Shown here piece after piece: positions 1-64,000 of a DNA stretch of 64,000 bases. The notes beneath the pieces are model-generated. The model saw only the letters and a program-made list of their open reading frames with translations. It ran no database searches and was not told the origin of the DNA. Made by a program: the position numbers and the translations under genes. Every line of letters begins with the position of its first letter. Positions within the stretch are counted from its first letter, which is position 1. This DNA is from Corynebacterium diphtheriae (GTDB lineage Bacteria > Actinomycetota > Actinomycetes > Mycobacteriales > Mycobacteriaceae). The stretch lies in the NCBI RefSeq assembly GCF_001457455.1, contig NZ_LN831026.1, positions 2,046,001-2,110,000 on the forward strand, read 5' to 3'.

Positions 1-742
1 GGTTGGCAAGGTCAGCGCACACGGATGCCCAAAAACTGGCGCCTTCATTGTCTGCGATCCACAATCCCAGGATGTGCTTGATGCCGTCCATGTCGACGCC
101 TACCGCCATGTAGCAAGACTTGTTGACCACGCGGTGGCCATCGCGGATCTTCACTCGCAGCGCGTCGAGGAAGATCACTGGGTAGAACTCGTCGAGCTGG
201 CGGTTTTGCCAGATCATGACCTCTTCTAACACCGCGTCGGTAATGGTGCTGATCGTATCTGGGCTCATATCCACCCCGAGGGTGGTGGCGAGGTGGTGCT
301 GAATATCGCGCACGGTCATCCCACCGGCGTACAGGGAGATGATCATGTCATCAAGCTCCGTCAGACGGCGGGTGCCTTTAGGCAGCATCCGCGGCGTAAA
401 CGTGCCAGCTCGATCCCGGGGCATAGTCACATCAAAGGTGCCGTAGCCAGAGTTGACGGTTTTGGTGTACGACCCGTTGCGGTGATTGCCACCATCCGGG
501 GTGCCCAGCTGGGCTTTCGCCGTACGATCAGAGTGCGCGTATCCTAGATGCGCGTCCATTTCAGCCTGCAGACCAGCGTTGATCGATGCCTGCAAAAGAC
601 CTTTGACCAGGTCGCTGGCATCATCGGTGGAAGTCGACAACTCGCCGATCAGTTCGGCGATTTCCGGATTTTCCATCAGCTTAGCGCTGATCTCGTTGAC
701 CCTGTTCGGGTCATGACCTTTCCTCGGTGACACGGTAGTCAT
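1..742 (-). CDS. IS256-family transposase (partial, C-terminus outside window)
   Basis: This is the N-terminal 247 codons of a mutator-type (IS256 family) transposase, which cuts and pastes its own insertion sequence. The frame is open from an ATG at 742 to the window edge. The first about 100 residues resemble the family's DNA-binding region (a motif SINAGLQAEMDAHLGY, then a short linker). The DDE catalytic core begins near VIFLDALRVKIRDG (first Asp), and GLWIADNEGASFW (second-Asp region) lies close to the edge. The third catalytic residue is beyond the window. A gene relic lies downstream of its start side at 801-1250, so the element probably sits next to or inside an older gene. Confidence 0.9.
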   Translation of the reverse strand, partial: MTTVSPRKGHDPNRVNEISAKLMENPEIAELIGELSTSTDDASDLVKGLLQASINAGLQAEMDAHLGYAHSDRTAKAQLGTPDGGNHRNGSYTKTVNSGYGTFDVTMPRDRAGTFTPRMLPKGTRRLTELDDMIISLYAGGMTVRDIQHHLATTLGVDMSPDTISTITDAVLEEVMIWQNRQLDEFYPVIFLDALRVKIRDGHRVVNKSCYMAVGVDMDGIKHILGLWIADNEGASFWASVCADLAN

Positions 743-800
743 TATCAGTGAAACTCCTTCTGGATCAGAGCCTCACACACAAAACACCTGACACCCTCGC

Positions 801-1250
801 TTGACAAGATCGACCCCTAGGGCTTCTTGCCCCAAGAGTCCTAAGATCTCAAAAGCCGTTGAGACCAAAAAATACGAAATCGTCAAGGCTAAAGCCGAAA
901 AGCTGCTCCAAGAAAAAGCAGACCAAGACAAAAAGATCAAGAAACACGCGTTAATGCCGCCGAAGCCGCACACCAAAAGAGTACGACAAGCTAGCAGAGC
1001 AAGCTAAGCACGAAACCGAAGAAGAAGCACGCCTCGAACGCGAAAAAGCCCAGCACCACAGCCACAGCCTGAGCCAGCACCAGCTCCTGCACCACAGGCT
1101 CAAGCACCAGTCGTGCCACAAGAAAGCGGCTCCTCCGTCGGCGACTTCATCGCAGGCATCTTAGCCATCGTCACAGGTGCGCTCACTCCCATGAGCATCG
1201 GCACCACCGCCAACACCTTCCTCAAAAACAACGGACTGCCGCACTTCTAA
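801..1250 (+). pseudogene. Decayed gene for a lysine/glutamate-rich protein with hydrophobic C-terminus
   Basis: Pieces of one protein can be read in more than one frame. From about 855 there is a lysine- and glutamate-rich, probably coiled-coil stretch (KAKAEKLLQEKADQDKK), closed by TAA at 1005-1007. A different frame around 985-1060 continues the same style (EYDKLAEQAKHETEEEAR). The original frame then resumes with a Pro/Ala/Gln linker and a hydrophobic tail (SVGDFIAGILAIVTG), ending at TAA 1248-1250. I infer at least two frameshifts. The 5' end is missing beside the IS256-type element. No function can be assigned. The layout (charged linker, short hydrophobic tail) recalls the relics at 26314 and 31251. 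Confidence 0.65.
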
Positions 1251-1353
1251 TTCCCCGCACCGGCCAAGCAGCGTAGTTTGGCCGACCCCGCTGGTGAACG
1301 TCGATAAGCGAAACTTCACAGCACCCAACAATTACAACACCTAAGCCACGACG

Positions 1354-1359
1354 TATGCT
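1354..1359 (+). promoter_or_regulatory. -10 box for a leaderless peptidase transcript
   Basis: TATGCT fits the corynebacterial TAnnnT -10 consensus and ends 7 nt before the ATG at 1367, so transcription is predicted to start at or next to that ATG. This favours 1367 over the in-frame ATG at 1355, which overlaps the box. The -35 region is weak. Confidence 0.55.
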
Positions 1360-1366
1360 GGATAAC

Positions 1367-2728
1367 ATGACAAAAACAACTATCCAGACCGTCCGACCCC
1401 TCGTAGAAAAACAACGCGAGCGCATCTTCAAAGACCTCAGCGAAATTACCTCCTACAACTCAGTGCACTCCACCCCAGAATGCGCCGAAGACCACGCCGC
1501 AGCCTGCGCCTGGATCGTCAACGCACTGAAAGAAGCCGACCTCAACGTCACCGAATACCCCTATGACGGCGGCGCAACCACAGTCATCGGCACCAAAGAA
1601 CCAGAAGACGGCGCACCCACCGTCCTCCTCTACTGCCACTACGACGTAGTCCCCGCCGGCGACCCAACCGCCTGGGAAAGCGACCCCTTCACCCTCACCG
1701 AACGCAACGGACGCTGGTACGCCCGCGGCGCAGCCGACTGCAAAGGCAACATCGCCATGCACCTCGCCGCACTCCGCGCAGTCAAAGAAGCCGGCGGCAC
1801 CAAACTCGGCATCAAATTCCTCGTCGAAGGCTCCGAAGAACAAGGCGGCGCAGAACTCTCCGACCTCATCAAAAAACACCCAGAACTCTTCGACACCGAC
1901 GTCATCCTCATCGCCGACTCCGGCAACCAAGCCGTCGGCACCCCCACAATGACCACCACCCTCCGCGGCGGCGCACGCATCACCGTCACCCTCCGCACCC
2001 TCGAATCCGGCGTACACTCCGGCGCATTCGGCGGCGCAGCACCAGACGCAACCGCAGCACTCATCCGACTCCTCGACACCCTCAAAGACGAACACGGCCG
2101 CACCACCATCGACGGCATCGACTGCACCGCCCACTGGGAAGGCGGCACCTACAACCGCGAAGCCTTCAAAAAAGACGCAACCATGCTCGAAGGCACCACC
2201 ATCATGGGCACCGAAAACGACAACCCAGCCGACATGGTCTGGGCACGCCCAGCAATCTCCATCATCGGCTTCACCTCCACCCCAGTCGACCACGCCATCA
2301 ACGCCGTCCCACCAATAGCATCCGCACGCCTCAACCTGCGTGTTCCACCAAAAATGGACGCCAACCAAGTAGCAGACGCACTCGTCAAACACCTCAAAAA
2401 CCACGTCCCATGGGGCGCACACATCGACGTCACCTACGACGACGCCAACCAACCCTTCTCCGCCAAACTCGACGGCCCCGCCATGCAACTATTCAACAGC
2501 TGCCTCGCCGGCGCATACGGCCAAGACGACACCGTCAAAATCGGCTCCGGCGGATCCATCCCACTCTGCTCCGAACTCCTCGAAGTAGTCCCACGCGCAG
2601 AACTCGCCCTCTTCGGCGTAGAAGACCCACAAGCCACCATCCACTCCCCCAACGAATCCGTTGACCCCAACGAAATCCGCGACATCGCCGTCGCAGAAGC
2701 AGCCTTCCTGCTCAGCTACGGCAAGTAA
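1367..2728 (+). CDS. M20-family metallopeptidase (dipeptidase)
   Basis: This is a 453-residue protein of the M20/ArgE/DapE family, zinc-dependent exopeptidases that act on dipeptides or acylated amino acids. The metal-site motifs are visible: VLLYCHYDVVPAG (metal His and catalytic Asp), GRWYARGAADCKGN (bridging Asp), and FLVEGSEEQGG (catalytic Glu followed by a metal Glu). The dimerisation domain contains a SGVHSGAFGG segment, and IHSPNESVD near the end supplies the last metal His. The length is normal. I place the start at 1367 because a -10 box lies 7 nt upstream; 1355 is the in-frame alternative. Codons end strongly in C, as in neighbouring core genes. Substrate is not predictable; cytoplasmic dipeptide turnover is the likeliest role. 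Confidence 0.88.
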   Translation: MTKTTIQTVRPLVEKQRERIFKDLSEITSYNSVHSTPECAEDHAAACAWIVNALKEADLNVTEYPYDGGATTVIGTKEPEDGAPTVLLYCHYDVVPAGDPTAWESDPFTLTERNGRWYARGAADCKGNIAMHLAALRAVKEAGGTKLGIKFLVEGSEEQGGAELSDLIKKHPELFDTDVILIADSGNQAVGTPTMTTTLRGGARITVTLRTLESGVHSGAFGGAAPDATAALIRLLDTLKDEHGRTTIDGIDCTAHWEGGTYNREAFKKDATMLEGTTIMGTENDNPADMVWARPAISIIGFTSTPVDHAINAVPPIASARLNLRVPPKMDANQVADALVKHLKNHVPWGAHIDVTYDDANQPFSAKLDGPAMQLFNSCLAGAYGQDDTVKIGSGGSIPLCSELLEVVPRAELALFGVEDPQATIHSPNESVDPNEIRDIAVAEAAFLLSYGK

Positions 2729-2793
2729 CGCGCGGGGCTCGTGTTTTGGTGCCTGGTGCCTAGTGCTTAGTACCTTGGTGCCTGGCGCCCTGG

Positions 2794-2876
2794 CGTGAGC
2801 AATTTTTGTACCCTAAGCCTGCATTTCCGCAGGACGCCCCTCCGGGAAGCGTCGTTAAGGTGCAAAAATTGCTCAC
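2794..2876. repeat. 83-bp intergenic repeat, copy 1
   Basis: This nearly matches 3003-3085, differing by a few bases after CCCCTCCG. The unit has inverted ends: it opens with GTGAGCAATTTTTGTACC and closes with GGTGCAAAAATTGCTCAC, so it can fold into a long hairpin. It lies between the peptidase and the GT87 gene, next to short degenerate repeats (GGTGCCT-like) at 2741-2790. No coding potential is supported. Confidence 0.85.
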
Positions 2877-3002
2877 CACAGCCACTAACCCCGCGCCGCG
2901 TGCCACCAACCCTGCGCCGTGTGCCACTAACCCCTGCGCCGTGTGCCACTAACCCCTGCGCCGCACGCACCAACCCCGCGCCACGGCCACCGCACACCCC
3001 GT
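2877..3002. repeat. Degenerate 21-22 bp tandem repeats
   Basis: About five imperfect copies of a unit like CCACTAACCCCTGCGCCGTG lie between the two 83-bp repeats, and a further partial copy follows the second one (from about 3089). The stretch is C-rich on the plus strand. Reading frames through it give only low-complexity Pro/Thr/Ala peptides, so I regard it as non-coding. Confidence 0.75.
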
Positions 3003-3085
3003 CGTGAGCAATTTTTGTACCCTAAGCCTGCATTTCCGCAGGACGCCCCTCCGAGAGACGTCGTTAAGGTGCAAAAATTGCTCAC
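3003..3085. repeat. 83-bp intergenic repeat, copy 2
   Basis: This is the second copy of the unit at 2794-2876, with the same 18-bp inverted ends. The difference lies in the loop (CCGAGAGACGTCG against CCGGGAAGCGTCG). Both copies are in the same orientation, 209 bp apart. Confidence 0.85.
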
Positions 3086-3139
3086 CGCGGCCACTAACCC
3101 TGCGCCGCGTTTCTCCATCCGTGCAAAAATCCTGTTTTA

Positions 3140-4300
3140 ATGGTCGGTATGAAAAGTGCACCCTCAATCACCGCCATGTTCACTGCGTTGTTTGCGTGGT
3201 TTTTGGTGCAACAGTCATCGCTGGGCTCCAACCGGCGCTTTAGCGAATGGTTCCCACCCCTCGACCTAGCCATCTACAAGAAGGCCGGCCTGGTGCTCGA
3301 CCGCGGCGGCCACCTCTACGACCGCGTGTTTTACCACGACCTCGGCTTTACCTACACCCCGTTTGCCGGCTTGATCTTTAAGTTCTTGTCCCGCATGGAT
3401 GACAACATGCTGACCGTCGTGTGGCAGAGCGCGAACTTTGTGGCCCTGCTCGCGGTCATCCTGATGATTTTTGCACGCAAGCAGCTCACCGCCGGTGGGG
3501 TCATCGCAGCAATCGCCATGGCCGCGGGCTTTATGTCCCTCATCGAAATCCGCGATAGCTTTTTCTACGGGCAGATCAACCTGCTGCTCATGTTCCTCGT
3601 GGCCATGGACTTCCTGCCACACAAGCGCACCGGCATCGGAATCGGGCTTGCTGCGGGTATCAAACTCACCCCCGCGATCTTTATCGTGGTGCTTCTCATT
3701 CAACGACGCTGGTGGTCAGCGGCAAGCGCGGTGGTCACATTCGCGGCGACGGTCGCTACGGGCGTGTGGGTGCCAGACACGTGGGATTTCTGGACCAATA
3801 AGATTTTTGATTCCTCGCGCGTGGGCACCCAAACCAACCCTGGTGCGCAGTCGCTTCGTGCGGTGCTCGTGCGTCTCGACGCAGAACAGTACTGGATTCC
3901 CGCCATCATCGCCGTCCTTCTCGTGGCCGGCTTCGGATTCTGGCGGGCGCGCAACAACCCTGCCATGTCGCTGGCTCTAGGTGGCATTACTGCCTGCTTG
4001 GTGTCGCCGTTTAGCTGGTATCACCACTGGGTGTGGGTCGTGCCGGCGGTCGTGGCCATCTTTATCGCCATGGACTTTTCGCACTGGGCGCTTGCTCAGC
4101 TCGGCGCGGTGGCCGCAGCCGCGATCTCAGTGGCAGTGTTCTCCCCGCACCTGCTGTTTTTCCATGACTGGTTCAAAGACTGGTTCTGCGTATCGGGCTT
4201 GGTGTTCGTCGCAGGCTATGCGATCATCAGCCCGATCGCGGGTTACATCTCGGCGAGGACGGCGTCGACAACCGGCAGCCAAGAACCTGTTTCTTTGTAA
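3140..4300 (+). CDS. GT87-type polyprenyl-phosphate-dependent mannosyltransferase, membrane
   Basis: This is a 386-residue polytopic membrane protein of the DUF2029/GT87 family. Such enzymes transfer mannose (or a related sugar) from a polyprenyl-phosphate donor to cell-envelope glycolipids on the outer face of the membrane. After a first membrane helix (about 10-25), an outer loop has [13 protein letters not shown], where Asp42 occupies the position of the catalytic acid of this family. About nine further hydrophobic helices follow, with a conserved-looking [12 protein letters not shown] segment. GT87 members such as PimE act in PIM, lipomannan or arabinogalactan assembly; which polymer is served here is unknown. 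The start could be 3140 or the in-frame ATG at 3149. The last 58 bp overlap tail-to-tail with the ligase gene on the other strand. Confidence 0.8.
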
Positions 4301-5322
4301 ATAGCGCGCTGCCGCTGGTAGCTGGCACCTGTCTGGCAAATGGTGAGCACGCCTTGGAGTTCGTCGTAGCAGCCGAGCTCACGGGCAAGCGGACTGAGGC
4401 GTTCCACTAGTGCGCGCAGCTCGTCGGTAACCCATGCCTCGTCGGTGTCGCGGGAGATGATGATCTCCGCGTCCATGCCATAGCGGGCAGCACGCCACTT
4501 GTTCTCGGCAACATGCCAATCCTGCAGCGTAGGGAGCTCCTCGCCACGGTCGAGTTTGCGCTCAAGGTCTACGATCAGGCAGTGTGTCAGTGCTACGGCT
4601 GCGGAAAGTTCGCGCAGGTTGGTGGAGTCGCAAATACGGACCTCCACGGTGCCATAGCGGGTGGGGCGAATATCAAAGTGCATAGAACCGGTGTGGTTAA
4701 TCACGCCGGACTTATTCTGATCCGCCATGTACGCCTCCCACTCATCCCAGCTCTGGAACTGGTAGGGCAGGCCTGCTGTGGGCAGCTGCTGGTACAGCAT
4801 GGTGCGGTTGGAGGCATAGCCAGTATCAATGCCGTCCCAGCCTGGAGAGGAAGCAGTCAACGCCAACAGGTGCGGGTAGTAGGTGAGCATGGCGTTGATG
4901 ATGGGCCACACGCGATCCTTGCTGGAAATACCCACATGGACATGAATACCCCAGATCAGCATCTGGTTACCCCAGTACTGAGTGCGCTCGATAATCTCGT
5001 TGTAGTGGCCTTTTTCATTCACCGGCTGCTTGCGGAAGTCCGAGAAGGGGTGCGAGCCTGCAGCCCACACCTTCAAACCCATGTCGGCTGCAATGGCTTT
5101 GACTTCCTCAATGCCCTCGCGCAGCTCCTCAATGGCTTCGGGGACGGTGGTGCATACCGACGTCACCAGCTCCACTGTGTTAGCAAGGAACTCGCGTTCC
5201 AAATGCGTGGTGGCTTTCTCAATGACCTCGTGGCCACGGGGCACAAGGTCACGTGAGTGCGGGTCGGCAAGCGCTACTTCCCATTCAACGCCGAGGGTTG
5301 GGGGCGAAGGCGGAAATATCAT
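4243..5322 (-). CDS. Carboxylate-amine ligase of the GCS2/YbdK family
   Basis: This is a 359-residue member of the glutamate-cysteine ligase type 2 family, ATP-dependent enzymes that couple the gamma-carboxylate of glutamate to an amine. Family features include [11 protein letters not shown] near the N-terminus, WGIHVHVGI in the centre, and [18 protein letters not shown]. The M. tuberculosis counterpart in the same neighbourhood is Rv0433. Actinobacteria use mycothiol rather than glutathione, so the true substrate is uncertain. The start overlaps the stop of the LytR_C gene as ATGA, which implies translational coupling. The 3' end overlaps the convergent GT87 gene by 58 bp. Confidence 0.87.
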
Positions 5323-5867
5323 TGGACTGTAACCACTACGATGTCGGGATTGTCATGCTGTGCGATAACCGCATGCAGCTGATCTGCGATTTTTTGTGCC
5401 TGTGCTTGGTGGCCGGCTGGGTAGAACACAGTGGTTTGTGGAACAACCGCGTCTGGAAGGTTGCCAACCTCGACCACATCTATGCCGTGGCTGCGGAGGG
5501 TATCAGCAACTTGGGCAGCGAGGCCTTGCACTGTGGAGTTATTGAGCACGCGAACCGGCACAGGGCGCTCAGCAGCAGGTTTATCAGCTGCAGGTTTATC
5601 AGCAGGTTTGTCGGCTGGGGCCTTTTCGGCCGGCGCAGCGGATTCGCCCGGCGCGTCGGAGGCGGCAGGAGTATCAGATACAGCTGGTGCCTGCGGTGCG
5701 GACTTCTCCGCGGGGGTTTGCTCGGATGTCTCGGCAGTGCTGGTCTTTGGTGCACTAGAAGAGTTATCAGAGGTGACTGAGTAGACTCCCCACGCGCCGA
5801 GCATTAAGGCGACGGCGATGAGGATCATGGCAATTCCACGCAACGGCAGTTGTTTCACAAGGTCCAA
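5319..5867 (-). CDS. Membrane-anchored protein with LytR C-terminal domain
   Basis: This is a 182-residue protein with one N-terminal transmembrane helix (about 11-30), then a long Ala/Pro/Lys/Asp linker with repeats of the type [10 protein letters not shown], then a LytR_C domain (from about [17 protein letters not shown] to the end). It is probably anchored with the domain outside the membrane. The order DUF3263 - LytR_C protein - GCS2 ligase is the same as Rv0430-Rv0431-Rv0433 in M. tuberculosis, where Rv0431 is the 'tuberculin-related peptide'. The start is uncertain: TTG at 5867 follows the upstream stop by 2 nt, and a GTG lies three codons further in. Confidence 0.82.
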
Positions 5868-5869
5868 GT

Positions 5870-6073
5870 CTAGCGTGTGTCCCTGCGTCGGCGGAGTCGT
5901 GCCGTCAATAATGGGTACTCGGCGATCACAGTGGGGTCGTCGATAGCTACGTTGAGCATCTGATAATAACGCACCGGCGTAAGCCCAAGTTCACGGATGG
6001 CTTCCTCTTTGGCACCGAGGCTGCGCGGGGCTTTTTCTTCGAATGCGAGCAAGTCAAGATAATGTATAGGCAT
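5870..6073 (-). CDS. DUF3263 small helix-turn-helix-like protein
   Basis: This 67-residue protein matches the DUF3263 pattern: an N-terminal LLAFEEKAP segment, then [12 protein letters not shown] and RYYQMLN, and an Arg-rich end (ARLRRRRD). The family resembles a small DNA-binding helix-turn-helix, but its function is not established. It is the first gene of the DUF3263-LytR_C-GCS2 operon, as in M. tuberculosis (Rv0430). Its start codon shares two bases with the divergent def start (the sequence CATG at 6071-6074), so no space is left for two separate leaders. Confidence 0.83.
6060..6065 (+). promoter_or_regulatory. -10 box for leaderless def transcript
   Basis: TAATGT lies 6 nt before the def ATG at 6072 and predicts a transcript beginning at the start codon. 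The box lies inside the first codons of the DUF3263 gene on the other strand. No Shine-Dalgarno sequence precedes def. Confidence 0.5.
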
Positions 6074-6635
6074 GATTCGTCCGATCGTTATTTGTGGAGA
6101 TCCCGTCCTCCATAACCCTACTGCCCCCGTGAGCGACCCAGCAGAAGTCCAAGACCTCATTGCAGACATGTATGAAACCATGGAAGCAGCTCGTGGTGTA
6201 GGTCTTGCCGCTAACCAAGTTGGTGTTGGCTTGCGCCTTTTCGTGTTCAACTGCCCTGACGACGAGGGCCACTTCCACCGCGGTTGCGTGATCAATCCTG
6301 TGCTGGAAACCTCCGAAATCCCTGAAACCATGCCTGCCGACGACGGCAGCGACGACGAAGGCTGCCTCTCCGTCCCAGGCGAAGGCTTCCCCACCGGCCG
6401 TGCCGACTGGGCACGCGTGACCGGCCTCGAAGCCGACGGCACCCCCGTGGTTTACGAGGGCACCGGCTTCCTCGCCCGCTGCTTCCAGCACGAAGTGGGC
6501 CACCTCGACGGCTTCCTCTACACCGACACCTTGATCGGCCGGTGGAAGCGCCAAGCTAAAAAAGCCATCAAACGCAACGGTTGGTCTGCGGGTATGACTT
6601 GGATGCCGGGGGTGGACCCTGATCCGTTCCACTAA
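6072..6635 (+). CDS. def: Peptide deformylase
   Basis: This enzyme removes the N-formyl group from nascent proteins with an Fe/Zn centre. All three motifs are present in 187 residues: [10 protein letters not shown] (from 42), EGCLS with metal ligand Cys98, and QHEVGHLDG with His140 and His144 as ligands and Glu141 as catalytic base. In the last motif Gly stands where many deformylases have Asp (HExDH); the core HExxH is intact. The C-terminal tail ([15 protein letters not shown]) is basic. It heads def-GNAT-xthA-cls; the same trio in M. tuberculosis is Rv0429c-Rv0428c-Rv0427c. Translation is probably leaderless. Confidence 0.95.
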
Positions 6636-6651
6636 ATTCCGCACCGGTCCG

Positions 6652-7539
6652 GTGCAGGTCGGCGACCGCATTGTGGTCCGCCAAGAGGAATTCGACACCA
6701 TTGGGCACGTTTTAAGCGTCGATCCGCTGATCGTGCGCCCGCACGCACGCGGCGGTTTGCCGTCGAACGCCGAGCCCGTGCGCATTGACAATCCGCTCAT
6801 GATTAAGCGGCTCAGCCCGCGCACTGTGCGCAACGCAGATATTCGCGCCATCGAAGTAGCCACCGCCAAAGCTTTCCCCGGCATCGAACACACGTGGTGT
6901 GGGCAGTGGCTGCTGCGTGCCGGCGACGGTGTCACCGAGCGTTCCAACTCGGCAGCCCCCTTGGGCCCACAAGCCCTGTTCACGCCGGTCCCCTACGAGG
7001 AAATCAAGGAATTCTACCGCCGGCACAACCTGCCAGCGCTGATCTTGGTGCCGGAAAGAATCGCCCCCGCGATCCCAGACGACGGCCCCGAAATCATCGT
7101 GATGACGCACCCCCTGGATAACGTCAGCGAAATTGACGACGTCCACGCGGAATTCCTCGACCAACCCGACGACGATTGGCTTGAGCTCTACCACTTCCGC
7201 GGCAAAGCCCTGCCCCGCCACGCACTTGAACTGTTGCGCACAACTATCGACGGCCGCATGTGCTTCGGCAGACTTAAGCGCGACGGGAAAACCGTGGCTA
7301 TTACCCGCGGCACCATCACCGACGGCTACCTCGGTTACTCCGCGGTGGAAGTCGCACCGGAGTATCGTCGACAAGGCCTTGCTACCGAACTCGGCGCAGC
7401 CATGCTCGCATGGGGTAAAGCCCACGGCGCACACACCGCATACCTGCAGGTCATTGAGAGCAATGCCGCCGGAATCGGGCTGTACCACAAGCTAGGGTTT
7501 GTGGAACATCATCGTCACAAGTACGTGCGGGTATCCTAG
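6652..7539 (+). CDS. GNAT-family N-acetyltransferase (Rv0428c-like)
   Basis: This 295-residue protein has an N-terminal small domain (VGDRIVVRQEEFDTIGHVLSV, SH3-like) and a GNAT domain in the last about 130 residues. The acetyl-CoA loop is seen as VAPEYRRQGLATELGAAML, followed by YLQVIESNAAGIGLYHKLGF, the classical C-terminal GNAT motif. It transfers an acetyl group to an unknown amine. It sits between def and xthA exactly as Rv0428c does. The start is a GTG at 6652, 16 nt after the def stop, with no clear ribosome-binding site; the frame stays open upstream into def, so an alternative upstream start is possible. Confidence 0.82.
   Translation: MQVGDRIVVRQEEFDTIGHVLSVDPLIVRPHARGGLPSNAEPVRIDNPLMIKRLSPRTVRNADIRAIEVATAKAFPGIEHTWCGQWLLRAGDGVTERSNSAAPLGPQALFTPVPYEEIKEFYRRHNLPALILVPERIAPAIPDDGPEIIVMTHPLDNVSEIDDVHAEFLDQPDDDWLELYHFRGKALPRHALELLRTTIDGRMCFGRLKRDGKTVAITRGTITDGYLGYSAVEVAPEYRRQGLATELGAAMLAWGKAHGAHTAYLQVIESNAAGIGLYHKLGFVEHHRHKYVRVS
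7532..7537 (+). promoter_or_regulatory. -10 box for leaderless xthA transcript
   Basis: TATCCT overlaps the final codons of the acetyltransferase gene and ends 6 nt before the xthA ATG at 7544. It fits TAnnnT and would give xthA an internal, leaderless promoter inside the def operon. Confidence 0.5.
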
Positions 7540-7543
7540 CAAC

Positions 7544-8251
7544 ATGCGCATTGCCAACTGGAACGTGAACTCCGCCCGGGCGCGAGTAGACCGAATACAG
7601 GACTTCCTCGAACGCCACGACATTGACGTCCTTGCCATGCAAGAAACCAAATGCCGCGACGACCAGTTCCCCGAATTCAAAGGCTACGAAGCCGCCCACT
7701 TTGGCATCAACCAATGGAACGGCGTAGCCATCCTCTCCCGAGTAGGCATTGACGACGTCCTCACCAGCTTCGGGCAACCCGACTACGAAGAATTCGAACC
7801 ACGTTCCATCGGCGCAATCTGCGGCGGCGTGCGCGTGTGGAGCCTCTACATTCCCAACGGCCGCGAAATCGCCCACCCCCACTACGACTACAAACTGCGC
7901 TGGCTCTACGCCCTCCAACACTATGGCGTCACCGGCGACACCGTCTGGTGCGGCGACTTCAACATCGCCCCCACCGACAACGACGTCTGGGACATCGACT
8001 TCTTCCAAGGAAAAACCCACGTCACCGAACCAGAACGCCAAGCCTTCGAAGCACTGACCGACATCATGCCGATCACCTCCCCCGAGGGCTACACCTACTG
8101 GGACTACACCGCTGGCCGGTTCCCCAAAAACCAAGGAATGCGCATCGACTTCCAGCTCTCCAACATGACCCCCACCGGCGGATTCATTGACGTTGAAGAG
8201 CGCAAAGGCAAGGGGGCTTCCGATCACGCCCCAGTGGTGGTGGACTATTGA
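7544..8251 (+). CDS. xthA: Exodeoxyribonuclease III
   Basis: This AP endonuclease / 3'-5' exonuclease of base-excision repair belongs to the EEP superfamily. Hallmarks are RIANWNVNSARAR at the N-terminus, MQETKCRDDQFP (catalytic Glu), WCGDFNIAPTDNDVWD (Asp and Asn in the active site), GMRIDFQLSN, and the terminal GASDHAPVVVDY with the catalytic Asp-His. At 235 residues it is shorter than the E. coli enzyme (268). The ATG at 7544 is preferred because the N-terminal strand motif begins there and a -10 box lies 6 nt upstream. Its stop overlaps the start of cls (TTGA). Confidence 0.92.
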   Translation: MRIANWNVNSARARVDRIQDFLERHDIDVLAMQETKCRDDQFPEFKGYEAAHFGINQWNGVAILSRVGIDDVLTSFGQPDYEEFEPRSIGAICGGVRVWSLYIPNGREIAHPHYDYKLRWLYALQHYGVTGDTVWCGDFNIAPTDNDVWDIDFFQGKTHVTEPERQAFEALTDIMPITSPEGYTYWDYTAGRFPKNQGMRIDFQLSNMTPTGGFIDVEERKGKGASDHAPVVVDY

Positions 8252-9681
8252 TAGATTGGCAAACAGCTGGCCTGATCATCGACTACGCCATCAAAATCGT
8301 AGCCATCGGATTCGTCCCTGAAGGCCGTCGTCCCTCCAGCTCCACCGCATGGCTCCTCGCCATTTTGTTGCTCCCCTTCGTAGGCCTACCCCTCTTCTTG
8401 CTGATGGGCAGCCCTTACATCAACCGGCGTCGCCACGACGTTCAACGCCGCGCCTTCCAAATGATCAGGGAACGCCAATCCCACGTACCCGACTACCCGC
8501 CAGACACCGTCCAAAGCCCCGAGCTGACCTCCATGATCCGCATGAACCGTCGGCTCACCGCTATGACGGCCACCACTGGATCAGTCAAGCTACATTCCGA
8601 CTACGACGAAACCATCCAAGCGATGGCCGATGCCGTAGACCAAGCCCGCGACTACGTCCACGTACAGATCTACATCGTCGCTTGGGACGACACTACCGAC
8701 GTGTTCTTCCGAGCACTTGAACGCGCAGTCCAACGAGGCGTAGAAGTCCGCCTCCTCTTCGACCAAGTAGGCAGCTGGAAATACCCAGGCTACCGCCGCC
8801 TCGGCAAACGCCTCACCGCCATCGGAGTGGACTTCCACCTCATGCTGCCCCTGCAGCCCTTCCGCTGGCGCTTCCGCCGCCCCGACCTGCGCAATCACCG
8901 CAAGCTACTCATTATCGACGGCCAACGCGGCTTCATCGGCTCCCAAAACATGATTGCCTCGCATTACACCCCACGCAATCGCTCCAAGGGCCGTCATTGG
9001 GTTGACGTGATGGTCGAGCTCGAAGGTCCCATCGTGGCCTCCATGAACACCGTCTTTGTTGTCGACTGGTCCCAAGAAAGCCACATCGTCCCAGAATTCG
9101 AAGTACCCCCAGCCGACCACGGCGACGTAATGCAGATCGTCCCCTCCGGCCCAGGTTTTAGCACCGAACCAAACCTCCGGCTGTTCAACGAGATGATCCA
9201 CCACGCCAAAAACCAGCTGATCATGTGCAGCCCTTACTTCATTCCCGACGAATCCATGCTCGAAGCAGTCACCTCCGCCTGCTACCGTGGAGTCCGCGTA
9301 GAACTCCTCGTCAGTGAACAAGCCGACCAATTTGTTGTTGATCACGCTCAGTCCAGCTATTATCAGACGCTTCTCGAAGCCGGCGTACACATCTACCGCT
9401 ACCACGCCCCCGCCGTGCTCCACAGCAAGTTCCTCATCGCAGACCCCCACGGCGTGGCCGTCTCTGTGATGGGTTCCTCCAACATGGACATGCGCAGCTT
9501 CGGCCTCAACTACGAAGTCTCCCTCATGACGCTCCAAGGCCAACTCACCCACCTGCTTTACGAGCTAGCCGAAACCTACAAAGAAAACTCCACCGAGCTC
9601 ACCCTCGAAGAATGGAACCAGCGCGGATTCGTCCGCCGCTACGTGGACAACATCATGAAACTGACCTCAGCGCTGCAATAA
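8248..9681 (+). CDS. cls: Cardiolipin synthase (phospholipase D type)
   Basis: This 477-residue membrane enzyme joins phosphatidylglycerol units into cardiolipin. Two hydrophobic helices occupy the first about 60 residues. Both PLD catalytic HxKx4D motifs are present: HRKLLIIDGQRGFIGSQN and HSKFLIADPHGVAVSVMGSSN. The first is followed by a typical SKGRHWVDVMVELEGP stretch. The start is TTG at 8248, overlapping the xthA stop by 4 bp, so translation is likely coupled. A G-rich stretch (GGTGGTGG) just upstream could bind the ribosome. The length is normal for bacterial Cls. Confidence 0.92.
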   Translation: MIDWQTAGLIIDYAIKIVAIGFVPEGRRPSSSTAWLLAILLLPFVGLPLFLLMGSPYINRRRHDVQRRAFQMIRERQSHVPDYPPDTVQSPELTSMIRMNRRLTAMTATTGSVKLHSDYDETIQAMADAVDQARDYVHVQIYIVAWDDTTDVFFRALERAVQRGVEVRLLFDQVGSWKYPGYRRLGKRLTAIGVDFHLMLPLQPFRWRFRRPDLRNHRKLLIIDGQRGFIGSQNMIASHYTPRNRSKGRHWVDVMVELEGPIVASMNTVFVVDWSQESHIVPEFEVPPADHGDVMQIVPSGPGFSTEPNLRLFNEMIHHAKNQLIMCSPYFIPDESMLEAVTSACYRGVRVELLVSEQADQFVVDHAQSSYYQTLLEAGVHIYRYHAPAVLHSKFLIADPHGVAVSVMGSSNMDMRSFGLNYEVSLMTLQGQLTHLLYELAETYKENSTELTLEEWNQRGFVRRYVDNIMKLTSALQ

Positions 9682-9698
9682 TCGCTGGCTAGACAAAG

Positions 9699-10075
9699 AA
9701 ATCGGTCCGGCGAGGGTTCGGACGTGGCACAAGATACTAGGGGTCCTACCATCTACCGCACCGCAGAACACGGTGATAGTTACCGTTATCGAAGCCGAGC
9801 CCGTCGAGCCCGTCAATGCACTCTAAAACCGGAAACGCCCCTAAACGGGGGTATTTCGAAGGATTTTTCTCCAACTTCACACCAAATCGCTTTCAGACCG
9901 GCCGTTTGAGCAGATTTGGTGTGAAGTGCCGTCTTTTTCGGGGGTGGACGGGGGTGGCGCGCCCACCAACGCCCACCAGCGCCACCAACGCCCACCAACG
10001 CCACGCCGCCAACATCCGACACACAATCAATGCACTCTAAAACCGGAAGAGCAGATAAATTCGCCGGACCGATTT
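9699..10075. repeat. Composite non-coding repeat structure after cls
   Basis: The gene-free stretch 9682-10106 is a nest of repeats. The outer arms are a perfect 15-bp inverted repeat (AAATCGGTCCGGCGA at 9699-9713 and its complement at 10061-10075). Inside is a perfect 22-bp direct repeat (9813-9834 and 10027-10048, containing GCACTCTAAAACCGG). Between those lie a 13-bp inverted repeat (TTCACACCAAATC at 9876-9888, complement at 9913-9925) and CCACCAACG-type tandem runs (about 9960-10010). No convincing gene is present. The inner hairpin resembles the repeat at 22180-22300. Confidence 0.7.
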
Positions 10076-10106
10076 TTCGCTATGCGGGTACTAGGAGAAA
10101 CCCTCC

Positions 10107-10844
10107 TTAAGCGTCGCGCTTATTTAGGATGAACACTCCGATCACCCAGATGGCGATGGCCCATGCTGCGAAGTACACGCCGCTTTCTTGCCAGCTCCAC
10201 ACGGTGTCGGATTGGGTGAGAAAGGCATTCATGTTGGTGATCGGCCCGTATTTCATGGCGTCGCCAACTTTGGGGAGCAGTGACAGCAGGCTTTCCAGTG
10301 CGAGGACCCAGAGCAACATGATGGTGGTAGCACCTGCGGTCTGGCGGACTATGTAGGCAATGCCTTGGGCCATGGTGACCAGCAGGATGGCAACCAAGGG
10401 GTAGATCCACATGAGTCGCAGGGCGTTGTCATCGTGCCAGACGTTGAGGGTTTTGCTGGCCACGCTGCCGCCCATCCATTTAGCCACGTAGTAGCTGAGC
10501 ACCACGGTGCCCCATGTCAGGAGCGCGCCGAAGACTGCGAACATCCACTTGGCAACTGCGACCACTGTGCGGTTCGGGGTAGCTAGGAAGGTGACTGTTT
10601 GGTAGTTGTGGCGGTATTCGCTGGTCACGAGCATGATTGCTTGGACGCAGAGCACGAGGAAGCTCAGCCCTTGGATTCCCATGACGGCAGAGGCCGCGTA
10701 GATAACGGGGATACCTAGTGGCCCTGGGGCGACGTTGTAGTGGAAGAGCGCGGAGAACCCGGCGCCGAAGATGATGAACAATGCGGTTGTCCACCAAAAT
10801 GCTTTCGTGGTGATGAGTTTTGTCCACTCAGTTCTTACTGCCAT
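10107..10844 (-). CDS. ABC-2 type transporter permease
   Basis: This 245-residue membrane protein has about six hydrophobic helices and the style of small ABC-2 permeases (N-terminal RTEWTKLITTKAFW, then a membrane span; VTSEYRHNYQTVTFLATPNR in a cytoplasmic loop). That EYR..T...TPNR pattern is typical of exporters that pair with a single ATPase of the CcmA/NatA type. It overlaps the upstream ATPase gene by 17 bp, so the two form one exporter. The substrate is unknown; self-protection against a peptide or drug is a common role for such pairs. Confidence 0.83.
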   Translation of the reverse strand: MAVRTEWTKLITTKAFWWTTALFIIFGAGFSALFHYNVAPGPLGIPVIYAASAVMGIQGLSFLVLCVQAIMLVTSEYRHNYQTVTFLATPNRTVVAVAKWMFAVFGALLTWGTVVLSYYVAKWMGGSVASKTLNVWHDDNALRLMWIYPLVAILLVTMAQGIAYIVRQTAGATTIMLLWVLALESLLSLLPKVGDAMKYGPITNMNAFLTQSDTVWSWQESGVYFAAWAIAIWVIGVFILNKRDA

Positions 10845-11724
10845 ATTGCACCGCCCCGCTGGTCATTTCCATGAATGCATCTTCTAGGGATGCCTGTTGT
10901 TGAGTGAGAAGTTGCAGGGCTACGCCTGCTTCGAAGGCCAGCTTGCCGACGCGTTCCGGAGAAGCGTCAACCTCTAGCACACCGTTGTTTTCTGTTACTT
11001 GGAAGCCCTCGGCGTTCAAGGCTGCTGCTAGTTGTGGCGCGGCAGGTTTTACCACGGTGGTGTTGCGCGAGTGTGCTTGGATGAATTCCGCTGTGGAGCA
11101 GGAGGCAACGAGTTTGCCGCGGCCGATGACCACAAGGTGGTCGGCGGTTTGGGCCATCTCGGCAAGCAGGTGGGAGCTGACTAAGATGGTGCGGCCCTCG
11201 GCGGCTAGGCGGCGTAGGAAGTCGCGGACCCAACGAATACCTTCGGGGTCGAGTCCATTGACGGGCTCGTCCAGGATAATGACTTCGGGGTCCCCCAAAA
11301 GAGCTGCGGCCAGACCAAGGCGCTGGCCCATGCCCAGGGAGAAGCCGCCGGCCTTCTTCTTGGCCACTGAGCTAAGGCCAACAAGGGCGAGGGCTTCGTC
11401 GACACGCGAAGCAGGTATGCCATTGGACTGGGCAAGCCACAAGAGGTGGTTGCGTGCACTGCGGTTGGGGTGCACTGCTTTGGCGTCGAGAAGCGCCCCG
11501 ACGTGGGTTAATGGCTTTTTTAGCCTGCGGTATTCCACGCCACCGATCGTGGCTGTACCGGAGGTCGGTGTGTCTAATCCGAGAATCATGCGCATGGTTG
11601 TGGACTTGCCGGCACCATTGGGGCCGAGGAACCCCGTGACGATACCCGGCGAGACGTTAAACGTCAGGTCATCAACCGCGCGCACCTTCCCATACTCTTT
11701 GGTTAACCCGCGTACTTCAATCAT
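10828..11724 (-). CDS. ABC transporter ATP-binding protein
   Basis: This 298-residue ATPase drives the permease that follows. Motifs are Walker A GPNGAGKST (34-42), the signature FSLGMGQRLGLA (LGMGQ in place of LSGGQ), Walker B VIILDEPVNGLDPEG, and the switch His in LVSSHLLAEM. The C-terminal 80 residues form the accessory domain common in drug or bacteriocin exporters. I start it at the ATG at 11724, where MIEVRGLTKEYG begins; an in-frame extension to 11757 would run into the divergent glnX promoter. Only 34 bp separate this start from that of glnX. Confidence 0.88.
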   Translation of the reverse strand: MIEVRGLTKEYGKVRAVDDLTFNVSPGIVTGFLGPNGAGKSTTMRMILGLDTPTSGTATIGGVEYRRLKKPLTHVGALLDAKAVHPNRSARNHLLWLAQSNGIPASRVDEALALVGLSSVAKKKAGGFSLGMGQRLGLAAALLGDPEVIILDEPVNGLDPEGIRWVRDFLRRLAAEGRTILVSSHLLAEMAQTADHLVVIGRGKLVASCSTAEFIQAHSRNTTVVKPAAPQLAAALNAEGFQVTENNGVLEVDASPERVGKLAFEAGVALQLLTQQQASLEDAFMEMTSGAVQYGSKN

Positions 11725-11745
11725 GCGTTCTATAGTGCCACAGTG

Positions 11746-11751
11746 TAGGTT
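11746..11751 (+). promoter_or_regulatory. -10 box for leaderless glnX operon
   Basis: TAGGTT ends 7 nt before the glnX ATG (11759). The divergent ABC ATPase gene starts at 11724, with CACTAT placed 7 nt from its ATG on the other strand. The two promoters must therefore overlap within 34 bp. Confidence 0.55.
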
Positions 11752-11758
11752 AAACACA

Positions 11759-13015
11759 ATGAACGACCAATGGCTTGACGTGCAGAGTCGGTCACGCCTG
11801 AGCGCCTTCTGGCACGACTCGGTTACCTACCCCATCATGTGGTCGAAGAAACTGCTGCGGTTTCTGGCCACCACACCCGGCAAGATGACCACCCTCGTGG
11901 TCGTGCTGTCCGTCGTGCTGCTTTCTGCAGGGTTGTCCATGGCGCAAAGTTCCGCACAACGCCACGCAGACTTGAACACGTTGGTCGGACACACCGAGCC
12001 GGTAGCCAACATTGCACAGGACCTCTACTCTTCGCTGTCGTTGGCGGACACGGAGGCGTCGGCAAGCTTTGTGCGCGGCACCAACGATAACTACGTGGAA
12101 TACATCCAAAAAGCCGCCCTCTTGGTCACCCAAACCGACGGTGATATCGCCAACATCGCCACCCAACTGCCCGTGTACACGGGGCTGGTAGAAACCGCGC
12201 GGGCTAATAACCGCCAAGGACATCCCGTGGGCGTGGCCTACATGTCTGAGGCCAGCACCCTCATGCAAGAAAGTATCCTGCCTGCCGCTTCCCAGCTCTA
12301 TCTCAACGCAGCCGAGCAAGTCTCCACAGCGCAACGCAATCTCGCCCGCCCCCAAATCCCACTCATCGGGCTCGTCGTTGCCCTCGTGCTTCTTGTTGTT
12401 GGGCAAATTTGGCTGGCACACGTGACCCGCCGACGATTCAACGCTTGGTTTTTGCTGGCCACCGTCCTCATGCTGGTATCCACCACGTGGGTGGGCACCA
12501 CCAACTGGCTCAACTACCGCGCAGGCTCCGTGGCCTACGAACAAGCAGCCGAGCCACTAGAGCTCCTTACCGAGGCGCGTATCCACGCCCAGCGGGCGCG
12601 TACCGACGAAACCCTCGCCCTGGTGTGGCGACAATCGCTAGAAAACTCCAACCACACCTTTAGCACCACGTTAAAGCGAGTGGACAAAGCACTGAGCAAG
12701 CCAGGCCTTGACCCTGCCGAGGTTGCCGCTGCGCGCAATGCCATGAACACATGGAGTGCCAGCCACGAGGAACTGACCAACTTTCTTAACTCCGGCCGCT
12801 ATGAGGAAGCCCTCAAGCTGACCACGGAAGGCCCCAGCGCCTTCACCGACCTTGACGCAGCACTCGACTCGCTCATCGACTCCACCCGGGTACGACTGCG
12901 CGCCGAAATCCGCGGCGTGGATACTACACAGGTCAACGTAGTCATCGGCCTGACCATTGCCGCCGTGCTAGCCCTTTGGCTGGGAATCCGCCCCCGACTT
13001 CAGGAGTATCTGTGA
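11759..13015 (+). CDS. glnX: Membrane component of the GlnX-GlnH-PknG signalling system
   Basis: This 418-residue protein has four predicted membrane helices: about 42-62 (TLVVVLSVVLLSAGLSMAQ), about 198-218, about 228-245 and near the C-terminus. Between the first two lies a large helical extracytoplasmic domain rich in Ala, Gln and Thr. In C. glutamicum GlnX links the periplasmic amino-acid sensor GlnH to the cytoplasmic kinase PknG. The operon order glnX-glnH-pknG is identical here and in M. tuberculosis (Rv0412c-Rv0411c-Rv0410c). The start is set at 11759 by a -10 box 7 nt upstream; the same frame is open much further upstream, but only as antisense to the ATPase gene. The stop overlaps glnH by 4 bp (GTGA). 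Confidence 0.88.
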   Translation: MNDQWLDVQSRSRLSAFWHDSVTYPIMWSKKLLRFLATTPGKMTTLVVVLSVVLLSAGLSMAQSSAQRHADLNTLVGHTEPVANIAQDLYSSLSLADTEASASFVRGTNDNYVEYIQKAALLVTQTDGDIANIATQLPVYTGLVETARANNRQGHPVGVAYMSEASTLMQESILPAASQLYLNAAEQVSTAQRNLARPQIPLIGLVVALVLLVVGQIWLAHVTRRRFNAWFLLATVLMLVSTTWVGTTNWLNYRAGSVAYEQAAEPLELLTEARIHAQRARTDETLALVWRQSLENSNHTFSTTLKRVDKALSKPGLDPAEVAAARNAMNTWSASHEELTNFLNSGRYEEALKLTTEGPSAFTDLDAALDSLIDSTRVRLRAEIRGVDTTQVNVVIGLTIAAVLALWLGIRPRLQEYL

Positions 13016-13959
13016 AACGCCGTGCACTTTTGACCGCCACCGCAGCTACAGCAGCGCTCTGCCTGACCAGTTGTGCACAATCAGTTCCGCCCGTAGAGCT
13101 GGTCGACATCCCACCGCTGCCGCTCCCCGCCGGTGCTACCGTAGGGCCTCCTGCCAGCGGCACAATCCAAACAGGCAACCTGTTGGGATCCCTACGCCCC
13201 AATGGTGACGACGTTCCCAAGGTCCGCCAGCGCGGCTACCTGATCGTGGGCATCGACCAATCCCAAAATCTGTTGAGTTTCCGCGACACCGACGGTGACC
13301 TTAAAGGCTTTGAGGTTGACCTCGCCCGCGAAGTTGCGCGCGATATATTTGGCGAACCTAAAATTGACTTCCGCTACGTCGATTCCACCTCCTGGGTCAA
13401 AGCCCTCGAAGACGGACAGGTGGATATGGTGCTGCGCTCCATTTCCGTTACCCGCGAACGCCAAGACCAAGTGTTCTTTTCCACCCCGTACTTCTCCGGT
13501 AAAACCCGCATTCTTGCCCAAAAAGACTCCGACATTCACGGCGCGGAGGACCTTAAAGGAACAGTCTGCGTGACCAACCTGTCCACCGGCTCCAAACGCC
13601 TAGGCACCATCGCACCGAATTCCACCATGCTCGCCGTGCGCAACTCCGCGGATTGCCTGCTTGCGCTCCAACAAAACCACGCCGACGCAGTGATCTCCGA
13701 CGATGCCATCCTTTCTGGGATGATCGCCCAAGATCCTTTTACACACATCGTGGGTGACCCCATCGCCACCGAGCAATATGCGGTTGCTTTTGCCAAACCG
13801 CGCACGGGACGCGACACCGCGCCGATGATTCGCCAAGTAAACTCCACCTTTGAACGGATTTTCCGCGACGGCACGTGGACACGCACCTACAATCACTGGT
13901 TCGGTGCCTACCTTGCACCACAAGCACATCCGGCTGTGCACTATCGGGAGGAACGATGA
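13012..13959 (+). CDS. glnH: GlnH, solute-binding lipoprotein of the PknG pathway
   Basis: This is a 315-residue family-3 solute-binding protein. The signal sequence KRRALLTATAATAALCLTSC ends in a lipobox with Cys21. The binding domain runs from about RGYLIVGIDQSQNLLSFRD to the end, with typical GFEVDLAREVARDIFG and VDMVLRSISVTRERQ segments that contact an amino-acid ligand. In M. tuberculosis and C. glutamicum GlnH senses Asp/Glu-type amino acids and signals via GlnX to PknG. The GTG start at 13012 has AGGAG 5 nt upstream and overlaps the glnX stop. Its stop overlaps the pknG start (ATGA). Confidence 0.93.
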   Translation: MKRRALLTATAATAALCLTSCAQSVPPVELVDIPPLPLPAGATVGPPASGTIQTGNLLGSLRPNGDDVPKVRQRGYLIVGIDQSQNLLSFRDTDGDLKGFEVDLAREVARDIFGEPKIDFRYVDSTSWVKALEDGQVDMVLRSISVTRERQDQVFFSTPYFSGKTRILAQKDSDIHGAEDLKGTVCVTNLSTGSKRLGTIAPNSTMLAVRNSADCLLALQQNHADAVISDDAILSGMIAQDPFTHIVGDPIATEQYAVAFAKPRTGRDTAPMIRQVNSTFERIFRDGTWTRTYNHWFGAYLAPQAHPAVHYREER

Positions 13960-16118
13960 ACGAGACTGAAGCAGTCCCCTTCGATCCCTTTGCGGATGAC
14001 ACCGACGATGACATGGACGAGCTGCTCAGCGACCTTGACCAGCTCCGCATGGACGTAGGGCAGCGCTCCCGCGAAGAAGCAATCTCCACATTCCGATCCC
14101 GTCGCGGCGCCAACCGCACCTCGCGGACCGTGGCCAACGGCATGGTTACCCTGCCGTTTATCCCCGTGCGCCCCGTTAGCGAAGTACTCAAATCTGAGGA
14201 GTACATCGCAAGCGTTGGCGACGAGCCCGCCCTCAAACCAGGTGATGTTCTAGCCGGCCAGTACGAAGTCGCAGGCGTGATCGCCCACGGCGGCATGGGG
14301 TGGATCTACCTCGCCCACGACCGCAATGTTTCCGGCCGCATGGTGGTGCTCAAAGGCCTGCGCGACAAGGCGAAACCCCAAGACTACGGTGCCGCAGTAG
14401 CCGAGAAGGAATTCCTAGCAGACATCACCCACCCGGGGATCGTGAAGTCCTACAACTTTATCGACGACCTCATCGTGATGGAATACGTCGAAGGCCCAGC
14501 ACTGCGCGGCCCCATGGCTATCGACCTTGCCATCGGCTACATCCTAGAAATCCTGCCGGCGCTGGACTACTTGCATTCCCGTGGCGTGGTGTACAACGAC
14601 CTCAAACCAGACAACATCATTATCTCCGAGGACCAGGTCAAGCTCATCGACCTAGGTGCAGTATCCGGCATCGGTGCGTTTGGGTACATCTATGGCACCA
14701 AAGGATATCAGGCGCCAGAGGTGGCCAGCGATGGGCCGTCGATAGCCAGCGACATTTACACCATTGGCCGCACGCTGGCCGACCTCACCATCGACCTCAA
14801 CGACGGTGCCGGCGGCAAAAAAGACCTACCCACCGCCGACGAGGAACCCCTATTTGCGCAGAACCTTTCCTTCTACCGGCTGGTGCGCCGCTGCACGCGC
14901 AGCGATCCCGCGAAGCGTTTTAGCAGCGTGAGGGAGCTAGAAACCCAGCTCTACGGGGTATTACGCGAATATTTGGCCGTGCATAAAAGCCAGCAGTTCC
15001 CCGCGCAACACTCCTTGTACTCGCCGCAGCGTTCCACCTTTGGCACCAAACACATGGTATTTCGCACGGATCAGCTTATCGACGGCATCGAGCGCAACGT
15101 CCGCATCACCTCCGAGGAGGTCAACGCCGCACTCCCCGTGCCGCTGCTCGACCGCCAAGACCCAGGCGCGATCCTGATTTCGGGTTCCTCCTACACCGAG
15201 CCCTCCGAGGCGCTACAAACCATGCGCGAGGCCATGACGCAGGAAAAATTCAGCGGCTCGGTGGAGATTCCACTGGGAATCGTGCGTGCCCTACTCGACC
15301 TCGGTTTCACCGACGAGGCCGCCTCCTGGCTCGAAGATCTTGTCCCCCGCCTAGGCAACGAGTGGCGGCACCAGTGGTATTCCGGTGTCACCTCGCTGCT
15401 TCTCGACGACTACCTCACCGCCCAACAGCACTTCAACGAGGTGTACAACATCCTGCCTGGGGAGTCGGCGCCCAAACTTGCGCGTGCCGCTGTCTGCGAA
15501 ATGCTGCTGCAAGAAAAAGGCCTCGAATCTACAGCGCTTCTCGACCCCGCTGTGACAGTCGCCGCCGCCGACATCAAGGGCGAAGGCATGAGCAACATCT
15601 GGCGCGAGCTGACCAGCGATCCCGCCACGCTGCGCTTTAAGGCGATCTACCTCTACGCCCTTGTGTGGCGCACCAACCCCACCACGGTGTCCTCGGCCTT
15701 TGGGCTGGCACGCCAGCTCGCCGCTGAAAACCAGATTGATTTGGCAGTGTCCACCTTGGACCGCGTCCCCCAAAACTCTACGCACCGTCGCATGGCAGAA
15801 CTCACCGCAATCTTGCACCTGCTGGGTGATTTGAGTGAAGCCCGCCTTCGTCGGGCAGCGCGCCGCCTCGAAGCAATCCCCACCAATGAGCCACGCTTTT
15901 TGCAGATTCAGATCGCGATTATGAACGCGGCCCTGCAATGGCTGCGCACCGGCGGCGAAGCCACCAACAATCCGATTTTTGAGTACCCCTTTACACAGCG
16001 GGGATTGCGCAACGGGCTGTCTGCCACACTCCGGCAGCTCGCCCGCAGCGCCCCCAGCTCACATCGCTACGCGCTTGTCGACGTAGCCAACCAGGTCCGC
16101 CCCATGACCTGGTTCTAA
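13956..16118 (+). CDS. pknG: Serine/threonine protein kinase PknG
   Basis: This 720-residue soluble kinase phosphorylates the FHA protein OdhI/GarA and so controls 2-oxoglutarate dehydrogenase. An acidic N-terminus precedes a kinase domain (about 100-360): glycine loop IAHGGMGWIYLAHD, Lys133, catalytic loop VVYNDLKPDN with Asp215, and IDLGAV with Asp232 in place of DFG, as usual for PknG. A TPR-like helical C-terminal half follows. No CxxC pairs occur before the kinase domain, so the rubredoxin module of mycobacterial PknG is missing, which I believe is normal in corynebacteria. RBS GGGAGGAA precedes the ATG, which overlaps the glnH stop. It ends 19 bp from the convergent ackA stop. Confidence 0.95.
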   Translation: MNETEAVPFDPFADDTDDDMDELLSDLDQLRMDVGQRSREEAISTFRSRRGANRTSRTVANGMVTLPFIPVRPVSEVLKSEEYIASVGDEPALKPGDVLAGQYEVAGVIAHGGMGWIYLAHDRNVSGRMVVLKGLRDKAKPQDYGAAVAEKEFLADITHPGIVKSYNFIDDLIVMEYVEGPALRGPMAIDLAIGYILEILPALDYLHSRGVVYNDLKPDNIIISEDQVKLIDLGAVSGIGAFGYIYGTKGYQAPEVASDGPSIASDIYTIGRTLADLTIDLNDGAGGKKDLPTADEEPLFAQNLSFYRLVRRCTRSDPAKRFSSVRELETQLYGVLREYLAVHKSQQFPAQHSLYSPQRSTFGTKHMVFRTDQLIDGIERNVRITSEEVNAALPVPLLDRQDPGAILISGSSYTEPSEALQTMREAMTQEKFSGSVEIPLGIVRALLDLGFTDEAASWLEDLVPRLGNEWRHQWYSGVTSLLLDDYLTAQQHFNEVYNILPGESAPKLARAAVCEMLLQEKGLESTALLDPAVTVAAADIKGEGMSNIWRELTSDPATLRFKAIYLYALVWRTNPTTVSSAFGLARQLAAENQIDLAVSTLDRVPQNSTHRRMAELTAILHLLGDLSEARLRRAARRLEAIPTNEPRFLQIQIAIMNAALQWLRTGGEATNNPIFEYPFTQRGLRNGLSATLRQLARSAPSSHRYALVDVANQVRPMTWF

Positions 16119-16137
16119 GGCATAACACCCTACCGGC

Positions 16138-17337
16138 TTATTCGCCGGAGAGTGCCTTGGCATAGCGTGCGATAGCAAGCTCCTCGTTGGTAGGAACCAC
16201 AAAGACCTTGATGGCGGAATCGTCCGTCGAGATTTCGCGTGGGCCAGTGTTTGGCAATGCGTTGCGCTCTGGGTCGATCTTGATGCCAAAGCCTTCGAGG
16301 TGCGAGAGGGCGTCGGCACGCACGGCCACGTCGTTCTCGCCAACACCTGCGGTGAACGTAATAGCGTTTACGCGACCAAGGGCGATCATGTAGGAACCGA
16401 TGTAGCGACGCAGCTGGTGAATGTAAATGTTGTACGCCAGCCAAGCGTCCTGGTCGCCGGCGTCAATCATGGTGCGCAGCTCACGGAAGTCATTAACCCC
16501 CGAGATACCCTTCACACCGGACTTCTTGTTCAACAGCTCATCGATCTCATCAATGCTCATGCCCGCCTGACGGTGCAAGTGGAACACAATACCTGGGTCA
16601 ATATCACCAGAACGCGTACCCATCACAAGACCAGACAATGGGGTCATACCCATCGAGGTGTCAATAGCCTTACCGCCACGGATAGCAGCGCACGAAGCGC
16701 CATTGCCCAAGTGCAAGGTGATCTGGTTGATCGCACCTTCAGGAAGATCCAGCAGCTCAGCCACCTTGTGAGACACATACTCGTGGCTGGTGCCGTGGAA
16801 GCCGTAGCGACGCACACCATGATCCGCAGCAGTCTTGGCGTCGATAGCGTAAATCGCTGCCGCTGGTGGCATATCGTGGAAGAAACCAGTATCAAAGACC
16901 GCAACGTGTGCCACATCAGGCAAAATCTTGCGAGCAACCTCAATGCCATCAATGTTGGCAGGGTTGTGCAGCGGAGCCAGCGGAATCAGATCGCGGACCA
17001 TGTCCATGATCTCATCCGTAATTACCTGCGGCTGGGAGAACAAAATACCACCGTGAACCACGCGGTGACCCACAGCAATGATCTCCACATCAGTAGGACC
17101 ACACTTGTGCTCACCCATCAGATCGAAAGCCAACGCCAAACCAGCGGAGTGATCAGGAATCGGGGCCTCGACGACGAACTTCTCACCAGCGTGCTTCAGA
17201 GTCACTCGACCCTGTGGCTCACCAATCTGTTCCACCAAACCAGAGGCAAACGGATCGTCAGTGGCGTGGGCGGTAGGGTCTACCAGCTGGAACTTGATAG
17301 ATGAAGAACCAGAATTGAGGACGAGGACAAGCGCCAT
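16138..17337 (-). CDS. ackA: Acetate kinase
   Basis: This 399-residue enzyme interconverts acetyl phosphate + ADP and acetate + ATP, as second step of the Pta-AckA route in overflow or acetate use. Family marks are [13 protein letters not shown] at the N-terminus, [69 protein letters not shown] and FTAGVGEND. It follows pta directly (TAA then ATG, no gap) with GGAGG in the end of pta as ribosome-binding site. A short CCGGC/GCCGG hairpin at 16132-16147 covers the stop and may help end the convergent transcripts. Confidence 0.97.
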
Positions 17338-18717
17338 TTATTTGCCTCCTTGAATTGCAGTAATGGCCACGGTGTTCACAATGTCGGCAACGGTTGCGCC
17401 GCGAGAAAGGTCGTTCACAGGCTTGTTCAAACCCTGCAGGATCGGGCCAACAGCAAGAGCATGGCCGGTGCGCTGTGCAGTCTTATAGCCAATGTTGCCG
17501 GCCTCAAGATCAGGGAAAATAAAGACATTTGCCTGGCCTGCAACCTCAGACTCCGGAGCCTTCTTAGCGGCAACAGTAGGATCGCACGCAGCGTCGAACT
17601 GCAATGGACCATCAATCTTGCACTCCGGAGCAAGCTCCTGAGCCTTCTTCGTTGCAGCAACAGCGCGGTCCACATCTGGGCCAGAGCCAGAAGTACCCGT
17701 GGAGTAGGACAAGATAGCAACGCGAGGATCGATACCGAACTGCTCAGCCGTCTTTGCCGACACAGCAGCGATCTCACCAAGCTGATCTGCAGTTGGATTA
17801 GGGTTCACAGCACAGTCGCCGAAAGCCCACAGGCGGCCGCGCATGACCATCAAGAAGATAGAAGACACAACCGACGTGCCTGGCTTGGTCTTAATAATCT
17901 GGAAGCTTGGCTTGATGGTGTGCGCGGTGGTGTGAGCCGCACCAGACACCATGCCGTCGGCAAGCCCCTCATGAATCATCATGGTGGCGTAGTAGGAGAT
18001 ATCCTTCATCGTCTCCCGAGCCTGCTCCAGCGTCATGCCCTTAGACTTACGCAGCTCAGCGAAATCTTCCGCGAACTTCTCCGCATTCGGATCAGTATCA
18101 GGGTTCTGCAGATGAGCAGCCGAAAGGTCCAAGCCCAGCTCCTGTGCACGTGCAGTAATGGCCTCAGGATCGCCCAAAATGGTCAGCTCACAAATCTCTT
18201 GAGCAAGCAGCTGATGAGCAGCCTGCAAAATACGATCATCGTCACCTTCTGGCAACACAATGTGCGCATTCTTCGACTTAGCCTGCTCCAACAGCCACGA
18301 CTCAAACACCGGTGCACTCATCACAACAGGAGCCTCAACAGCAGAAGCCTTAATGCGCGCGATACCCTCAGCAGAAACGGCCTCATCGGCAGTAAAGACA
18401 CTTGCCACAACTGCCCCAAGTTCCTCGCACTCCTGCTTGGCAAGGTCAATGTGCATACCAGGGGCGTCGATAAGCAAAAGTAGTGGCACACCCAAAGCAG
18501 ATGCAGCCTTAGCATCAAAATTTACGTTTCCGGAACCAATGAACAAGCTCGGGGTAGTAGCAGGATGGGCAGCGAGGATAGCCGCAAGATCCGGAGTCGA
18601 ATCAACCAGCTGACGGACTGGGAGGCCAAGATGATCGGCGAAACCATCAACATCAAAGCCGTTGAAGTTACGTCCAGCACGGGTAAGCAGGAACGATGGC
18701 TGCATGTGGTCAGTCAC
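17338..18717 (-). CDS. pta: Phosphate acetyltransferase
   Basis: This enzyme converts acetyl-CoA + Pi to acetyl phosphate + CoA. At 459 residues it is the shorter two-part form: an N-terminal DRTGG/BioD-like region (to about 125) and the catalytic PTA_PTB domain (about 135-459). Visible family segments are HIVLPEGDDDRILQAA, MMIHEGLADGMVSGAAHTTA, RLWAFGDCAVNPNPTADQL, ILSYSTGTSGSG, EGP-like KIDGPLQFDAA, and FPDLEAGNIGYKTAQR. I start it at GTG 18717, 5 nt after an AAAGGA ribosome-binding site (18724-18729), rather than at the in-frame ATG four codons later or the longer reading frame. Confidence 0.95.
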   Translation of the reverse strand: MTDHMQPSFLLTRAGRNFNGFDVDGFADHLGLPVRQLVDSTPDLAAILAAHPATTPSLFIGSGNVNFDAKAASALGVPLLLLIDAPGMHIDLAKQECEELGAVVASVFTADEAVSAEGIARIKASAVEAPVVMSAPVFESWLLEQAKSKNAHIVLPEGDDDRILQAAHQLLAQEICELTILGDPEAITARAQELGLDLSAAHLQNPDTDPNAEKFAEDFAELRKSKGMTLEQARETMKDISYYATMMIHEGLADGMVSGAAHTTAHTIKPSFQIIKTKPGTSVVSSIFLMVMRGRLWAFGDCAVNPNPTADQLGEIAAVSAKTAEQFGIDPRVAILSYSTGTSGSGPDVDRAVAATKKAQELAPECKIDGPLQFDAACDPTVAAKKAPESEVAGQANVFIFPDLEAGNIGYKTAQRTGHALAVGPILQGLNKPVNDLSRGATVADIVNTVAITAIQGGK

Positions 18718-18967
18718 GTGGATCCTTTCAGTTGCAAAAAATAATGCGCTGCACCTACATGCCCACAGTGAGACCTGTGCCACAACACATCGTTTATGTG
18801 ATCGTCAGAATTCTACCCCTTTTGCCCCCGTTTTAGTGAACCGGAAAGTAGTTAGTAAAGGCTTCCCCTTGCGCGTAAACTAGTACGCCGAAACTCAATT
18901 AACCCATGTGAACGGGTTAAATTCAGAACATTTACACCTGACCTCTATCACTAGGAATGTGACATTT
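18718..18967. promoter_or_regulatory. pta / fprA divergent intergenic region
   Basis: This 250-bp region carries the promoters of the divergent pta-ackA and fprA genes. I see a short inverted repeat GCGTA-aactag-TACGC (about 18874-18890) and AT-richer runs, but no hexamer pair that I would assign with confidence. No gene lies here. Confidence 0.4.
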
Positions 18968-20326
18968 ATGACTGAACCTTTGCGCGTCGCCGTCATCGGC
19001 TCCGGCCCCGCAGGCATCTACGCCTCCGACCTCCTCACCAAAAACAACCCCACCACCACCATCGACCTCTACGAACGCATGCCCGCCCCCTTCGGACTCA
19101 TCCGCTACGGCGTAGCACCCGACCACCCACGTATCAAAGGCATTATCACCTCCCTCCACAAAGTCCTCAGCAACCCCAACATCCGCCTTATCGGCAACGT
19201 CACCATCGGCACCGACCTCACTATCGACGACCTCCGCCACCACTACGACGCCATCATCCTCGCCACCGGGGCCACCGCAGACCGCAACCTCACCATCCCA
19301 GGCGCAGAACTTGAAGGCTCCCACGGTGCAGCAGAATTCGTCGGCTTCTACGACGGCAACCCCGACTTCCAACGCACCTGGGACCTCAGCGCCACCGACG
19401 TCGCCGTCATCGGCGTCGGAAACGTAGGCCTCGACGTCGCCCGCATCCTCGCCAAAACCGCCGACGAACTCCACACCACCGAAATCCCCGACAACGTCTA
19501 CCACACCCTCAAAAACAACCAAGCCACCACCATCCACGTCTTCGGCCGACGCGGACCAGCACAAGTCAAATTCAGCCCCCTCGAACTCAAAGAACTCGAC
19601 CACTCCCCCACCATCGAGGTCATCGTCGACCCCGAAGACATCGACTACGACGACACCTCCATCAACACACGACGCCAGTCCAAATCCCAAGACCTCGTGT
19701 GCCAAACACTCGAACACTACGCCATGCGCGAACCAAAAGGAGCACCCCACAAACTCCACATCCACCTGTTCGAGTCCCCCGTAGAAATCCTAGGCACCAA
19801 CGGACACGTCACCGCACTACGCACCGAACGCACCGAATACGACGGCAACGGTGGACTACGCGGCACCGGCAAATACACCGACTGGCCCATCCAAGCCGTC
19901 TACCGCGCAGTCGGCTACCGCTCCGAACCCATCAACGACGTCCCCTTCGACACCACCAACCACGTCATCTACAACGACGGTGGACACGTCACCACACAAG
20001 ACGGCACCATCATCCCAGGGCTCTACACCACCGGATGGATCAAACGCGGACCCGTAGGCCTTATCGGCAACACCAAATCCGACGCTAAAGAAACCACCGA
20101 AATGCTCATCAACGACTGGGAAACAGGACAACTCACCCCAGCCGACAACCGCGACCCAAATGCCATCTTCGAACTGCTAAAACAACGCGGCATCCCCGTG
20201 ACCACCTGGGACGGATGGCACGCACTTGACGCAGCAGAACGCGAACTCGGGCAGGCAGAAGGACGCGAACGCAAAAAAATCGTCGAATGGAACGACATGC
20301 TCCACCACGCCGCCAAAAAGGACTAA
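18968..20326 (+). CDS. fprA: Ferredoxin/adrenodoxin-type NADP reductase
   Basis: This 452-residue FAD enzyme resembles mycobacterial FprA and mitochondrial adrenodoxin reductase and moves electrons between NADPH and ferredoxin or a similar carrier. The N-terminal dinucleotide motif is VAVIGSGPAGIYASDLL, followed by YERMPAPFGLIRYGVAPDHP. The NADP motif is VAVIGVGNVGLDVARIL, then VFGRRGPAQVKFSPLELKEL. Late FAD-contact residues lie in PGLYTTGWIKRGPVGLIGNTKSDAKET. The ATG at 18968 is chosen (AGGA about 10 nt upstream); a GTG three codons earlier is possible. Codons are strongly C-ending. Confidence 0.93.
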   Translation: MTEPLRVAVIGSGPAGIYASDLLTKNNPTTTIDLYERMPAPFGLIRYGVAPDHPRIKGIITSLHKVLSNPNIRLIGNVTIGTDLTIDDLRHHYDAIILATGATADRNLTIPGAELEGSHGAAEFVGFYDGNPDFQRTWDLSATDVAVIGVGNVGLDVARILAKTADELHTTEIPDNVYHTLKNNQATTIHVFGRRGPAQVKFSPLELKELDHSPTIEVIVDPEDIDYDDTSINTRRQSKSQDLVCQTLEHYAMREPKGAPHKLHIHLFESPVEILGTNGHVTALRTERTEYDGNGGLRGTGKYTDWPIQAVYRAVGYRSEPINDVPFDTTNHVIYNDGGHVTTQDGTIIPGLYTTGWIKRGPVGLIGNTKSDAKETTEMLINDWETGQLTPADNRDPNAIFELLKQRGIPVTTWDGWHALDAAERELGQAEGRERKKIVEWNDMLHHAAKKD

Positions 20327-20332
20327 CCCACC

Positions 20333-20749
20333 GTGCACATCACGGTATCCCCACTGCGCGACCTCCATGCTCTGGAGGTCCACGCACTCTATAAACTGCG
20401 CGTCGACATCTTCGTCCACGAGCAGCAGTGCCCCTACGCAGAAATAGACACCACCGATGCCCTCGACACCACGCAACACATCCTCGCGTGGGACGACAAC
20501 GGTGACCTCCTGGGCTGTGCCCGTGTGTTTTCAGGTGACCACGGCACCCACATCGGACGATTCGCCGTGATCCCCCAAGCACGAAAAACGGGGACTGCGC
20601 ACGAGATACTCACCCGAGCCATCGAACTCGGTGGAAACTACCTCGAAGCACAATCCCCACTCGTGGGCTACTACGCCCGCTACGGATTTACCCCCTGCGG
20701 TGCGGAATTCCTCGACGAATCAATCCCGCACACGCCCATGAGGCGCTAG
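20333..20749 (+). CDS. ElaA-like GNAT acetyltransferase
   Basis: This 138-residue protein fits the ElaA branch of the GNAT superfamily: LYKLRVDIFVHEQQCPYAEIDTTD near the start (the FVxEQxCPYxxxD signature), then GCARVFSGDHGTHIGRFAVIPQARKTG with the acetyl-CoA loop, and YYARYGFTPCGAEFLDE. Its substrate is unknown. The GTG start lies 6 nt after fprA, so the two are probably co-transcribed. Its stop overlaps the convergent PurT-like gene by 4 bp inside the palindrome GCTAGC. Confidence 0.87.
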   Translation: MHITVSPLRDLHALEVHALYKLRVDIFVHEQQCPYAEIDTTDALDTTQHILAWDDNGDLLGCARVFSGDHGTHIGRFAVIPQARKTGTAHEILTRAIELGGNYLEAQSPLVGYYARYGFTPCGAEFLDESIPHTPMRR

Positions 20750-21642
20750 CCCTCCAGCTCAGATACCGCTGCGCGAGCCGACTCCCATGCTTGCTCAGCG
20801 GTATCTGCCGTAGCAAGAGCCACCGCCAATGTCTGCCCCACCACCACATTAACCTCCGACATAGCCAACGCACGCGCAAGACCTGCGCGCGGAACCTCAT
20901 CAACCCCCACCGACGACATTGCGCCAGGACTGGTTAGGGTGACGTCGATAGGCAAACCCAACAGCGCACGCGCATGCAAATCAAACTGTCCAAACCGCTG
21001 CGTCGCACACGTAACAAACCCCGACAACGACGGCCCAATCGTCACATCAGAGAAATACACGTCATCCCCCTTGACAAACATCTCCACCACGAACAAGCCC
21101 CGGCAACCAATCGCATTCGTAATACGCGCAGCCACACTCCGCGCATTATCCAACGTCGCAGCACCCAACGGAAACGGCTGCATACCCTCACTAATCGGCT
21201 CGCAATACCACGTAGCCAACTCCCCCGTCGCAGGATCCACAGAACGCACCGCAACCATGCTGATCTTGCGATCAAAATCAACAAAATTCTCCACCACGCA
21301 CTCGCCACGCCACTGCACATCCTCCGGCGAACGCACCACCTCAACCGAATCCCCCTTCACCACACAAGGGAAACCCAACTGAGCCGCAGCAACCTCCAAC
21401 TCATCCGGATTAGACGCCACCGCATAACGCGGCACCGGAAGCCCCAAATCCCGCGAAGCCTTCTGCAACAACGCCGCACGTGACCAACGCGACACCCCCA
21501 CCGAAATCGAACCATCCGGATCAACATCAGTCACAACAATGCCCAAACGTTCAAAAGAAAACCGCAGTTCCCGCACCAAATCAGGGTCGCCAACCAGAGA
21601 AACTTTAGTGGCATTATCTGCGATGAGCTCAGGAGTAAACAT
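20746..21642 (-). CDS. PurT-like ATP-grasp protein lacking catalytic motifs
   Basis: This 298-residue protein aligns by eye with formate-dependent GAR transformylase PurT (about 390 residues), for example in FPCVVKGD, GCRGLFVVEMFVKGDDVYFSDV and LGLPIDVTLTSPG. Key parts are gone. About 55 residues of the N-terminal GAR-binding domain are missing (including the EIEAIAT-type Glu). The SSSGKG nucleotide loop is replaced by GDSVEVVRS. The metal-binding SEVSPRPHDTG is SDVTIGPSLSG. The RR pair before the final LGVALA is absent. The frame is intact, so it may be a functional non-enzyme rather than a pseudogene. It is divergent from the phosphoribosyltransferase gene, with a -10 TAGGCT 6 nt before its ATG. 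Confidence 0.72.
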   Translation of the reverse strand: MFTPELIADNATKVSLVGDPDLVRELRFSFERLGIVVTDVDPDGSISVGVSRWSRAALLQKASRDLGLPVPRYAVASNPDELEVAAAQLGFPCVVKGDSVEVVRSPEDVQWRGECVVENFVDFDRKISMVAVRSVDPATGELATWYCEPISEGMQPFPLGAATLDNARSVAARITNAIGCRGLFVVEMFVKGDDVYFSDVTIGPSLSGFVTCATQRFGQFDLHARALLGLPIDVTLTSPGAMSSVGVDEVPRAGLARALAMSEVNVVVGQTLAVALATADTAEQAWESARAAVSELEG

Positions 21643-21648
21643 TTCTTT

Positions 21649-21654
21649 AGCCTA
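21649..21654 (-). promoter_or_regulatory. -10 box of the PurT-like gene
   Basis: On the minus strand TAGGCT stands 6 nt before the ATG at 21642, so the transcript is predicted to be leaderless. Confidence 0.5.
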
Positions 21655-21661
21655 CATGCGC

Positions 21662-21667
21662 TAAAGT
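21662..21667 (+). promoter_or_regulatory. -10 box of the phosphoribosyltransferase gene
   Basis: TAAAGT stands 6 nt before the ATG at 21674, again predicting a leaderless transcript. The two divergent start codons are only 31 bp apart, so each -10 box lies in the other gene's promoter. Confidence 0.5.
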
Positions 21668-21673
21668 TCGACT

Positions 21674-22174
21674 ATGGCTTACCACGCAGATTCAGCAGAT
21701 CTTGAAACAAAGGAAATCCTGACTTGGGAAGGATTCGGCATTGCTAATCGCGAACTCGCGCAGCAAATCGTAGACAGCGACTACACCCCAGACATCATCG
21801 TCGCCGTCGCCCGCGGCGGACTCGTCCCCGCCGGCGCACTGTCCTACTCCATGGGCATCAAACTATCAGACGCCATCAACGTAGAGTTCTACACCGACGT
21901 CAACGAAACCCTTCCAGACCCAGTCCTCCTCGAGCCACTGCTTGACACCAACTCCATCCGAGGCAAAAAAGTGCTCGTCGTCGACGATGTCGCCGACTCC
22001 GGTCGCACCCTCGACCTCGTACTCAAACTGCTCGAAAACCACGGCGCAGAAGTACGCTCCGCAGTGATCTACGCCAAGAGCCGCTCCATCGTCGCCCCCA
22101 ACTACATCTGGAAGCGCACCGACGAGTGGATCGTGTTCCCATGGTCTGCTGAGCCACCAGTAACCAAGGCTTAG
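21674..22174 (+). CDS. Purine-type phosphoribosyltransferase
   Basis: This 166-residue type I phosphoribosyltransferase couples a nucleobase to PRPP. The PRPP-binding signature is VLVVDDVADSGRTLDLVL (about 98-115), preceded by DIIVAVARGGLVPAGALSYSMGI, and the hood region ends in WIVFPWSAEPP. The pattern IVAVARGG ... WIVFPW matches the COG2236/xanthine-guanine type rather than Apt. It is the neighbour of purA-region genes in corynebacteria. Substrate (hypoxanthine, guanine or xanthine) cannot be read from the sequence. Confidence 0.87.
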   Translation: MAYHADSADLETKEILTWEGFGIANRELAQQIVDSDYTPDIIVAVARGGLVPAGALSYSMGIKLSDAINVEFYTDVNETLPDPVLLEPLLDTNSIRGKKVLVVDDVADSGRTLDLVLKLLENHGAEVRSAVIYAKSRSIVAPNYIWKRTDEWIVFPWSAEPPVTKA

Positions 22175-22179
22175 GGGCC

Positions 22180-22300
22180 GCCTGTTTCCCCTGAATGGGG
22201 GCAAGTTGGCCGGCACTTCACACCAAATCTGGTCGAACCGACCCAAAAGGTGCGATTTGGTGTGACGTGCTGCTAGTTTTTCCACTTATGGGGGTAACGG
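22180..22300. repeat. Hairpin repeat related to the one at 9835-9955
   Basis: A 17-bp inverted repeat (GCACTTCACACCAAATC at 22213-22229; complement at 22254-22270 with one mismatch) is flanked on both sides by GGGGG runs (22196-22200 and 22290-22294). The hairpin core TTCACACCAAATC and the outer G-runs are shared with the structure after cls. It lies downstream of the phosphoribosyltransferase and could act as a terminator, though no clean U-run follows. Confidence 0.7.
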
Positions 22301-23082
22301 GGAATAACTACACCAAGATTTTTCATCGCATGTACTGGGACGGCACTCCTACGCCGACACAGTTGGCGCAGGAACTATCCAAACACGGACTAGCAATCAC
22401 GGGCATAAGCCTGTGGCAGCTCTACAACGGCACGCTGCAGTTTCCGATCCATGTTGCTACCGAACGGCAGCTCAAGTCCACACAGTGGGTCACGTTTCAT
22501 CGCCGCAAGCAGCTGCGATGCTGCCCAGCAGGTGTATTCAGCGTTGAGTACCCAGTACTAGCGATCACAGGTCTTAGCGACGCCCAGGCCGTCGAGACTC
22601 TAGAGGGCGCGTATGCGAAGGCTCAGGGGGCAAAGTTTGCGGCTGAGCACGCTCGGCAATATGTGCCGCAACGCAATCGCGAGTTGCTGCGGCGCGCGGT
22701 GGTAGGTGTGGACAGTCCACCGGAGAAGTTGCTGATTACGGCGTTGCGGGAGCAGGGTATCGATTGCCACGCGAATGTTTTGGTGGGTGATTATCGTTGG
22801 GATATTCAGTTGGATCGGCACCGTGTTCTTATCGAGGTCGATGGCTTTGAGTTTCACCGTTTTAAACCCGAGAATCAGGATGCGTTTGTGCGCGATCGTT
22901 GGAAGACTAACGACGCCACCCTGCGCGGATACCTTTGCTTGCGCTACGCGGCACGGTCGGTTTATCGCCACACTGCTGTGATTGTGGACCAAGTGCAGGC
23001 AGCAATAAGGGTAGCCCCGCACAGGAGCTACCCTTTTGATGCGTCCGCGATGTGGCACCGCGGGTGTTGGAAGTGGAGTTAG
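22288..23082 (+). CDS. DUF559-domain protein (Vsr-like nuclease fold)
   Basis: This 264-residue protein (from the ATG at 22288) has a C-terminal DUF559 / restriction-endonuclease-like domain: SPPEKLLITALREQGID, then YRWDIQLDRHRVLIEVDGFEFHR, whose D...E-V-D arrangement is typical of the PD-(D/E)xK fold. The N-terminal half (TPTQLAQELSKHGLAITGISLWQL) could be a winged-helix segment, as in AbiEi-like proteins common in actinobacteria. It may act on nucleic acid; no partner gene is adjacent. The start overlaps the hairpin repeat, and an ATG at 22330 is an alternative. The last 4 bp overlap the convergent DsbB-like gene. Confidence 0.72.
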   Translation: MGVTGNNYTKIFHRMYWDGTPTPTQLAQELSKHGLAITGISLWQLYNGTLQFPIHVATERQLKSTQWVTFHRRKQLRCCPAGVFSVEYPVLAITGLSDAQAVETLEGAYAKAQGAKFAAEHARQYVPQRNRELLRRAVVGVDSPPEKLLITALREQGIDCHANVLVGDYRWDIQLDRHRVLIEVDGFEFHRFKPENQDAFVRDRWKTNDATLRGYLCLRYAARSVYRHTAVIVDQVQAAIRVAPHRSYPFDASAMWHRGCWKWS

Positions 23083-24509
23083 AGCTTCACTTCGTGGACG
23101 GTGTCGCCGTCGAGGATGTAGGCGCGATCCTTCACGATGGCAAGGTCGGAGCCTTCTACAGGGAGGTTGGCTGCGTCCTTGACGGTGAAGTCTTTCATGT
23201 TCACGCGAACGAGGCAGTTGTGTTGCTTGGACAGTAGGTAGAGGACGTCGCCACGCATGTCGGCACCGACTGGGTAGTAGTCGCCTTCGAGGACGCCCTC
23301 GCGGACCAGCTTGTTGTCCTTCTTGGAGAACTCGCTCACCACGATCTGCTCGGCGCGCTCGTGAGGAACGCTCACGGTAATGAAGGTGTCGCTCTTAGCG
23401 TCGGATGCAACGCTCATGGTGTATTGCATGCGTGCGCGGATGGTGCGCAACTCTGGGCGGCCCTTGGAATCGAACAGTGGCATCACGTCGCCGGAGGACT
23501 CGAGGAAGTCTTTCCACGCGATGTAGTCGTCAACATCCTTGGTTACCAACGCACCGTAGAGGGTCTTGTTCTGCGCGATACCTGCGAGGCCACCAGGCTC
23601 GAAGAAGGCGGCGTCGACAGTGTTGTGTATGTCCGCACCATTAGGAACATCGAGGTGAGCAAACGACGTTGCCTTGTCGAAGTCCTTGGTAAAGAACAAG
23701 GAGCCATCCTGGGTGACCAAGCCGAACTGCTCACCATCATGAGCGATACCAGCGAACTTGCCGTCAAAGCCGATCTTCTTCGAAGAAACCAGTTCCAACT
23801 TCTTGCCGTCTACAGGCGACTCATCGAAATCGAAGGTGCCAGGCGCTGGCGCATTGAACTTGTGCAAACGAATGTCAGACAAAGACTCATACTGGTGTTC
23901 CTTGTCCCAGTACTTAGCATTCTGCGCAATGTTAAAGGTGAAACGAGCAGGGTCGCCAGCACCGGCATAAGGTGGAATACCGTTACCGAAGAGGAACTGC
24001 ACACAGTTAGAGCACGTAATCACAATCGCAACGATGGCAACAAAACGAGTAGCAGGACCGAAATCCTTAACCACAGCCTCAGAGGAAATGAACTCCTGTT
24101 GGAGTGCCTTATCCTTACCGATGAAGATCAAGCCAATGGCAAGAACGCCGATAACAACCCAGTAGACCAGAATGCCCCATGTGTAGGTGTGTACACCGAG
24201 CACAGCGTCACCGAAGCCCTGACCCAAATCAGCGCTGGCGCGGCCGCCCCAGTGGCGAACCGTGGTGTAAAGATAGTAGAAAGCCACTAAAAGCAAAGTG
24301 ACAATGTAACGCATACGTGCGCCATAACGCAGGATAAAGACACCCAAAGCGCCAATCAAAACCATGCCGAAGCGCTCATTACCGCACAAAATACATGGGG
24401 CTTCACCGTGGAAGAATCCGAGGTAAATGTTGGCCACGCCGACAGGGAACGCCATGATGACGAATACCGCAGCGGCAAGAATAAAACGGAAAACTTTGGC
24501 ATTAAACAT
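23079..24509 (-). CDS. DsbB-like membrane oxidoreductase with large extracytoplasmic C-terminal domain
   Basis: This 476-residue protein begins with a DsbB-type bundle: helix about 8-30, a CILC motif (Cys39, Cys42) right after it, helices about 48-62, 67-83 and 110-130. A fifth hydrophobic segment (about 153-172) ends in CSNC (Cys166, Cys169). About 300 residues follow with no membrane segment, in repeated Gly/Asp-turn strands (FAGIAHDGEQFGLVTQDGSLFF; RGDVLYLLSKQHNCLVRV) that suggest a beta-propeller. I infer a role in disulfide formation of exported proteins. It is translated after a 55-residue membrane gene (TAA-ATG, no gap). Confidence 0.75.
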   Translation of the reverse strand: MFNAKVFRFILAAAVFVIMAFPVGVANIYLGFFHGEAPCILCGNERFGMVLIGALGVFILRYGARMRYIVTLLLVAFYYLYTTVRHWGGRASADLGQGFGDAVLGVHTYTWGILVYWVVIGVLAIGLIFIGKDKALQQEFISSEAVVKDFGPATRFVAIVAIVITCSNCVQFLFGNGIPPYAGAGDPARFTFNIAQNAKYWDKEHQYESLSDIRLHKFNAPAPGTFDFDESPVDGKKLELVSSKKIGFDGKFAGIAHDGEQFGLVTQDGSLFFTKDFDKATSFAHLDVPNGADIHNTVDAAFFEPGGLAGIAQNKTLYGALVTKDVDDYIAWKDFLESSGDVMPLFDSKGRPELRTIRARMQYTMSVASDAKSDTFITVSVPHERAEQIVVSEFSKKDNKLVREGVLEGDYYPVGADMRGDVLYLLSKQHNCLVRVNMKDFTVKDAANLPVEGSDLAIVKDRAYILDGDTVHEVKL

Positions 24510-24677
24510 TTAGAGATTCACCGCCGGAACAATCGACGTTGCAGAACCCATAAAGAACATCAATACAGACATGGCAAAAGACGCTACGAGCAGGCCAAAT
24601 GCCAACTTTTCTTTATGAGGCTTGAGTAGCACCAAAAACAGACTCGCTGCACACAAGCTGTAGAAAACAAACTCCAC
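24510..24677 (-). CDS. Small membrane protein upstream of DsbB-like gene
   Basis: This 55-residue frame starts at GTG 24677, 9 nt after AAAGG. It has two hydrophobic segments (VFYSLCAASLFLVLL and AFGLLVASFAMSVLMFFMG) joined by a basic KPHKEK loop. The TAA stop is immediately followed by the ATG of the DsbB-like gene, so the two are translationally linked. A single Cys lies in the first helix. The function is unknown; a partner subunit of the redox protein is my inference. Confidence 0.7.
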   Translation of the reverse strand: MEFVFYSLCAASLFLVLLKPHKEKLAFGLLVASFAMSVLMFFMGSATSIVPAVNL

Positions 24678-24715
24678 GAGGAAACCTTTCCTAGAGGGGA
24701 ATTAGGGACATTTCA

Positions 24716-24721
24716 AGCATA
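24716..24721 (-). promoter_or_regulatory. Probable -10 box of the DsbB-like operon
   Basis: TATGCT on the minus strand lies 38 nt before the GTG at 24677, in a strongly AT-rich stretch (24700-24840). A TTGTG-T-CACAA palindrome (about 24728-24738) is just upstream of it and could bind a regulator. Confidence 0.45.
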
Positions 24722-24835
24722 ATTCTTGTGTCACAAAATACTAAGTTTTGTTAAATAAATAACATTTTATCAAACGTGATAAATCAACTGTCTATCGACC
24801 AATTTCCCCACAAACAACAAATTCTTTCTCCCCAA

Positions 24836-24866
24836 AAATGAAAAACCCGCTGGAAAACCAGCGGGT
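24836..24866 (-). terminator. Intrinsic terminator of purA
   Basis: On the minus strand an 8-bp stem CCCGCTGG / CCAGCGGG with a 4-nt loop is followed by TTTTTCATTTTT, starting 25 nt after the purA stop. Confidence 0.85.
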
Positions 24867-24890
24867 AAAACAAACAACCGTTTTAGGGCT

Positions 24891-26180
24891 TTAAGCCTCC
24901 ATTACATCGTGGCACACGATGGTCTGGTCGCGGCCTGGGCCAACACCAATGTAAGAGATACGGCAACCGGAAAGCTCTTCTAGGCGACGAACATAAGCCT
25001 GTGCCTTTTCTGGCAGATCGTCGAAAGTCTTGCAGCCAGTGATGTCCTCATCCCATGCTGGCATGGTTTCGTAGATTGGGGTGGCGTGGTGGAAGTCGGA
25101 CTGCGTCATCGGCATTTCGTCGTGACGCACGCCGTCGACGTCATAAGCAACGCAGATCGGGATCTCGCCGATGCCGGTGAGCACGTCGAGCTTGGTCAAG
25201 AACAAGTCGGTGAAGCCGTTAACGCGGGAAGCGTAACGAGCCACCACGGAATCGTACCAGCCACAACGACGCTTACGGCCGGTGTTCACGCCGACCTCGC
25301 CGCCGGTGGTCTGCAGGAACTCGCCCCACTTATCAAACAGCTCTGTTGGGAATGGGCCAGCGCCAACACGGGTGGTGTAGGCCTTAATGATGCCCAGTGA
25401 GGAGGTGATACGGGTTGGGCCGATACCGGAACCCACGCACGCGCCGCCTGCGGTTGGGTTGGAGGAGGTGACGAATGGGTAGGTGCCGTGGTCAACGTCC
25501 AGCATGGTTGCCTGGCCGCCTTCCATGAGCACGTGCTTGCCCTCGTCAAGACCACGGTTGAGCTCCAGCTCGGCCTCGATGACCATGGGGCGCAGGCGCT
25601 CGACGTAGCCGAGGAAGTACTGCACCATTTCCTCAGCAACGATGGCGTTGCGGTTGTACATCTTGACCAAGGTCTGGTTCTTCACGTTGAGTGCAGACTC
25701 GATCTTTTGGCGCAGGATGGATTCGTCGAAAACGTCTTGTACGCGGATACCTACGCGGGAGACTTTGTCAGCGTAGGTTGGGCCGATACCGCGTCCGGTG
25801 GTGCCGATGGCGCGCTTGCCTAGGAAGCGTTCCTGAACGCGGTCGAGGATCTGGTGGTATGGGGCCACGAGGTGGGCGTTTGCGGAAATGCGCAGGCGGG
25901 ATGCGTCGCAACCGCGGGCAATCAGGCCGTCCATTTCTTCAAAGAGGGCCTCGAGGTTGATCACAACGCCGTTGCCGAGGATTGGGGTTGCATTTTCTGA
26001 AAGCACACCGGCTGGCAGAAGTTTGAGTTCGTACTTCTCGCCGCCAACAACCACGGTATGTCCCGCGTTATTGCCACCGTTAGGCTTTACCACGTAATCG
26101 ACCTGGCCACCGAGGATGTCGGTTGCCTTGCCTTTACCTTCGTCGCCCCACTGGGCTCCAACAATAACGATTGCCGCCAT
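24891..26180 (-). CDS. purA: Adenylosuccinate synthetase
   Basis: This 429-residue enzyme makes adenylosuccinate from IMP, aspartate and GTP, the first committed step to AMP. Marks are [16 protein letters not shown] (GTP P-loop and catalytic Asp), [62 protein letters not shown] and [12 protein letters not shown]. The length is normal. An intrinsic terminator follows. A weak AAAGAAG ribosome-binding site precedes the ATG. Confidence 0.98.
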
Positions 26181-26313
26181 CTTCTTTTACGTCACTTCCG
26201 AATTGTTCGACACCGTCCGAATCGCACGGACGGCTCATTGACGTTGCCTAAGTCTACTTCACTTCCCCGCCGCCATGCCATTACATGGCCAACACCTCAG
26301 CGCGCTGCGCGTT

Positions 26314-26606
26314 TTAGAGGCCGAAAAGGAAGGAGAACAGCTGACGAGTCAGTCGCCAGATCATGCCAAAGAAGGATTCATTTTTGGTTTTCTCCGGCGC
26401 GGACTCTGCGTCTTTTACCTCACTCTTTACGACGCTTCGCTTAGCGACGCTTCCCTTAACGGTGACCTCCGCTGCCGCCGCTGACGGTAATCACCTGAAT
26501 GTCATTGACTTCACTTAGTGGCAAAGCTGCGTCATTTCCTGCCACGTGAGCCTTGGAAACCTTAAGCGTAATCGGGACGGCAATATCGGGGCGCGTTGAG
26601 AGACAT
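26314..26606 (-). pseudogene. Frameshifted relic of a small protein gene
   Basis: On the minus strand an ATG at 26606 has a good ribosome-binding site (AAGGAG) and a TATATA -10-like box above it, but its frame closes after 14 codons. The next frame gives a 45-residue segment (RPDIAVPITLKVSKAHVAGND ... EVNDIQVITVSGG). A third shift gives EVTVKGSVAKRSVVKSEVKD and a tail ending NESFFGMIWRLTRQLFSFLFG before TAA at 26316. Two frameshifts are needed. The original product of about 97 residues is unrecognised. With the adjoining 26181-26313, where I see nothing else, this fills the gap between purA and the next gene. Confidence 0.6.
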
Positions 26607-26740
26607 ATGGAGTTACTCCTTATATATAGGCAGGGGAAATACAGAGATAATCTAGTTCACCGATTAGCCAACCCCTTATGTAAACCGTGGAAAAGTTCCC
26701 GCCTCCGCGCCCCAAGAAGGACGCCTAGCCTCCTAGCGTG

Positions 26741-26746
26741 TAGTTT
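26741..26746 (+). promoter_or_regulatory. -10 box for leaderless transcript
   Basis: TAGTTT ends 7 nt before the ATG at 26754. The geometry matches the other leaderless starts in this window and decides the start of the following gene. Confidence 0.5.
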
Positions 26747-26753
26747 TATCCTC

Positions 26754-27590
26754 ATGCAGTTGCTTGCCTTACATTGTGGACCCACCGCAGACGTGGTCAT
26801 TCCTGGTGCTACCCGCCTTGATATGTCTGAGATCCCTACTCGCAAGGAGCTCAAGGCGGTGGATGCTGCCGCTGCTGCTATTTTGCCGGAGGATCCCACG
26901 CCATCGTTGGATGAGATTGCGGCGATGCCGGATGTGCCGCATTTGGGCGAGCCGCAGTTCGCGCCGCAGCCCGTGCCGGAGGCGTTGCGCGTGGTGGTCG
27001 TCGGTAGCGACGCGGCACTATCGGCGGTGGTCACGCGGTTAATGCGGGCGGACACGATGTGGGTGGAGGTCGCCTACGTTCCTACTGGCGACTCCCAAGT
27101 GACACGGCTGTGGGGGTTGCCGGATAACGCTGCGCAGTTTGCGGTGGAAGGCCAGGTGCGCCCCAAGCCTCTCTTGCGTGACGACGCCGGGGTTGCGATC
27201 GCAGGTATTGCCACGGTGACTGCGTGGCACGGCGGGGAACTCACCGGCGAAGTGATCGTGGACGATACCCGCCTCATTTTCCACGAGGGTAAGAAGAAAG
27301 CCCCACGTTATGGCGTTTTTGGCGCCCAGCTAGAATCTGGTGTGAATGCCCCGGGTGTTAGTGCCCGCGTACTCACCACGGCTATTGATACGCCAGAAAG
27401 CCCGAGTGTCTTGCACAAGTTACGTCCCACACCACGCGGCCAGCTCGGCGATCGTGAGCTCCACGGTCGTGCACTGCAAGGCGGCGGCATTGATTTCCGC
27501 ATAAGCATTGATGGCGTGTCTAGAAAACGCCCCGTGGATCGTGTGACGGTGTATCGCCACCTACGGGATCTGCAGTGCGTGCGACCTTAG
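26754..27590 (+). CDS. Conserved hypothetical protein next to purA (Rv0358-like)
   Basis: This is a 278-residue soluble protein of unknown function. An Ala/Pro-rich N-terminus (about 25-75) leads to a central VVVVGSDAALSAVVTRLMRADTMWVEVAYVP segment, which recalls the diacylglycerol-kinase catalytic fold, and a C-terminal strand-rich part (GELTGEVIVDDTRLIFHEG). M. tuberculosis has a hypothetical gene, Rv0358, at the same place beside purA; I believe these correspond but cannot verify it. The start at 26754 rests on the -10 box; MSEIPTRKELK, 23 codons further in, is an alternative. The 3' end overlaps the convergent FUSC gene by 4 bp. Confidence 0.65.
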   Translation: MQLLALHCGPTADVVIPGATRLDMSEIPTRKELKAVDAAAAAILPEDPTPSLDEIAAMPDVPHLGEPQFAPQPVPEALRVVVVGSDAALSAVVTRLMRADTMWVEVAYVPTGDSQVTRLWGLPDNAAQFAVEGQVRPKPLLRDDAGVAIAGIATVTAWHGGELTGEVIVDDTRLIFHEGKKKAPRYGVFGAQLESGVNAPGVSARVLTTAIDTPESPSVLHKLRPTPRGQLGDRELHGRALQGGGIDFRISIDGVSRKRPVDRVTVYRHLRDLQCVRP

Positions 27591-28714
27591 TGATTGGGAT
27601 CGTCACGGATTTCGGAAGGATAAGCCGGCGATTCCGAGGTCAGCGCTAGGCTTGCCACCGCGGAGGCACGCGACATGCCACACACCTGCAACAGATCCAC
27701 GATGATCGAGCGGGATTGTGCCAGCACCACCTGCGCGGAAAGCACTTTACCTTCGGCAACGCTTAGGCCTGCGCGCGCCGCCATGGTTTGGAGAGTGCGC
27801 ACTAGTTCTGGGATTTCCGCAGCTTCGGAGGCAGCACCGCGGCGATCATAGATGGCGGCGACGGCCGAAGTGACGGAGACGAGGTCGTCGATAAGCTGAA
27901 TTTGTGCCTCAGATACTTCATCACCGTCCTCGATAAGGACCTGTGCCCGGCGCGCGAGCACCCTCGTGTTGCGCATTGCGTTGTCAACGGGGTGCAAGAT
28001 CCTCACAAAAGACCTAACTCGAGCTTTGGAACTCCACAGGAACGGCGAGACAGCGACCTCTTCTTGGCCGGATTTTGCTGCGGCGATCATCGCGTTGATC
28101 GCTGCTTGGGAGCCTCGTGCTTGACGTAAAGCCTCGCGGATTCCGTCCACGTCGCCGGTGCGCATGGCGGTGCTGACCTGCGTGAGCGCCTCGCTTGCCA
28201 TGGTTAAGACTTTTGCCACTTCACGGCGGCCTTCTGCTAGTGGGGAGTGTGGCAGCAATGCCATAGTGAGGATGCCAAAACCACATCCGATGAAGGCGTC
28301 GATCATGCGGTCAGTGGCCGCCGCAGAGCCTGGCGGCATGATAGTAGAAATAAGTATCGAACCAATTGCGACTTGATTAATAAGAAGCTGGCTAGAAGAT
28401 AGAAAAGTGGCAAGGAACAGCGAAATAAACACCGCTAATGCCAATTGCCAGTAGCCGGAGCCAATGCCGTAAATCAGGAAGTCGCCCAAGCCCACGCCCA
28501 GCGAGCACCCAATAGACAGTTCCACGGCCTTTTTGAGCCTGTTTCCCGAGTTCAGGCCCAGCATGATGATTGCAGCCATGGGTGCGAAAAATGGTTTTGT
28601 ATGGTGTAGAAAATCAAGTGCGACGAAGTATGCCAGTCCCGCGGCCACCGACATCTGCACGATGGGCAACAAGCCGTGCTGCACCCGTTGATAGCCTTTA
28701 CGCATCCATAACAT
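27587..28714 (-). CDS. FUSC-family membrane protein, paralogue 1
   Basis: This 375-residue protein belongs to the FUSC / aromatic-acid exporter-like group. The N-terminal half has about six hydrophobic helices, including AYFVALDFLHHTKPFFAPMAAIIML and GCSLGVGLGDFLIYGIG. The cytoplasmic C-terminal half is helical (HPVDNAMRNTRVLARRAQVL; GKVLSAQVVLAQSRSIIVDLLQVCG). FUSC proteins are thought to export or sense aromatic acids or amphiphiles. It is closely similar along its length to the gene at 30052. Start ATG 28714 has AGGA 7 nt upstream. The promoter faces the divergent protease gene. Confidence 0.8.
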   Translation of the reverse strand: MLWMRKGYQRVQHGLLPIVQMSVAAGLAYFVALDFLHHTKPFFAPMAAIIMLGLNSGNRLKKAVELSIGCSLGVGLGDFLIYGIGSGYWQLALAVFISLFLATFLSSSQLLINQVAIGSILISTIMPPGSAAATDRMIDAFIGCGFGILTMALLPHSPLAEGRREVAKVLTMASEALTQVSTAMRTGDVDGIREALRQARGSQAAINAMIAAAKSGQEEVAVSPFLWSSKARVRSFVRILHPVDNAMRNTRVLARRAQVLIEDGDEVSEAQIQLIDDLVSVTSAVAAIYDRRGAASEAAEIPELVRTLQTMAARAGLSVAEGKVLSAQVVLAQSRSIIVDLLQVCGMSRASAVASLALTSESPAYPSEIRDDPNH

Positions 28715-28812
28715 CAGCAATTCCTAAAAAACTCACTAGCGCCCATTGAGGGAAAAAGAACATCTACCCGTGTAAGCCACTTACCTTAGTGCTTGTTGGA
28801 CCATCAATCGAG

Positions 28813-28826
28813 GTTAGGAACCTAAC
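28813..28826 (+). promoter_or_regulatory. Palindrome covering the protease ribosome-binding site
   Basis: The perfect 14-bp palindrome GTTAGGAACCTAAC directly abuts the ATG at 28827 and contains the AGGA ribosome-binding site. As DNA it could be an operator; as RNA it could pair the AGG with CCU. It resembles DtxR half-sites (GGTTAG/CTAACC), but the half-site spacing is wrong. Confidence 0.45.
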
Positions 28827-29960
28827 ATGAGAAGATCCCTCATTGCCATTGTTGCTGCTAGCTCCGTGGCATTCGCTCTGCCTGCTCACGCCCAGCGTGC
28901 ACCAGAGCCTACCCACATCCCTGGCGTTGCCGTTGACCAAGGCGACTCCCTGCTCGTGCGTGCCGACGGCAACATGCTCGGCGTGTGCACCGTAGGATTC
29001 GTTGACACCGAAAACAACCGCGTATGGACCGACGCTCACTGCGGTGAGAACGGCGCAGCGGTTATGGATAACTTCCAAAACCCCATTGGCACCCTCCACC
29101 ACGTCTACCCCTCCGAGTGGGAGCGGTTGCAAAACATCCAGGGCACCGAGTGGTCGGTTAACAGCCGTGCTTCCGACGTCGCATACGTTGAGATCGACGA
29201 CCCAGCCGTCTTGGGCCAAAACTACTTCTCACAAAACACCATCGCCCGCGACCCAGCCGTCGGCGACAACCTGTGCAACTACGGTGGCCGCACCGACAGT
29301 GTCGTCTGCACCCCTATCACCAACATCAACGGTCCAGTCGTTATCACCGCAAACAACGGCTCCGACCACGGCGATTCCGGCGGACCAGCATGGATCGAGG
29401 GTAAGGGCTACGTCGGCCAGCTGCTCGGCTCTGACGTGATCTGGCGTTCCGACGTCGGCGACTTCACCACCACCGTGTTCCGCAAGATCGCCGACCAGGA
29501 GATCCACTCCCCCATCGACCTGTCCCGCGCCCTGCCGTTCTACGACTTTGATGTGCAGAAGCTACGCAACTCGCCAGTAACCACCCCAGCTTCCGCCGCC
29601 GACATCATGCGTGCCAAGGCCGTTCGCGACCGCGAAGAGCGCGAAACCATGCAGCGCTACTGGTCCGGCGAAGAGCTCACCCCGAAGCGTGAGCAGGCCC
29701 ACGAAGACCGCGCTAACCTCGATGCCCGCGAAGCAGAGCTCGAAGGCCAGGTTTCCCGCGAAGCTGATCCACAAAAGAAGCAAGAGCTGGAGCGCGACCT
29801 CGAAAACACCCGCGCAACCAAGGAAGTTGTTGAGGAGTACGAGACAGTTATCGACGGTGCCGAAGGTATGACCAAAGAAGAGGAAAACGCCTTCCGTGAG
29901 TTCTTCCGTGGCTTGCCATCAAGTTGGCTGCAGGAATTTATGGAAGCATTCCGCCGCTAA
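28827..29960 (+). CDS. Secreted trypsin-like serine protease with coiled-coil tail
   Basis: This is a 377-residue exported protein. The signal peptide RRSLIAIVAASSVAFALPAHA would be cut near residue 22. The chymotrypsin-fold domain (about 35-240) has VWTDAHCG with His71, a probable Asp117 in SRASDVAYVEID, and HGDSGGP with nucleophile Ser184. From about 265 to 350 the sequence is highly charged and helical (REERETMQRYW ... ELERDLENTRATKEVVEEYE), probably a coiled coil, ending in a hydrophobic-aromatic tail. Substrate is unknown; secreted or wall-associated action is inferred. It is flanked by two FUSC paralogues and followed by a strong terminator. Confidence 0.87.
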   Translation: MRRSLIAIVAASSVAFALPAHAQRAPEPTHIPGVAVDQGDSLLVRADGNMLGVCTVGFVDTENNRVWTDAHCGENGAAVMDNFQNPIGTLHHVYPSEWERLQNIQGTEWSVNSRASDVAYVEIDDPAVLGQNYFSQNTIARDPAVGDNLCNYGGRTDSVVCTPITNINGPVVITANNGSDHGDSGGPAWIEGKGYVGQLLGSDVIWRSDVGDFTTTVFRKIADQEIHSPIDLSRALPFYDFDVQKLRNSPVTTPASAADIMRAKAVRDREERETMQRYWSGEELTPKREQAHEDRANLDAREAELEGQVSREADPQKKQELERDLENTRATKEVVEEYETVIDGAEGMTKEEENAFREFFRGLPSSWLQEFMEAFRR

Positions 29961-29970
29961 TCTAATGCAA

Positions 29971-30023
29971 TAAGAAAAACGCATCACGTGGGGTTTTCTT
30001 CTCCCACACGCGATGCGTTTTAT
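29971..30023. terminator. Bidirectional terminator between protease and second FUSC gene
   Basis: AAAACGCATCACGTGGG pairs with CCCACACGCGATGCGTTTT across a loop of about 10 nt, with A- and T-runs on the two sides. It serves both the protease (plus) and the FUSC gene ending at 30052 (minus). Confidence 0.8.
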
Positions 30024-30051
30024 TATGTGCACCTATTGTGCACAACAGGCT

Positions 30052-31206
30052 TTACACGTCGTCATTCCAGATCTCTTTGACAGAAGCAGGATGCATAGAC
30101 GTGGGCGACAAGATCTCCACAGCGGACCGACGCGACTGACCACAGATCTGCAACAGATCCACCACCAGCGAACGCGACTGCGCCAGCACCACCTGCGCGG
30201 AAAGCACCTTGCCCTCACTGACCTCAAGGCCAGTGCGCGAACCGATCATCTTCAAGTTGTTGACCAACCGTGGGATCTCAGCATTTTCCGACAGTTCAGA
30301 GTTACCATAGTAAAGGTTGCTCAGGTCCTCAGAGACTTCAGCAAGCTGCTCGATAATCTGAATCTGGCGACCCGACACCTCGTCATTATCCTCGCACAAC
30401 ACCAACGCACGACGCGCCAACACACGAGTATTACGCATCGCGTTGTCCACAGGGTTCAGGATTCGCATCATCGAACGGATCCGCTGACGCTGCGCCCACA
30501 ACAGTGGCGACGCCTGAATCGTCTCCTTACCCATGTTTGCCGCAGCAATCATCTGGTTAATTTGGCCTTGAGTACCACGAGCGCGCACCAGCGCATCCAC
30601 AATCCCATCAGTGTTGTTATTACGAAGCGCCTCAGCGACCTGACGCTGCACCTGGGCGGCCACACCCAAAATATTGGCGATCTCACGGCGCCCCGAACGC
30701 AACGGCGACTCCGGCAACAACGCAATCACAGCAATACCAACAAGACCACCCACCAAGGCGTCAATCATGCGGTCCGCACCACCCGAAGTACCAGGCGGCA
30801 AAATAGTCGCAATCAACACCGCCGCAAACGACGCCTGATTAGCAACCAACACACCCTTATCCGCGATCGTGCCCAACATAATCGATAACGACACCGCCAC
30901 AGCGATCTGCCAAACACCAGAACCAACAAAAGCGATGAGGACGTCGCCAAGCCCAACGCCGATGCTCACACCCAACACCAGCTCAAACGCACGACGGAAA
31001 CGCTCACCGCCCGTGGTACTCAGCACAATCACCGTAGCCATCGGCGCAAAGAACGGCTCCGCGTGATGGAACAGATGCAACGCCACATAATACGACAGAC
31101 CCGCCGCCAAACCAGCCTGAATCACATACACCCAATTAGCACGCAGGCGCACAACACCCTGCTTAAAGCGATTCATCGTCGCTACCTGTTTCCATGTCAA
31201 AGCCAT
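30052..31206 (-). CDS. FUSC-family membrane protein, paralogue 2
   Basis: This 384-residue protein has the same layout as the gene at 27587: six or so N-terminal helices (GLSYYVALHLFHHAEPFFAPMATVIVL; GVSIGVGLGDVLIAFVG) and a helical cytoplasmic half sharing NPVDNAMRNTRVLARRA and GKVLSAQVVLAQSRSLVVDLLQICGQ. The two are clear paralogues in parallel orientation around the protease gene. The start is taken as ATG 31206, because TAAAAT lies exactly 7 nt upstream; an in-frame ATG about 11 codons later (MNRFKQGVV) is possible. The role is probably export of or tolerance to aromatic or amphiphilic compounds. Confidence 0.8.
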   Translation of the reverse strand: MALTWKQVATMNRFKQGVVRLRANWVYVIQAGLAAGLSYYVALHLFHHAEPFFAPMATVIVLSTTGGERFRRAFELVLGVSIGVGLGDVLIAFVGSGVWQIAVAVSLSIMLGTIADKGVLVANQASFAAVLIATILPPGTSGGADRMIDALVGGLVGIAVIALLPESPLRSGRREIANILGVAAQVQRQVAEALRNNNTDGIVDALVRARGTQGQINQMIAAANMGKETIQASPLLWAQRQRIRSMMRILNPVDNAMRNTRVLARRALVLCEDNDEVSGRQIQIIEQLAEVSEDLSNLYYGNSELSENAEIPRLVNNLKMIGSRTGLEVSEGKVLSAQVVLAQSRSLVVDLLQICGQSRRSAVEILSPTSMHPASVKEIWNDDV

Positions 31207-31213
31207 GGCAGTG

Positions 31214-31219
31214 ATTTTA
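31214..31219 (-). promoter_or_regulatory. -10 box for leaderless FUSC transcript
   Basis: TAAAAT on the minus strand, 7 nt before the ATG at 31206. Confidence 0.5.
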
Positions 31220-31250
31220 GACCCCACCCCCAACAGCCAAGCCCTTTCCC

Positions 31251-31394
31251 CACCGCTAAAAGAAAAAAGCTCAAAAAGCAGCTCCTAAGCCTCAGAGCAA
31301 GGGCTCGGAGGAATCAGCAACCAAGACCGTCAAGGGATCATCGGCTACATTCCTTGCGCTCATCACAGGTTTCTTTAGCCTCGCATGGTCGTAG
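31251..31394 (+). pseudogene. C-terminal relic: charged linker plus hydrophobic tail
   Basis: A frame without a start (it is preceded by an in-frame TAA) reads KKAQKAAPKPQSKGSEES, then TKTVKGSSATFLALITGFFSLAWS and TAG at 31392-31394. It looks like the tail of an exported or membrane protein whose 5' part is lost. It resembles in style the tail of the relic at 801-1250 (SVGDFIAGILAIVTG). The rest, 31395-31505, shows nothing recognisable. Confidence 0.45.
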
Positions 31395-31505
31395 ATCTCC
31401 GGCGTTCTGCCTTTCAAATTCTAGGTTTAACTCTGCAAAAACTATCAATTCGAGCTTAAACAATCTTTGTAGAGGGTAGTTGAAACCCCTAATCTTCATG
31501 AACTA

Positions 31506-31534
31506 TTGCGCACATGTTCGTGAAGTTGTACTAT
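31506..31534 (+). promoter_or_regulatory. Promoter of the DUF3800 leader RNA
   Basis: TTGCGC (31506-31511) and TACTAT (31529-31534) are 17 bp apart, a standard sigma-A promoter. Transcription should start near 31541, about 104 nt before the DUF3800 start codon and immediately before the structured leader. Confidence 0.6.
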
Positions 31535-31540
31535 CGCCTA

Positions 31541-31626
31541 TGTGAGCCAGGGTTGAGCGCAAGCAAGAAAGCCCCGGGCAGCAACTCCAAGGACCCCAAT
31601 GCTTCGCATGAGGGTCCTTGCGCTTT
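31541..31626 (+). ncRNA. Structured leader RNA upstream of DUF3800 gene
   Basis: The transcript predicted from 31541 can fold compactly. GGGTTG (31550-31555) pairs with CAACTC (31582-31587), enclosing a GCCCCGGGC region. A second, strong hairpin CAAGGACCC / GGGTCCTTG (31588-31596 with 31612-31620) contains an inner ATGC/GCAT stem with a UUC loop. It is followed by CGCTTTTAAA, a possible weak terminator. Conserved RNAs upstream of DUF3800 genes have been described by comparative genomics as the DUF3800 RNA motifs. I infer that this is a member or relative; the covariance needed to prove it cannot be tested here. Confidence 0.55.
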
Positions 31627-31644
31627 TAAAAATACGGGGGGATC

Positions 31645-32445
31645 ATGCTACTTGCATATATTGATGAAATTGGCAGTACTGGCGCATTCATACATCCAAA
31701 TCACAATCGTTTCAGTGATAGTCCAGCATTCGGCTATGGCGGGTTTATAATTCCAGAGGAATCCGCACGAGAGTTCGGCTCTTATTTTGCAGAACGTAAA
31801 AAGATCTTTTTCCGCAATGAAATCCCCAACAACATAGATCCTGGTCGTTGGGAAAAGAAAGGATCAGATCTACTATTTGCTTTAGCCATCAATGAAAGAC
31901 CACAAAACCTTCGACTACTCGGCTCTTTGATTTCGAAACTCAGAAAACTTGATGGCCACCTCTTCTATTACGCAGAAGAAAAACCCATTGGCACTCCGAA
32001 AGCAACAAACTGCGGCGCTACTGAGTTTAGGGATCGCGAGGAAACAGCTATGTACGCACACATTCTAGGACGAGCCTCGGAGCATCAAGAAATGCGTCGT
32101 ATCGTCGAACCTCCAATGCACATCGATAGCCAGCTATCCACAAATATTCAGTTTGCCGACTGGATATGTTCCCTTGCTAAGCGGGCAATCGAATATCAAT
32201 TAGTAGAAGACTCGCGTTATAGCTGGGTTCCAACAGCGGAAGCGCTAACCCCAACAAGAGGATCTTTTACATATGAGTCAAAACTAAGGCTTTATCACCG
32301 TGCTATCGACGATTTAAATCATTCAAGTATTCTCAGACCTACCAGACCGCTTTTTAATTCAAAAATTAATCAGACACTCGACGAAGAAAATAGGAGAAAA
32401 CTCGAAAAAGTCCGAGCTGCGACAATTAAAGAAGCAAATAATTAA
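31645..32445 (+). CDS. DUF3800-domain protein
   Basis: This 266-residue protein starts LLAYIDEIGSTGAF, matching the YIDESG opening of DUF3800, an RNase H-like fold. A later IQFADWICSLAKRAIEY matches the conserved helix with the family's second acidic residue, and LDGHLFYYAEE sits in the middle. Ile replaces the usual Ser in the first motif; both Asp and Glu are kept. DUF3800 genes are frequent in defence islands, and a nuclease role is suspected. The ATG follows a GGGGGGAT ribosome-binding site. Codon use is AT-richer than in core genes, which suggests acquisition. Confidence 0.82.
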   Translation: MLLAYIDEIGSTGAFIHPNHNRFSDSPAFGYGGFIIPEESAREFGSYFAERKKIFFRNEIPNNIDPGRWEKKGSDLLFALAINERPQNLRLLGSLISKLRKLDGHLFYYAEEKPIGTPKATNCGATEFRDREETAMYAHILGRASEHQEMRRIVEPPMHIDSQLSTNIQFADWICSLAKRAIEYQLVEDSRYSWVPTAEALTPTRGSFTYESKLRLYHRAIDDLNHSSILRPTRPLFNSKINQTLDEENRRKLEKVRAATIKEANN

Positions 32446-32733
32446 TAGCTTCACAGAAGCCTTATGTGTGACACGAGCTGGGAACGTCGTAACGCATGCG
32501 AAATGACGTATAAGATGAACGGGTTAGTTTTAGCCCTAAAACGGAAGCCCCCCTCATCCCCAGGGAACCGTTGAAGTTCAAGTGTTAAAGCCGCTTGTCT
32601 GCGTGAGCGCTGCTGTAGATTCATGGAAATGATAATCAGCTTTTGCGGGTACCGTTTCTCCAGGAAGTATTTTTTGATCCATTAAAAATATGATTCATGG
32701 CGCAAAAAGTATTCCTGTAGTATTTTTTGAGTC
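32446..32733 (+). promoter_or_regulatory. Intergenic region with probable AbiEi operators
   Basis: Two direct copies of AGTATTTTTTGA (32666-32677 and 32719-32730) sit 53 bp apart just before the AbiEi start. A related inverted copy (CAAAAAGTATT, from 32703) lies between them. AbiEi proteins repress their own operons by binding repeats in this position, so these are likely operators. Further upstream GTTTTAG-CC-CTAAAAC (about 32526-32541) is a short palindrome. No gene is evident. Confidence 0.55.
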
Positions 32734-33846
32734 ATGAAGAGTTACGAGGCGACAGAGATGCTCAGCGATCTCGCATCCCAGCAGTGGGGACTGTTTACCT
32801 CGGCGCAGGCAAAAGATAGTGGTGTCGATCTTCCGTCTCTACGCCGATTGGAAAAACGCGGCGTTTTTACCCGCGTTCGACACGGGGTCTATGCGAGTAC
32901 GACGACTGTATTGTCGACTGAATTAGAGCTCAAAGCCCAGTGGCTTTCCCTACAGCCGAATCTCATGGCAGCTGAGCGCATTAGCGATCCTTCATTAGTT
33001 GCTGACGCTGTAGTTTCTCACACTACGGCCGCTGAAGTATGGGAGATAGGGGATCTCTGGCCCGACGGTATCCACTTTACGGTCAATCGCCGTAGACGAA
33101 GCAGGCAGACAGACGTTCAGTTTCACCGCGCCGATCTCGCCGATTCAGACTGGGTTGTTCACCCTGCATCGGGCCTTCCTATAACCACTGTGCCCCGTAC
33201 CATCTTGGATCTAGCACAATCTGGACATGAGCCAGACCACTTGCTCCATTTGGTCGCCGATGCAGGAAGGAAATACTTACTGACCGAGCAGGAATTGCTC
33301 GACTCTTTTTCTGGCCATGAAGATTCTTTCGGGCTCGACCAAGGAGACAGATCCGGGCTTAAAGAACTAGTTGACGAATGCTTCATTGACACGAAGACTG
33401 CCCAGCAAACTCGCCTATTGGTAGAAGAAGCAATGCGCCCGCTCCAAGAGCAACTAGAAGCGATAATAAAACCACTCACGCAAAGTCTTTCCTGGAAAAA
33501 TGCCATGCAGGCTCCACTTCAGCAACACTTGGCGCAATTAATCTCACCGATACCATCAGCTATGCAGGTACCAGAAATGACTGTGTTTTCTGAGCTGGCA
33601 GAGACGATGAAGAAAACAGCCAGTCTTCCAAACATTTCAAAAAATATGTGGTCTGAAATCTATCCCCCCGAAACACTCTCGTCCGTTCTTTCGACAAGCC
33701 TTCCGCGTACGCAAGTGTCACCTCCTGAAAAACAACGAGAAAGTACCGAGACTAATGAATCAAATTCCGAAGCTAAAAAAGACGCACGGCCAAATCGCCA
33801 ACGCTTTGAAGAAGGAAGCGAAAACACTCAACAAGAACCCCAATGA
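32734..33846 (+). CDS. AbiEi-type antitoxin / autorepressor
   Basis: This 370-residue protein has an N-terminal winged-helix domain (QWGLFTSAQAKDSGVDLPSLRRLEKRGVFTRVRHGVYA, about 17-53), the standard opening of AbiEi antitoxins, then the AbiEi C-terminal domain (SHTTAAEVWEIGDLWPDGIHFTV; PITTVPRTILDLAQSG). The last about 150 residues are a low-complexity helical and Ser/Glu-rich extension beyond the usual AbiEi length, ending in a charged tail whose gene portion overlaps the toxin gene. Type IV antitoxins oppose their toxin without direct binding in the classic case, and repress the operon. Direct repeats upstream are probable operators. Confidence 0.82.
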   Translation: MKSYEATEMLSDLASQQWGLFTSAQAKDSGVDLPSLRRLEKRGVFTRVRHGVYASTTTVLSTELELKAQWLSLQPNLMAAERISDPSLVADAVVSHTTAAEVWEIGDLWPDGIHFTVNRRRRSRQTDVQFHRADLADSDWVVHPASGLPITTVPRTILDLAQSGHEPDHLLHLVADAGRKYLLTEQELLDSFSGHEDSFGLDQGDRSGLKELVDECFIDTKTAQQTRLLVEEAMRPLQEQLEAIIKPLTQSLSWKNAMQAPLQQHLAQLISPIPSAMQVPEMTVFSELAETMKKTASLPNISKNMWSEIYPPETLSSVLSTSLPRTQVSPPEKQRESTETNESNSEAKKDARPNRQRFEEGSENTQQEPQ

Positions 33847-34681
33847 CGTGTACAACCAATTCTTCCGAGAAGTCTTTCTACATGAGCTAATGAGACAGCA
33901 GAACGGATGGGTACTCAAAGGGGGAACCAATATCTACTGCCGCATCCCTGGGGCTAGACAGACTAAAGATCTGGACCTCTACCGACGAGATGACCCCACC
34001 TCATCAACAGGAGCTGCCGAATCTCTCGTGTCAGCAATGAACGGTTACAAAATAGGCCCCTATATTTTTCACGTCATACACCCTCGACAATCTGGAGGTG
34101 TAGGCACGGTAGATAGTGAACGCATCGACGTAACAGTTATCCATGGCATAAACAATCGACTTGTCTCCTTCGGGGTAGACGTAAGCGGTGACCTTGAAGT
34201 AACTGGCACTGTAGAACCTGTGACTGTAGCAACAAGCTATAAGGTGCATACGGAATTTCTACCGCAAAGGTTCAAAGTGTATTCGTATCCTGTGGCTAGC
34301 CAGATTGCAGACAAAATCTGCGCCATGTATGAGCGTCACGGAAATACTCCACCTGGTAGAGCATCTACTCGTTACCACGACCTCTACGATGTAGCACTGA
34401 TGGCTAGGGAGTTAACCGTGAGCGCCTTTGACCTTCGTTCTGCGCTAGATACGCAATGCCGAGTGCGCAATATGTCTCTGCCAAACCATCTCACTATTCC
34501 GGATGAAAGCTGGAAAGACCAATACCCCATCAAAGCGAGGAATTTTGGAGATGAACAGTGGGGACTAACGGAACTAGACGAAGCACTAAGAGTAGCTGGA
34601 TTACTCATTAACCCTATCCTGAACAGAGAATTTAAAGAATCTGACCGAGCATGGAATTGCACAGCACTACTGTGGGAATAG
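33755..34681 (+). CDS. AbiEii-type nucleotidyltransferase toxin
   Basis: This 308-residue protein has the DUF1814/AbiEii nucleotidyltransferase core: WVLKGGTNIYC (Lys55-Gly-Gly-Thr58) and TKDLDLYRRD (Asp72, Asp74 of the DxD motif). Later come QIADKICAMYERH (the K/D motif) and RYHDLYDVALMARE. Relatives in M. tuberculosis (MenT toxins) add nucleotides to tRNA 3' ends and block growth; phage-triggered abortive infection is the classic AbiE role. The gene overlaps the antitoxin gene by 92 bp in another frame, longer than usual, so toxin translation is tied to the antitoxin message. Codon use is AT-rich, like that of the neighbour DUF3800. Confidence 0.85.
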   Translation: MNQIPKLKKTHGQIANALKKEAKTLNKNPNDVYNQFFREVFLHELMRQQNGWVLKGGTNIYCRIPGARQTKDLDLYRRDDPTSSTGAAESLVSAMNGYKIGPYIFHVIHPRQSGGVGTVDSERIDVTVIHGINNRLVSFGVDVSGDLEVTGTVEPVTVATSYKVHTEFLPQRFKVYSYPVASQIADKICAMYERHGNTPPGRASTRYHDLYDVALMARELTVSAFDLRSALDTQCRVRNMSLPNHLTIPDESWKDQYPIKARNFGDEQWGLTELDEALRVAGLLINPILNREFKESDRAWNCTALLWE

Positions 34682-34876
34682 TGCTACAAAACTAAACCCC
34701 ACTAAAGCTGACTACATGACAAAGCAAACAAGGGAGAGTTAAAAATACTGAAGTAGGCCTGACATGAAAGACAACTTCCATTGCTAGAAACCGTGATGGG
34801 AATCGTCTGCGGAATAGTAGCACTCTACGGTGGAATACTACGATCCACAACACTCCCCCTTCCTTTTGTGCTCTTG
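34682..34876 (+). other. Short spacer between AbiEii and IS element, with peptide relic
   Basis: No intact gene is present. A short frame at 34780-34879 reads ETVMGIVCGIVALYGGILR and is cut close to the IS boundary, so it may be the first part of a small membrane protein truncated by the insertion. I could not assign it. Confidence 0.3.
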
Positions 34877-36031
34877 TGAGGTTACCCTCGTGTAGTGGAC
34901 ACCTTGTTTGTACGGATCGTGTGTCCGTAGGAGAGGATGTTCATTGTGAATCAACCGCGTAAGAAGTTCACGCCGGAGTATCGGCGTGAAGCGGCGAATT
35001 TGGTGATCGAATCGGATCGCCCTATCGCGTATGTGGCCAAGGAAATCGGTGTTTCCGCGGGCTTGCTAGGCAAGTGGGTGAAAAACGAGCGGCAACGCCG
35101 AGGGTCATCCGACAGGATGAGCGAGGCTGATCTTCGCGCAGAAATTCTTCGCCTGCGCCGCAAACTGGCTGAAGCCAAGATCGACAACGAGTTTTGTCAA
35201 AAGCTGCTGCTTTCTTCGCTGCGAAGCAACACAAACGGAAAAGTTCGAGCTGATACGGCAGGAAAAAACGAACTACAACATCAAACGCATGGCACGCCTG
35301 TTAAAAATCTCCCGGTCCGGCTACTACAAGTGGCCCCATACCCAGGACCAACAAGCAGCCGGCAACGACGAGCGTGAGGCCTACATGGCAGAGGTTGACC
35401 ACAAGATCAGGCAGATCTTCAACGATTCCGAGTGCGTCTACAGCTCCCCACGGATTACTGCGGAGCTTGCTTGCCGCTACCGGATCACTTTAAACCGCAA
35501 GACCGTGGCCAAAAGAATGCGTTTGATGGGGTTGGAGGGGATCTCGCCGCGAATGTTCGCCCCGGTGAAGGCTGGTTGTATCTGTGCGTCGTACGAGACG
35601 GTCATTCACGCCGCGTGCTAGGTTGGGCCATGGACAGCGTCCACAACACTGTTCTCGTGGAGCGTGCGTTGCGGATGGCGTACACGCTGCGCAGCGGCGG
35701 TGCTGACGTGTGGTCTTCCACGCTGACCGCGGCGCGCAGTTTACGAGTCGGCCGCACCGAGGTGTGCTTCGACAATGCGATGGCCGAGTCGTTTTGGTCG
35801 ACGCTGAAAACCGAGTTTTACAACCGTCGACGCTTCGCCACCCGCGATGAGGCAAAAAGGCCGTGGCCTGGTGGATCGAAGTGATCTACAACCGGAAACG
35901 TCGGCACTCAGCACTCGGTATGCAAAGCCCTGTCGCCTTCGAAAACCAGATTAACCACCACAACCAAAAATCAACCGCTGCCTAACCTGCAGGTAGCTCC
36001 ACTACGTGTCCACGATTTGCGGGCAACCCCA
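34877..36031 (+). mobile_element. Degenerate IS3-family element
   Basis: The ends are imperfect inverted repeats (TGAGGTTACCC at 34877; complement of TGGGGTTGCCC ending at 36031). The element encodes an orfA-like helix-turn-helix protein (from 34937: EYRREAANLVIESDRPIAYVAKEIGVS) that loses frame near 35200, where one T seems missing before AAAGCTGCTGC. Its orfB (about 35240-35985) has lost sequence near 35565 and again near 35720, leaving fragments such as MARLLKISRSGYYKW, CFDNAMAESFW and the final ALGMQSPVAFE-like tail. It cannot transpose on its own. The flanks carry no matching target duplication. Confidence 0.8.
34937..35985 (+). pseudogene. IS3-family transposase orfA/orfB, frameshifted and internally deleted
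   Basis: These are the remains of both transposase frames of the element at 34877-36031. The orfA part is good up to KIDNEF, then shifts frame. The orfB part keeps the HTH_21 region (CVYSSPRITAELACRYRITLN) and the last catalytic block (NAMAESFWSTLKTEFY), but the middle of the rve core with the first Asp is missing and the second is out of frame. Confidence 0.75.
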
Positions 36032-36124
36032 GGCTTGGGAGACGTTACTTATAACGAGGCCTCGGTCAGCTAATTTCTGAACCTGGTCTTCAATACTGAG
36101 CCAAGGTTTGCAATAACGCGTCAT
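36032..36124 (-). pseudogene. 5' stump of an Abi_2 (AbiD/AbiF-type) abortive infection gene
   Basis: From an ATG at 36124, with GGGGAG 7 nt upstream, 31 codons read MTRYCKPWLSIEDQVQKL, then ADRGLVISNVSQA, and stop being coding exactly at the IS3 end. The pattern 'KPxLSIEdQvqkLadRGLvi' is the N-terminus of Abi_2 family proteins. No continuation is found on the other side of the IS, so the rest of the gene was deleted, probably during or after insertion. With AbiE and DUF3800 next to it, this marks the region as a defence cluster. Confidence 0.65.
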
Positions 36125-36134
36125 CACTATTCTC

Positions 36135-36188
36135 CCCAGAATGAAAATCAGCCCGAGCCGCAAAAGCGGCGAGCGGGCTGATCATGAT
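36135..36188 (-). ncRNA. Terminator-like leader RNA of the Abi_2 stump
   Basis: On the minus strand ATCAGCCCG pairs with CGGGCTGAT, with an inner GCCGC/GCGGC stem and a TTTT loop, followed by TTTCATTC and then the gene's ribosome-binding site. A TATCCT -10 box stands just upstream (36195-36200). Conserved small RNAs upstream of abiF genes are known from comparative genomics; this could be one, or a transcription attenuator. The identification is inference. Confidence 0.45.
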
Positions 36189-36194
36189 GAAGCT

Positions 36195-36200
36195 AGGATA
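36195..36200 (-). promoter_or_regulatory. -10 box of the Abi_2 leader
   Basis: TATCCT on the minus strand would start an RNA at about 36188, just before the hairpin. No strong -35 hexamer is visible. Confidence 0.4.
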
Positions 36201-36269
36201 GCACGTTTAAGTAGCAAACGACTACCCCTCATATCCAATAGGATAAAGAGAAAGGAAGATTCTAGGGGG

Positions 36270-37036
36270 TTACCATCAGCGAAGACTGGTTTCGGGGCAG
36301 CAGTAGGCTCAAGAGAAACTCAACACAAGCGTGGTCTAACGCAGCTGAAAACACACAAACAGATCACCGGCATGCAGGAGACCGGATACTCTTTGAGCTG
36401 CTCAAGTCTCAGAATTTTTCAGGCAGGGACTACGACGATTTCGAAGTAGAGATCATGGACTATGGGTTTGCGACCATCCGTAAGTGGATCAGAGAGGCAG
36501 ACTTGATTGCCGAGCGCAGGAAGGCAAGCTCCTAGCCGGTTCCAAACCATAGCCAAACTCGCCTTGACTTGCTTACACAAGAGGAAATCAGTGAGCTCGC
36601 TGCCGATATTGTTGTTGATGCCACTATGAAGTTCAAGCAAAAGCTCTTATAGACGGGGTTGGGATCCCAACAAGAGAGCAAGTCTCCGCACCTATCTCGT
36701 AGGTCGTTGCAAGCTATCTGCAATCAACGAATTAAAGAGGCTAGCAAAACGACGACAAGACGAAGAAATCTTCGATCATCGCGGCGACGAGCAGTTGTTA
36801 GAAATCCCCTCACGCGACATGACGCCCGAACAACTTTTAGAGAGTGATGAGGAGCTTCGAGCGATCGCCGGTGTCCTCAATGAACAAGAAGAGGCTACTC
36901 TCGCTATGCACCTACGGGGCTATCACATAAGGAGATTGCTCAAACGCTAGGCACTACCCCAGGCGCCGCACGCAAGGTTGTTCACAGGGTGAGACAAAAA
37001 ATCAAGACTGATCAGGAAAAGAGAGGGTTTGCGTGA
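36270..37036 (+). pseudogene. Wrecked sigma-70-like factor gene
   Basis: Fragments in three frames rebuild a sigma factor. Segment 1 (about 36271-36535) has FELLKSQNFSGRDYDDFEVE, MDYGFATIRKWIREADLIAERRKAS, then TAG, and lacks a start codon. Segment 2 (to about 36652) has LTQEEISELAADIVVDATMKF. Segment 3 has LRTYLVGRCKLSAINELKRLAKRRQ and, after LRAIAGVLNEQEEATLAMHLRG, shifts to SHKEIAQTLGTTPGAARKVVHRVRQKI, a clear region-4 helix-turn-helix, ending TGA 37034-37036. At least three disruptions make it non-functional. It probably came with mobile DNA. Confidence 0.7.
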
Positions 37037-37194
37037 GCAATAGCTACAGAAGGGCGATGGAAAATTCTTCATTTGGAGCTTCTCACGCGAAGCGGGCACG
37101 CGCAGAAGTTACCCGTAACGAACGGGAAATTCTCTCAAGAAAGATGCGGGAGAAAAGAGCCCGCATCAGTAAAAAGGAACAAAATAAACTCTAA
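37033..37194 (+). CDS. Small basic protein following the sigma relic
   Basis: A 53-residue frame starts GTG at 37033, overlapping the sigma stop by 4 bp (GTGA), as in a coupled operon. It is strongly basic and helical (SYRRAMENSSFGASHAKRARAE, then ILSRKMREKRARISKKEQNKL). It is unrecognised. The former partner gene is broken, so it may no longer be expressed, but the frame itself is intact. Confidence 0.45.
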   Translation: MSNSYRRAMENSSFGASHAKRARAEVTRNEREILSRKMREKRARISKKEQNKL

Positions 37195-37359
37195 CCGCAT
37201 ATAAGTTAAGTGCCGAGGTTAAGGGGCAACTTATCCTCAGCACTACGAGAGGTTAGACCTCTACATCACTAGCAGCGATGTTTAGAGTCTAACGGAGTTT
37301 TCAGCGTTTCAAGAAGCAACGCGCTCACTCTCGTCTCTTTAAGAAATGAGGTACGGGCT

Positions 37360-37572
37360 ATGGCTCGTCGTTCTGTAAACAGGTCCGCTAGTACTGGTCG
37401 GTTTGTATCAAAGGCTTCGGCGGCTCGGTGGCCAACTAAAACAATCACCGAGCGCGTAGGGGTAGGAACCAGTAACCGACGAAGCGTTACTCGGTCAGCA
37501 ACGACCGGTCGGTTTGTCACGAGTCGATGGGGCGATCAGAATCCTGATGGCACTATTCGCCAACGTGTTTAG
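37360..37572 (+). CDS. Small basic protein with duplicated RSVxRSAxTGRFV motif
   Basis: This 70-residue protein is built of two similar halves: RRSVNRSASTGRFVSKASAA and RRSVTRSATTGRFVTSRWGD, with TKTITERVG and TIRQRV after each. Proteins of this look recur as unannotated small genes in actinobacteria; no function is known to me. A GAGG ribosome-binding site lies 7-8 nt before the ATG, and a strong terminator follows, both of which support a real gene. Confidence 0.7.
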   Translation: MARRSVNRSASTGRFVSKASAARWPTKTITERVGVGTSNRRSVTRSATTGRFVTSRWGDQNPDGTIRQRV

Positions 37573-37587
37573 TTCTCACGGTTAAGC

Positions 37588-37626
37588 AAAAAGCAGCCAG
37601 CGCCTTTCAGGTGCTGGCTGCTTTTT
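37588..37626 (+). terminator. Intrinsic terminator after the repeat-motif protein
   Basis: A 13-bp stem AAAAGCAGCCAGC / GCTGGCTGCTTTT with an 11-nt loop is followed by T residues. It begins about 15 nt after the stop at 37572. Confidence 0.88.
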
Positions 37627-37728
37627 GAAACACTCTAGGCCTTGTTCTGCCCTAAGTAGATAGAGGCATTCACGCAGCTTCATCCTCTCAACAAGGAATT
37701 CAAGAGAAGCAAACGCCGGCAAATTTCC

Positions 37729-38517
37729 CTAGGGTGTACGTCTTGACGTTTGTTTGAAAAGAAAGAAAGCAAATCCTATTAAGAGGATTGAGAGGAACGC
37801 CCACATTGATGCATAAAGAATTTGGGCATCCCAAAAAGCGGTGTTGGGGTAGAACTCCACTAGATGGTTTCCATTGTCGATCGACTTTGACGATATCATT
37901 TCACCTGGAACGGGAAGAACAGAGTCATCTGGACCACCGCCTTTGAATTCGCCTTGCGCGATAGGCAATAGTGGATTTAGCCAAGAAGCTCCAGTGGTGC
38001 ATAGCACTAGCCCTAGAGCAAAAGTTATGGCTATGGAAGGAATAGCTTTCTTTAGTAGGACTCCAACCAAAGCAGCAATTGATACCATCAGGATTGTTAC
38101 AAGTGCTGGATAAAAGGCATGTCCTGCTATATATGAATAGGACATCATGTTCTTGGCGCTGCCTAATGAACTGGAATTAATTTGGCTTAGTTCGACGATT
38201 CCCCAAACGCAAATTCCAAAAACTAGCGCTGAAGTTAAGGGGCTTACCATTCGACAAACGAACCACTTACTGGGGGAGAGATCTTGGCTTAGCGCCCATA
38301 CACTCGACTTAGTTTCAAATTCACGAGAGAAAAGCGCCACTGCCCAGACGATTCCTACAAACATGGGGACGATGCCTGCTAGCATCTCGGTCATTCCAAG
38401 GTATGGCTTAAACTTCAATTCATATATTGAAAGTAGCGTCAATAGTAAAAGGATGCCTGCACAGGAAGCCCACGCAGCTCGGTCAATTCTGAAGTAATGT
38501 AACGCGACCTTGAACAC
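37729..38517 (-). CDS. ABC-2 type permease
   Basis: This 262-residue membrane protein has six hydrophobic helices, the first two at about 18-36 and 48-66 (GIVPMFVGIVWAVALFSREFETKSSVWAL), the pattern of a bacteriocin- or antibiotic-type ABC-2 permease. A loop of about 50 residues before the last helix (LPVPGEMISSKSIDNGNHLVEF) should be outside. The start is GTG at 38517, sharing one base with the stop of the ATPase gene, so the pair is co-translated. The sequence is AT-rich compared with the core ABC pair at 10107-11724. Confidence 0.8.
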   Translation of the reverse strand: MFKVALHYFRIDRAAWASCAGILLLLTLLSIYELKFKPYLGMTEMLAGIVPMFVGIVWAVALFSREFETKSSVWALSQDLSPSKWFVCRMVSPLTSALVFGICVWGIVELSQINSSSLGSAKNMMSYSYIAGHAFYPALVTILMVSIAALVGVLLKKAIPSIAITFALGLVLCTTGASWLNPLLPIAQGEFKGGGPDDSVLPVPGEMISSKSIDNGNHLVEFYPNTAFWDAQILYASMWAFLSILLIGFAFFLFKQTSRRTP

Positions 38518-39233
38518 TAGAACTCTTCTCTTTTTAGGTGACTAAGTACGAATTCTTCAAAGTTACCGTTTGCCTGTGTTTCAATTTGTTCCCGTGACAC
38601 AGTTACGATGAGGTTCCCGTTCTCTATCACCCAGAGATGAGTCAATATCGAAGATAGATCGGAGACGGTATGCGAAGAAACTATAATTCCGACCCCTTGT
38701 TTATTGGCAGCGTAGTCTAATAGCTCGCGAACCCAAATCTTTACTACTGGGTCTAGGTCAGCCATTGGCTCATCAAGTATCATAAACTTCTTTTTCCGAG
38801 CGAGGGACAAGATTAACGCGACTTGGGTGTGCTGACCTCCCGAGAGCTGAGAAATCTTGGAGCTCAAAGGTATGTTGAGTGATTGGAGTCTTTCTCTTGC
38901 CCATTGGTAATCGAAACGTTCATTCATGTCTCGCGCTAAGCGAAGATGTTGTTCAACGGTGATGCTTGAATAGAGCGGTCTACCCTGCGAAACAAAGGCA
39001 ACTTCCGAAGATAATCCGGAGCTTCCAATACTATCTTGAGTATAGGTCTTGATTTCTCCTCCGACGGGCTTCAGATGCCCTGTCAAGGCAGACATGATAG
39101 TTGATTTTCCGGCTCCGTTTCTACCTACCATTGCTACGATCTCTCCTGAGCGCAGTTCGGCCGAGAAGTCACTAACGATGGTAGAGCTGCCACGGACTAT
39201 TCTAAGGTTTTGGGCGGTAAGAGTGTTCTTCAT
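38517..39233 (-). CDS. ABC transporter ATP-binding protein
   Basis: This 238-residue ATPase partners the permease downstream. Motifs are VGRNGAGKSTIM (Walker A, about 37-48), QLSGGQHTQVALILSLARKKKFMILDEPMADLDP (signature plus Walker B, in two adjoining parts), and IVSSHTVSDLS (switch His). Gln-His follows the SGGQ signature. GGAGGC is the ribosome-binding site. In this genetic setting it probably exports a toxic compound or peptide, but no GntR-type regulator, the usual partner of such pairs, is next to it. Confidence 0.87.
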   Translation of the reverse strand: MKNTLTAQNLRIVRGSSTIVSDFSAELRSGEIVAMVGRNGAGKSTIMSALTGHLKPVGGEIKTYTQDSIGSSGLSSEVAFVSQGRPLYSSITVEQHLRLARDMNERFDYQWARERLQSLNIPLSSKISQLSGGQHTQVALILSLARKKKFMILDEPMADLDPVVKIWVRELLDYAANKQGVGIIVSSHTVSDLSSILTHLWVIENGNLIVTVSREQIETQANGNFEEFVLSHLKREEF

Positions 39234-39304
39234 TTTGCCTCCTTGATAAATCCTTCAGTGCATGAAAAGTATCGTCCTATAGGGGATGCGGACATTTTTT
39301 AGGA

Positions 39305-40700
39305 ATGTTCAAAGTAACAGTTCACGCCTGCGTTGATTGATGCTTAACCCATCGAACTCAAGCTTGATTCTATGCTCGTTATAGAAGCCAACATATTCAT
39401 GAAGTGCTCGCTCTCATTCATCACAATAGGGCCACCTACGCCCATAGAACATCTCATTTTTCATTCTGCCGAACAATCCCTCGCACGCTGAATTGTCGGG
39501 CGAACATCCCTTCTTCGACATCGAACGCGTAAAACCGATGTCCTATAAGACTTGAACCCAACTGTTGCCCCGATAATGGCAACCACAATCGGAATGAATT
39601 ACTCATTGTGCGGTTCAGGCGGTGCATTATTGTCAAACGCCTGCTTCAAACAATCATCGGCAAGCTGCTGATGAGGGTGTCGGCTCGTTGTTGCCCCGAC
39701 AATCTTTCCATCGAAACAGTCCACTAACGCCGAGAAGTATATTTTCCCGCCCATCAGCAGGAAACCAGGAAATATCCGTCAACCACAGTAAACCCGGCGG
39801 GTCGGCATAAAAAATTTCGTTTCACCAGATTCGGTGGGGCATCCGAAATCTCACCACGATAGGACGAATAGCAACACCTTTTCTTCACGTAGCGCACCGT
39901 AAGTCCTTCGGCAGAGATGATTCAACACACGACTTTCTCACTGACCTTGATACCCAGTTTCTTCAGCTGGATCCATACGCGACGATATCCACAGCTGAAT
40001 CCAGAATGCTCGACGATTTCGGTTACCACCTTGGTCAGTTCTGCATATTTTGACAGGCTATTGAGGGCTTTGAGCTGGTAATAGAAGCTGGATGAAGAAA
40101 GACCAACAATGTCGAGCAACAACGAAGTTGGAAAACAAGACCGTAACGCATCGACCACAATGGTTTTAAACTTGTTACTCAGGTTGGCTGGGTCGATGGG
40201 GATCGTCTTTTTTAATTCTTCTCGTTCTTTTTCTCACACGGCCTTTTTTCGCTGATAGGCGTGCTGCCAGCTTCTTGAGTTCAGCCTCATCATCTGGAAG
40301 CGATTTCTCAAAAGCTTTACGAGTAACAATGCCTACAGACTGTTTGCGTCAAGTTGTGCTCATCAAGCCCACTTTCCTTCTTCGCGGAATCGTTGGGCCC
40401 AAGCATGAGATGCTCATTTTCGAGTTCAGCGAAAGCTCAGATGCGATGGTGTTAGGAGACATACCGGCGGTGAAAAGCTCAACGGCTTTTAAGCTTTACG
40501 CCAAGTGGGTAGCGCTTTAAGGTCGTACGTCGAATGGGGGCAGCTGGGGGTTGATCACGCTGTCTGATCCATCGATGAAGTGTCCAACGGCCTGGGTAGC
40601 CCAACTCACGAACGGTCTTGGTAGCAGATTGTGTTCTATCGAATACCTCTCATGCCTTAAGCCGCTGGGCATCCGTGTATCGCACATTAGTCATACGGGA
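39305..40700 (-). pseudogene. Degenerate IS3-family transposase (orfA and orfB)
   Basis: A whole IS3-type pair can be traced on the minus strand with many disruptions. OrfA starts at about 40693 (TNVRYTDAQRLKA, then a stop or frameshift, then ELGYPGRWTLHRWIRQRDQ and ELFTAGMSPNTIASELSL). OrfB starts near 40158 (LLLDIVGLSSSSFYYQLKAL; GFSCGYRRVWIQLKKLGIKVS) and ends at about 39305 with CSPDNSACEGLFGRMKNEMFY and GFYNEHRIKLEFDGLS. Large parts of the core are out of frame. It cannot be active. No other gene lies in 39234-40768. Confidence 0.75.
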
Positions 40701-40768
40701 AATCCTCCAAGATTTCGTCCGCATCCTTTTTGCTACTTAACCCGCCGCTGGAGAGGAGGTGGGACACG

Positions 40769-42367
40769 ATGCGCCAACTACAAACCTATACGCCAACCCG
40801 GTTCATGGCCGACGGCTCACGCTACGACAAGCGCAAGCCTGACTACGCGGTTGCTTTCATCCAAGCATTGAAGCATACGAAGGGCCACTGGTCGGGTAAG
40901 GCATTCAAACTGATCGATTGGCAAGTGCGGATCATCCGTGACTTGTTTGGCACCGTCAAGGCCGACGGTTACCGCCAATTCACTACCGCCTATGTCGAGA
41001 TTCCCAAGAAGATAGGAAAGTCGGAACTCGCCGCCGCAGTGGCGCTGTTGCTGACGTGCGGTGATGGTGAGGAACGTGCTGAGGTTTATGGCTGTGCGGA
41101 AGACCGCCAGCAGGCCTCGATTGTGTTTGGAGTGGCGGCTGACATGATCCGCATGAGCCCGGCGTTATCGAAGCGTGTGAAGATCCTGAGCAGGCAGAAG
41201 CGGATTATTTACAAACCCACCAACAGCTTCTATCAAGTGTTGAGTGCTGAGGCGTATTCCAAGCACGGGTTCAACATCTCTGGCGTCGTCTTCGACGAAC
41301 TCCACACCCAACCGGGCGCTCTTCGACGTCATGACCAAGGGTTCGGGTGATGCTCGCACGCAGCCGTTGTACTTCCTCATCATCACCGCTGGCACTGTCA
41401 CGCACAGTATTTGTTATGAGCAGCATGAGAAAGCCGAAGACATCCTCGCAGGCAAAAAGCATGATCCCACGTTCTACTCGGTGATTTACGGTGCTGGCCG
41501 TGAAGATGACTGGACCGACGAAGCAGTTTGGCATAAGGCTAATCCGAGCTTAGGGATTACCGTCCCGATCAAGAAAGTCCACCAAGCCTTCGCGAGCGCG
41601 AAGCAAAACCCTGCCGAAGAAAACGCGTTCAGGCAGTTGCGCTTGAACCAGTGGGTGAATCAGTCGGTGCGGTGGATGCCCATGCACATCTGGACGCTAA
41701 CAACGCACCCGTCGATCTGTTTGATCTGGAGGAGCGTGTGTGTTACGGCGGGCTCGATCTTGCGTCGACGACGGATATCACCGCGTTCGTGCTCGTCTTT
41801 CCGCCAGGAAAGGTGATGAGACCTATGTGATTGCGCCGTGGTTCTGGGTCCCCGAGGACAACCTCAAACTCCGTGTGGCTCGTGACCACGTGACCTACGA
41901 ACTGTGAGAACAGCAAGGGTTTCTGCAGGCCACGGAGGGTAACGTCGTCCACTACGGAGTGATCAAAGCCTGCATCGAAACTCTTGGTGAACGCTTCGAT
42001 ATCCCTGAGATTGTGTTCGATCGGTGGGGCGCTGTCCAAATGAGCCAAAACCTCGAAGGTTTAGGTTTTACCGTGATCCCGTTCGGACAGGGTTTCAAGG
42101 ATATGAGCCCGCCGTCGAAGGAGCTGATGAAGTTGGCGCTTGAAGGACGCCTTGCTCATGGTGGGCACCGGATCCTGTTGTGGATGGTTGACAACATTCA
42201 CGTGCGCACCGCCCCGGCAGGAAACATCAAACCCGACAAAATAAAAGAGCACCGAGAAGATCGATGGCGTGGTCGCCACGATCATGGCGCTCGACCGTGC
42301 CATCCGAAACGGAACCGGGCACGTGAGCGGCAGTGTTTATGAAGAGCGCGGGCTGCTAGTGTTCTAG
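40769..42367 (+). pseudogene. Phage terminase large subunit, broken
   Basis: A strong ribosome-binding site (GAGAGGAGG) and ATG at 40769 open a terminase ATPase: WQVRIIRDLFG, then YVEIPKKIGKSELAAAVALLL (Walker A-like) and GVVFDELHTQP (Walker B). The frame shifts at about 41320 (continuing LFDVMTKGSGDARTQPLYFLIITAGT), again near 41690 (CYGGLDLASTTDITAFVLVFP, the nuclease Asp region), meets a TGA near 41908, and shifts again near 42240 before IDGVVATIMALDRAIRN and the stop at 42367. It is a phage relic; no other capsid or packaging genes are nearby. Confidence 0.85.
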
Positions 42368-42834
42368 ACGTTTTTGTTTGCGGATACGGTGCTACTGCTA
42401 TGGATTTCATTTCCGCCGACCACAACGAAAGGACGGAGTATGTAGTCGCCGTTGTTCACCTCGTCTATGTCTTCTAAGCAAGCACAAAGTGCACCCGGAG
42501 AAAAGGAGAAAACTTGGAAGTCGTTAGCAGGAATCGTGATCTTCTCTCTATTAGTCATGTCTTCTGCCTGCGTGGAGAAGTCCACGTTGATCTTGTTTAC
42601 GCGACCATTGTGTCGTTTCTCAAGATCAAACTTCACCGGTGACATGTTGATCTCGAAGTTTGATTTGTTCCAAATCTTCACGTCCACGTGAGCTTTATTT
42701 TCACCATCAGTTCGCAGCTCGCAGATGAGCGCTACGGGCGGATCTGATTGGCTACGTTCGGCTGCTTTATTCATGACTGTTTCTGCGACCTTTTGCAGTG
42801 TCCAGGCACCAATTTTGATAAACGTTTCTTGCAT
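42364..42834 (-). CDS. Hypothetical protein
   Basis: This is an intact 156-residue frame starting at ATG 42834, 4 nt after GAGGAGA. The N-terminus is helical (IKIGAWTLQKVAETVMNKAAERS); the rest looks like a beta-sandwich (VALICELRTDGENKAHVDVKIWNKSNFEINMSP). No signal peptide or membrane segment is seen. I do not recognise a family. It converges on the terminase relic with a 4-bp overlap and is hemmed in by IS debris, so it belongs to the mobile region. Confidence 0.6.
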   Translation of the reverse strand: MQETFIKIGAWTLQKVAETVMNKAAERSQSDPPVALICELRTDGENKAHVDVKIWNKSNFEINMSPVKFDLEKRHNGRVNKINVDFSTQAEDMTNREKITIPANDFQVFSFSPGALCACLEDIDEVNNGDYILRPFVVVGGNEIHSSSTVSANKNV

Positions 42835-42872
42835 AGATTCTCCTCGATTGGGCTGCACTTCCGAGTACAAGT

Positions 42873-43113
42873 TTAAGGGGCTCTTCCGGTTTGAACTAGC
42901 CCCCGAAAGTTGGACTGGTTTAATTCTAGGTGGTTAAGGCCTTCAAGGGTCTGATTCCGATACTGCATCGGAGTCAGACCCTTGAACCGTTGTTGAAGCC
43001 GGGCGTTGTTGTACCAGAAGATGTAATCATCTACGGCCCGGTAAAACTCATCAACACTGGCGAAGTAGGTCAAGTCCGGTGAAGTGGTGTATGAGTTCTT
43101 TCGAATTGAAGTG
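42873..43113 (-). pseudogene. C-terminal fragment of an IS3-family transposase
   Basis: YFASVDEFYRAVDDYIFWYN, RLQQRFKGLTPMQYRNQTLE is the last part of an IS3/IS150-type orfB. Upstream HFNSKELIHHFTG belongs to the same protein in another frame. It is cut at the end of the next IS3 element (43114). Confidence 0.75.
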
Positions 43114-43441
43114 CCCTGGGTTTTGTTCCTAGGCTTATGCCTTGATTTCCATTATTCCTTGACTGGGGTGGTGTTCCCAAAACTAGGCTTCGACGTCAGC
43201 CGGCGTACGGTAGCCCAGACTCTGGTGGAGCCGTGACTCGTTCCACCATGACATCCACTCGAGCGTCGCGATTTCCACGTCGACGACATCGGCCCACGAG
43301 CGCCTATGGATCAGTTCGTTCTTGTGAGAGGCCATTGACGTTCTCAGCCATAGTATTGTCATAGGAATCACCAACAGTGTCGGTAAACGCACTAATTCCG
43401 TGTTCTTCCAGGCGCTCGTTGTAGACAATGCTCACATACTG

Positions 43442-44938
43442 CTTGGATTCAATCGGTGGTTGCAACACTGTTGTTTTGAATTGATTGTAGTTGTTCATTG
43501 AAGACTTCGGCTGGGGTTCGAAATCCAAGGACTTTTCTTGGTCTGTTGTTGAGCGTGTAGGCGATGGCGGCGAGGTCTTGGGCTGTCCATCGAGACAGGT
43601 CGGTACCCTTGGGAAAGTACTGGCGTAGGAGTCCGTTGCTGTTCTCATTCGTGGGACGTTGCCATGGCGAGTGTGGGTCCGCGAAGAACACTTTCGTGCC
43701 CGTGGCTAGAGTGAAAGCGGCATGGTCAGCGAGCTCGGTTCCGCGGTCCCAGGTCAACGTTTGACGCAGTTGTAACGGTAGATCTTTCATCACGGTTTGT
43801 AGGGCGGTGTTCATCGCTTCAGCACCGTACCCACCCAAGGCAGGTCCGTTCTTCGTCCTTGGTTGTTCACCCCAGCCGTCCAACCGGGGCAGGTGCACCA
43901 GCAGGATCGACCGGCTGTAGCGTTCGACCACGGTCCCGATCGCTGACCTGCCGGTACCGATGATCAAGTCTCCTTCCCAATGCCCGGGCACCGCCCGATC
44001 CGAGGCTTCCGGGGGCCGGTTAGAGATGACAACATCGGCGGTGACATGACCTTTAGGCTTGCTCTTGGACCGGGCGCGGGGTTTACGCAGGGCCCGCCCA
44101 GTCCGCAGTGCGGCCACGAGTTCACGCTTCAGCGCCCCGCGCCCCTCAATATAGAGCGCCTGGTAGATCGCTTCATGGGAGATTCTCATACTCTCATCAT
44201 CAGGGAAGTCGATCCTTAACCGCTGCGATATCTGCTCCGGGCTCCACGCGGTCAACCACCGTCGGTCTGCCCTGTGAGGTTTGCTCCGGCCCTTCCACGC
44301 AGGCGTATCAGGCCCCGCCATGACGACCCCGTTTTCATCTCGGACCGTCCCAGCAAGACGCTCCTGAACATAGTCTTGCAGGCGCGGATTATCCACGAGT
44401 TTTGCTTGTTTGGGACGCTTAGCGGCTTCCTGAGCTTTCCACTGGGCCACCCCTACCCGATAAATCTGCTTGCCACCACGGGTGGCAGCATTACGCCGTA
44501 GCTCACGAGAAATCGTCGCCGGATTGCGGCCAATCCGTCGAGCGATCTCACGCACACCCGTCTGTTTCTCCCACAGGATCGCGATTTCCTCTCGTTCAGC
44601 AAACGATAGATACCGCCCCGAGGGCTCGTCCAAAGCTAACGGTCTCATTCCACCAGCATGACGGAACCACCTCGTTCCCACCGGTACGGACACCCCCACC
44701 TGAAGGGCGGCCTGCGCAGTGGTGATTCCCGTCGCGATCAGACCCCAGAACTGGCGTTGCACCGCCCGTGACGGAACCGGCCTACCCGGGGAACGCATCG
44801 CAGGCCGCAACGCCCGATCCGCACGCCACTGACGCCGCACCCCCACCGGCATATCACTGGTCTTCTTACTCCAGTCCTTGGTAGCCACCTTCTCACACCT
44901 CCATGCTCAGGGTGTTGCGACAACCAATTGAATCCACC
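43442..44938 (-). mobile_element. IS30-family insertion sequence
   Basis: The 1497-bp element has imperfect terminal inverted repeats (GGATTCAATCGGTGGTTGCA near 43445; GGATTCAATTGGTTGTCGCA as complement near 44935). A 3-bp duplication CTG flanks it (43439-43441 and 44939-44941). Removing it restores the frame of the IS3 orfB (DRGSQ-YVSIV). Confidence 0.9.
43449..44888 (-). CDS. IS30-family transposase
   Basis: This intact 479-residue transposase has an N-terminal extension with a first helix-turn-helix, then the IS30 helix-turn-helix (REEIAILWEKQTGVREIARRIGRNPATISRELRRN in two adjoining parts), and a DDE core: GHWEGDLIIG (Asp), TWDRGTELADH (Asp), and SPWQRPTNENSNGLLRQYFP (Glu). The start is GTG 44888 with AAGGTG just before it. 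The reading frame and both ends are intact, so the element may be active. Confidence 0.93.
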   Translation of the reverse strand: MATKDWSKKTSDMPVGVRRQWRADRALRPAMRSPGRPVPSRAVQRQFWGLIATGITTAQAALQVGVSVPVGTRWFRHAGGMRPLALDEPSGRYLSFAEREEIAILWEKQTGVREIARRIGRNPATISRELRRNAATRGGKQIYRVGVAQWKAQEAAKRPKQAKLVDNPRLQDYVQERLAGTVRDENGVVMAGPDTPAWKGRSKPHRADRRWLTAWSPEQISQRLRIDFPDDESMRISHEAIYQALYIEGRGALKRELVAALRTGRALRKPRARSKSKPKGHVTADVVISNRPPEASDRAVPGHWEGDLIIGTGRSAIGTVVERYSRSILLVHLPRLDGWGEQPRTKNGPALGGYGAEAMNTALQTVMKDLPLQLRQTLTWDRGTELADHAAFTLATGTKVFFADPHSPWQRPTNENSNGLLRQYFPKGTDLSRWTAQDLAAIAYTLNNRPRKVLGFRTPAEVFNEQLQSIQNNSVATTD

Positions 44939-45555
44939 CTGCGACCCACGGTCACTGTGATGCACCAAAGGCCCATCTAACTGGCCTTTCGCTGAATGAA
45001 TGGCCTGCGACAACGCTTCCATCGGCAGCGCCACGGCTGACAGCGAAGACTTCGTCGACCACCCGACGATCTTGCGACTAAACGCATCGGTGACAAATGC
45101 CGTGTACACGAACCCACTACGGGTACGGACGTAGGTAATATCAGCGACCCACAAGCGGCTCGGCGCATCAGCAGTGAAGTTGCGCTTGACCAGGTCAGGG
45201 CGCGAATCGGGCTGCTTGGCAGGCTTGGTGGTCACGGGGTTGCGGCCACGACGCACACCCTTGAGGCCTGCGATTTTCATCAGCCTGCCGACCTGGTCGC
45301 AGCCGATGTCGTGACCTTCGTCAACCATGGCCTGGTGCAGCTTACGGATGCCGTAGACCCCGAAATTGTCGGCGTGTAGGCGCTTGAGCTCTTCAATGAG
45401 TTCCTCGTCGCGAAGCGCCCTGGCCGATGGTGGGCGGGACTTAAACGCCCGGTAGCCGCGTGAGGTGTAGAAATCTTCGCAGAAGTCCTCGCGGAGCACC
45501 CGGCAGATGGCCTCGACCCCGTAATGATCCTTGTGCTCGTCGATGAAGCGGATCA

Positions 45556-45870
45556 TTAGCGTCCGGGATGGTCGAGTTCCCGTGCGAAAAAAGCCGATGC
45601 GGCCTTGAGGATCTCGTTTGCCCTGCGTAACTCGAGGTTTTCGCTGCGTAGCTGCTGCATTTCTTCGCGTACTTCAAATGGCAAATCGTCACCTGGTGGG
45701 GTCTTTTCCAAGCTCTTTTGCATCCACCCGCGGATGGTGTGGAGGCTAACTCCGAGGCGTTCGCCGACTACCGTGGCGGCCTGCCATGCGGAGCAATCGT
45801 GGGCCTTGCGGTGCTCGTCGGTTAGGCGGACGGCGCGCTCCTTGAAATCTTGTGGGAACTTCCTACCCAT
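45556..45870 (-). CDS. IS3-family transposase orfA
   Basis: This 104-residue protein has a helix-turn-helix (KFPQDFKERAVRL; ATVVGERLGVSLHTIRGWMQ) and a leucine-zipper-like tail (EEMQQLRSENLELRRANEIL) that ends KAASAFFARELDHPGR, the standard orfA end where ribosomes shift to orfB. The gene is intact, but its partner orfB is destroyed. Confidence 0.87.
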   Translation of the reverse strand: MGRKFPQDFKERAVRLTDEHRKAHDCSAWQAATVVGERLGVSLHTIRGWMQKSLEKTPPGDDLPFEVREEMQQLRSENLELRRANEILKAASAFFARELDHPGR

Positions 45871-45914
45871 GGATGATGATCCTTCCTCAAACTAGGTCGG
45901 AACAAAACCCAGGA

Positions 45915-47039
45915 CGGTTCAGGTGCTCGGATGGTGGTTAAAAGCTCGCCGCGTAGAACTAGATGCAGTGCAGCAGAGCGAGGCCACACCAGACGAACTC
46001 AAAGCCGAGATCCGCAAGCTGCGTCGGGATATCGCCACGTTGAAGATGGAAAACGAGTTCCTGGGAAAAGCAAGCGCCTTCTTCGCAGCCAAGCAACAAA
46101 ACAAGAACTGTTTGAGCTAATGGCAGCGCAGAAGGCACAGTTTCCCATCGCGCTGATGGCGCGCCTGCTCGAGGTCAGCCGGGCTGGGTTCTATCAGTGG
46201 TTCGCACGGCGGCTGGCAGCATCGGACAAACAAACTGCCCGAGTACGGTTTGACCGGATGGTTCGGCAACTATTTTTCGACTATGCACAAACCCACGGAT
46301 CCCCACGCCTGGCCGCGGCCTTACAGCGTGACTACGGCATCCAGGTGGATAAAAAGCGCGTCGCTGCCAGCCTAAAACGCCAAGGTCTAGAGGCTATATC
46401 CACTAGACAGTTTCGCCTGCCACCACGGGTTCGGCACGGTGGCGATGGCCCACCTTGATCATTGCGAACGCGTGTGGGACCGGGGTGCGATCGACAAGGT
46501 GTGGATCACGGATTTTACGTATTTAAGGTCTGGTGAGGGCTGGGGGTATCTCATCGCTATTCGAGATGCGCATTCCAAGCGGGTGCTGGGTTACGCCATG
46601 GGAGATGAGCAGAATACTGACTTGGTTACACAGGCCCTGGCCATGGCGATGGACAACCGTGGCAACGCCAGGCCAGAGGCGGTGGTACTGCACGCGGATC
46701 GTGGATGTCAGTTCACCTCTACACAGCTGTCGCGATTTGCAACGAACATTGGCGCGACGTTGTCGATGGGTCGGACCGGGGTGTGCTGGGATAATGCAAT
46801 GGCGGAGTCGTTCTGGGCGAGTTTGAAGATCGAGAAGTTCTACCGCCGTGCTTACGCCACTAGGCGACAAGTTTACAGCGATATCTCCGCCTGGATCGAG
46901 GGGTTTTATAACCACAAAAGAATCCACTCATCCATCGGGATGCAAAGCCCTATCGAGTACGAGCTTGCCCTCCAACAGCACACCGCCCAGGCGGCCTAGA
47001 CACCTAACTCAACTGTCAACAATTTGCGGGCAACCCCAG
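45915..47039 (+). mobile_element. IS3-family element, 5'-truncated
   Basis: It begins mid-orfA where the previous IS3 ends and finishes with TTTGCGGGCAACCCCA at 47039, the same right terminus as the element at 34877-36031. The left end is absent. It holds an orfA tail and an orfB with one frameshift. Confidence 0.8.
45923..46999 (+). pseudogene. IS3-family transposase, truncated orfA and frameshifted orfB
   Basis: The orfA tail reads ELKAEIRKLRRDIATLKMEN, FLGKASAFFAAKQQNKN and ends at 46120. OrfB begins near 46118 (FPIALMARLLEVSRAGFYQW), loses frame near 46440, and continues to 46999 with KVWITDFTYLRSGEGWGYL (first Asp), LHADRGCQFTS (second Asp) and CWDNAMAESFWASLK (Glu). The catalytic residues survive, but not in one frame. 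Confidence 0.8.
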
Positions 47040-47200
47040 TCGGGTGGTACAACCAGACCCGGTTGCCCTCATCGGTGGGCTACCGCCCACCGAACCAGGT
47101 CCACACCGAATGGGCCACCACCACCGCTGTCGCATCCTCTGTGGCGTAGAAAACCAAGAAAAACAGCCTCTACGAAACCCGGAGCTTGATACCTGCACAA
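47040..47200 (+). pseudogene. IS3 transposase C-terminal scrap
   Basis: WYNQTRLPSSVGYRPPNQVH, TEWATTT is the typical end of an IS3-type orfB in a different subfamily. It begins right after the IS3 right terminus at 47039, so it is a target relic or an older insertion. Confidence 0.65.
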
Positions 47201-47403
47201 GTTCATGGTCAGGGCCCTAGGTGGCTGGATGGACTGTGTGATAACGACCATCTTGCACCGTCTAGGGCCTCTTGCTATGCCACGACACCACCAAAACACC
47301 CCCTGCCTATCCTTTTGACCCGGCCCAACGACCCCTACCCCCAGCCAGGTAGCTATGTTGCTACGCACTCTAGATCGGGAAGAGCCGTTTTACCCTCTAT
47401 CTA
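47201..47403. other. Non-coding spacer before the siderophore promoter
   Basis: About 200 bp without a supported gene. GGGCCCTAGGTGG (about 47212) and CCGTCTAGGGCC (about 47258) form a loose inverted repeat that could be a terminator or an old IS end. The sequence then becomes C-rich (CCCCCTGCC; CGACCCCTACCCCCAGCC). Confidence 0.4.
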
Positions 47404-47432
47404 TTGCAACTCATTGCCGCGCAGGGTAGCCT
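47404..47432 (+). promoter_or_regulatory. Promoter of the siderophore operon
   Basis: TTGCAA (47404-47409) and TAGCCT (47427-47432) are separated by 17 bp. The -10 lies inside the DtxR-type box that follows. Predicted transcription start is near 47439, 47 nt before the first gene. Confidence 0.6.
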
Positions 47433-47439
47433 AACCTAA
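47421..47439 (+). promoter_or_regulatory. DtxR-type iron-dependent operator
   Basis: GCAGGGTAGCCTAACCTAA matches 16 of 19 positions of the DtxR consensus TTAGGTTAGCCTAACCTAA, with a perfect right half. It covers the predicted -10 box of the siderophore operon, so Fe(II)-DtxR would block transcription when iron is ample. This supports the iron-chelator reading of the cluster. Confidence 0.75.
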
Positions 47440-47485
47440 ACCGGCGCTATCTGGCGTTATGTGCTCGCTAAGAAAAGGACATTGA

Positions 47486-48595
47486 GTGGTTCGCACAGGA
47501 GAGACGGCAAGAGTGGGGGTTCTCGGTTCGCATGGCGAAGTAGGCCGCCAAGTAGCCGCACTGTTGCGCGCTAGCGGACATGTGGTGAACTGCGGGAATC
47601 GGTCTCACCACACATCAGATGAGCGCACCGCTATCGTTGACGCTCACGACGAGGAATCTGTCAACAAATTTTCCCGTGACCTTGATGTCGTCGTCAACTG
47701 CGCCGGACCGTCATGTCTTCTCAAGACCTCAGTAGCGTCGGCACTACCAGACTCAGTGGGCTATATAGACCCGTTCGGAGCCAACTCATTCGACAACTAT
47801 CCCACCAACCGTCCGTGCGTGGTCAACGCCGGCGCTACCCCCGGTCTCAGCGGTCTATTACTACGCCACCTGGCGGGCCTAATCGACGACTGTCAATCGG
47901 TAACTCTCTGCACTGGTGGACGCGACCGGGGCGGGCTGTCGGGTCTGGTCGATGTGGTGCTAAGTACCCACAACTCCTACGGACATCCCGGGAAGATGAT
48001 TGTCGACGGCGACCTCGTGGCTTACCAACCTGGGAGCATCCACGCTGAAGATCTGGAACCTTTCCCAAGCGATGACGGACTCATAGCAAGCCCGTTCGTC
48101 ACCAACGAGCTACGCAAGGTGGCCCAAGATTTCTCTATTCCGCGCCTCATAGGGGTCACGGCCATACCGGACCGGGACACCCAGCAGTTACTTTTACGTG
48201 CGCTCTCACAAACCGACATATCAGACCCAACCACGCTCATGAATTTGTGCGCAGACATAGCTGCAGCGAAGACCAAACTCGATGCCGGAAAGAACCACTG
48301 GTTTGCCATCCAAGCCACTGTCCACGGCACCCTACGGGGCCGCCCTGTTCGCGTCTCAGGCAGTGTCCACGCACCGGACTCCACCTTCATCACCGCTCTT
48401 TTTGTTGCGGAAGCGACAAAAAGCGTTATCCGCGACGAACTACTAACCGGGCCGAAATGGGGCTATGAGCTGCCGGCCCCTCAAACTGTCCTCTCGTCAC
48501 TGGCCTCTTACAACGTCGACATTAAAATCGTCGGCCCTACAGCAACTACCGACGCACCTCAATGGAGTGATGACGACGATGCAGGCTTCATTTAA
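47486..48595 (+). CDS. Saccharopine-dehydrogenase-like NAD(P)-binding protein of the siderophore cluster
   Basis: This 369-residue protein has an N-terminal Rossmann motif (VGVLGSHGEVGRQVAALL) and the saccharopine dehydrogenase-like layout: VVNCAGP, then VGYIDPFG and VVNAGATPGLSGLLLRHLA. A mixed C-terminal domain follows. The GTG start at 47486 has AAAGGA 7 nt upstream and is the first gene after the DtxR box. Its role is unknown. It could reduce an intermediate, as the next gene should, or act on a released product. The gap to the next gene is 42 bp. Confidence 0.75.
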   Translation: MVRTGETARVGVLGSHGEVGRQVAALLRASGHVVNCGNRSHHTSDERTAIVDAHDEESVNKFSRDLDVVVNCAGPSCLLKTSVASALPDSVGYIDPFGANSFDNYPTNRPCVVNAGATPGLSGLLLRHLAGLIDDCQSVTLCTGGRDRGGLSGLVDVVLSTHNSYGHPGKMIVDGDLVAYQPGSIHAEDLEPFPSDDGLIASPFVTNELRKVAQDFSIPRLIGVTAIPDRDTQQLLLRALSQTDISDPTTLMNLCADIAAAKTKLDAGKNHWFAIQATVHGTLRGRPVRVSGSVHAPDSTFITALFVAEATKSVIRDELLTGPKWGYELPAPQTVLSSLASYNVDIKIVGPTATTDAPQWSDDDDAGFI

Positions 48596-48637
48596 AAACC
48601 CCGGTATTTCGGCTCAGAACCTAGAAAGGCCCGTCGC

Positions 48638-49783
48638 ATGAACACTGTACGCGTCGTCGTATGCGGCACAACATTTGGCCGTATATACATCAACGGGATA
48701 AAAAAGCTTGCGGATAAATTTTCGCTGGTAGCAATCCTATCTCAGGGCAGCGAACAGTCGCGCCGGCTGGCAGAGCAGCTAGGCGTACCTCTGTGTACCA
48801 AGATCGAAGATCTCCCCGCTTTTGATCTTGCCTGTGTGGTGGTCAGATCTAGCGTCGTTGGCGGTTCCGGCACGCAGCTCGCCCTAGAGTTTTTAAGCCG
48901 TGGCAAGCATGTAGTGATGGAGCACCCGATCCACAAGAAAGACTCTGTAGATTGCTACCGGATGGCAGCGAAAAATAACGTGCAGTTCAAGCTCAACACC
49001 TTCTACCGCTGGAATCCAACCATATCCCGGTACTTGGAAATCGCAACAACACTAACCAGGCAGTTCAAAATCATCCACATAGACGCCGAATGTAGCATTC
49101 ACTTTCTATTCTCAACGCTCGATATCATCGGAAGGATTACCGGCGGTTTTACCCCATGGAGCTTTGATGACGACACCCAAGTTACCGGAATATTCACTAC
49201 GCTCACCGGTTCGATACGCAAAACCCCGCTCTGCTTGCGCGTGGTTAATCACAACGACCCAGAAAAGCCAGACGATTTCGCTCACGTGGGGCATCGAATA
49301 ACTGTTTTCACGCACGCCGGAAATCTGGTGCTCACCGAGACTGACGGAACCATCATCTGGCACCCAAACACCCCAATCCCACGAGATCAAGCTGGCTTGC
49401 TAAGCACTGCTGCCGATGATCGTTTGAGCACTCTACAGTTGCATGAGAATCTCCTTATCGAGCCGTGCGTTACCCGTGTCGCCCTCTACGACCATACCTG
49501 GCCTGCAGGCATTGCGGAGTTTCTGAACGAAGTATATGACAAGTTGGCGTGCTCCAAGAACGAAGCGCAAGAAGCCGAATACCTCCTGGCATTGTGCGCA
49601 GTCTGGGCGCGCACCGGACAATTACTGGGTCCCACATGTACCGTCCAAGCAGCTATGCATGCCGAACCACTCAGTCTCGAGAGTCTGATGTGGCCGCTGG
49701 GGGAGTCTCATACCTCCCCCATTGAGCGAAACAACCCCAACCACCGGAACACAGGAGAGATAACATGGATGTCACAGCGCTGA
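48638..49783 (+). CDS. Thiazolinyl imide reductase (Irp3/YbtU/PchG type)
   Basis: This 381-residue Gfo/Idh-fold enzyme should reduce one thiazoline ring, while bound to the synthetase, to a thiazolidine using NADPH. It starts VRVVVCGTTFGRIYINGI (nucleotide site), then EFLSRGKHVVMEHPIHKKD, as in PchG and YbtU, and has HIDAECSIHFLFSTLDIIG in the catalytic domain. AGAAAGG precedes the ATG. The 3' end overlaps the start of the first synthetase gene by 19 bp (49765-49783), consistent with joint expression. The presence of this reductase together with an N-methylating module is the pyochelin pattern. Confidence 0.87.
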   Translation: MNTVRVVVCGTTFGRIYINGIKKLADKFSLVAILSQGSEQSRRLAEQLGVPLCTKIEDLPAFDLACVVVRSSVVGGSGTQLALEFLSRGKHVVMEHPIHKKDSVDCYRMAAKNNVQFKLNTFYRWNPTISRYLEIATTLTRQFKIIHIDAECSIHFLFSTLDIIGRITGGFTPWSFDDDTQVTGIFTTLTGSIRKTPLCLRVVNHNDPEKPDDFAHVGHRITVFTHAGNLVLTETDGTIIWHPNTPIPRDQAGLLSTAADDRLSTLQLHENLLIEPCVTRVALYDHTWPAGIAEFLNEVYDKLACSKNEAQEAEYLLALCAVWARTGQLLGPTCTVQAAMHAEPLSLESLMWPLGESHTSPIERNNPNHRNTGEITWMSQR

Positions 49784-52700
49784 TTAACGACCTTGAATCC
49801 CGCGGTATAGCGCTATGGGTGAACGGCGATCGACTCAACTACCGTTCACCCAAGGGTTCCTTGCGCGAGGAAGACCTCGCGGCCTTAAGGTCAAATAAGG
49901 AAAAGGTTTTGGCATGGTTGCGTGAGCGGGAGGCCGTTCCGCATGATGAGCAAGCACGGTTCGCCCCCTTCCCCATGACCGATATTCAGCGCGCATACGC
50001 AACCGGTCAGAACGAAGGCTATGATCTGGGTGGCACCGGGTGCCACAGCTACGCCGAAATACGAACGGAACGCCTTGATCGCAGCCGCCTTGAACAGGCT
50101 TGGCACGAACTCATCCAGCGCCATGACATGCTCTCTGCAGTGGTCGTTCCACCGGATTCGCTGCAGGTGGTTAAATCTCGCAGTTTGCCGGTGCTACAAG
50201 CTGTAGACCTCGCGGGCCACAACCCAGATGTCCCGGACGCCGAGTATCTTCGTCACCGCGCAAAATTGGAAAACCGTAGCTACCCGTTGGGCACCTGGCC
50301 ACTGCACGAATTCCAGCTTTTGCAATTTGACGAATGCAGCATCCTACAGTTTTCGGTGGACATGATCATCGCCGACTTTGTAAGCGTGAGGGTGATGGTC
50401 GAGGAACTTCTAACTCTCTACGCAGGTAACGTTCTACCGGAACTAGAGGACACCACGTTTCGGGATATAATCACCTCCCGTAACCACCACAGCCAGAGTG
50501 CCGCTGGCTTCGCTGCACGCACCAATGCAAAAAAGTACTGGTCCGAGATCATCCCCTCGTTGTCCGGCAAACCCTTACTGCCGACGCTGACCTCAGCCGA
50601 TCGCACATCCGAAATGCCGGTGCGTTTCACCCGGCGTACCTGGCGATGCTCGCCAGCAGCATGGTCAAAGCTCACCGACGCAGCAAGCACTCACGGCGTC
50701 ACTCCTTCGGCGACGCTACTTACCGCCTACGCCGATGTACTGCGCCGTTGGTCCTCCACAAGTGACTTTTGCGTCAATGTCACTTCGATGAACCGAGATT
50801 CTGCCATTGCCGGAATCAACCGTATTATCGGAGACTTTACCGAGATGACCCTACATGCTTGTCATCCGCACACTGGAACCTTTAGTGAGCGCGTGCACGC
50901 AACCCAGGAGCAGCTATCCGAAGAGCTATCACACGCTGCGTATTCCGGGGTTGACGTGTTGCGCGATATAGCCCGCACTACCGGGCAGCCCGCGGTAATC
51001 CCGGTAGTATTCACCAGCGCGTTGGGTGCAGACACACCGCACAACAATGGTCCGGCCTACAACCTTGTCTCCGGCGTAAGCCGAACGCCGCAGGTATGGA
51101 TTGACTGTCAGGCATTCCAGGACGGAGGCTCTTGCAACGTCAACTGGGACGTGCGAGAGGACGTCTTTGAACCGGCGTTGATCGACGACATGTGGGAGTC
51201 ATTTACCGACCTACTCGATCGCCTGGTCGACGACGGTTCGGCGTGGCAGGAAACTGATTCAGTCCACTTGCCCGATAAGACGATCGCCATCCGTAACCGC
51301 ATTCACAAAACCCACGTACAGCAGACCACCCGATGCCTCCACGACGGGTTTTGGGATAACGTCCAGCAGCACCCACACCAGCCAGCGCTGGTGTGTGGCG
51401 GAAAAACCTACAGCTACCAACATCTGGCTGGCTACGTCGGGGCATTACAGCATGAGCTCTCTGATGTCGGTCCCGGAGATTACATTGCCATCGTCCTAGG
51501 TAACGGAGTATGGCAAATAGCTGCCGCTGTTGCCGTGGTATCAACTGGTGCAGCCTACGTGCCGATCGATCACGAGCAACCCGCAATCCGCCAACGTTCA
51601 ATGATAGAAGCGTGTCGTCCTGCCAACGTCATCACTAATTCTCATTTCTCCGAAGAAAATACCGATATCTCCAACATCAACGTCGATACTCTCAGCCCGA
51701 TACAGTACAGTGGCACCATAGCCTCACCGGTTTCCCCCACCGAAACCGCCTACATCATCTTCACCTCAGGCAGCACCGGAATTCCAAAAGGTGTTGTCGT
51801 TACGCACTCGGCTGCAATGAACACCATAGATAGCGTGAACAATCTCCTCGGCCGAAATAAAAGACGCACGGTATTGGGGGTATCGAAGTTATCCTTTGAC
51901 TTATCCGTGTATGACATCTTCGGTACCTTCGCAAGCGGTGGCACTTTGGTCCTGCCGTTAGACGAGGAATCGCGAAACCCCAGCAAATGGATCGATTTCC
52001 TTGTTGATAACAACGTCGATACCTGGAACTCTGTTCCTGCACTGTTCCAAATGCTTGTGCGAGAGGTAGAGGTGACCCGTCACCCGAACATCCTCAGCCT
52101 AGACCTGGTTATGCTGTCCGGAGACAGGATCCCGGGCACTCTCCCAGCGCATGCTGCACCCCACTTCCCTAATGCTGAACTCATCAGCCTCGGCGGCGCC
52201 ACGGAGGGCGGAATATGGTCGATTTTCCACCCGATGACCTGTCACACAAATGAAACTAGCATACCATATGGTACCGCGTTACCCAACCAAGGAATGTGGG
52301 TGCTCGACGAGGCCTGCAATGAGTGTCCGGACTGGGTGCGAGGGCAAATCCATATTTCCGGGGAAAGCCTAGCCACCGGTTACCTCAACGATCCAACCTC
52401 CACAGCAGAGAAATTTTTCTTTTCCGAAAAGCATGGCACACGTATGTACGCTACCGGGGATATAGGAAACTACCGCCCAGACGGCGTAATCGAGTTTCAC
52501 GGCCGTCGGGACAATCAACTAAAAATCAACGGCTATCGAGTGGAAACCGGCGAGATAGAAGGAGTCCTCGAATCCAACGACTTCGTCGAACGCGCTATAG
52601 TACTCGCCCAGGAAACCAGTGACCCAATTAAACTACATGCTTTCGTCACTGATGCACAGAGCGACAAAGATGAGCTCAAGGATGCTGGGCAAATCAGAAA

Positions 52701-55299
52701 CTCGGAGCTCCGTACAATGCTTGAGCAGCGCTGGACACCTGCAGATACGAGCCTTGACACGGGAATATTTGCCACATGGATGCGGCTGGGAAACGAAGCC
52801 GCGATGGCTGCTTTGCTCGCGGCTTTCCAACAAGCCGGTGTTTTCCTCGTTGCAGGAAAATACCACACTCTTACGGAAATCACCGCGGCGATCCATCCCT
52901 CCGAAGAGTATCGCGAACTCATAACCCGTTGGCTCAATATTCTGACTGGAGAAGGCTTAGCCACTAAGGATGATGAGGGTTGGACTGTCAGCCAACAGAC
53001 CCTGGACTTCTTCGTGTTCGGAGAGGCCTGGGATCAGTTCGGCAACATGGAAGCGGAAATCAATAACAGTAAGGAATTATTCAATTACCAACGGCACGCA
53101 GCTGAGGCGCTTCTTTCCCAGTTGCGCGGAGAGATCAGTCCCACCGAGGTGTTCTTCCCGGAGGGAGATACCCATAACGCCCGCACCATTTACGGCGAAA
53201 ACCGCATTAGCAAGGCGATGAATGCTGCGGCCGCAGAGGCAGTGATCGGCATTGCCGAGCACCACGCTGATCATCCGGTAAGGATCCTCGAGGTCGGCGC
53301 TGGCATAGGTGCTACGACGGAAAAAATTGTTAGCCGACTCCCCGAGAACGTAATCGAATACCGCTTCACCGATATTTCGACATTCTTCCTACATAAAGCC
53401 CAAAAAATGTTCGCGCATTGTGGTGCCATGACCTATGGCCTGTTTGATATGAACTCAGACTGCACATCGCAAGATGTAGAGTTCGGCGGTTACGACATCA
53501 TTTTGTGCGCCAACGTACTGCATAATTCAGTAAATATCGAGGAGTCATTCACCCGCTTAAAGCAGCTGCGCCGCCCCGGGGGCGTGATCGTCATAGTAGA
53601 GCCGATCACTGAACTTTACGCAGCCCTTATCTCGGTGTCCATCAAGATGAATCTGGTTGATTTCACGGACCACCGTGCGGAATCACACAAGGTGTTCATC
53701 GAGGACGCGCAGTGGGATCAGGTCTTCAGGGATACCCAGATGCACCGCATCGCGGAGTATCCAAACACTAGTGACCCGTTGCGCGAATGCGGGCAACGAC
53801 TCATCATCGTTGGTGCCGATGACGACGATGTCCCCACGCTCAACAGTGAAGACATTCTGGGCTACCTGCGTACTCACCTACCGGGTTACATGGTTCCGGC
53901 TTCCGTCAATGTACTACCGGAATTGCCGTTAACCTCAAATGGCAAGGTAGACCGCAAGGCCCTAGCGCAACTCTGCTTAGAACCGGTGGGAAGCCCCAAC
54001 AACCGGATCGATCCTCCACGCAACGAAACGGAAGAGCAGATAGCGACTATCTGGCGCGATGTCCTCGACACCACGGAGGTTGGGCGCAATGATGACTTCT
54101 ATGCGCTTGGGGGTGACTCACTGCTCATGGCCGAAACGGTAACCCGGCTCCGCCAAGAAATACCTGGCCTACAGCAGCACACGTGGGACGCCCTTATGCG
54201 TGGCGTACTCAAGGTGCCAACCATCGCAGGCATTTCCGCGCTAGCACAGGCTGCAGGAAGTAGCTGTCAACCCGAAGCATTAAAAGCCGTTAATTCTGCT
54301 AATCATACCTCCCCTGAACTGACTGCTCTGTCTACTGTAGCCAGTGGCTCTCCAACTGGGTCTTCAAATCTGCATGTATACCGATTGCCGAAGGACGCAA
54401 CGTTCTGCCGCGTGATGATCCACGCTGGCACTGGCCGCCTGAAGGACTACGAGTTCTTGATGCCCGAACTGCTTCAACGCCAGCCAGAGATTGCCCACGT
54501 TGGTTTTACCGCTGGTGACGCAGATCGATTCCTGGACTACACAACCCGTACGCTGATCAGGGATCTGGCCCAGAGCTACGCCCAGGAACTTGATGAGTTG
54601 GATATGGAATCTTATCAGTTGGTCGGCTACTGCATTGGCGGTATGTTAGCGCTGGAGACCGCGAAGGCGCTCACCGAACTCGGCCGCGACGTGCGCCAGG
54701 TAACTTGCATCAGCACCCACCAGTGCCCGCACCGGGTCACTAATGAACTGCTGTGTGAGCTCGCCTATGGGTGCATTTTCAACGCTGACCTAAGTGCAAT
54801 GGGGGCGAACTTCGACCTCAAAACCCTCGCAGCAGCCCTGGAGCACACCCTTGATGGCATCAACCGCAATATCAGTGACGAAGAACTGTGTACCCTTGAA
54901 GGCCCATACGCAGATATCGGGGAGTTCTTCCAAAAGATGGCGGTGTTGAGTCCCAGGGCGCGCCGCAAACTCATCTACCGAAGCATCCGTGAATTCGACA
55001 CAGACTCCGAGTCCACTCGCGGGATGCTGGACATCCTATACGATGTCTTCCGGCATTCGTTACTCGGAACCATCGACTACGTCCCCGATGTCTATTTCGG
55101 TGATGTAGTCGTACTGCAGCCTACCGAAGGTGTAACTGGTTTTTACCCGAGCCTAGGCGGAGACATCGATTGGCCAGCGACCGTGCTCGGCAACCTGCAG
55201 ATACATGCCGTGGCCGGTTCTCATGCCACCTGCCTGCTACAGGAGAACGTACCCTCACTACTTCCGTTCTTCACGGAGAGGGAACAACGAAATGGCTAA
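49765..55299 (+). CDS. Nonribosomal peptide synthetase, terminal module (docking-Cy-A-MT-PCP-TE), PchF-like
   Basis: This 1844-residue enzyme has a TubC-type docking domain (1-55); cyclisation domain (about 65-500; FPMTDIQRAY, and D199-x4-D204 in DMIIADFVS); adenylation domain (core TAYIIFTSGSTGIPKG from about 661), whose pocket residues read D-L-Y-N-M-S-L-I-W, the cysteine code; methyltransferase inserted in the A domain (about 1060-1330; EVGAGIG at 1176-1182); PCP (GGDSLL, Ser1452); and thioesterase (about 1530-1844). The same order and length as PchF (1809 residues) predict addition of a cysteine, heterocyclisation, N-methylation of the reduced ring and release. In the thioesterase the GxSxG nucleophile is Cys1623 (GYCIGG). 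GGAGAG precedes the ATG. It overlaps the next gene by 8 bp. Confidence 0.93.
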   Translation: MDVTALINDLESRGIALWVNGDRLNYRSPKGSLREEDLAALRSNKEKVLAWLREREAVPHDEQARFAPFPMTDIQRAYATGQNEGYDLGGTGCHSYAEIRTERLDRSRLEQAWHELIQRHDMLSAVVVPPDSLQVVKSRSLPVLQAVDLAGHNPDVPDAEYLRHRAKLENRSYPLGTWPLHEFQLLQFDECSILQFSVDMIIADFVSVRVMVEELLTLYAGNVLPELEDTTFRDIITSRNHHSQSAAGFAARTNAKKYWSEIIPSLSGKPLLPTLTSADRTSEMPVRFTRRTWRCSPAAWSKLTDAASTHGVTPSATLLTAYADVLRRWSSTSDFCVNVTSMNRDSAIAGINRIIGDFTEMTLHACHPHTGTFSERVHATQEQLSEELSHAAYSGVDVLRDIARTTGQPAVIPVVFTSALGADTPHNNGPAYNLVSGVSRTPQVWIDCQAFQDGGSCNVNWDVREDVFEPALIDDMWESFTDLLDRLVDDGSAWQETDSVHLPDKTIAIRNRIHKTHVQQTTRCLHDGFWDNVQQHPHQPALVCGGKTYSYQHLAGYVGALQHELSDVGPGDYIAIVLGNGVWQIAAAVAVVSTGAAYVPIDHEQPAIRQRSMIEACRPANVITNSHFSEENTDISNINVDTLSPIQYSGTIASPVSPTETAYIIFTSGSTGIPKGVVVTHSAAMNTIDSVNNLLGRNKRRTVLGVSKLSFDLSVYDIFGTFASGGTLVLPLDEESRNPSKWIDFLVDNNVDTWNSVPALFQMLVREVEVTRHPNILSLDLVMLSGDRIPGTLPAHAAPHFPNAELISLGGATEGGIWSIFHPMTCHTNETSIPYGTALPNQGMWVLDEACNECPDWVRGQIHISGESLATGYLNDPTSTAEKFFFSEKHGTRMYATGDIGNYRPDGVIEFHGRRDNQLKINGYRVETGEIEGVLESNDFVERAIVLAQETSDPIKLHAFVTDAQSDKDELKDAGQIRNSELRTMLEQRWTPADTSLDTGIFATWMRLGNEAAMAALLAAFQQAGVFLVAGKYHTLTEITAAIHPSEEYRELITRWLNILTGEGLATKDDEGWTVSQQTLDFFVFGEAWDQFGNMEAEINNSKELFNYQRHAAEALLSQLRGEISPTEVFFPEGDTHNARTIYGENRISKAMNAAAAEAVIGIAEHHADHPVRILEVGAGIGATTEKIVSRLPENVIEYRFTDISTFFLHKAQKMFAHCGAMTYGLFDMNSDCTSQDVEFGGYDIILCANVLHNSVNIEESFTRLKQLRRPGGVIVIVEPITELYAALISVSIKMNLVDFTDHRAESHKVFIEDAQWDQVFRDTQMHRIAEYPNTSDPLRECGQRLIIVGADDDDVPTLNSEDILGYLRTHLPGYMVPASVNVLPELPLTSNGKVDRKALAQLCLEPVGSPNNRIDPPRNETEEQIATIWRDVLDTTEVGRNDDFYALGGDSLLMAETVTRLRQEIPGLQQHTWDALMRGVLKVPTIAGISALAQAAGSSCQPEALKAVNSANHTSPELTALSTVASGSPTGSSNLHVYRLPKDATFCRVMIHAGTGRLKDYEFLMPELLQRQPEIAHVGFTAGDADRFLDYTTRTLIRDLAQSYAQELDELDMESYQLVGYCIGGMLALETAKALTELGRDVRQVTCISTHQCPHRVTNELLCELAYGCIFNADLSAMGANFDLKTLAAALEHTLDGINRNISDEELCTLEGPYADIGEFFQKMAVLSPRARRKLIYRSIREFDTDSESTRGMLDILYDVFRHSLLGTIDYVPDVYFGDVVVLQPTEGVTGFYPSLGGDIDWPATVLGNLQIHAVAGSHATCLLQENVPSLLPFFTEREQRNG

Positions 55300-55900
55300 T
55301 GTGGGACACATTATCTATAAAGCAGACGACCTAGAGAACTCAATTAATTACTTCCGTTCGCGCGGCTTTGACGTTGAACCAGGACAACAGAAAAACGCTG
55401 CAAGCGCGCTTATTTATTTCTGCGAGGGTCCCTACCTGGAGATACGAGAGCGAGCCGACGTACCACCGTTTTTCCGCCAACTTTTACACCTTACTGGCAA
55501 TGGAAAATTCGTCGACTCCTATGACAGATTCGCCACCATGTCACAGGGGTACTCACGGGTGGTACTGGATGCGCAGCGCAAGGAATTTGACCACATAAAG
55601 GAGATTTTTGATTCTCATCAAACCAAGAGCCTGACAATCCCGTTCTCCCGCAAGGATCCCGCTGGCAGACGGCTCGCCTGCTGGTGTCTGTCACCCGACG
55701 ACTGGGCGATCCCGCTTTTCGTGACCCCCTTTGCCATTGATACCCATCGCAACACCCCGCATCCTAACGGGATTACCCACATAACCGACATCGATTTTGC
55801 GGCCAGTGAGAAGACATTAAGCATTTGTAAGCACGTTGGTGTCGACGGCGGCCTCACCTGCCGTTCCGGCACAGGCACGATTGATTTGGAGTTTGCATGA
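55292..55900 (+). CDS. VOC-fold (glyoxalase-like) protein of the siderophore cluster
   Basis: This 202-residue protein begins NVGHIIYKADDLENSINYFRS, then GFDVEPGQQ, the beta-alpha-beta opening of the Glyoxalase_3/VOC group. Near ITHITDIDFAASEKTL a second half-module starts. No clear metal triad can be read. VOC proteins range from metalloenzymes to binding and resistance proteins, so it could tailor, bind or protect the product. It overlaps the synthetase stop by 8 bp and the ligase start by 4 bp, which makes co-translation with both very likely. It has no counterpart in the pyochelin or yersiniabactin gene sets as I know them. Confidence 0.72.
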   Translation: MANVGHIIYKADDLENSINYFRSRGFDVEPGQQKNAASALIYFCEGPYLEIRERADVPPFFRQLLHLTGNGKFVDSYDRFATMSQGYSRVVLDAQRKEFDHIKEIFDSHQTKSLTIPFSRKDPAGRRLACWCLSPDDWAIPLFVTPFAIDTHRNTPHPNGITHITDIDFAASEKTLSICKHVGVDGGLTCRSGTGTIDLEFA

Positions 55901-57528
55901 GAGGGCGCGATATCGACCGCAACAGTGTGTTGAAGCATTACGAAGGCACCGGCCACCTGGCCCGAAAAAGCCTGTGCCAGGAACTGTTCGAATCATCCGA
56001 GATTTATTCGGACCATGTAGCTGTCATCGCTGACGACGCACACCTGACCTACGCACAACTCGAGCAATCACTTTGTGTGTTCACCGAGGAGCTACGAGAA
56101 AGCGGCCTCTCGCCAGGAGACCACGTGCTACTGCAACTGCCAAACACCGCAGCGTATGTGGTGACTCTGCTTGCGCTGATGCGCGTGGGTGCTATCCCAA
56201 CCCTGTTGCTTCCCGCGCATAGAGAGGCCGAAGTTGCAGCGTTGTGTGAGTCTTTACACCCAGTTGCTTATATCGGTGGCCGCGACCATCTCGGTTTTGA
56301 CACCGTAGCCATGGTAGAGGCTATGGGACCCGGCGAGCTCGGACTCAAAGAACTGTGGGCCGATAACGGACCCACGCACGACAAGGAGTCCTCGTACCGA
56401 GTTCTGCCAGGTCTCTTCACTGCCCCGATTTCTACCAAATGTTCTCCGCCTACTAAGTGGCCGGATCCACGCAGCGTTGCGCTGAATCTTTTGTCTGGCG
56501 GAACCACGAACATGCCAAAAATAATTCCCCGGGTACATGAGGCGTATGCATATAACACCCGTGCGGCGGCACAGTGCTGCGGCGTCGGGCCAGATACGGT
56601 ATACTTGGCGGTTCTATCTACCTCTCATGATTTCGCCTTAGCTCAGCCCGGGATTCTGGGCACCTTGCTTTCGGGCGGCACTGTGGTTCTGTGCACCAGC
56701 GCAGCCTTCGATGAGGCGTTTCCGGCCATTGCGACCCACGGGGTCACGCTGACTGCACTAGTTCCTGCGGTAGCCCAGGTGTGGGTGGAGGCCGCAGAGT
56801 GGTTTCCCGCAGATTTCTCTTCCTTGGAGCGAATTATCATTGGCGCAGCGGCGCTTAACGACGGCTTAGGTGAGGCAATACAGGATCGTTTCGGTGTGCG
56901 TATCCACCAGGGTTATGGCATGGGTGAAGGCATCACTACGTTCACGCGTATTGATGACCCTCCAGCGGTGATTCTTGGCACGCAAGGTCGTCCCATCTCC
57001 GATGCTGACGAGTTGGTAATCGATGGCCCGGGAGGCGAGCCGGGAGAGATACTAGAAAAGGGCCCTTATACTTTCTTCGGCTACGAAGGAAACCGCGATA
57101 CCCCGGACTGTTTCACCGAGGATGGTTTCTTCCGCACCGGTGACCGTGGCTACCTTACCGAGGACGGCAACCTGGTGCTGTGCGGGCGCGTGGTTGAACA
57201 GATCAATCGCCTGGGCGAAAACGTCTCCCCTTCTGAGGTCGAGACACTCCTGTCTGGAACTCCAGGCATTAGTGCTGCAGCCGTCTTCCCAATGCCAGAT
57301 AGAGCACTGGGAGAGCGCACCGTTGCAGCCATCGTCGCCCAACCAGGCGTTAACCGCTCCGCCATTCTGGATGATTTCCTCACCCGAGGCGTAGCCCGAT
57401 ACAAGGTGCCGGACCAGGTGATCACTGTCGACGAAATTCCACTGATCAACATCGGCAAGGTCGACAAGAAAAAGCTGCGTGCTCTCGCGGCAGCGCAATT
57501 TACTGACCGTGAATCCGAACAAAGCTGA
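55897..57528 (+). CDS. Aryl-acid AMP ligase (DhbE/YbtE/PchD type)
   Basis: This 543-residue stand-alone adenylation enzyme should activate the aryl cap (salicylate or 2,3-dihydroxybenzoate) and load the ArCP of the next synthetase. Seen are LNLLSGGTTNMPKIIPR (nucleotide loop), QGYGMGEGITTFTRIDD, FRTGDRGYL, GRVVEQINRLGENVSPSEVE and NIGKVDKKKLR (catalytic Lys). In the aryl pocket the usual HN (Asn235 of DhbE) is His244-Asp245 (SHDFALAQPG), so the aryl substrate may differ. The ATG overlaps the previous stop by 4 bp. No aryl-acid synthase is present in the window. Confidence 0.88.
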   Translation: MRGRDIDRNSVLKHYEGTGHLARKSLCQELFESSEIYSDHVAVIADDAHLTYAQLEQSLCVFTEELRESGLSPGDHVLLQLPNTAAYVVTLLALMRVGAIPTLLLPAHREAEVAALCESLHPVAYIGGRDHLGFDTVAMVEAMGPGELGLKELWADNGPTHDKESSYRVLPGLFTAPISTKCSPPTKWPDPRSVALNLLSGGTTNMPKIIPRVHEAYAYNTRAAAQCCGVGPDTVYLAVLSTSHDFALAQPGILGTLLSGGTVVLCTSAAFDEAFPAIATHGVTLTALVPAVAQVWVEAAEWFPADFSSLERIIIGAAALNDGLGEAIQDRFGVRIHQGYGMGEGITTFTRIDDPPAVILGTQGRPISDADELVIDGPGGEPGEILEKGPYTFFGYEGNRDTPDCFTEDGFFRTGDRGYLTEDGNLVLCGRVVEQINRLGENVSPSEVETLLSGTPGISAAAVFPMPDRALGERTVAAIVAQPGVNRSAILDDFLTRGVARYKVPDQVITVDEIPLINIGKVDKKKLRALAAAQFTDRESEQS

Positions 57529-57540
57529 GAGGACAAGACC

Positions 57541-60500
57541 ATGATCAAAGAGGAACAAATTCGCGAAGAACTCCTCGCCTCGCTCCACCAGATCCTCGGC
57601 GAAGATGCCGAAATCGGCATCGACGACAACCTGCTCTCCCACGGCCTGGAGTCACTTCCAACAGTCCGTCTGCTCGCTGATTGGATGAAACAGGGACACC
57701 GCGTCTCCTTTGGAGATTTCATGCGCGCCCCAACGGTAAGGCAGTGGGCGAAGATGCTTGTAGAATCCACACCAAACCACAGCACTGACGCCATTGAGTC
57801 CCCCAAAGATGGGTTTGCCGCTCCCATCGACGATTCCGTACCCTTTGACCTCACAGATGTCCAATACGCCTATTGGATTGGCCGCAATTCCTCGCAGCAA
57901 CTGGGCGGGGTGGGCACCCACGGCTACGTAGAGGTCGAATCCCGCAGTATCAATATCGACCGATTGCAACAAAGCTGGCTGACGCTGCTACGTTCCCACC
58001 CGATGTTGCGCGCCTGCTACACCGAAGATGGCAAGCAATATGTGCTGCCAGAGCCGCCCCACCCCACCATCCTCGTTCATGACCTCACCAAGATGGACGA
58101 GTCCACGCGCGAAGAAGCTCTGCTATCCACGCGCGAACGCCTTTCGCACCGACTGTTGGACATAGCTACCGGCCATGTGGTATCTTTAGAAGTCAGCCTC
58201 CTCCCTCAGGATGTAGCAGTTATTCACTTCGATATCGACCTGCTTGTGTGCGATGTGCAGAGTTTCCAAATTATCTTGCACGACCTCGCCCACCATTACG
58301 CCACCGGTGAAGCCCCCGACGCCGACCCGTCGTGGAGTTTCGCTCGCTACCTCGCTGGACACGCTCGCGAAGGCGTCGCCGATATCGACCGTGACCAGGC
58401 ATACTGGCGCAATCGCCTCTCCGAGTTGCCGGGTGCCCCAACCTTGCCGATGAGCCACGGCACCAACGAGGAACAAGCACACCGGTTTGTACGCCGCAGT
58501 CGATCATTCGATTCGGCAACTTGGTCGCGCTTGCGTGAGGTGTGTGAACACCACGCTACTACCCCAGCAATGGTGTTGCTGACCGCCTACGCCCGCACCA
58601 TCGGCCAATGGAGCGAGAATAAAAAATTCCTCATGGCCGTACCTCTGTTCAACCGCGGTTCAGACACAGCGATAAAGAATGTCGTCGCAGACTTTACCGC
58701 CCTGACACTCACCAGTATCGATCAGTCCACACGCCGCACTTTCAGCGAGGACCTCAAGGATATACAGGCCTCTTTCTATGAGGATTCGTCACATTCACAG
58801 TATTCGGCGGTGCGGGTGCTGCGAGACCTACGTGCTTCCAGAGGTGAGCAAGTTTTGGCTCCCGTGGTGTTCTCCTGCAACCTGGGAGACCCACTGGTTG
58901 GCCAAGAGTTTATAGATACCTTCGGAGAGATTAGCTACATGATCTCCCAGACCCCCCAGGTGTGGATTGACCTCCAAGTCTTCACCACCGTCAACGGCTT
59001 CCTAATCGTCTGCGACGCAGTTGAACAGTTGTTCCCCGAGAAGATGCTGGACGATCTCTTCGCCACCCTAGTGATGGAGATTGACAAGGCAATCACCGAC
59101 GATCTCTCGCATTCAGACCCGGTAGAGAGCCCAGGAGCGCAGGCCCGTCGAGCGTCACGTGCCGAAGTTGCCTCTTGGCGGCTGCCTGACACCACCCTTG
59201 TCGATGAGGTGATTGCCGCTGCACGGTGCCACCCCCAGGCCACGGCCATTCGCAGTGCAAGCGGCGACGTTATTACCTACCAAGATTTGGAAGAGCAAGC
59301 CACCACCATCGCCTCTGCTTTGGTGAATTCCGGGGTTGGGCGAGGCGCTTTGATTGCAGTGATGGTGGAGCGTGGTCCTCGCCAGATTATTGGTGCGCTA
59401 GCCGCGATGATGGCGGGCGGAGCATATGTACCGGTGAGTCTACAGCAACCGGAATCTCGTATTGCCGCTCTCTTGGGGGCAAGCCAAGTAACGCATCTGA
59501 TTACTGACCGACCCGATAAGGTTCTGAGCGAAACTGCAGTTCAGGTAGTAGATTTCACGAGCGCTACCGGCACAGCCAATCTTCCGCAGCTGCATCCACA
59601 AGACCCGGCCTATGTAATCTACACCTCTGGGACCACTGGAACACCAAAAGGAGTCGAGATTTGCCACGGTGCTGCATGGAACACCATTAGCGAGATCAAC
59701 CGTCGCCTGGGCGTTGGTCCGACAGACCGCCTACTAAGCGTATCTTCCTTTGATTTCGATCTCTCGGTGTACGACGCCTTCGGGCTCCTTTCTGCTGGCG
59801 GCGAACTGGTAACCATCCCAGATGATGCGCGCCGCGACGCCAAGAAGTGGGTATCGCTGGTGGATAGTTTAGGCATAACTATCTGGAATTCGGTGCCTAC
59901 TTTGTTTGAGATGCTTTTATCTGCGGCTGATCGGACACCGGGCAAGCTCAGCAGCATACGCCATGTTCTGCTATCTGGCGACTGGATTGATACCAGCCTG
60001 CCTGAGCGCATGCGCACGGTTACCCCGCAGGCACACCTATTAGCTATGGGCGGTGCGACGGAGGCATCTATCTGGTCCAATGGTCTCGACCTCGATGTAG
60101 TGTCACCCGAGTGGACCTCAATTCCCTATGGTCGGCCGCTTGCCAAACAGATGTACCGGGTGGTGTCCAGCAATGGCCAGGACTGTCCCGATTATTCTGT
60201 GGGGGAGCTGTGGATTGGCGGCCTGGGCGTAGCTACACAATATGTCGGCGACCCCGGACTCACCGAAACTAAGTTCGTAATCTCGGAGGACTCACGTTGG
60301 TACCGCACAGGCGATATGGGCCGGTTCTGGGCCGATGGGACGATCGAGTTTTTAGGCCGCTCGGATAACCAAGTCAAAGTTCGTGGCCACCGCATCGAAC
60401 TCGGCGAGATCGAGTCCGCGTGTGAAGCGTTGCTGCCAATAGAGCGTGCCGTGTGTATCACGCACCAAGGTGCATCATCGTCACCATCTTTGGTTACGTT

Positions 60501-63500
60501 TGCTCAGTTCACACCGTCACATGTTGCCCGAACTACTCCGGAGCAGTTTGCGACGTCATTGCGCGCCAAAGTCAACGACGTGCTGACCGAGGGCGACATC
60601 CGCACGTCCGTCGAGCACGATGAGCATTTACAGACCGCATATGCCTTCTCAGTGATGCGACGCTGGGAGGAGCAACTCACCGGCGTGGGGACCCCAAACC
60701 ACCTCCGCGAACACCGTAATCGCTGGCAGACATGGCTAGGCAAAGCAGATGAACACCCGGCTACCGCAGACTTGCTTCTAGACGACGAGTCGTTCGGCGC
60801 GTTAGAGCGTTTTGTCACCCCCTTCGAGCAAGCCTTCGTAATGGCGGAGAAGCAGCGCAGTATCGCTGAGTTCATCCAAAGCCCAGATTCGATGTCGGTG
60901 GAGCAATTCCTCGCAACCCGTCCGTTGGGTCGGTTGGTTCACCGGGTCCTCGGCGCGGTTGTGCGTGAATGCAGTACCCACTCAACCAGCGAGCTCAAGA
61001 TTCTTGAGATCGGGTCACGCCGGCCCGAGGCCTCTGCGGACTACGCGGCTATCGCGGGGACGAGCGCATACGTGCTCGCTGATCCCTATCGTCATCACCT
61101 CGAACATGCCGGACAACGTGTTGGTAACACCTTCACGTACCGCCAGCTCGGAGTCACTAGCACGCCCCAACCGACTCCTGGGGAGGCAGTGACGAAGGCG
61201 GACTTGGTGCTGTGCAACCAGACGCTGCACCAGAGCGAGGACATCGAGAAAACGCTCTGTGAGGCCTGGGGCCTCAGCGCCCCTGGAGCAACGATGGTGG
61301 TGGTAGAGCCCACTGCCCCCTCCCCGATGTCCGATATCACCGCCGCATTTATTGCCAACAATACCACGGACGCTCGGGCCGAAACCGGTACAGTACTACT
61401 CAGCGCCCGCAGCTGGAAAGAAATCCTGCAGCGCACTGGGTGGAAACCTGTAGAGCATGTAGAGATCACTAAAACGACGGCGCTTATCATCGCCGAACGC
61501 GCTAGTTCCAACGAATCGGTCACACTATGCGATTCTGACTATGCCAAGGCTACAAACCTACTGGCCACCCGCCTTCCGGAGTACATGCTACCGAAACGCA
61601 TCCTGGAGCTAGCGAAGTTTCCACTCACCAGCAACGGCAAGATTGACCGCAAAGCGCTCACAGCATTAGTGCCGGAATACTTCGACAACGAGCCCGCTGT
61701 CACCGAACTTCCGCACACCGCCACCGAGAAACGGCTCATCGATATCTGGGATGAGCTGCTGCACACCAGCTCCAACGTGAACTCAGACTACTTTCGCTTG
61801 GGTGGTGATTCTCTCACAGCAACACGCCTGCGCCGTACCATCGAACAGTGTTTTGGCGTGGAATTTCCGTTAGAGAATATCTTTGACGTTCCGTTGCTGC
61901 GCGACATGGCCGCCCGAATTGACCAGATAGCCGAAGTCCCCCACCAGCAATCGGATCTTCCCAAGATTGTTCACGGGTCTGAACAGTACGCTCCGTTCCC
62001 GCTGACTGAGGTGCAGCAGTCCTATCTCATCGGCAGCTCTGGAGCCATCGAACTCGGCGACGTTTCCAGCCACTGTTACTTTGAAATGTCCACTGCTTGC
62101 CTAGCCCCGGAGCGAGTGGAAGACGCGTTCAATGCCCTGATTAAACGCCATCCCATGCTGCGCACCGTCGTGTGTGAGGACGGATTGAGTCAGCGTGTGT
62201 TGCCCGAAGTACCACGCTACCGCATTGCCCTCATTCGCTCCGGCAACGCCGACAATGAGGATACTCTCGATGAAATCCGAGAGGAAATGTCCCGCCAGAA
62301 GTTTGATCCCACTCAGTGGCCATGCTTTGACGTGCGCTACGTAGCCGAGCCCGACGCGGGTCGACTGCTTTTAAGTTTCGATAACTTGTTTATCGACGGC
62401 TGGAGCATGTTCCACATTTTCCGTGAGTGGAAGCAGGCCTACGACCACGGCGTAGACAGTCTCGATCCGGCAATCCCCTATTCATTTAAAGACTATGTCG
62501 AAGCCACGATTGAACTGTCACACAGCGACATCCATAAGCGTGACCAAGCCTATTGGGAATCGGCAGTGGATACTATTTATCCTGCACCGCAGTTGCCGGT
62601 GACCGACACAAACGGCGCTAATACCTCGCAGTTTTGCCGCCACCACGCCCTGGTGGACGCTGCGAAGTGGCGCCGGATTAAGCAACGGGTACGTGAGGAG
62701 GGGATGACCGAAGCCGTATTCCTAGCCGAGGTATACGCCGAAGTCCTAGCGAGGTACAGCGATGAGCCGCGACTTAGCATCAACCTGACCCGGTTCGACC
62801 GCACTCGGTTCGCCCCCGAGGTTGACCACATAGTTGGCGACTTCACCAGCCTATCTATTCTCAGCGTGGATACCCAGTGTGCACCATCGTTCCGGGACCG
62901 CGCTGCAGCGCTACACAGGCGCATGTTCAGCAATCTCGATCACGGCAGTGTCTCCGGCGTGTCGGTGCAGCGAATGCTTACTAAGCAACGCGGTGCTCGG
63001 GTAACCATGCCGGTGGTCTTCACGTGTGGCCTGGGCGTCGTGGAGCACCCCGAGTCAGATCAGAGTCCTTACCTGGGCGTAATCGATCATGGCCTATCGC
63101 AGACGCCACAGGTATGGATGGACCTCCAGGTCTATGAACACGATGGTGGCCTGATGCTGAATATGGACGCGGTCGAGGCGATCTTCCCCGACGACATGGT
63201 GGCGGAGCTTTTCACCAGCCTTACAGCCACTCTCTCGCACCTCGCAGAGTCCCCTGAACTCTGGAACGCGCCCACCAGTACCATAGCTCCGACGACCAAC
63301 GCGCCCACCGCAGATCGAATCAACGACACAGACCGGGAACTCCCCGGAGCGGATAAGAGCCTACTGGGGCTGTATCAGAAGGGACTTGCCGAGCATGGTG
63401 ACAACCTCGCGGTGATAGACGCCACCACGCAATGGACATACGAGCAACTCAATGAGCAGTCGGATAAGTGGGCCCAGCTTATTGCTGCAACTGACCCGGC

Positions 63501-64000
63501 GCCTGGTGATCTCGTTGGCATCATGATGGAAAAGTCCGCACAACAGATCGCAGCGGTACTAGGCGCAATGAAGGCCGGATGCGCCTACTTGCCGCTGAGC
63601 GTGGACCAACCGGTGGGGCGTAACACTTCCATCATCAACGATGCGGGTGCATCCATTGTTGCGATGGACCATCCGGACGATGATTTCGCTGCGTTAGCCG
63701 AGCACTGCACAGTCATCACTCTGGCCGATGTCGCCCGGCATCGGCCTGGTGACCAGGCCTTAAGCGAATCGAGTCCGACACCCAGCTCGCTTGCGTACGT
63801 CATCTACACGTCTGGTACGACGGGCACTCCCAAAGGAGTAGCCATCACCCACGAGTCGGCGGTCAATACGATTGTCGATGTCAACGAACGCCTCGGGGTG
63901 ACTCCGACCGACCGGATATTGGGGATTTCAGAGCTAAACTTCGATCTATCGGTATACGACATCTTCGGGATGTTCGCGCGGGGTGCTACCTTGGTGTTGC
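57541..64000 (+). CDS. Nonribosomal peptide synthetase, loading and elongation (ArCP-Cy-A-MT*-PCP-Cy-A..., partial)
   Basis: The frame is open for 2153 codons to the window edge. In order it has an aryl carrier domain (HGLESLP, Ser38); Cy1 (about 100-530; D233-x4-D238); A1 (core YVIYTSGTTGTPKG from about 691; pocket D-L-Y-N-L-S-M-I-W, cysteine); an inserted methyltransferase-like part (about 1000-1260) whose SAM loop is EIGSRRPEA (from 1156), so probably inactive as methylase; PCP (GGDSLT, Ser1424); Cy2 (about 1480-1920; D1614-x4-D1619); and A2 (core YVIYTSGTTGTPKG from about 2086, then FDLSVYDIFG), cut by the edge. This is the HMWP2/PchE-type start, extended by a second A-containing module. 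AGAGGAC precedes the ATG. Confidence 0.92.
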   Translation, partial: MIKEEQIREELLASLHQILGEDAEIGIDDNLLSHGLESLPTVRLLADWMKQGHRVSFGDFMRAPTVRQWAKMLVESTPNHSTDAIESPKDGFAAPIDDSVPFDLTDVQYAYWIGRNSSQQLGGVGTHGYVEVESRSINIDRLQQSWLTLLRSHPMLRACYTEDGKQYVLPEPPHPTILVHDLTKMDESTREEALLSTRERLSHRLLDIATGHVVSLEVSLLPQDVAVIHFDIDLLVCDVQSFQIILHDLAHHYATGEAPDADPSWSFARYLAGHAREGVADIDRDQAYWRNRLSELPGAPTLPMSHGTNEEQAHRFVRRSRSFDSATWSRLREVCEHHATTPAMVLLTAYARTIGQWSENKKFLMAVPLFNRGSDTAIKNVVADFTALTLTSIDQSTRRTFSEDLKDIQASFYEDSSHSQYSAVRVLRDLRASRGEQVLAPVVFSCNLGDPLVGQEFIDTFGEISYMISQTPQVWIDLQVFTTVNGFLIVCDAVEQLFPEKMLDDLFATLVMEIDKAITDDLSHSDPVESPGAQARRASRAEVASWRLPDTTLVDEVIAAARCHPQATAIRSASGDVITYQDLEEQATTIASALVNSGVGRGALIAVMVERGPRQIIGALAAMMAGGAYVPVSLQQPESRIAALLGASQVTHLITDRPDKVLSETAVQVVDFTSATGTANLPQLHPQDPAYVIYTSGTTGTPKGVEICHGAAWNTISEINRRLGVGPTDRLLSVSSFDFDLSVYDAFGLLSAGGELVTIPDDARRDAKKWVSLVDSLGITIWNSVPTLFEMLLSAADRTPGKLSSIRHVLLSGDWIDTSLPERMRTVTPQAHLLAMGGATEASIWSNGLDLDVVSPEWTSIPYGRPLAKQMYRVVSSNGQDCPDYSVGELWIGGLGVATQYVGDPGLTETKFVISEDSRWYRTGDMGRFWADGTIEFLGRSDNQVKVRGHRIELGEIESACEALLPIERAVCITHQGASSSPSLVTFAQFTPSHVARTTPEQFATSLRAKVNDVLTEGDIRTSVEHDEHLQTAYAFSVMRRWEEQLTGVGTPNHLREHRNRWQTWLGKADEHPATADLLLDDESFGALERFVTPFEQAFVMAEKQRSIAEFIQSPDSMSVEQFLATRPLGRLVHRVLGAVVRECSTHSTSELKILEIGSRRPEASADYAAIAGTSAYVLADPYRHHLEHAGQRVGNTFTYRQLGVTSTPQPTPGEAVTKADLVLCNQTLHQSEDIEKTLCEAWGLSAPGATMVVVEPTAPSPMSDITAAFIANNTTDARAETGTVLLSARSWKEILQRTGWKPVEHVEITKTTALIIAERASSNESVTLCDSDYAKATNLLATRLPEYMLPKRILELAKFPLTSNGKIDRKALTALVPEYFDNEPAVTELPHTATEKRLIDIWDELLHTSSNVNSDYFRLGGDSLTATRLRRTIEQCFGVEFPLENIFDVPLLRDMAARIDQIAEVPHQQSDLPKIVHGSEQYAPFPLTEVQQSYLIGSSGAIELGDVSSHCYFEMSTACLAPERVEDAFNALIKRHPMLRTVVCEDGLSQRVLPEVPRYRIALIRSGNADNEDTLDEIREEMSRQKFDPTQWPCFDVRYVAEPDAGRLLLSFDNLFIDGWSMFHIFREWKQAYDHGVDSLDPAIPYSFKDYVEATIELSHSDIHKRDQAYWESAVDTIYPAPQLPVTDTNGANTSQFCRHHALVDAAKWRRIKQRVREEGMTEAVFLAEVYAEVLARYSDEPRLSINLTRFDRTRFAPEVDHIVGDFTSLSILSVDTQCAPSFRDRAAALHRRMFSNLDHGSVSGVSVQRMLTKQRGARVTMPVVFTCGLGVVEHPESDQSPYLGVIDHGLSQTPQVWMDLQVYEHDGGLMLNMDAVEAIFPDDMVAELFTSLTATLSHLAESPELWNAPTSTIAPTTNAPTADRINDTDRELPGADKSLLGLYQKGLAEHGDNLAVIDATTQWTYEQLNEQSDKWAQLIAATDPAPGDLVGIMMEKSAQQIAAVLGAMKAGCAYLPLSVDQPVGRNTSIINDAGASIVAMDHPDDDFAALAEHCTVITLADVARHRPGDQALSESSPTPSSLAYVIYTSGTTGTPKGVAITHESAVNTIVDVNERLGVTPTDRILGISELNFDLSVYDIFGMFARGATLVL

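Follow-up and report, generated by a model that had tools for sequence, protein, structure and literature searches.

The DUF3800 gene of the window (the whole stretch of 64,000 nucleotides that was analysed) is preceded by a structured RNA which is outside every Rfam family, and whose point of interest is that it also lives without its gene, on chromosomes and in prophages. We propose with moderate confidence, on the basis of sequence comparisons, that this RNA is a type III-like antitoxin for a DUF3800 nuclease of the RNase H fold, and that its orphan copies may act in trans, those of the phages as decoys. All positions below are on the forward strand.

The RNA extends from 31542, its predicted 5' end, to 31624. 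Its lowest-energy fold (−34.7 kcal/mol, z −2.4) is the same structure as that deduced from alignments built without structure (MAFFT); the fold signal of the entire leader up to 31644 is weaker (z −0.75). The first domain, P1 (31542–31582), appears both in the alignments and in the energy fold as a compound stem, 31542–31554/31570–31582, whose pairings are 31542–31543/31581–31582, 31546–31548/31577–31579 and 31550–31554/31570–31574; the pair 31554/31570 and an inner GC-GCAA-GC hairpin (31557–31564) come from the energy fold alone. Then comes the mostly single-stranded linker CAACUCC (31582–31588), whose first base closes P1 and whose last base closes P2, and which is near-invariant among partnered RNAs and among solo and phage RNAs. 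P2 (31588–31620) is a hairpin of 9 bp, 31588–31596/31612–31620, in which the pairing is kept and the sequence varies. The leader 3' of P2 is not conserved.

Both helices are backed by compensatory changes in two alignments, as expected from the preliminary description of this locus, which had predicted a two-helix RNA ending just ahead of the DUF3800 gene. In type A, the sequence type of the window RNA (16 sequences), 99.3% of the P1 cells are paired and two-sided changes occur in 5 of 9 pairs. The predicted 9-bp hairpin is P2, and the test for compensatory changes at 31588–31620 is positive in type A (7 of 8 pairs with two-sided changes) and in type B (9 of 12). Taking the two helices together, the figures are 12 of 17 pairs in type A and 15 of 22 in type B (14 sequences); none of 500 shuffles did as well in either type, and all slid controls were also exceeded. 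The second predicted helix, an outer stem of 6 bp, fares less well: if GCGCAAG/CTTGCGC (31557–31563/31617–31623) was meant, the relatives give it no support (70% of the cells pair, which 65 of 500 shuffles equal), and the second helix is P1.

The predicted promoter consists of a −35 element, TTGCGC (31506–31511), and a −10 element, TACTAT (31529–31534), both read from the sequence and separated by 17 nt; the −10 element is 7 nt upstream of the first base of the RNA. A plain consensus promoter scan did not call the window promoter. The argument in its favor is positional: TANNNT starts 12–14 nt upstream of the conserved first base in 53 of 55 RNA loci (type A 14/16, B 14/14, C 7/7, D 3/3, solo 15/15), compared to 17 of 2200 background positions further upstream, and TTG starts at −36 or −37 in 45 of the 55, these loci being kin, so that the counts are not independent. 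L004 (whose RNA is identical to that of L005), L027 (a near copy of L026), L028 (in which the gene start is missing) and the loci retrieved later are outside this set. The position of TANNNT suggests that the transcript starts at the conserved first base. Thus, the elements that had been described directly ahead of the RNA are present, and their position is kept among the RNA loci.

Rfam contains several DUF3800 families, which are conserved structured RNAs found upstream of DUF3800 genes. These motifs reportedly come from a survey of 224 candidate RNAs, and we know of no role that has been established for them since their description. They include DUF3800-IX (RF02968) and DUF3800-I (RF02969), according to the entries named in PMC11701678. 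The window RNA is like them in that it is a conserved structure adjoining DUF3800 genes, but the identity that had been envisaged is not borne out: the Rfam covariance models match neither the window RNA nor 31 related loci (21 scanned at E-value thresholds and 12 at gathering thresholds, 2 of them in both), and unlike those motifs the window-type RNA also occurs without a gene, including in prophages.

Upstream of the relatives of this DUF3800 gene, we found an RNA of 70–100 nt with a common layout and four sequence types: type A in Corynebacterium, type B mostly in other Actinomycetes, types C and D in front of further Corynebacterium DUF3800 clades. The model R1 was built from type-B RNAs alone, without types A, C and D or phage RNAs, which makes it an independent test. 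It matches the window RNA (E 2.9e-5 in the genome search, 9.7e-7 in the loci test) and, at the expected places, one prophage RNA (1.9e-7), five C-type RNAs (1.1e-6 to 2.8e-4) and, weakly, three D-type RNAs (E 0.0036 to 0.24). Since a model of type B finds the others, types A, B, C and D look like one RNA family, with weak support for D. Two further models, R2 and R3, include some of the sequences that they later find, and the RNA searches across the genus were run with more stringent filters, at the cost of weak matches. A class-wide search with R1 matched 25 of 394 genomes, and only two matches are better than 8e-5: that of G588 (1.6e-9), whose type-B RNA is itself part of R1, and that of the window genome (2.9e-5). 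The other 23 were treated as probable chance matches and left unused, because two of them (L084 and L087) resemble tRNA by eye.

The association of this RNA with its DUF3800 clade is tight. In Corynebacterium (201 genomes, 37 with a match), the RNA is present at 38 of 44 clade loci or pieces. This count includes G002, where some 1.5 kb separate the gene from the RNA upstream; its D-type loci are supported by weak scores of the models (E 8e-5 to 0.24) together with what is visible in the sequence, and the G032 pieces could belong to one gene spread over two contigs. The six loci without RNA (G145, both G032 pieces, the second of G067, the third of G060 and the second of G142) are all either fragmentary or changed in the DE motif. 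The RNA is also found at 11 of 11 DUF3800 loci in other actinobacterial records, and at all 17 named DUF3800 loci, of which 11 are outside Corynebacterium (loci L031–L034, L035 and L040 are on the same contigs as G057, G196, G136, G060, G624 and G129). In this clade, a complete nuclease without RNA was never seen, and RNA without nuclease is common. Before four distant DUF3800 genes of Corynebacterium (G025, G074, G186 and G142), detected by the Pfam model only, no RNA of this family could be recognized (best E 0.04), so that the pairing is the rule of the clade and not of all DUF3800 genes.

Some of these loci call for a remark. In G002 (L159), a remnant of the 3' end of the D-type RNA still adjoins DUF3800, and it seems that an insertion split the RNA from its gene. 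The distant DUF3800 genes of L170 (G074) and L171 (G186) encode the motifs YVDESA and FVDEAG, are not accompanied by an RNA of this family and may have other partners. At L006, L013, L014, L020, L028, L030, L035 and L044, there are tRNA genes no more than about 1.5 kb away from DUF3800 or its RNA, and these may mark integration sites.

The DUF3800 gene of the window (31645–32445), with a probable ribosome-binding site GGGGGG at 31636–31641, encodes a protein of 266 amino acids whose sole Pfam family is PF12686 (E 1.6e-11, 45.6 bits for a cut-off of 21), and which is internally deleted. The in-frame loss of 37 residues has its junction at 32049–32050 and corresponds to residues 136–172 of the relative P0002; these residues are present in all 18 aligned relatives. 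The lost segment holds the core strand 154–159 with the invariant D159, and the invariant E163 (numbering of the P0002 model), so the conserved acidic core is incomplete in the window copy. For lack of this strand and of its invariant aspartate, the window nuclease is probably dead, while the RNA and its promoter appear intact. The best protein match, P0001, also from C. diphtheriae, is identical at 263 of 266 aligned residues. The motif YIDEIG, which had been singled out as unusual, is the normal motif of the clade, its second isoleucine being invariant in 19 aligned sequences.

The protein is recognized by none of the PADLOC and NCBIfam models and does not match the ToxN/CptN/TenpN toxin family, DUF3800 being its only Pfam match; profile comparison did not relate its sequence to RNase HII. 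When proteins of the class were searched with the alignment A1 at E 1e-20, one genome besides that of the window was returned, five candidates per genome having been scored among the matches listed. Regarding the neighborhood, which had been described as a defence island, genes for AbiEi/AbiEii, a type IV toxin–antitoxin system, indeed lie directly downstream of the DUF3800 gene (32734–34681), followed by a HTH_Tnp_1 transposase ORF at 34937. Outside the window, the same genome contains a second DUF3800 gene (L051, G000:C1:420884–421621) with a C-type RNA in front, whose usual start position reads ATA. It may be that both DUF3800 genes of this genome are impaired, while both RNAs look intact.

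The survival of the RNA next to a damaged gene is not a peculiarity of the window. With model R3 at E 0.001, we found 37 RNA copies in 34 of 242 Corynebacterium genomes: 14 are followed by an intact DUF3800 gene (including G057, whose match stops at profile position 276 of 303), 6 by a broken one, and 17 by none, meaning no DUF3800 within the 1.8–10 kb of downstream DNA. The broken genes are those of G000 (the window), G066, G129, G142, G612 and G633, some of which, in draft genomes, may be sequencing errors. Two of the 17 solo matches are weak, that of G033 (34.6 bits, adjacent to an integrase) and that of G053 (33.4 bits), which has no −10 box and is doubtful. PF12686 was not found in 8 of the 13 RNA-bearing Corynebacterium genomes tested. 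A comparison of G180 with G159 is informative: the flanks are 92% and 84% identical, DUF3800 is lost in G180 and the RNA is kept. The RNAs of G025 and G060 are 82–87% identical to those of G180/G159 and the flanking stretches 68–75%, with the exception of a neighboring stretch of about 1.6 kb that is 85% identical to G180. Among the solo copies, we also observed two tandem RNAs 235 bp apart in L116 (G195, around 8001–8314), in a genome where PF12686 has no match, and, in L114 (G115), an RNA at 8001–8083 with an AAA_21 ATPase gene starting 293 nt past its first base.

In eight distinct prophage or viral copies (genomes G074, G085, G100, G109, G186 and G033, viral contigs L107 and L108; L109 duplicates the G186 prophage, and L123 that of G100), a solo RNA with a −10 box adjoins a gene for a tyrosine integrase. 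The RNA starts 12–14 nt from the likely start codon of this divergent gene; in G100 the reading frame of the integrase stays open beyond the start of the RNA. Seven of the integrases have PF00589, and the eighth, cut by a contig end, has two other integrase domains. In an alignment of six of these copies (all but G100 and G033), identity is 99.1% for the P1 core with the linker, 75.5% for the integrase start and 54.8% for P2. The two phage RNAs that were folded keep both helices (G109, z −2.7; L108, z −1.4, with 20 of 200 shuffles as good). In G186, one neighbor is a Peptidase_M78 gene, and repressor-like genes were judged by eye. DUF3800 itself travels with its RNA on viral contig L124, beside an integrase and a Dam-type methylase. 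Patterns of B- and C-type RNAs were not found in viral contigs, and BLAST of phages and plasmids with the RNA gave no additional solo RNA. We also considered the idea that the RNA is a phage attachment site, and rejected it: phage IME1320_01 lacks the RNA, and its annotated attP-L is at the distal end of the integrase gene.

The following mechanism would account for these observations. The window locus would be a worn two-part module made of one promoter, one 80-nt RNA and then the DUF3800 nuclease. The RNA would be released from the DUF3800 mRNA, or accumulate beside it, and would hold the nuclease inactive by binding it with P1 and the linker CAACUCC. If the RNA disappeared, as might happen after shut-off of host transcription by a phage, the freed nuclease would damage nucleic acid and growth would stop. 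The system would then be of the type III-like toxin–antitoxin or abortive infection kind, and its RNA unit would be single, without repeats. Orphan RNAs, on chromosomes or in prophages, would disarm an incoming or resident DUF3800 in trans. That the nuclease is lost before the RNA, and that phages have captured the RNA, is as expected of an antitoxin. The toxin–antitoxin-like pairing already put forward is thus the best reading, whereas there is no positive evidence for the RNA-guided pair proposed along with it.

Like what we propose here, RNA antitoxins encoded ahead of their toxins have been described. The order of the window locus, an RNA and then the gene of a candidate toxin behind one predicted promoter, is that of type III systems. 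In ToxIN, CptIN and TenpIN, the RNA gene is upstream of the toxin gene, but the antitoxin units are repeated, a terminator precedes the toxin gene and the toxin belongs to another family. The window copy has no tandem RNA repeats, and no conserved terminator separates RNA and gene in the relatives (a T-run follows 4 of 16 type-A RNAs, including that of the window, and 1 of 14 type-B RNAs); both features are usual in type III systems, and their absence counts against this assignment. In AvcID, which PMC10511110 terms type III, there is likewise no predicted terminator between the RNA antitoxin and the toxin gene, but the toxin is a deoxycytidylate deaminase. AbiF–RCd22 of C. difficile is close in its layout, one promoter, a motif RNA of about 100 nt (Rfam abiF motif RF03085) and then a toxic protein, and its RNA, which has a known conserved motif, is an antitoxin in cis and in trans according to PMC12373285; AbiF differs in being linked to the ancestors of Cas13 rather than having an RNase H fold, and RCd22 in having two motif copies and a terminator. 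A phage mimic of an RNA antitoxin is conceivable as well, since PMC5086642 describes pseudo-ToxI, an RNA mimic of the ToxIN antitoxin made by escape phages, and, for protein systems, PMC7192599 describes orphan antitoxins and the anti-addiction role proposed for them.

Another hypothesis, which we consider rather unlikely, is that DUF3800 works as a ribonucleoprotein, perhaps RNA-guided, in which the RNA serves as activating cofactor or scaffold, and that the orphans are decoys forming dead complexes. DUF3800 proteins are reported, in PMC10910872 and PMC12669027, as accessories with an RNase H fold in some CRISPR loci, and the solo RNAs of the phages resemble the Racr RNA anti-CRISPRs, which, as PMC10651486 presents them, are prophage-borne solitary RNAs mimicking a host defence RNA, with the difference that they target CRISPR–Cas. 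Decoys would arise equally from a cofactor and from an antitoxin. On the other hand, no guide-like segment is seen in the alignments (what varies is P2, which stays paired, and the leader past P2 is unconserved), and a cofactor offers no added reason for the RNA to outlast a broken nuclease.

It is less probable still that the RNA has a separate partner in the host or the phage, for instance as an integrase switch, and that DUF3800 joined it later. In five of the six aligned prophage copies (L107, L108 and L118–L120), the ribosome-binding site of the integrase, on the opposite strand, immediately adjoins the base at which the RNA begins, so that RNA and integrase leader are probably antisense to each other, and a regulatory role restricted to phages is possible. 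However, phage IME1320_01 has a related integrase region without RNA, and 11 of the 17 solo copies of Corynebacterium have no integrase gene directly beside them. Last, that the RNA is a purely cis-acting leader controlling translation or termination of the DUF3800 mRNA, as its location and a few terminator-like copies might suggest, is very improbable, since a leader would be found only before its gene whereas 17 of 37 copies have no downstream DUF3800, and since the prophage copies are conserved beside an integrase.

We found no report of solo DUF3800 RNAs in a literature search that covered few subscription journals, nor any literature match for an RNase H-fold protein with a non-coding RNA. 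That the RNA persists where its gene is missing, and that it is conserved in prophages, bears on the role of DUF3800 RNAs, since both facts argue for action in trans. Antitoxin RNAs may thus serve a widespread toxin family with the RNase H fold, and temperate phages may carry counter-defence decoys outside the CRISPR context, a generalization that we advance only tentatively; if it is true, this would be a new class of toxin and a phage counter-measure made of RNA.
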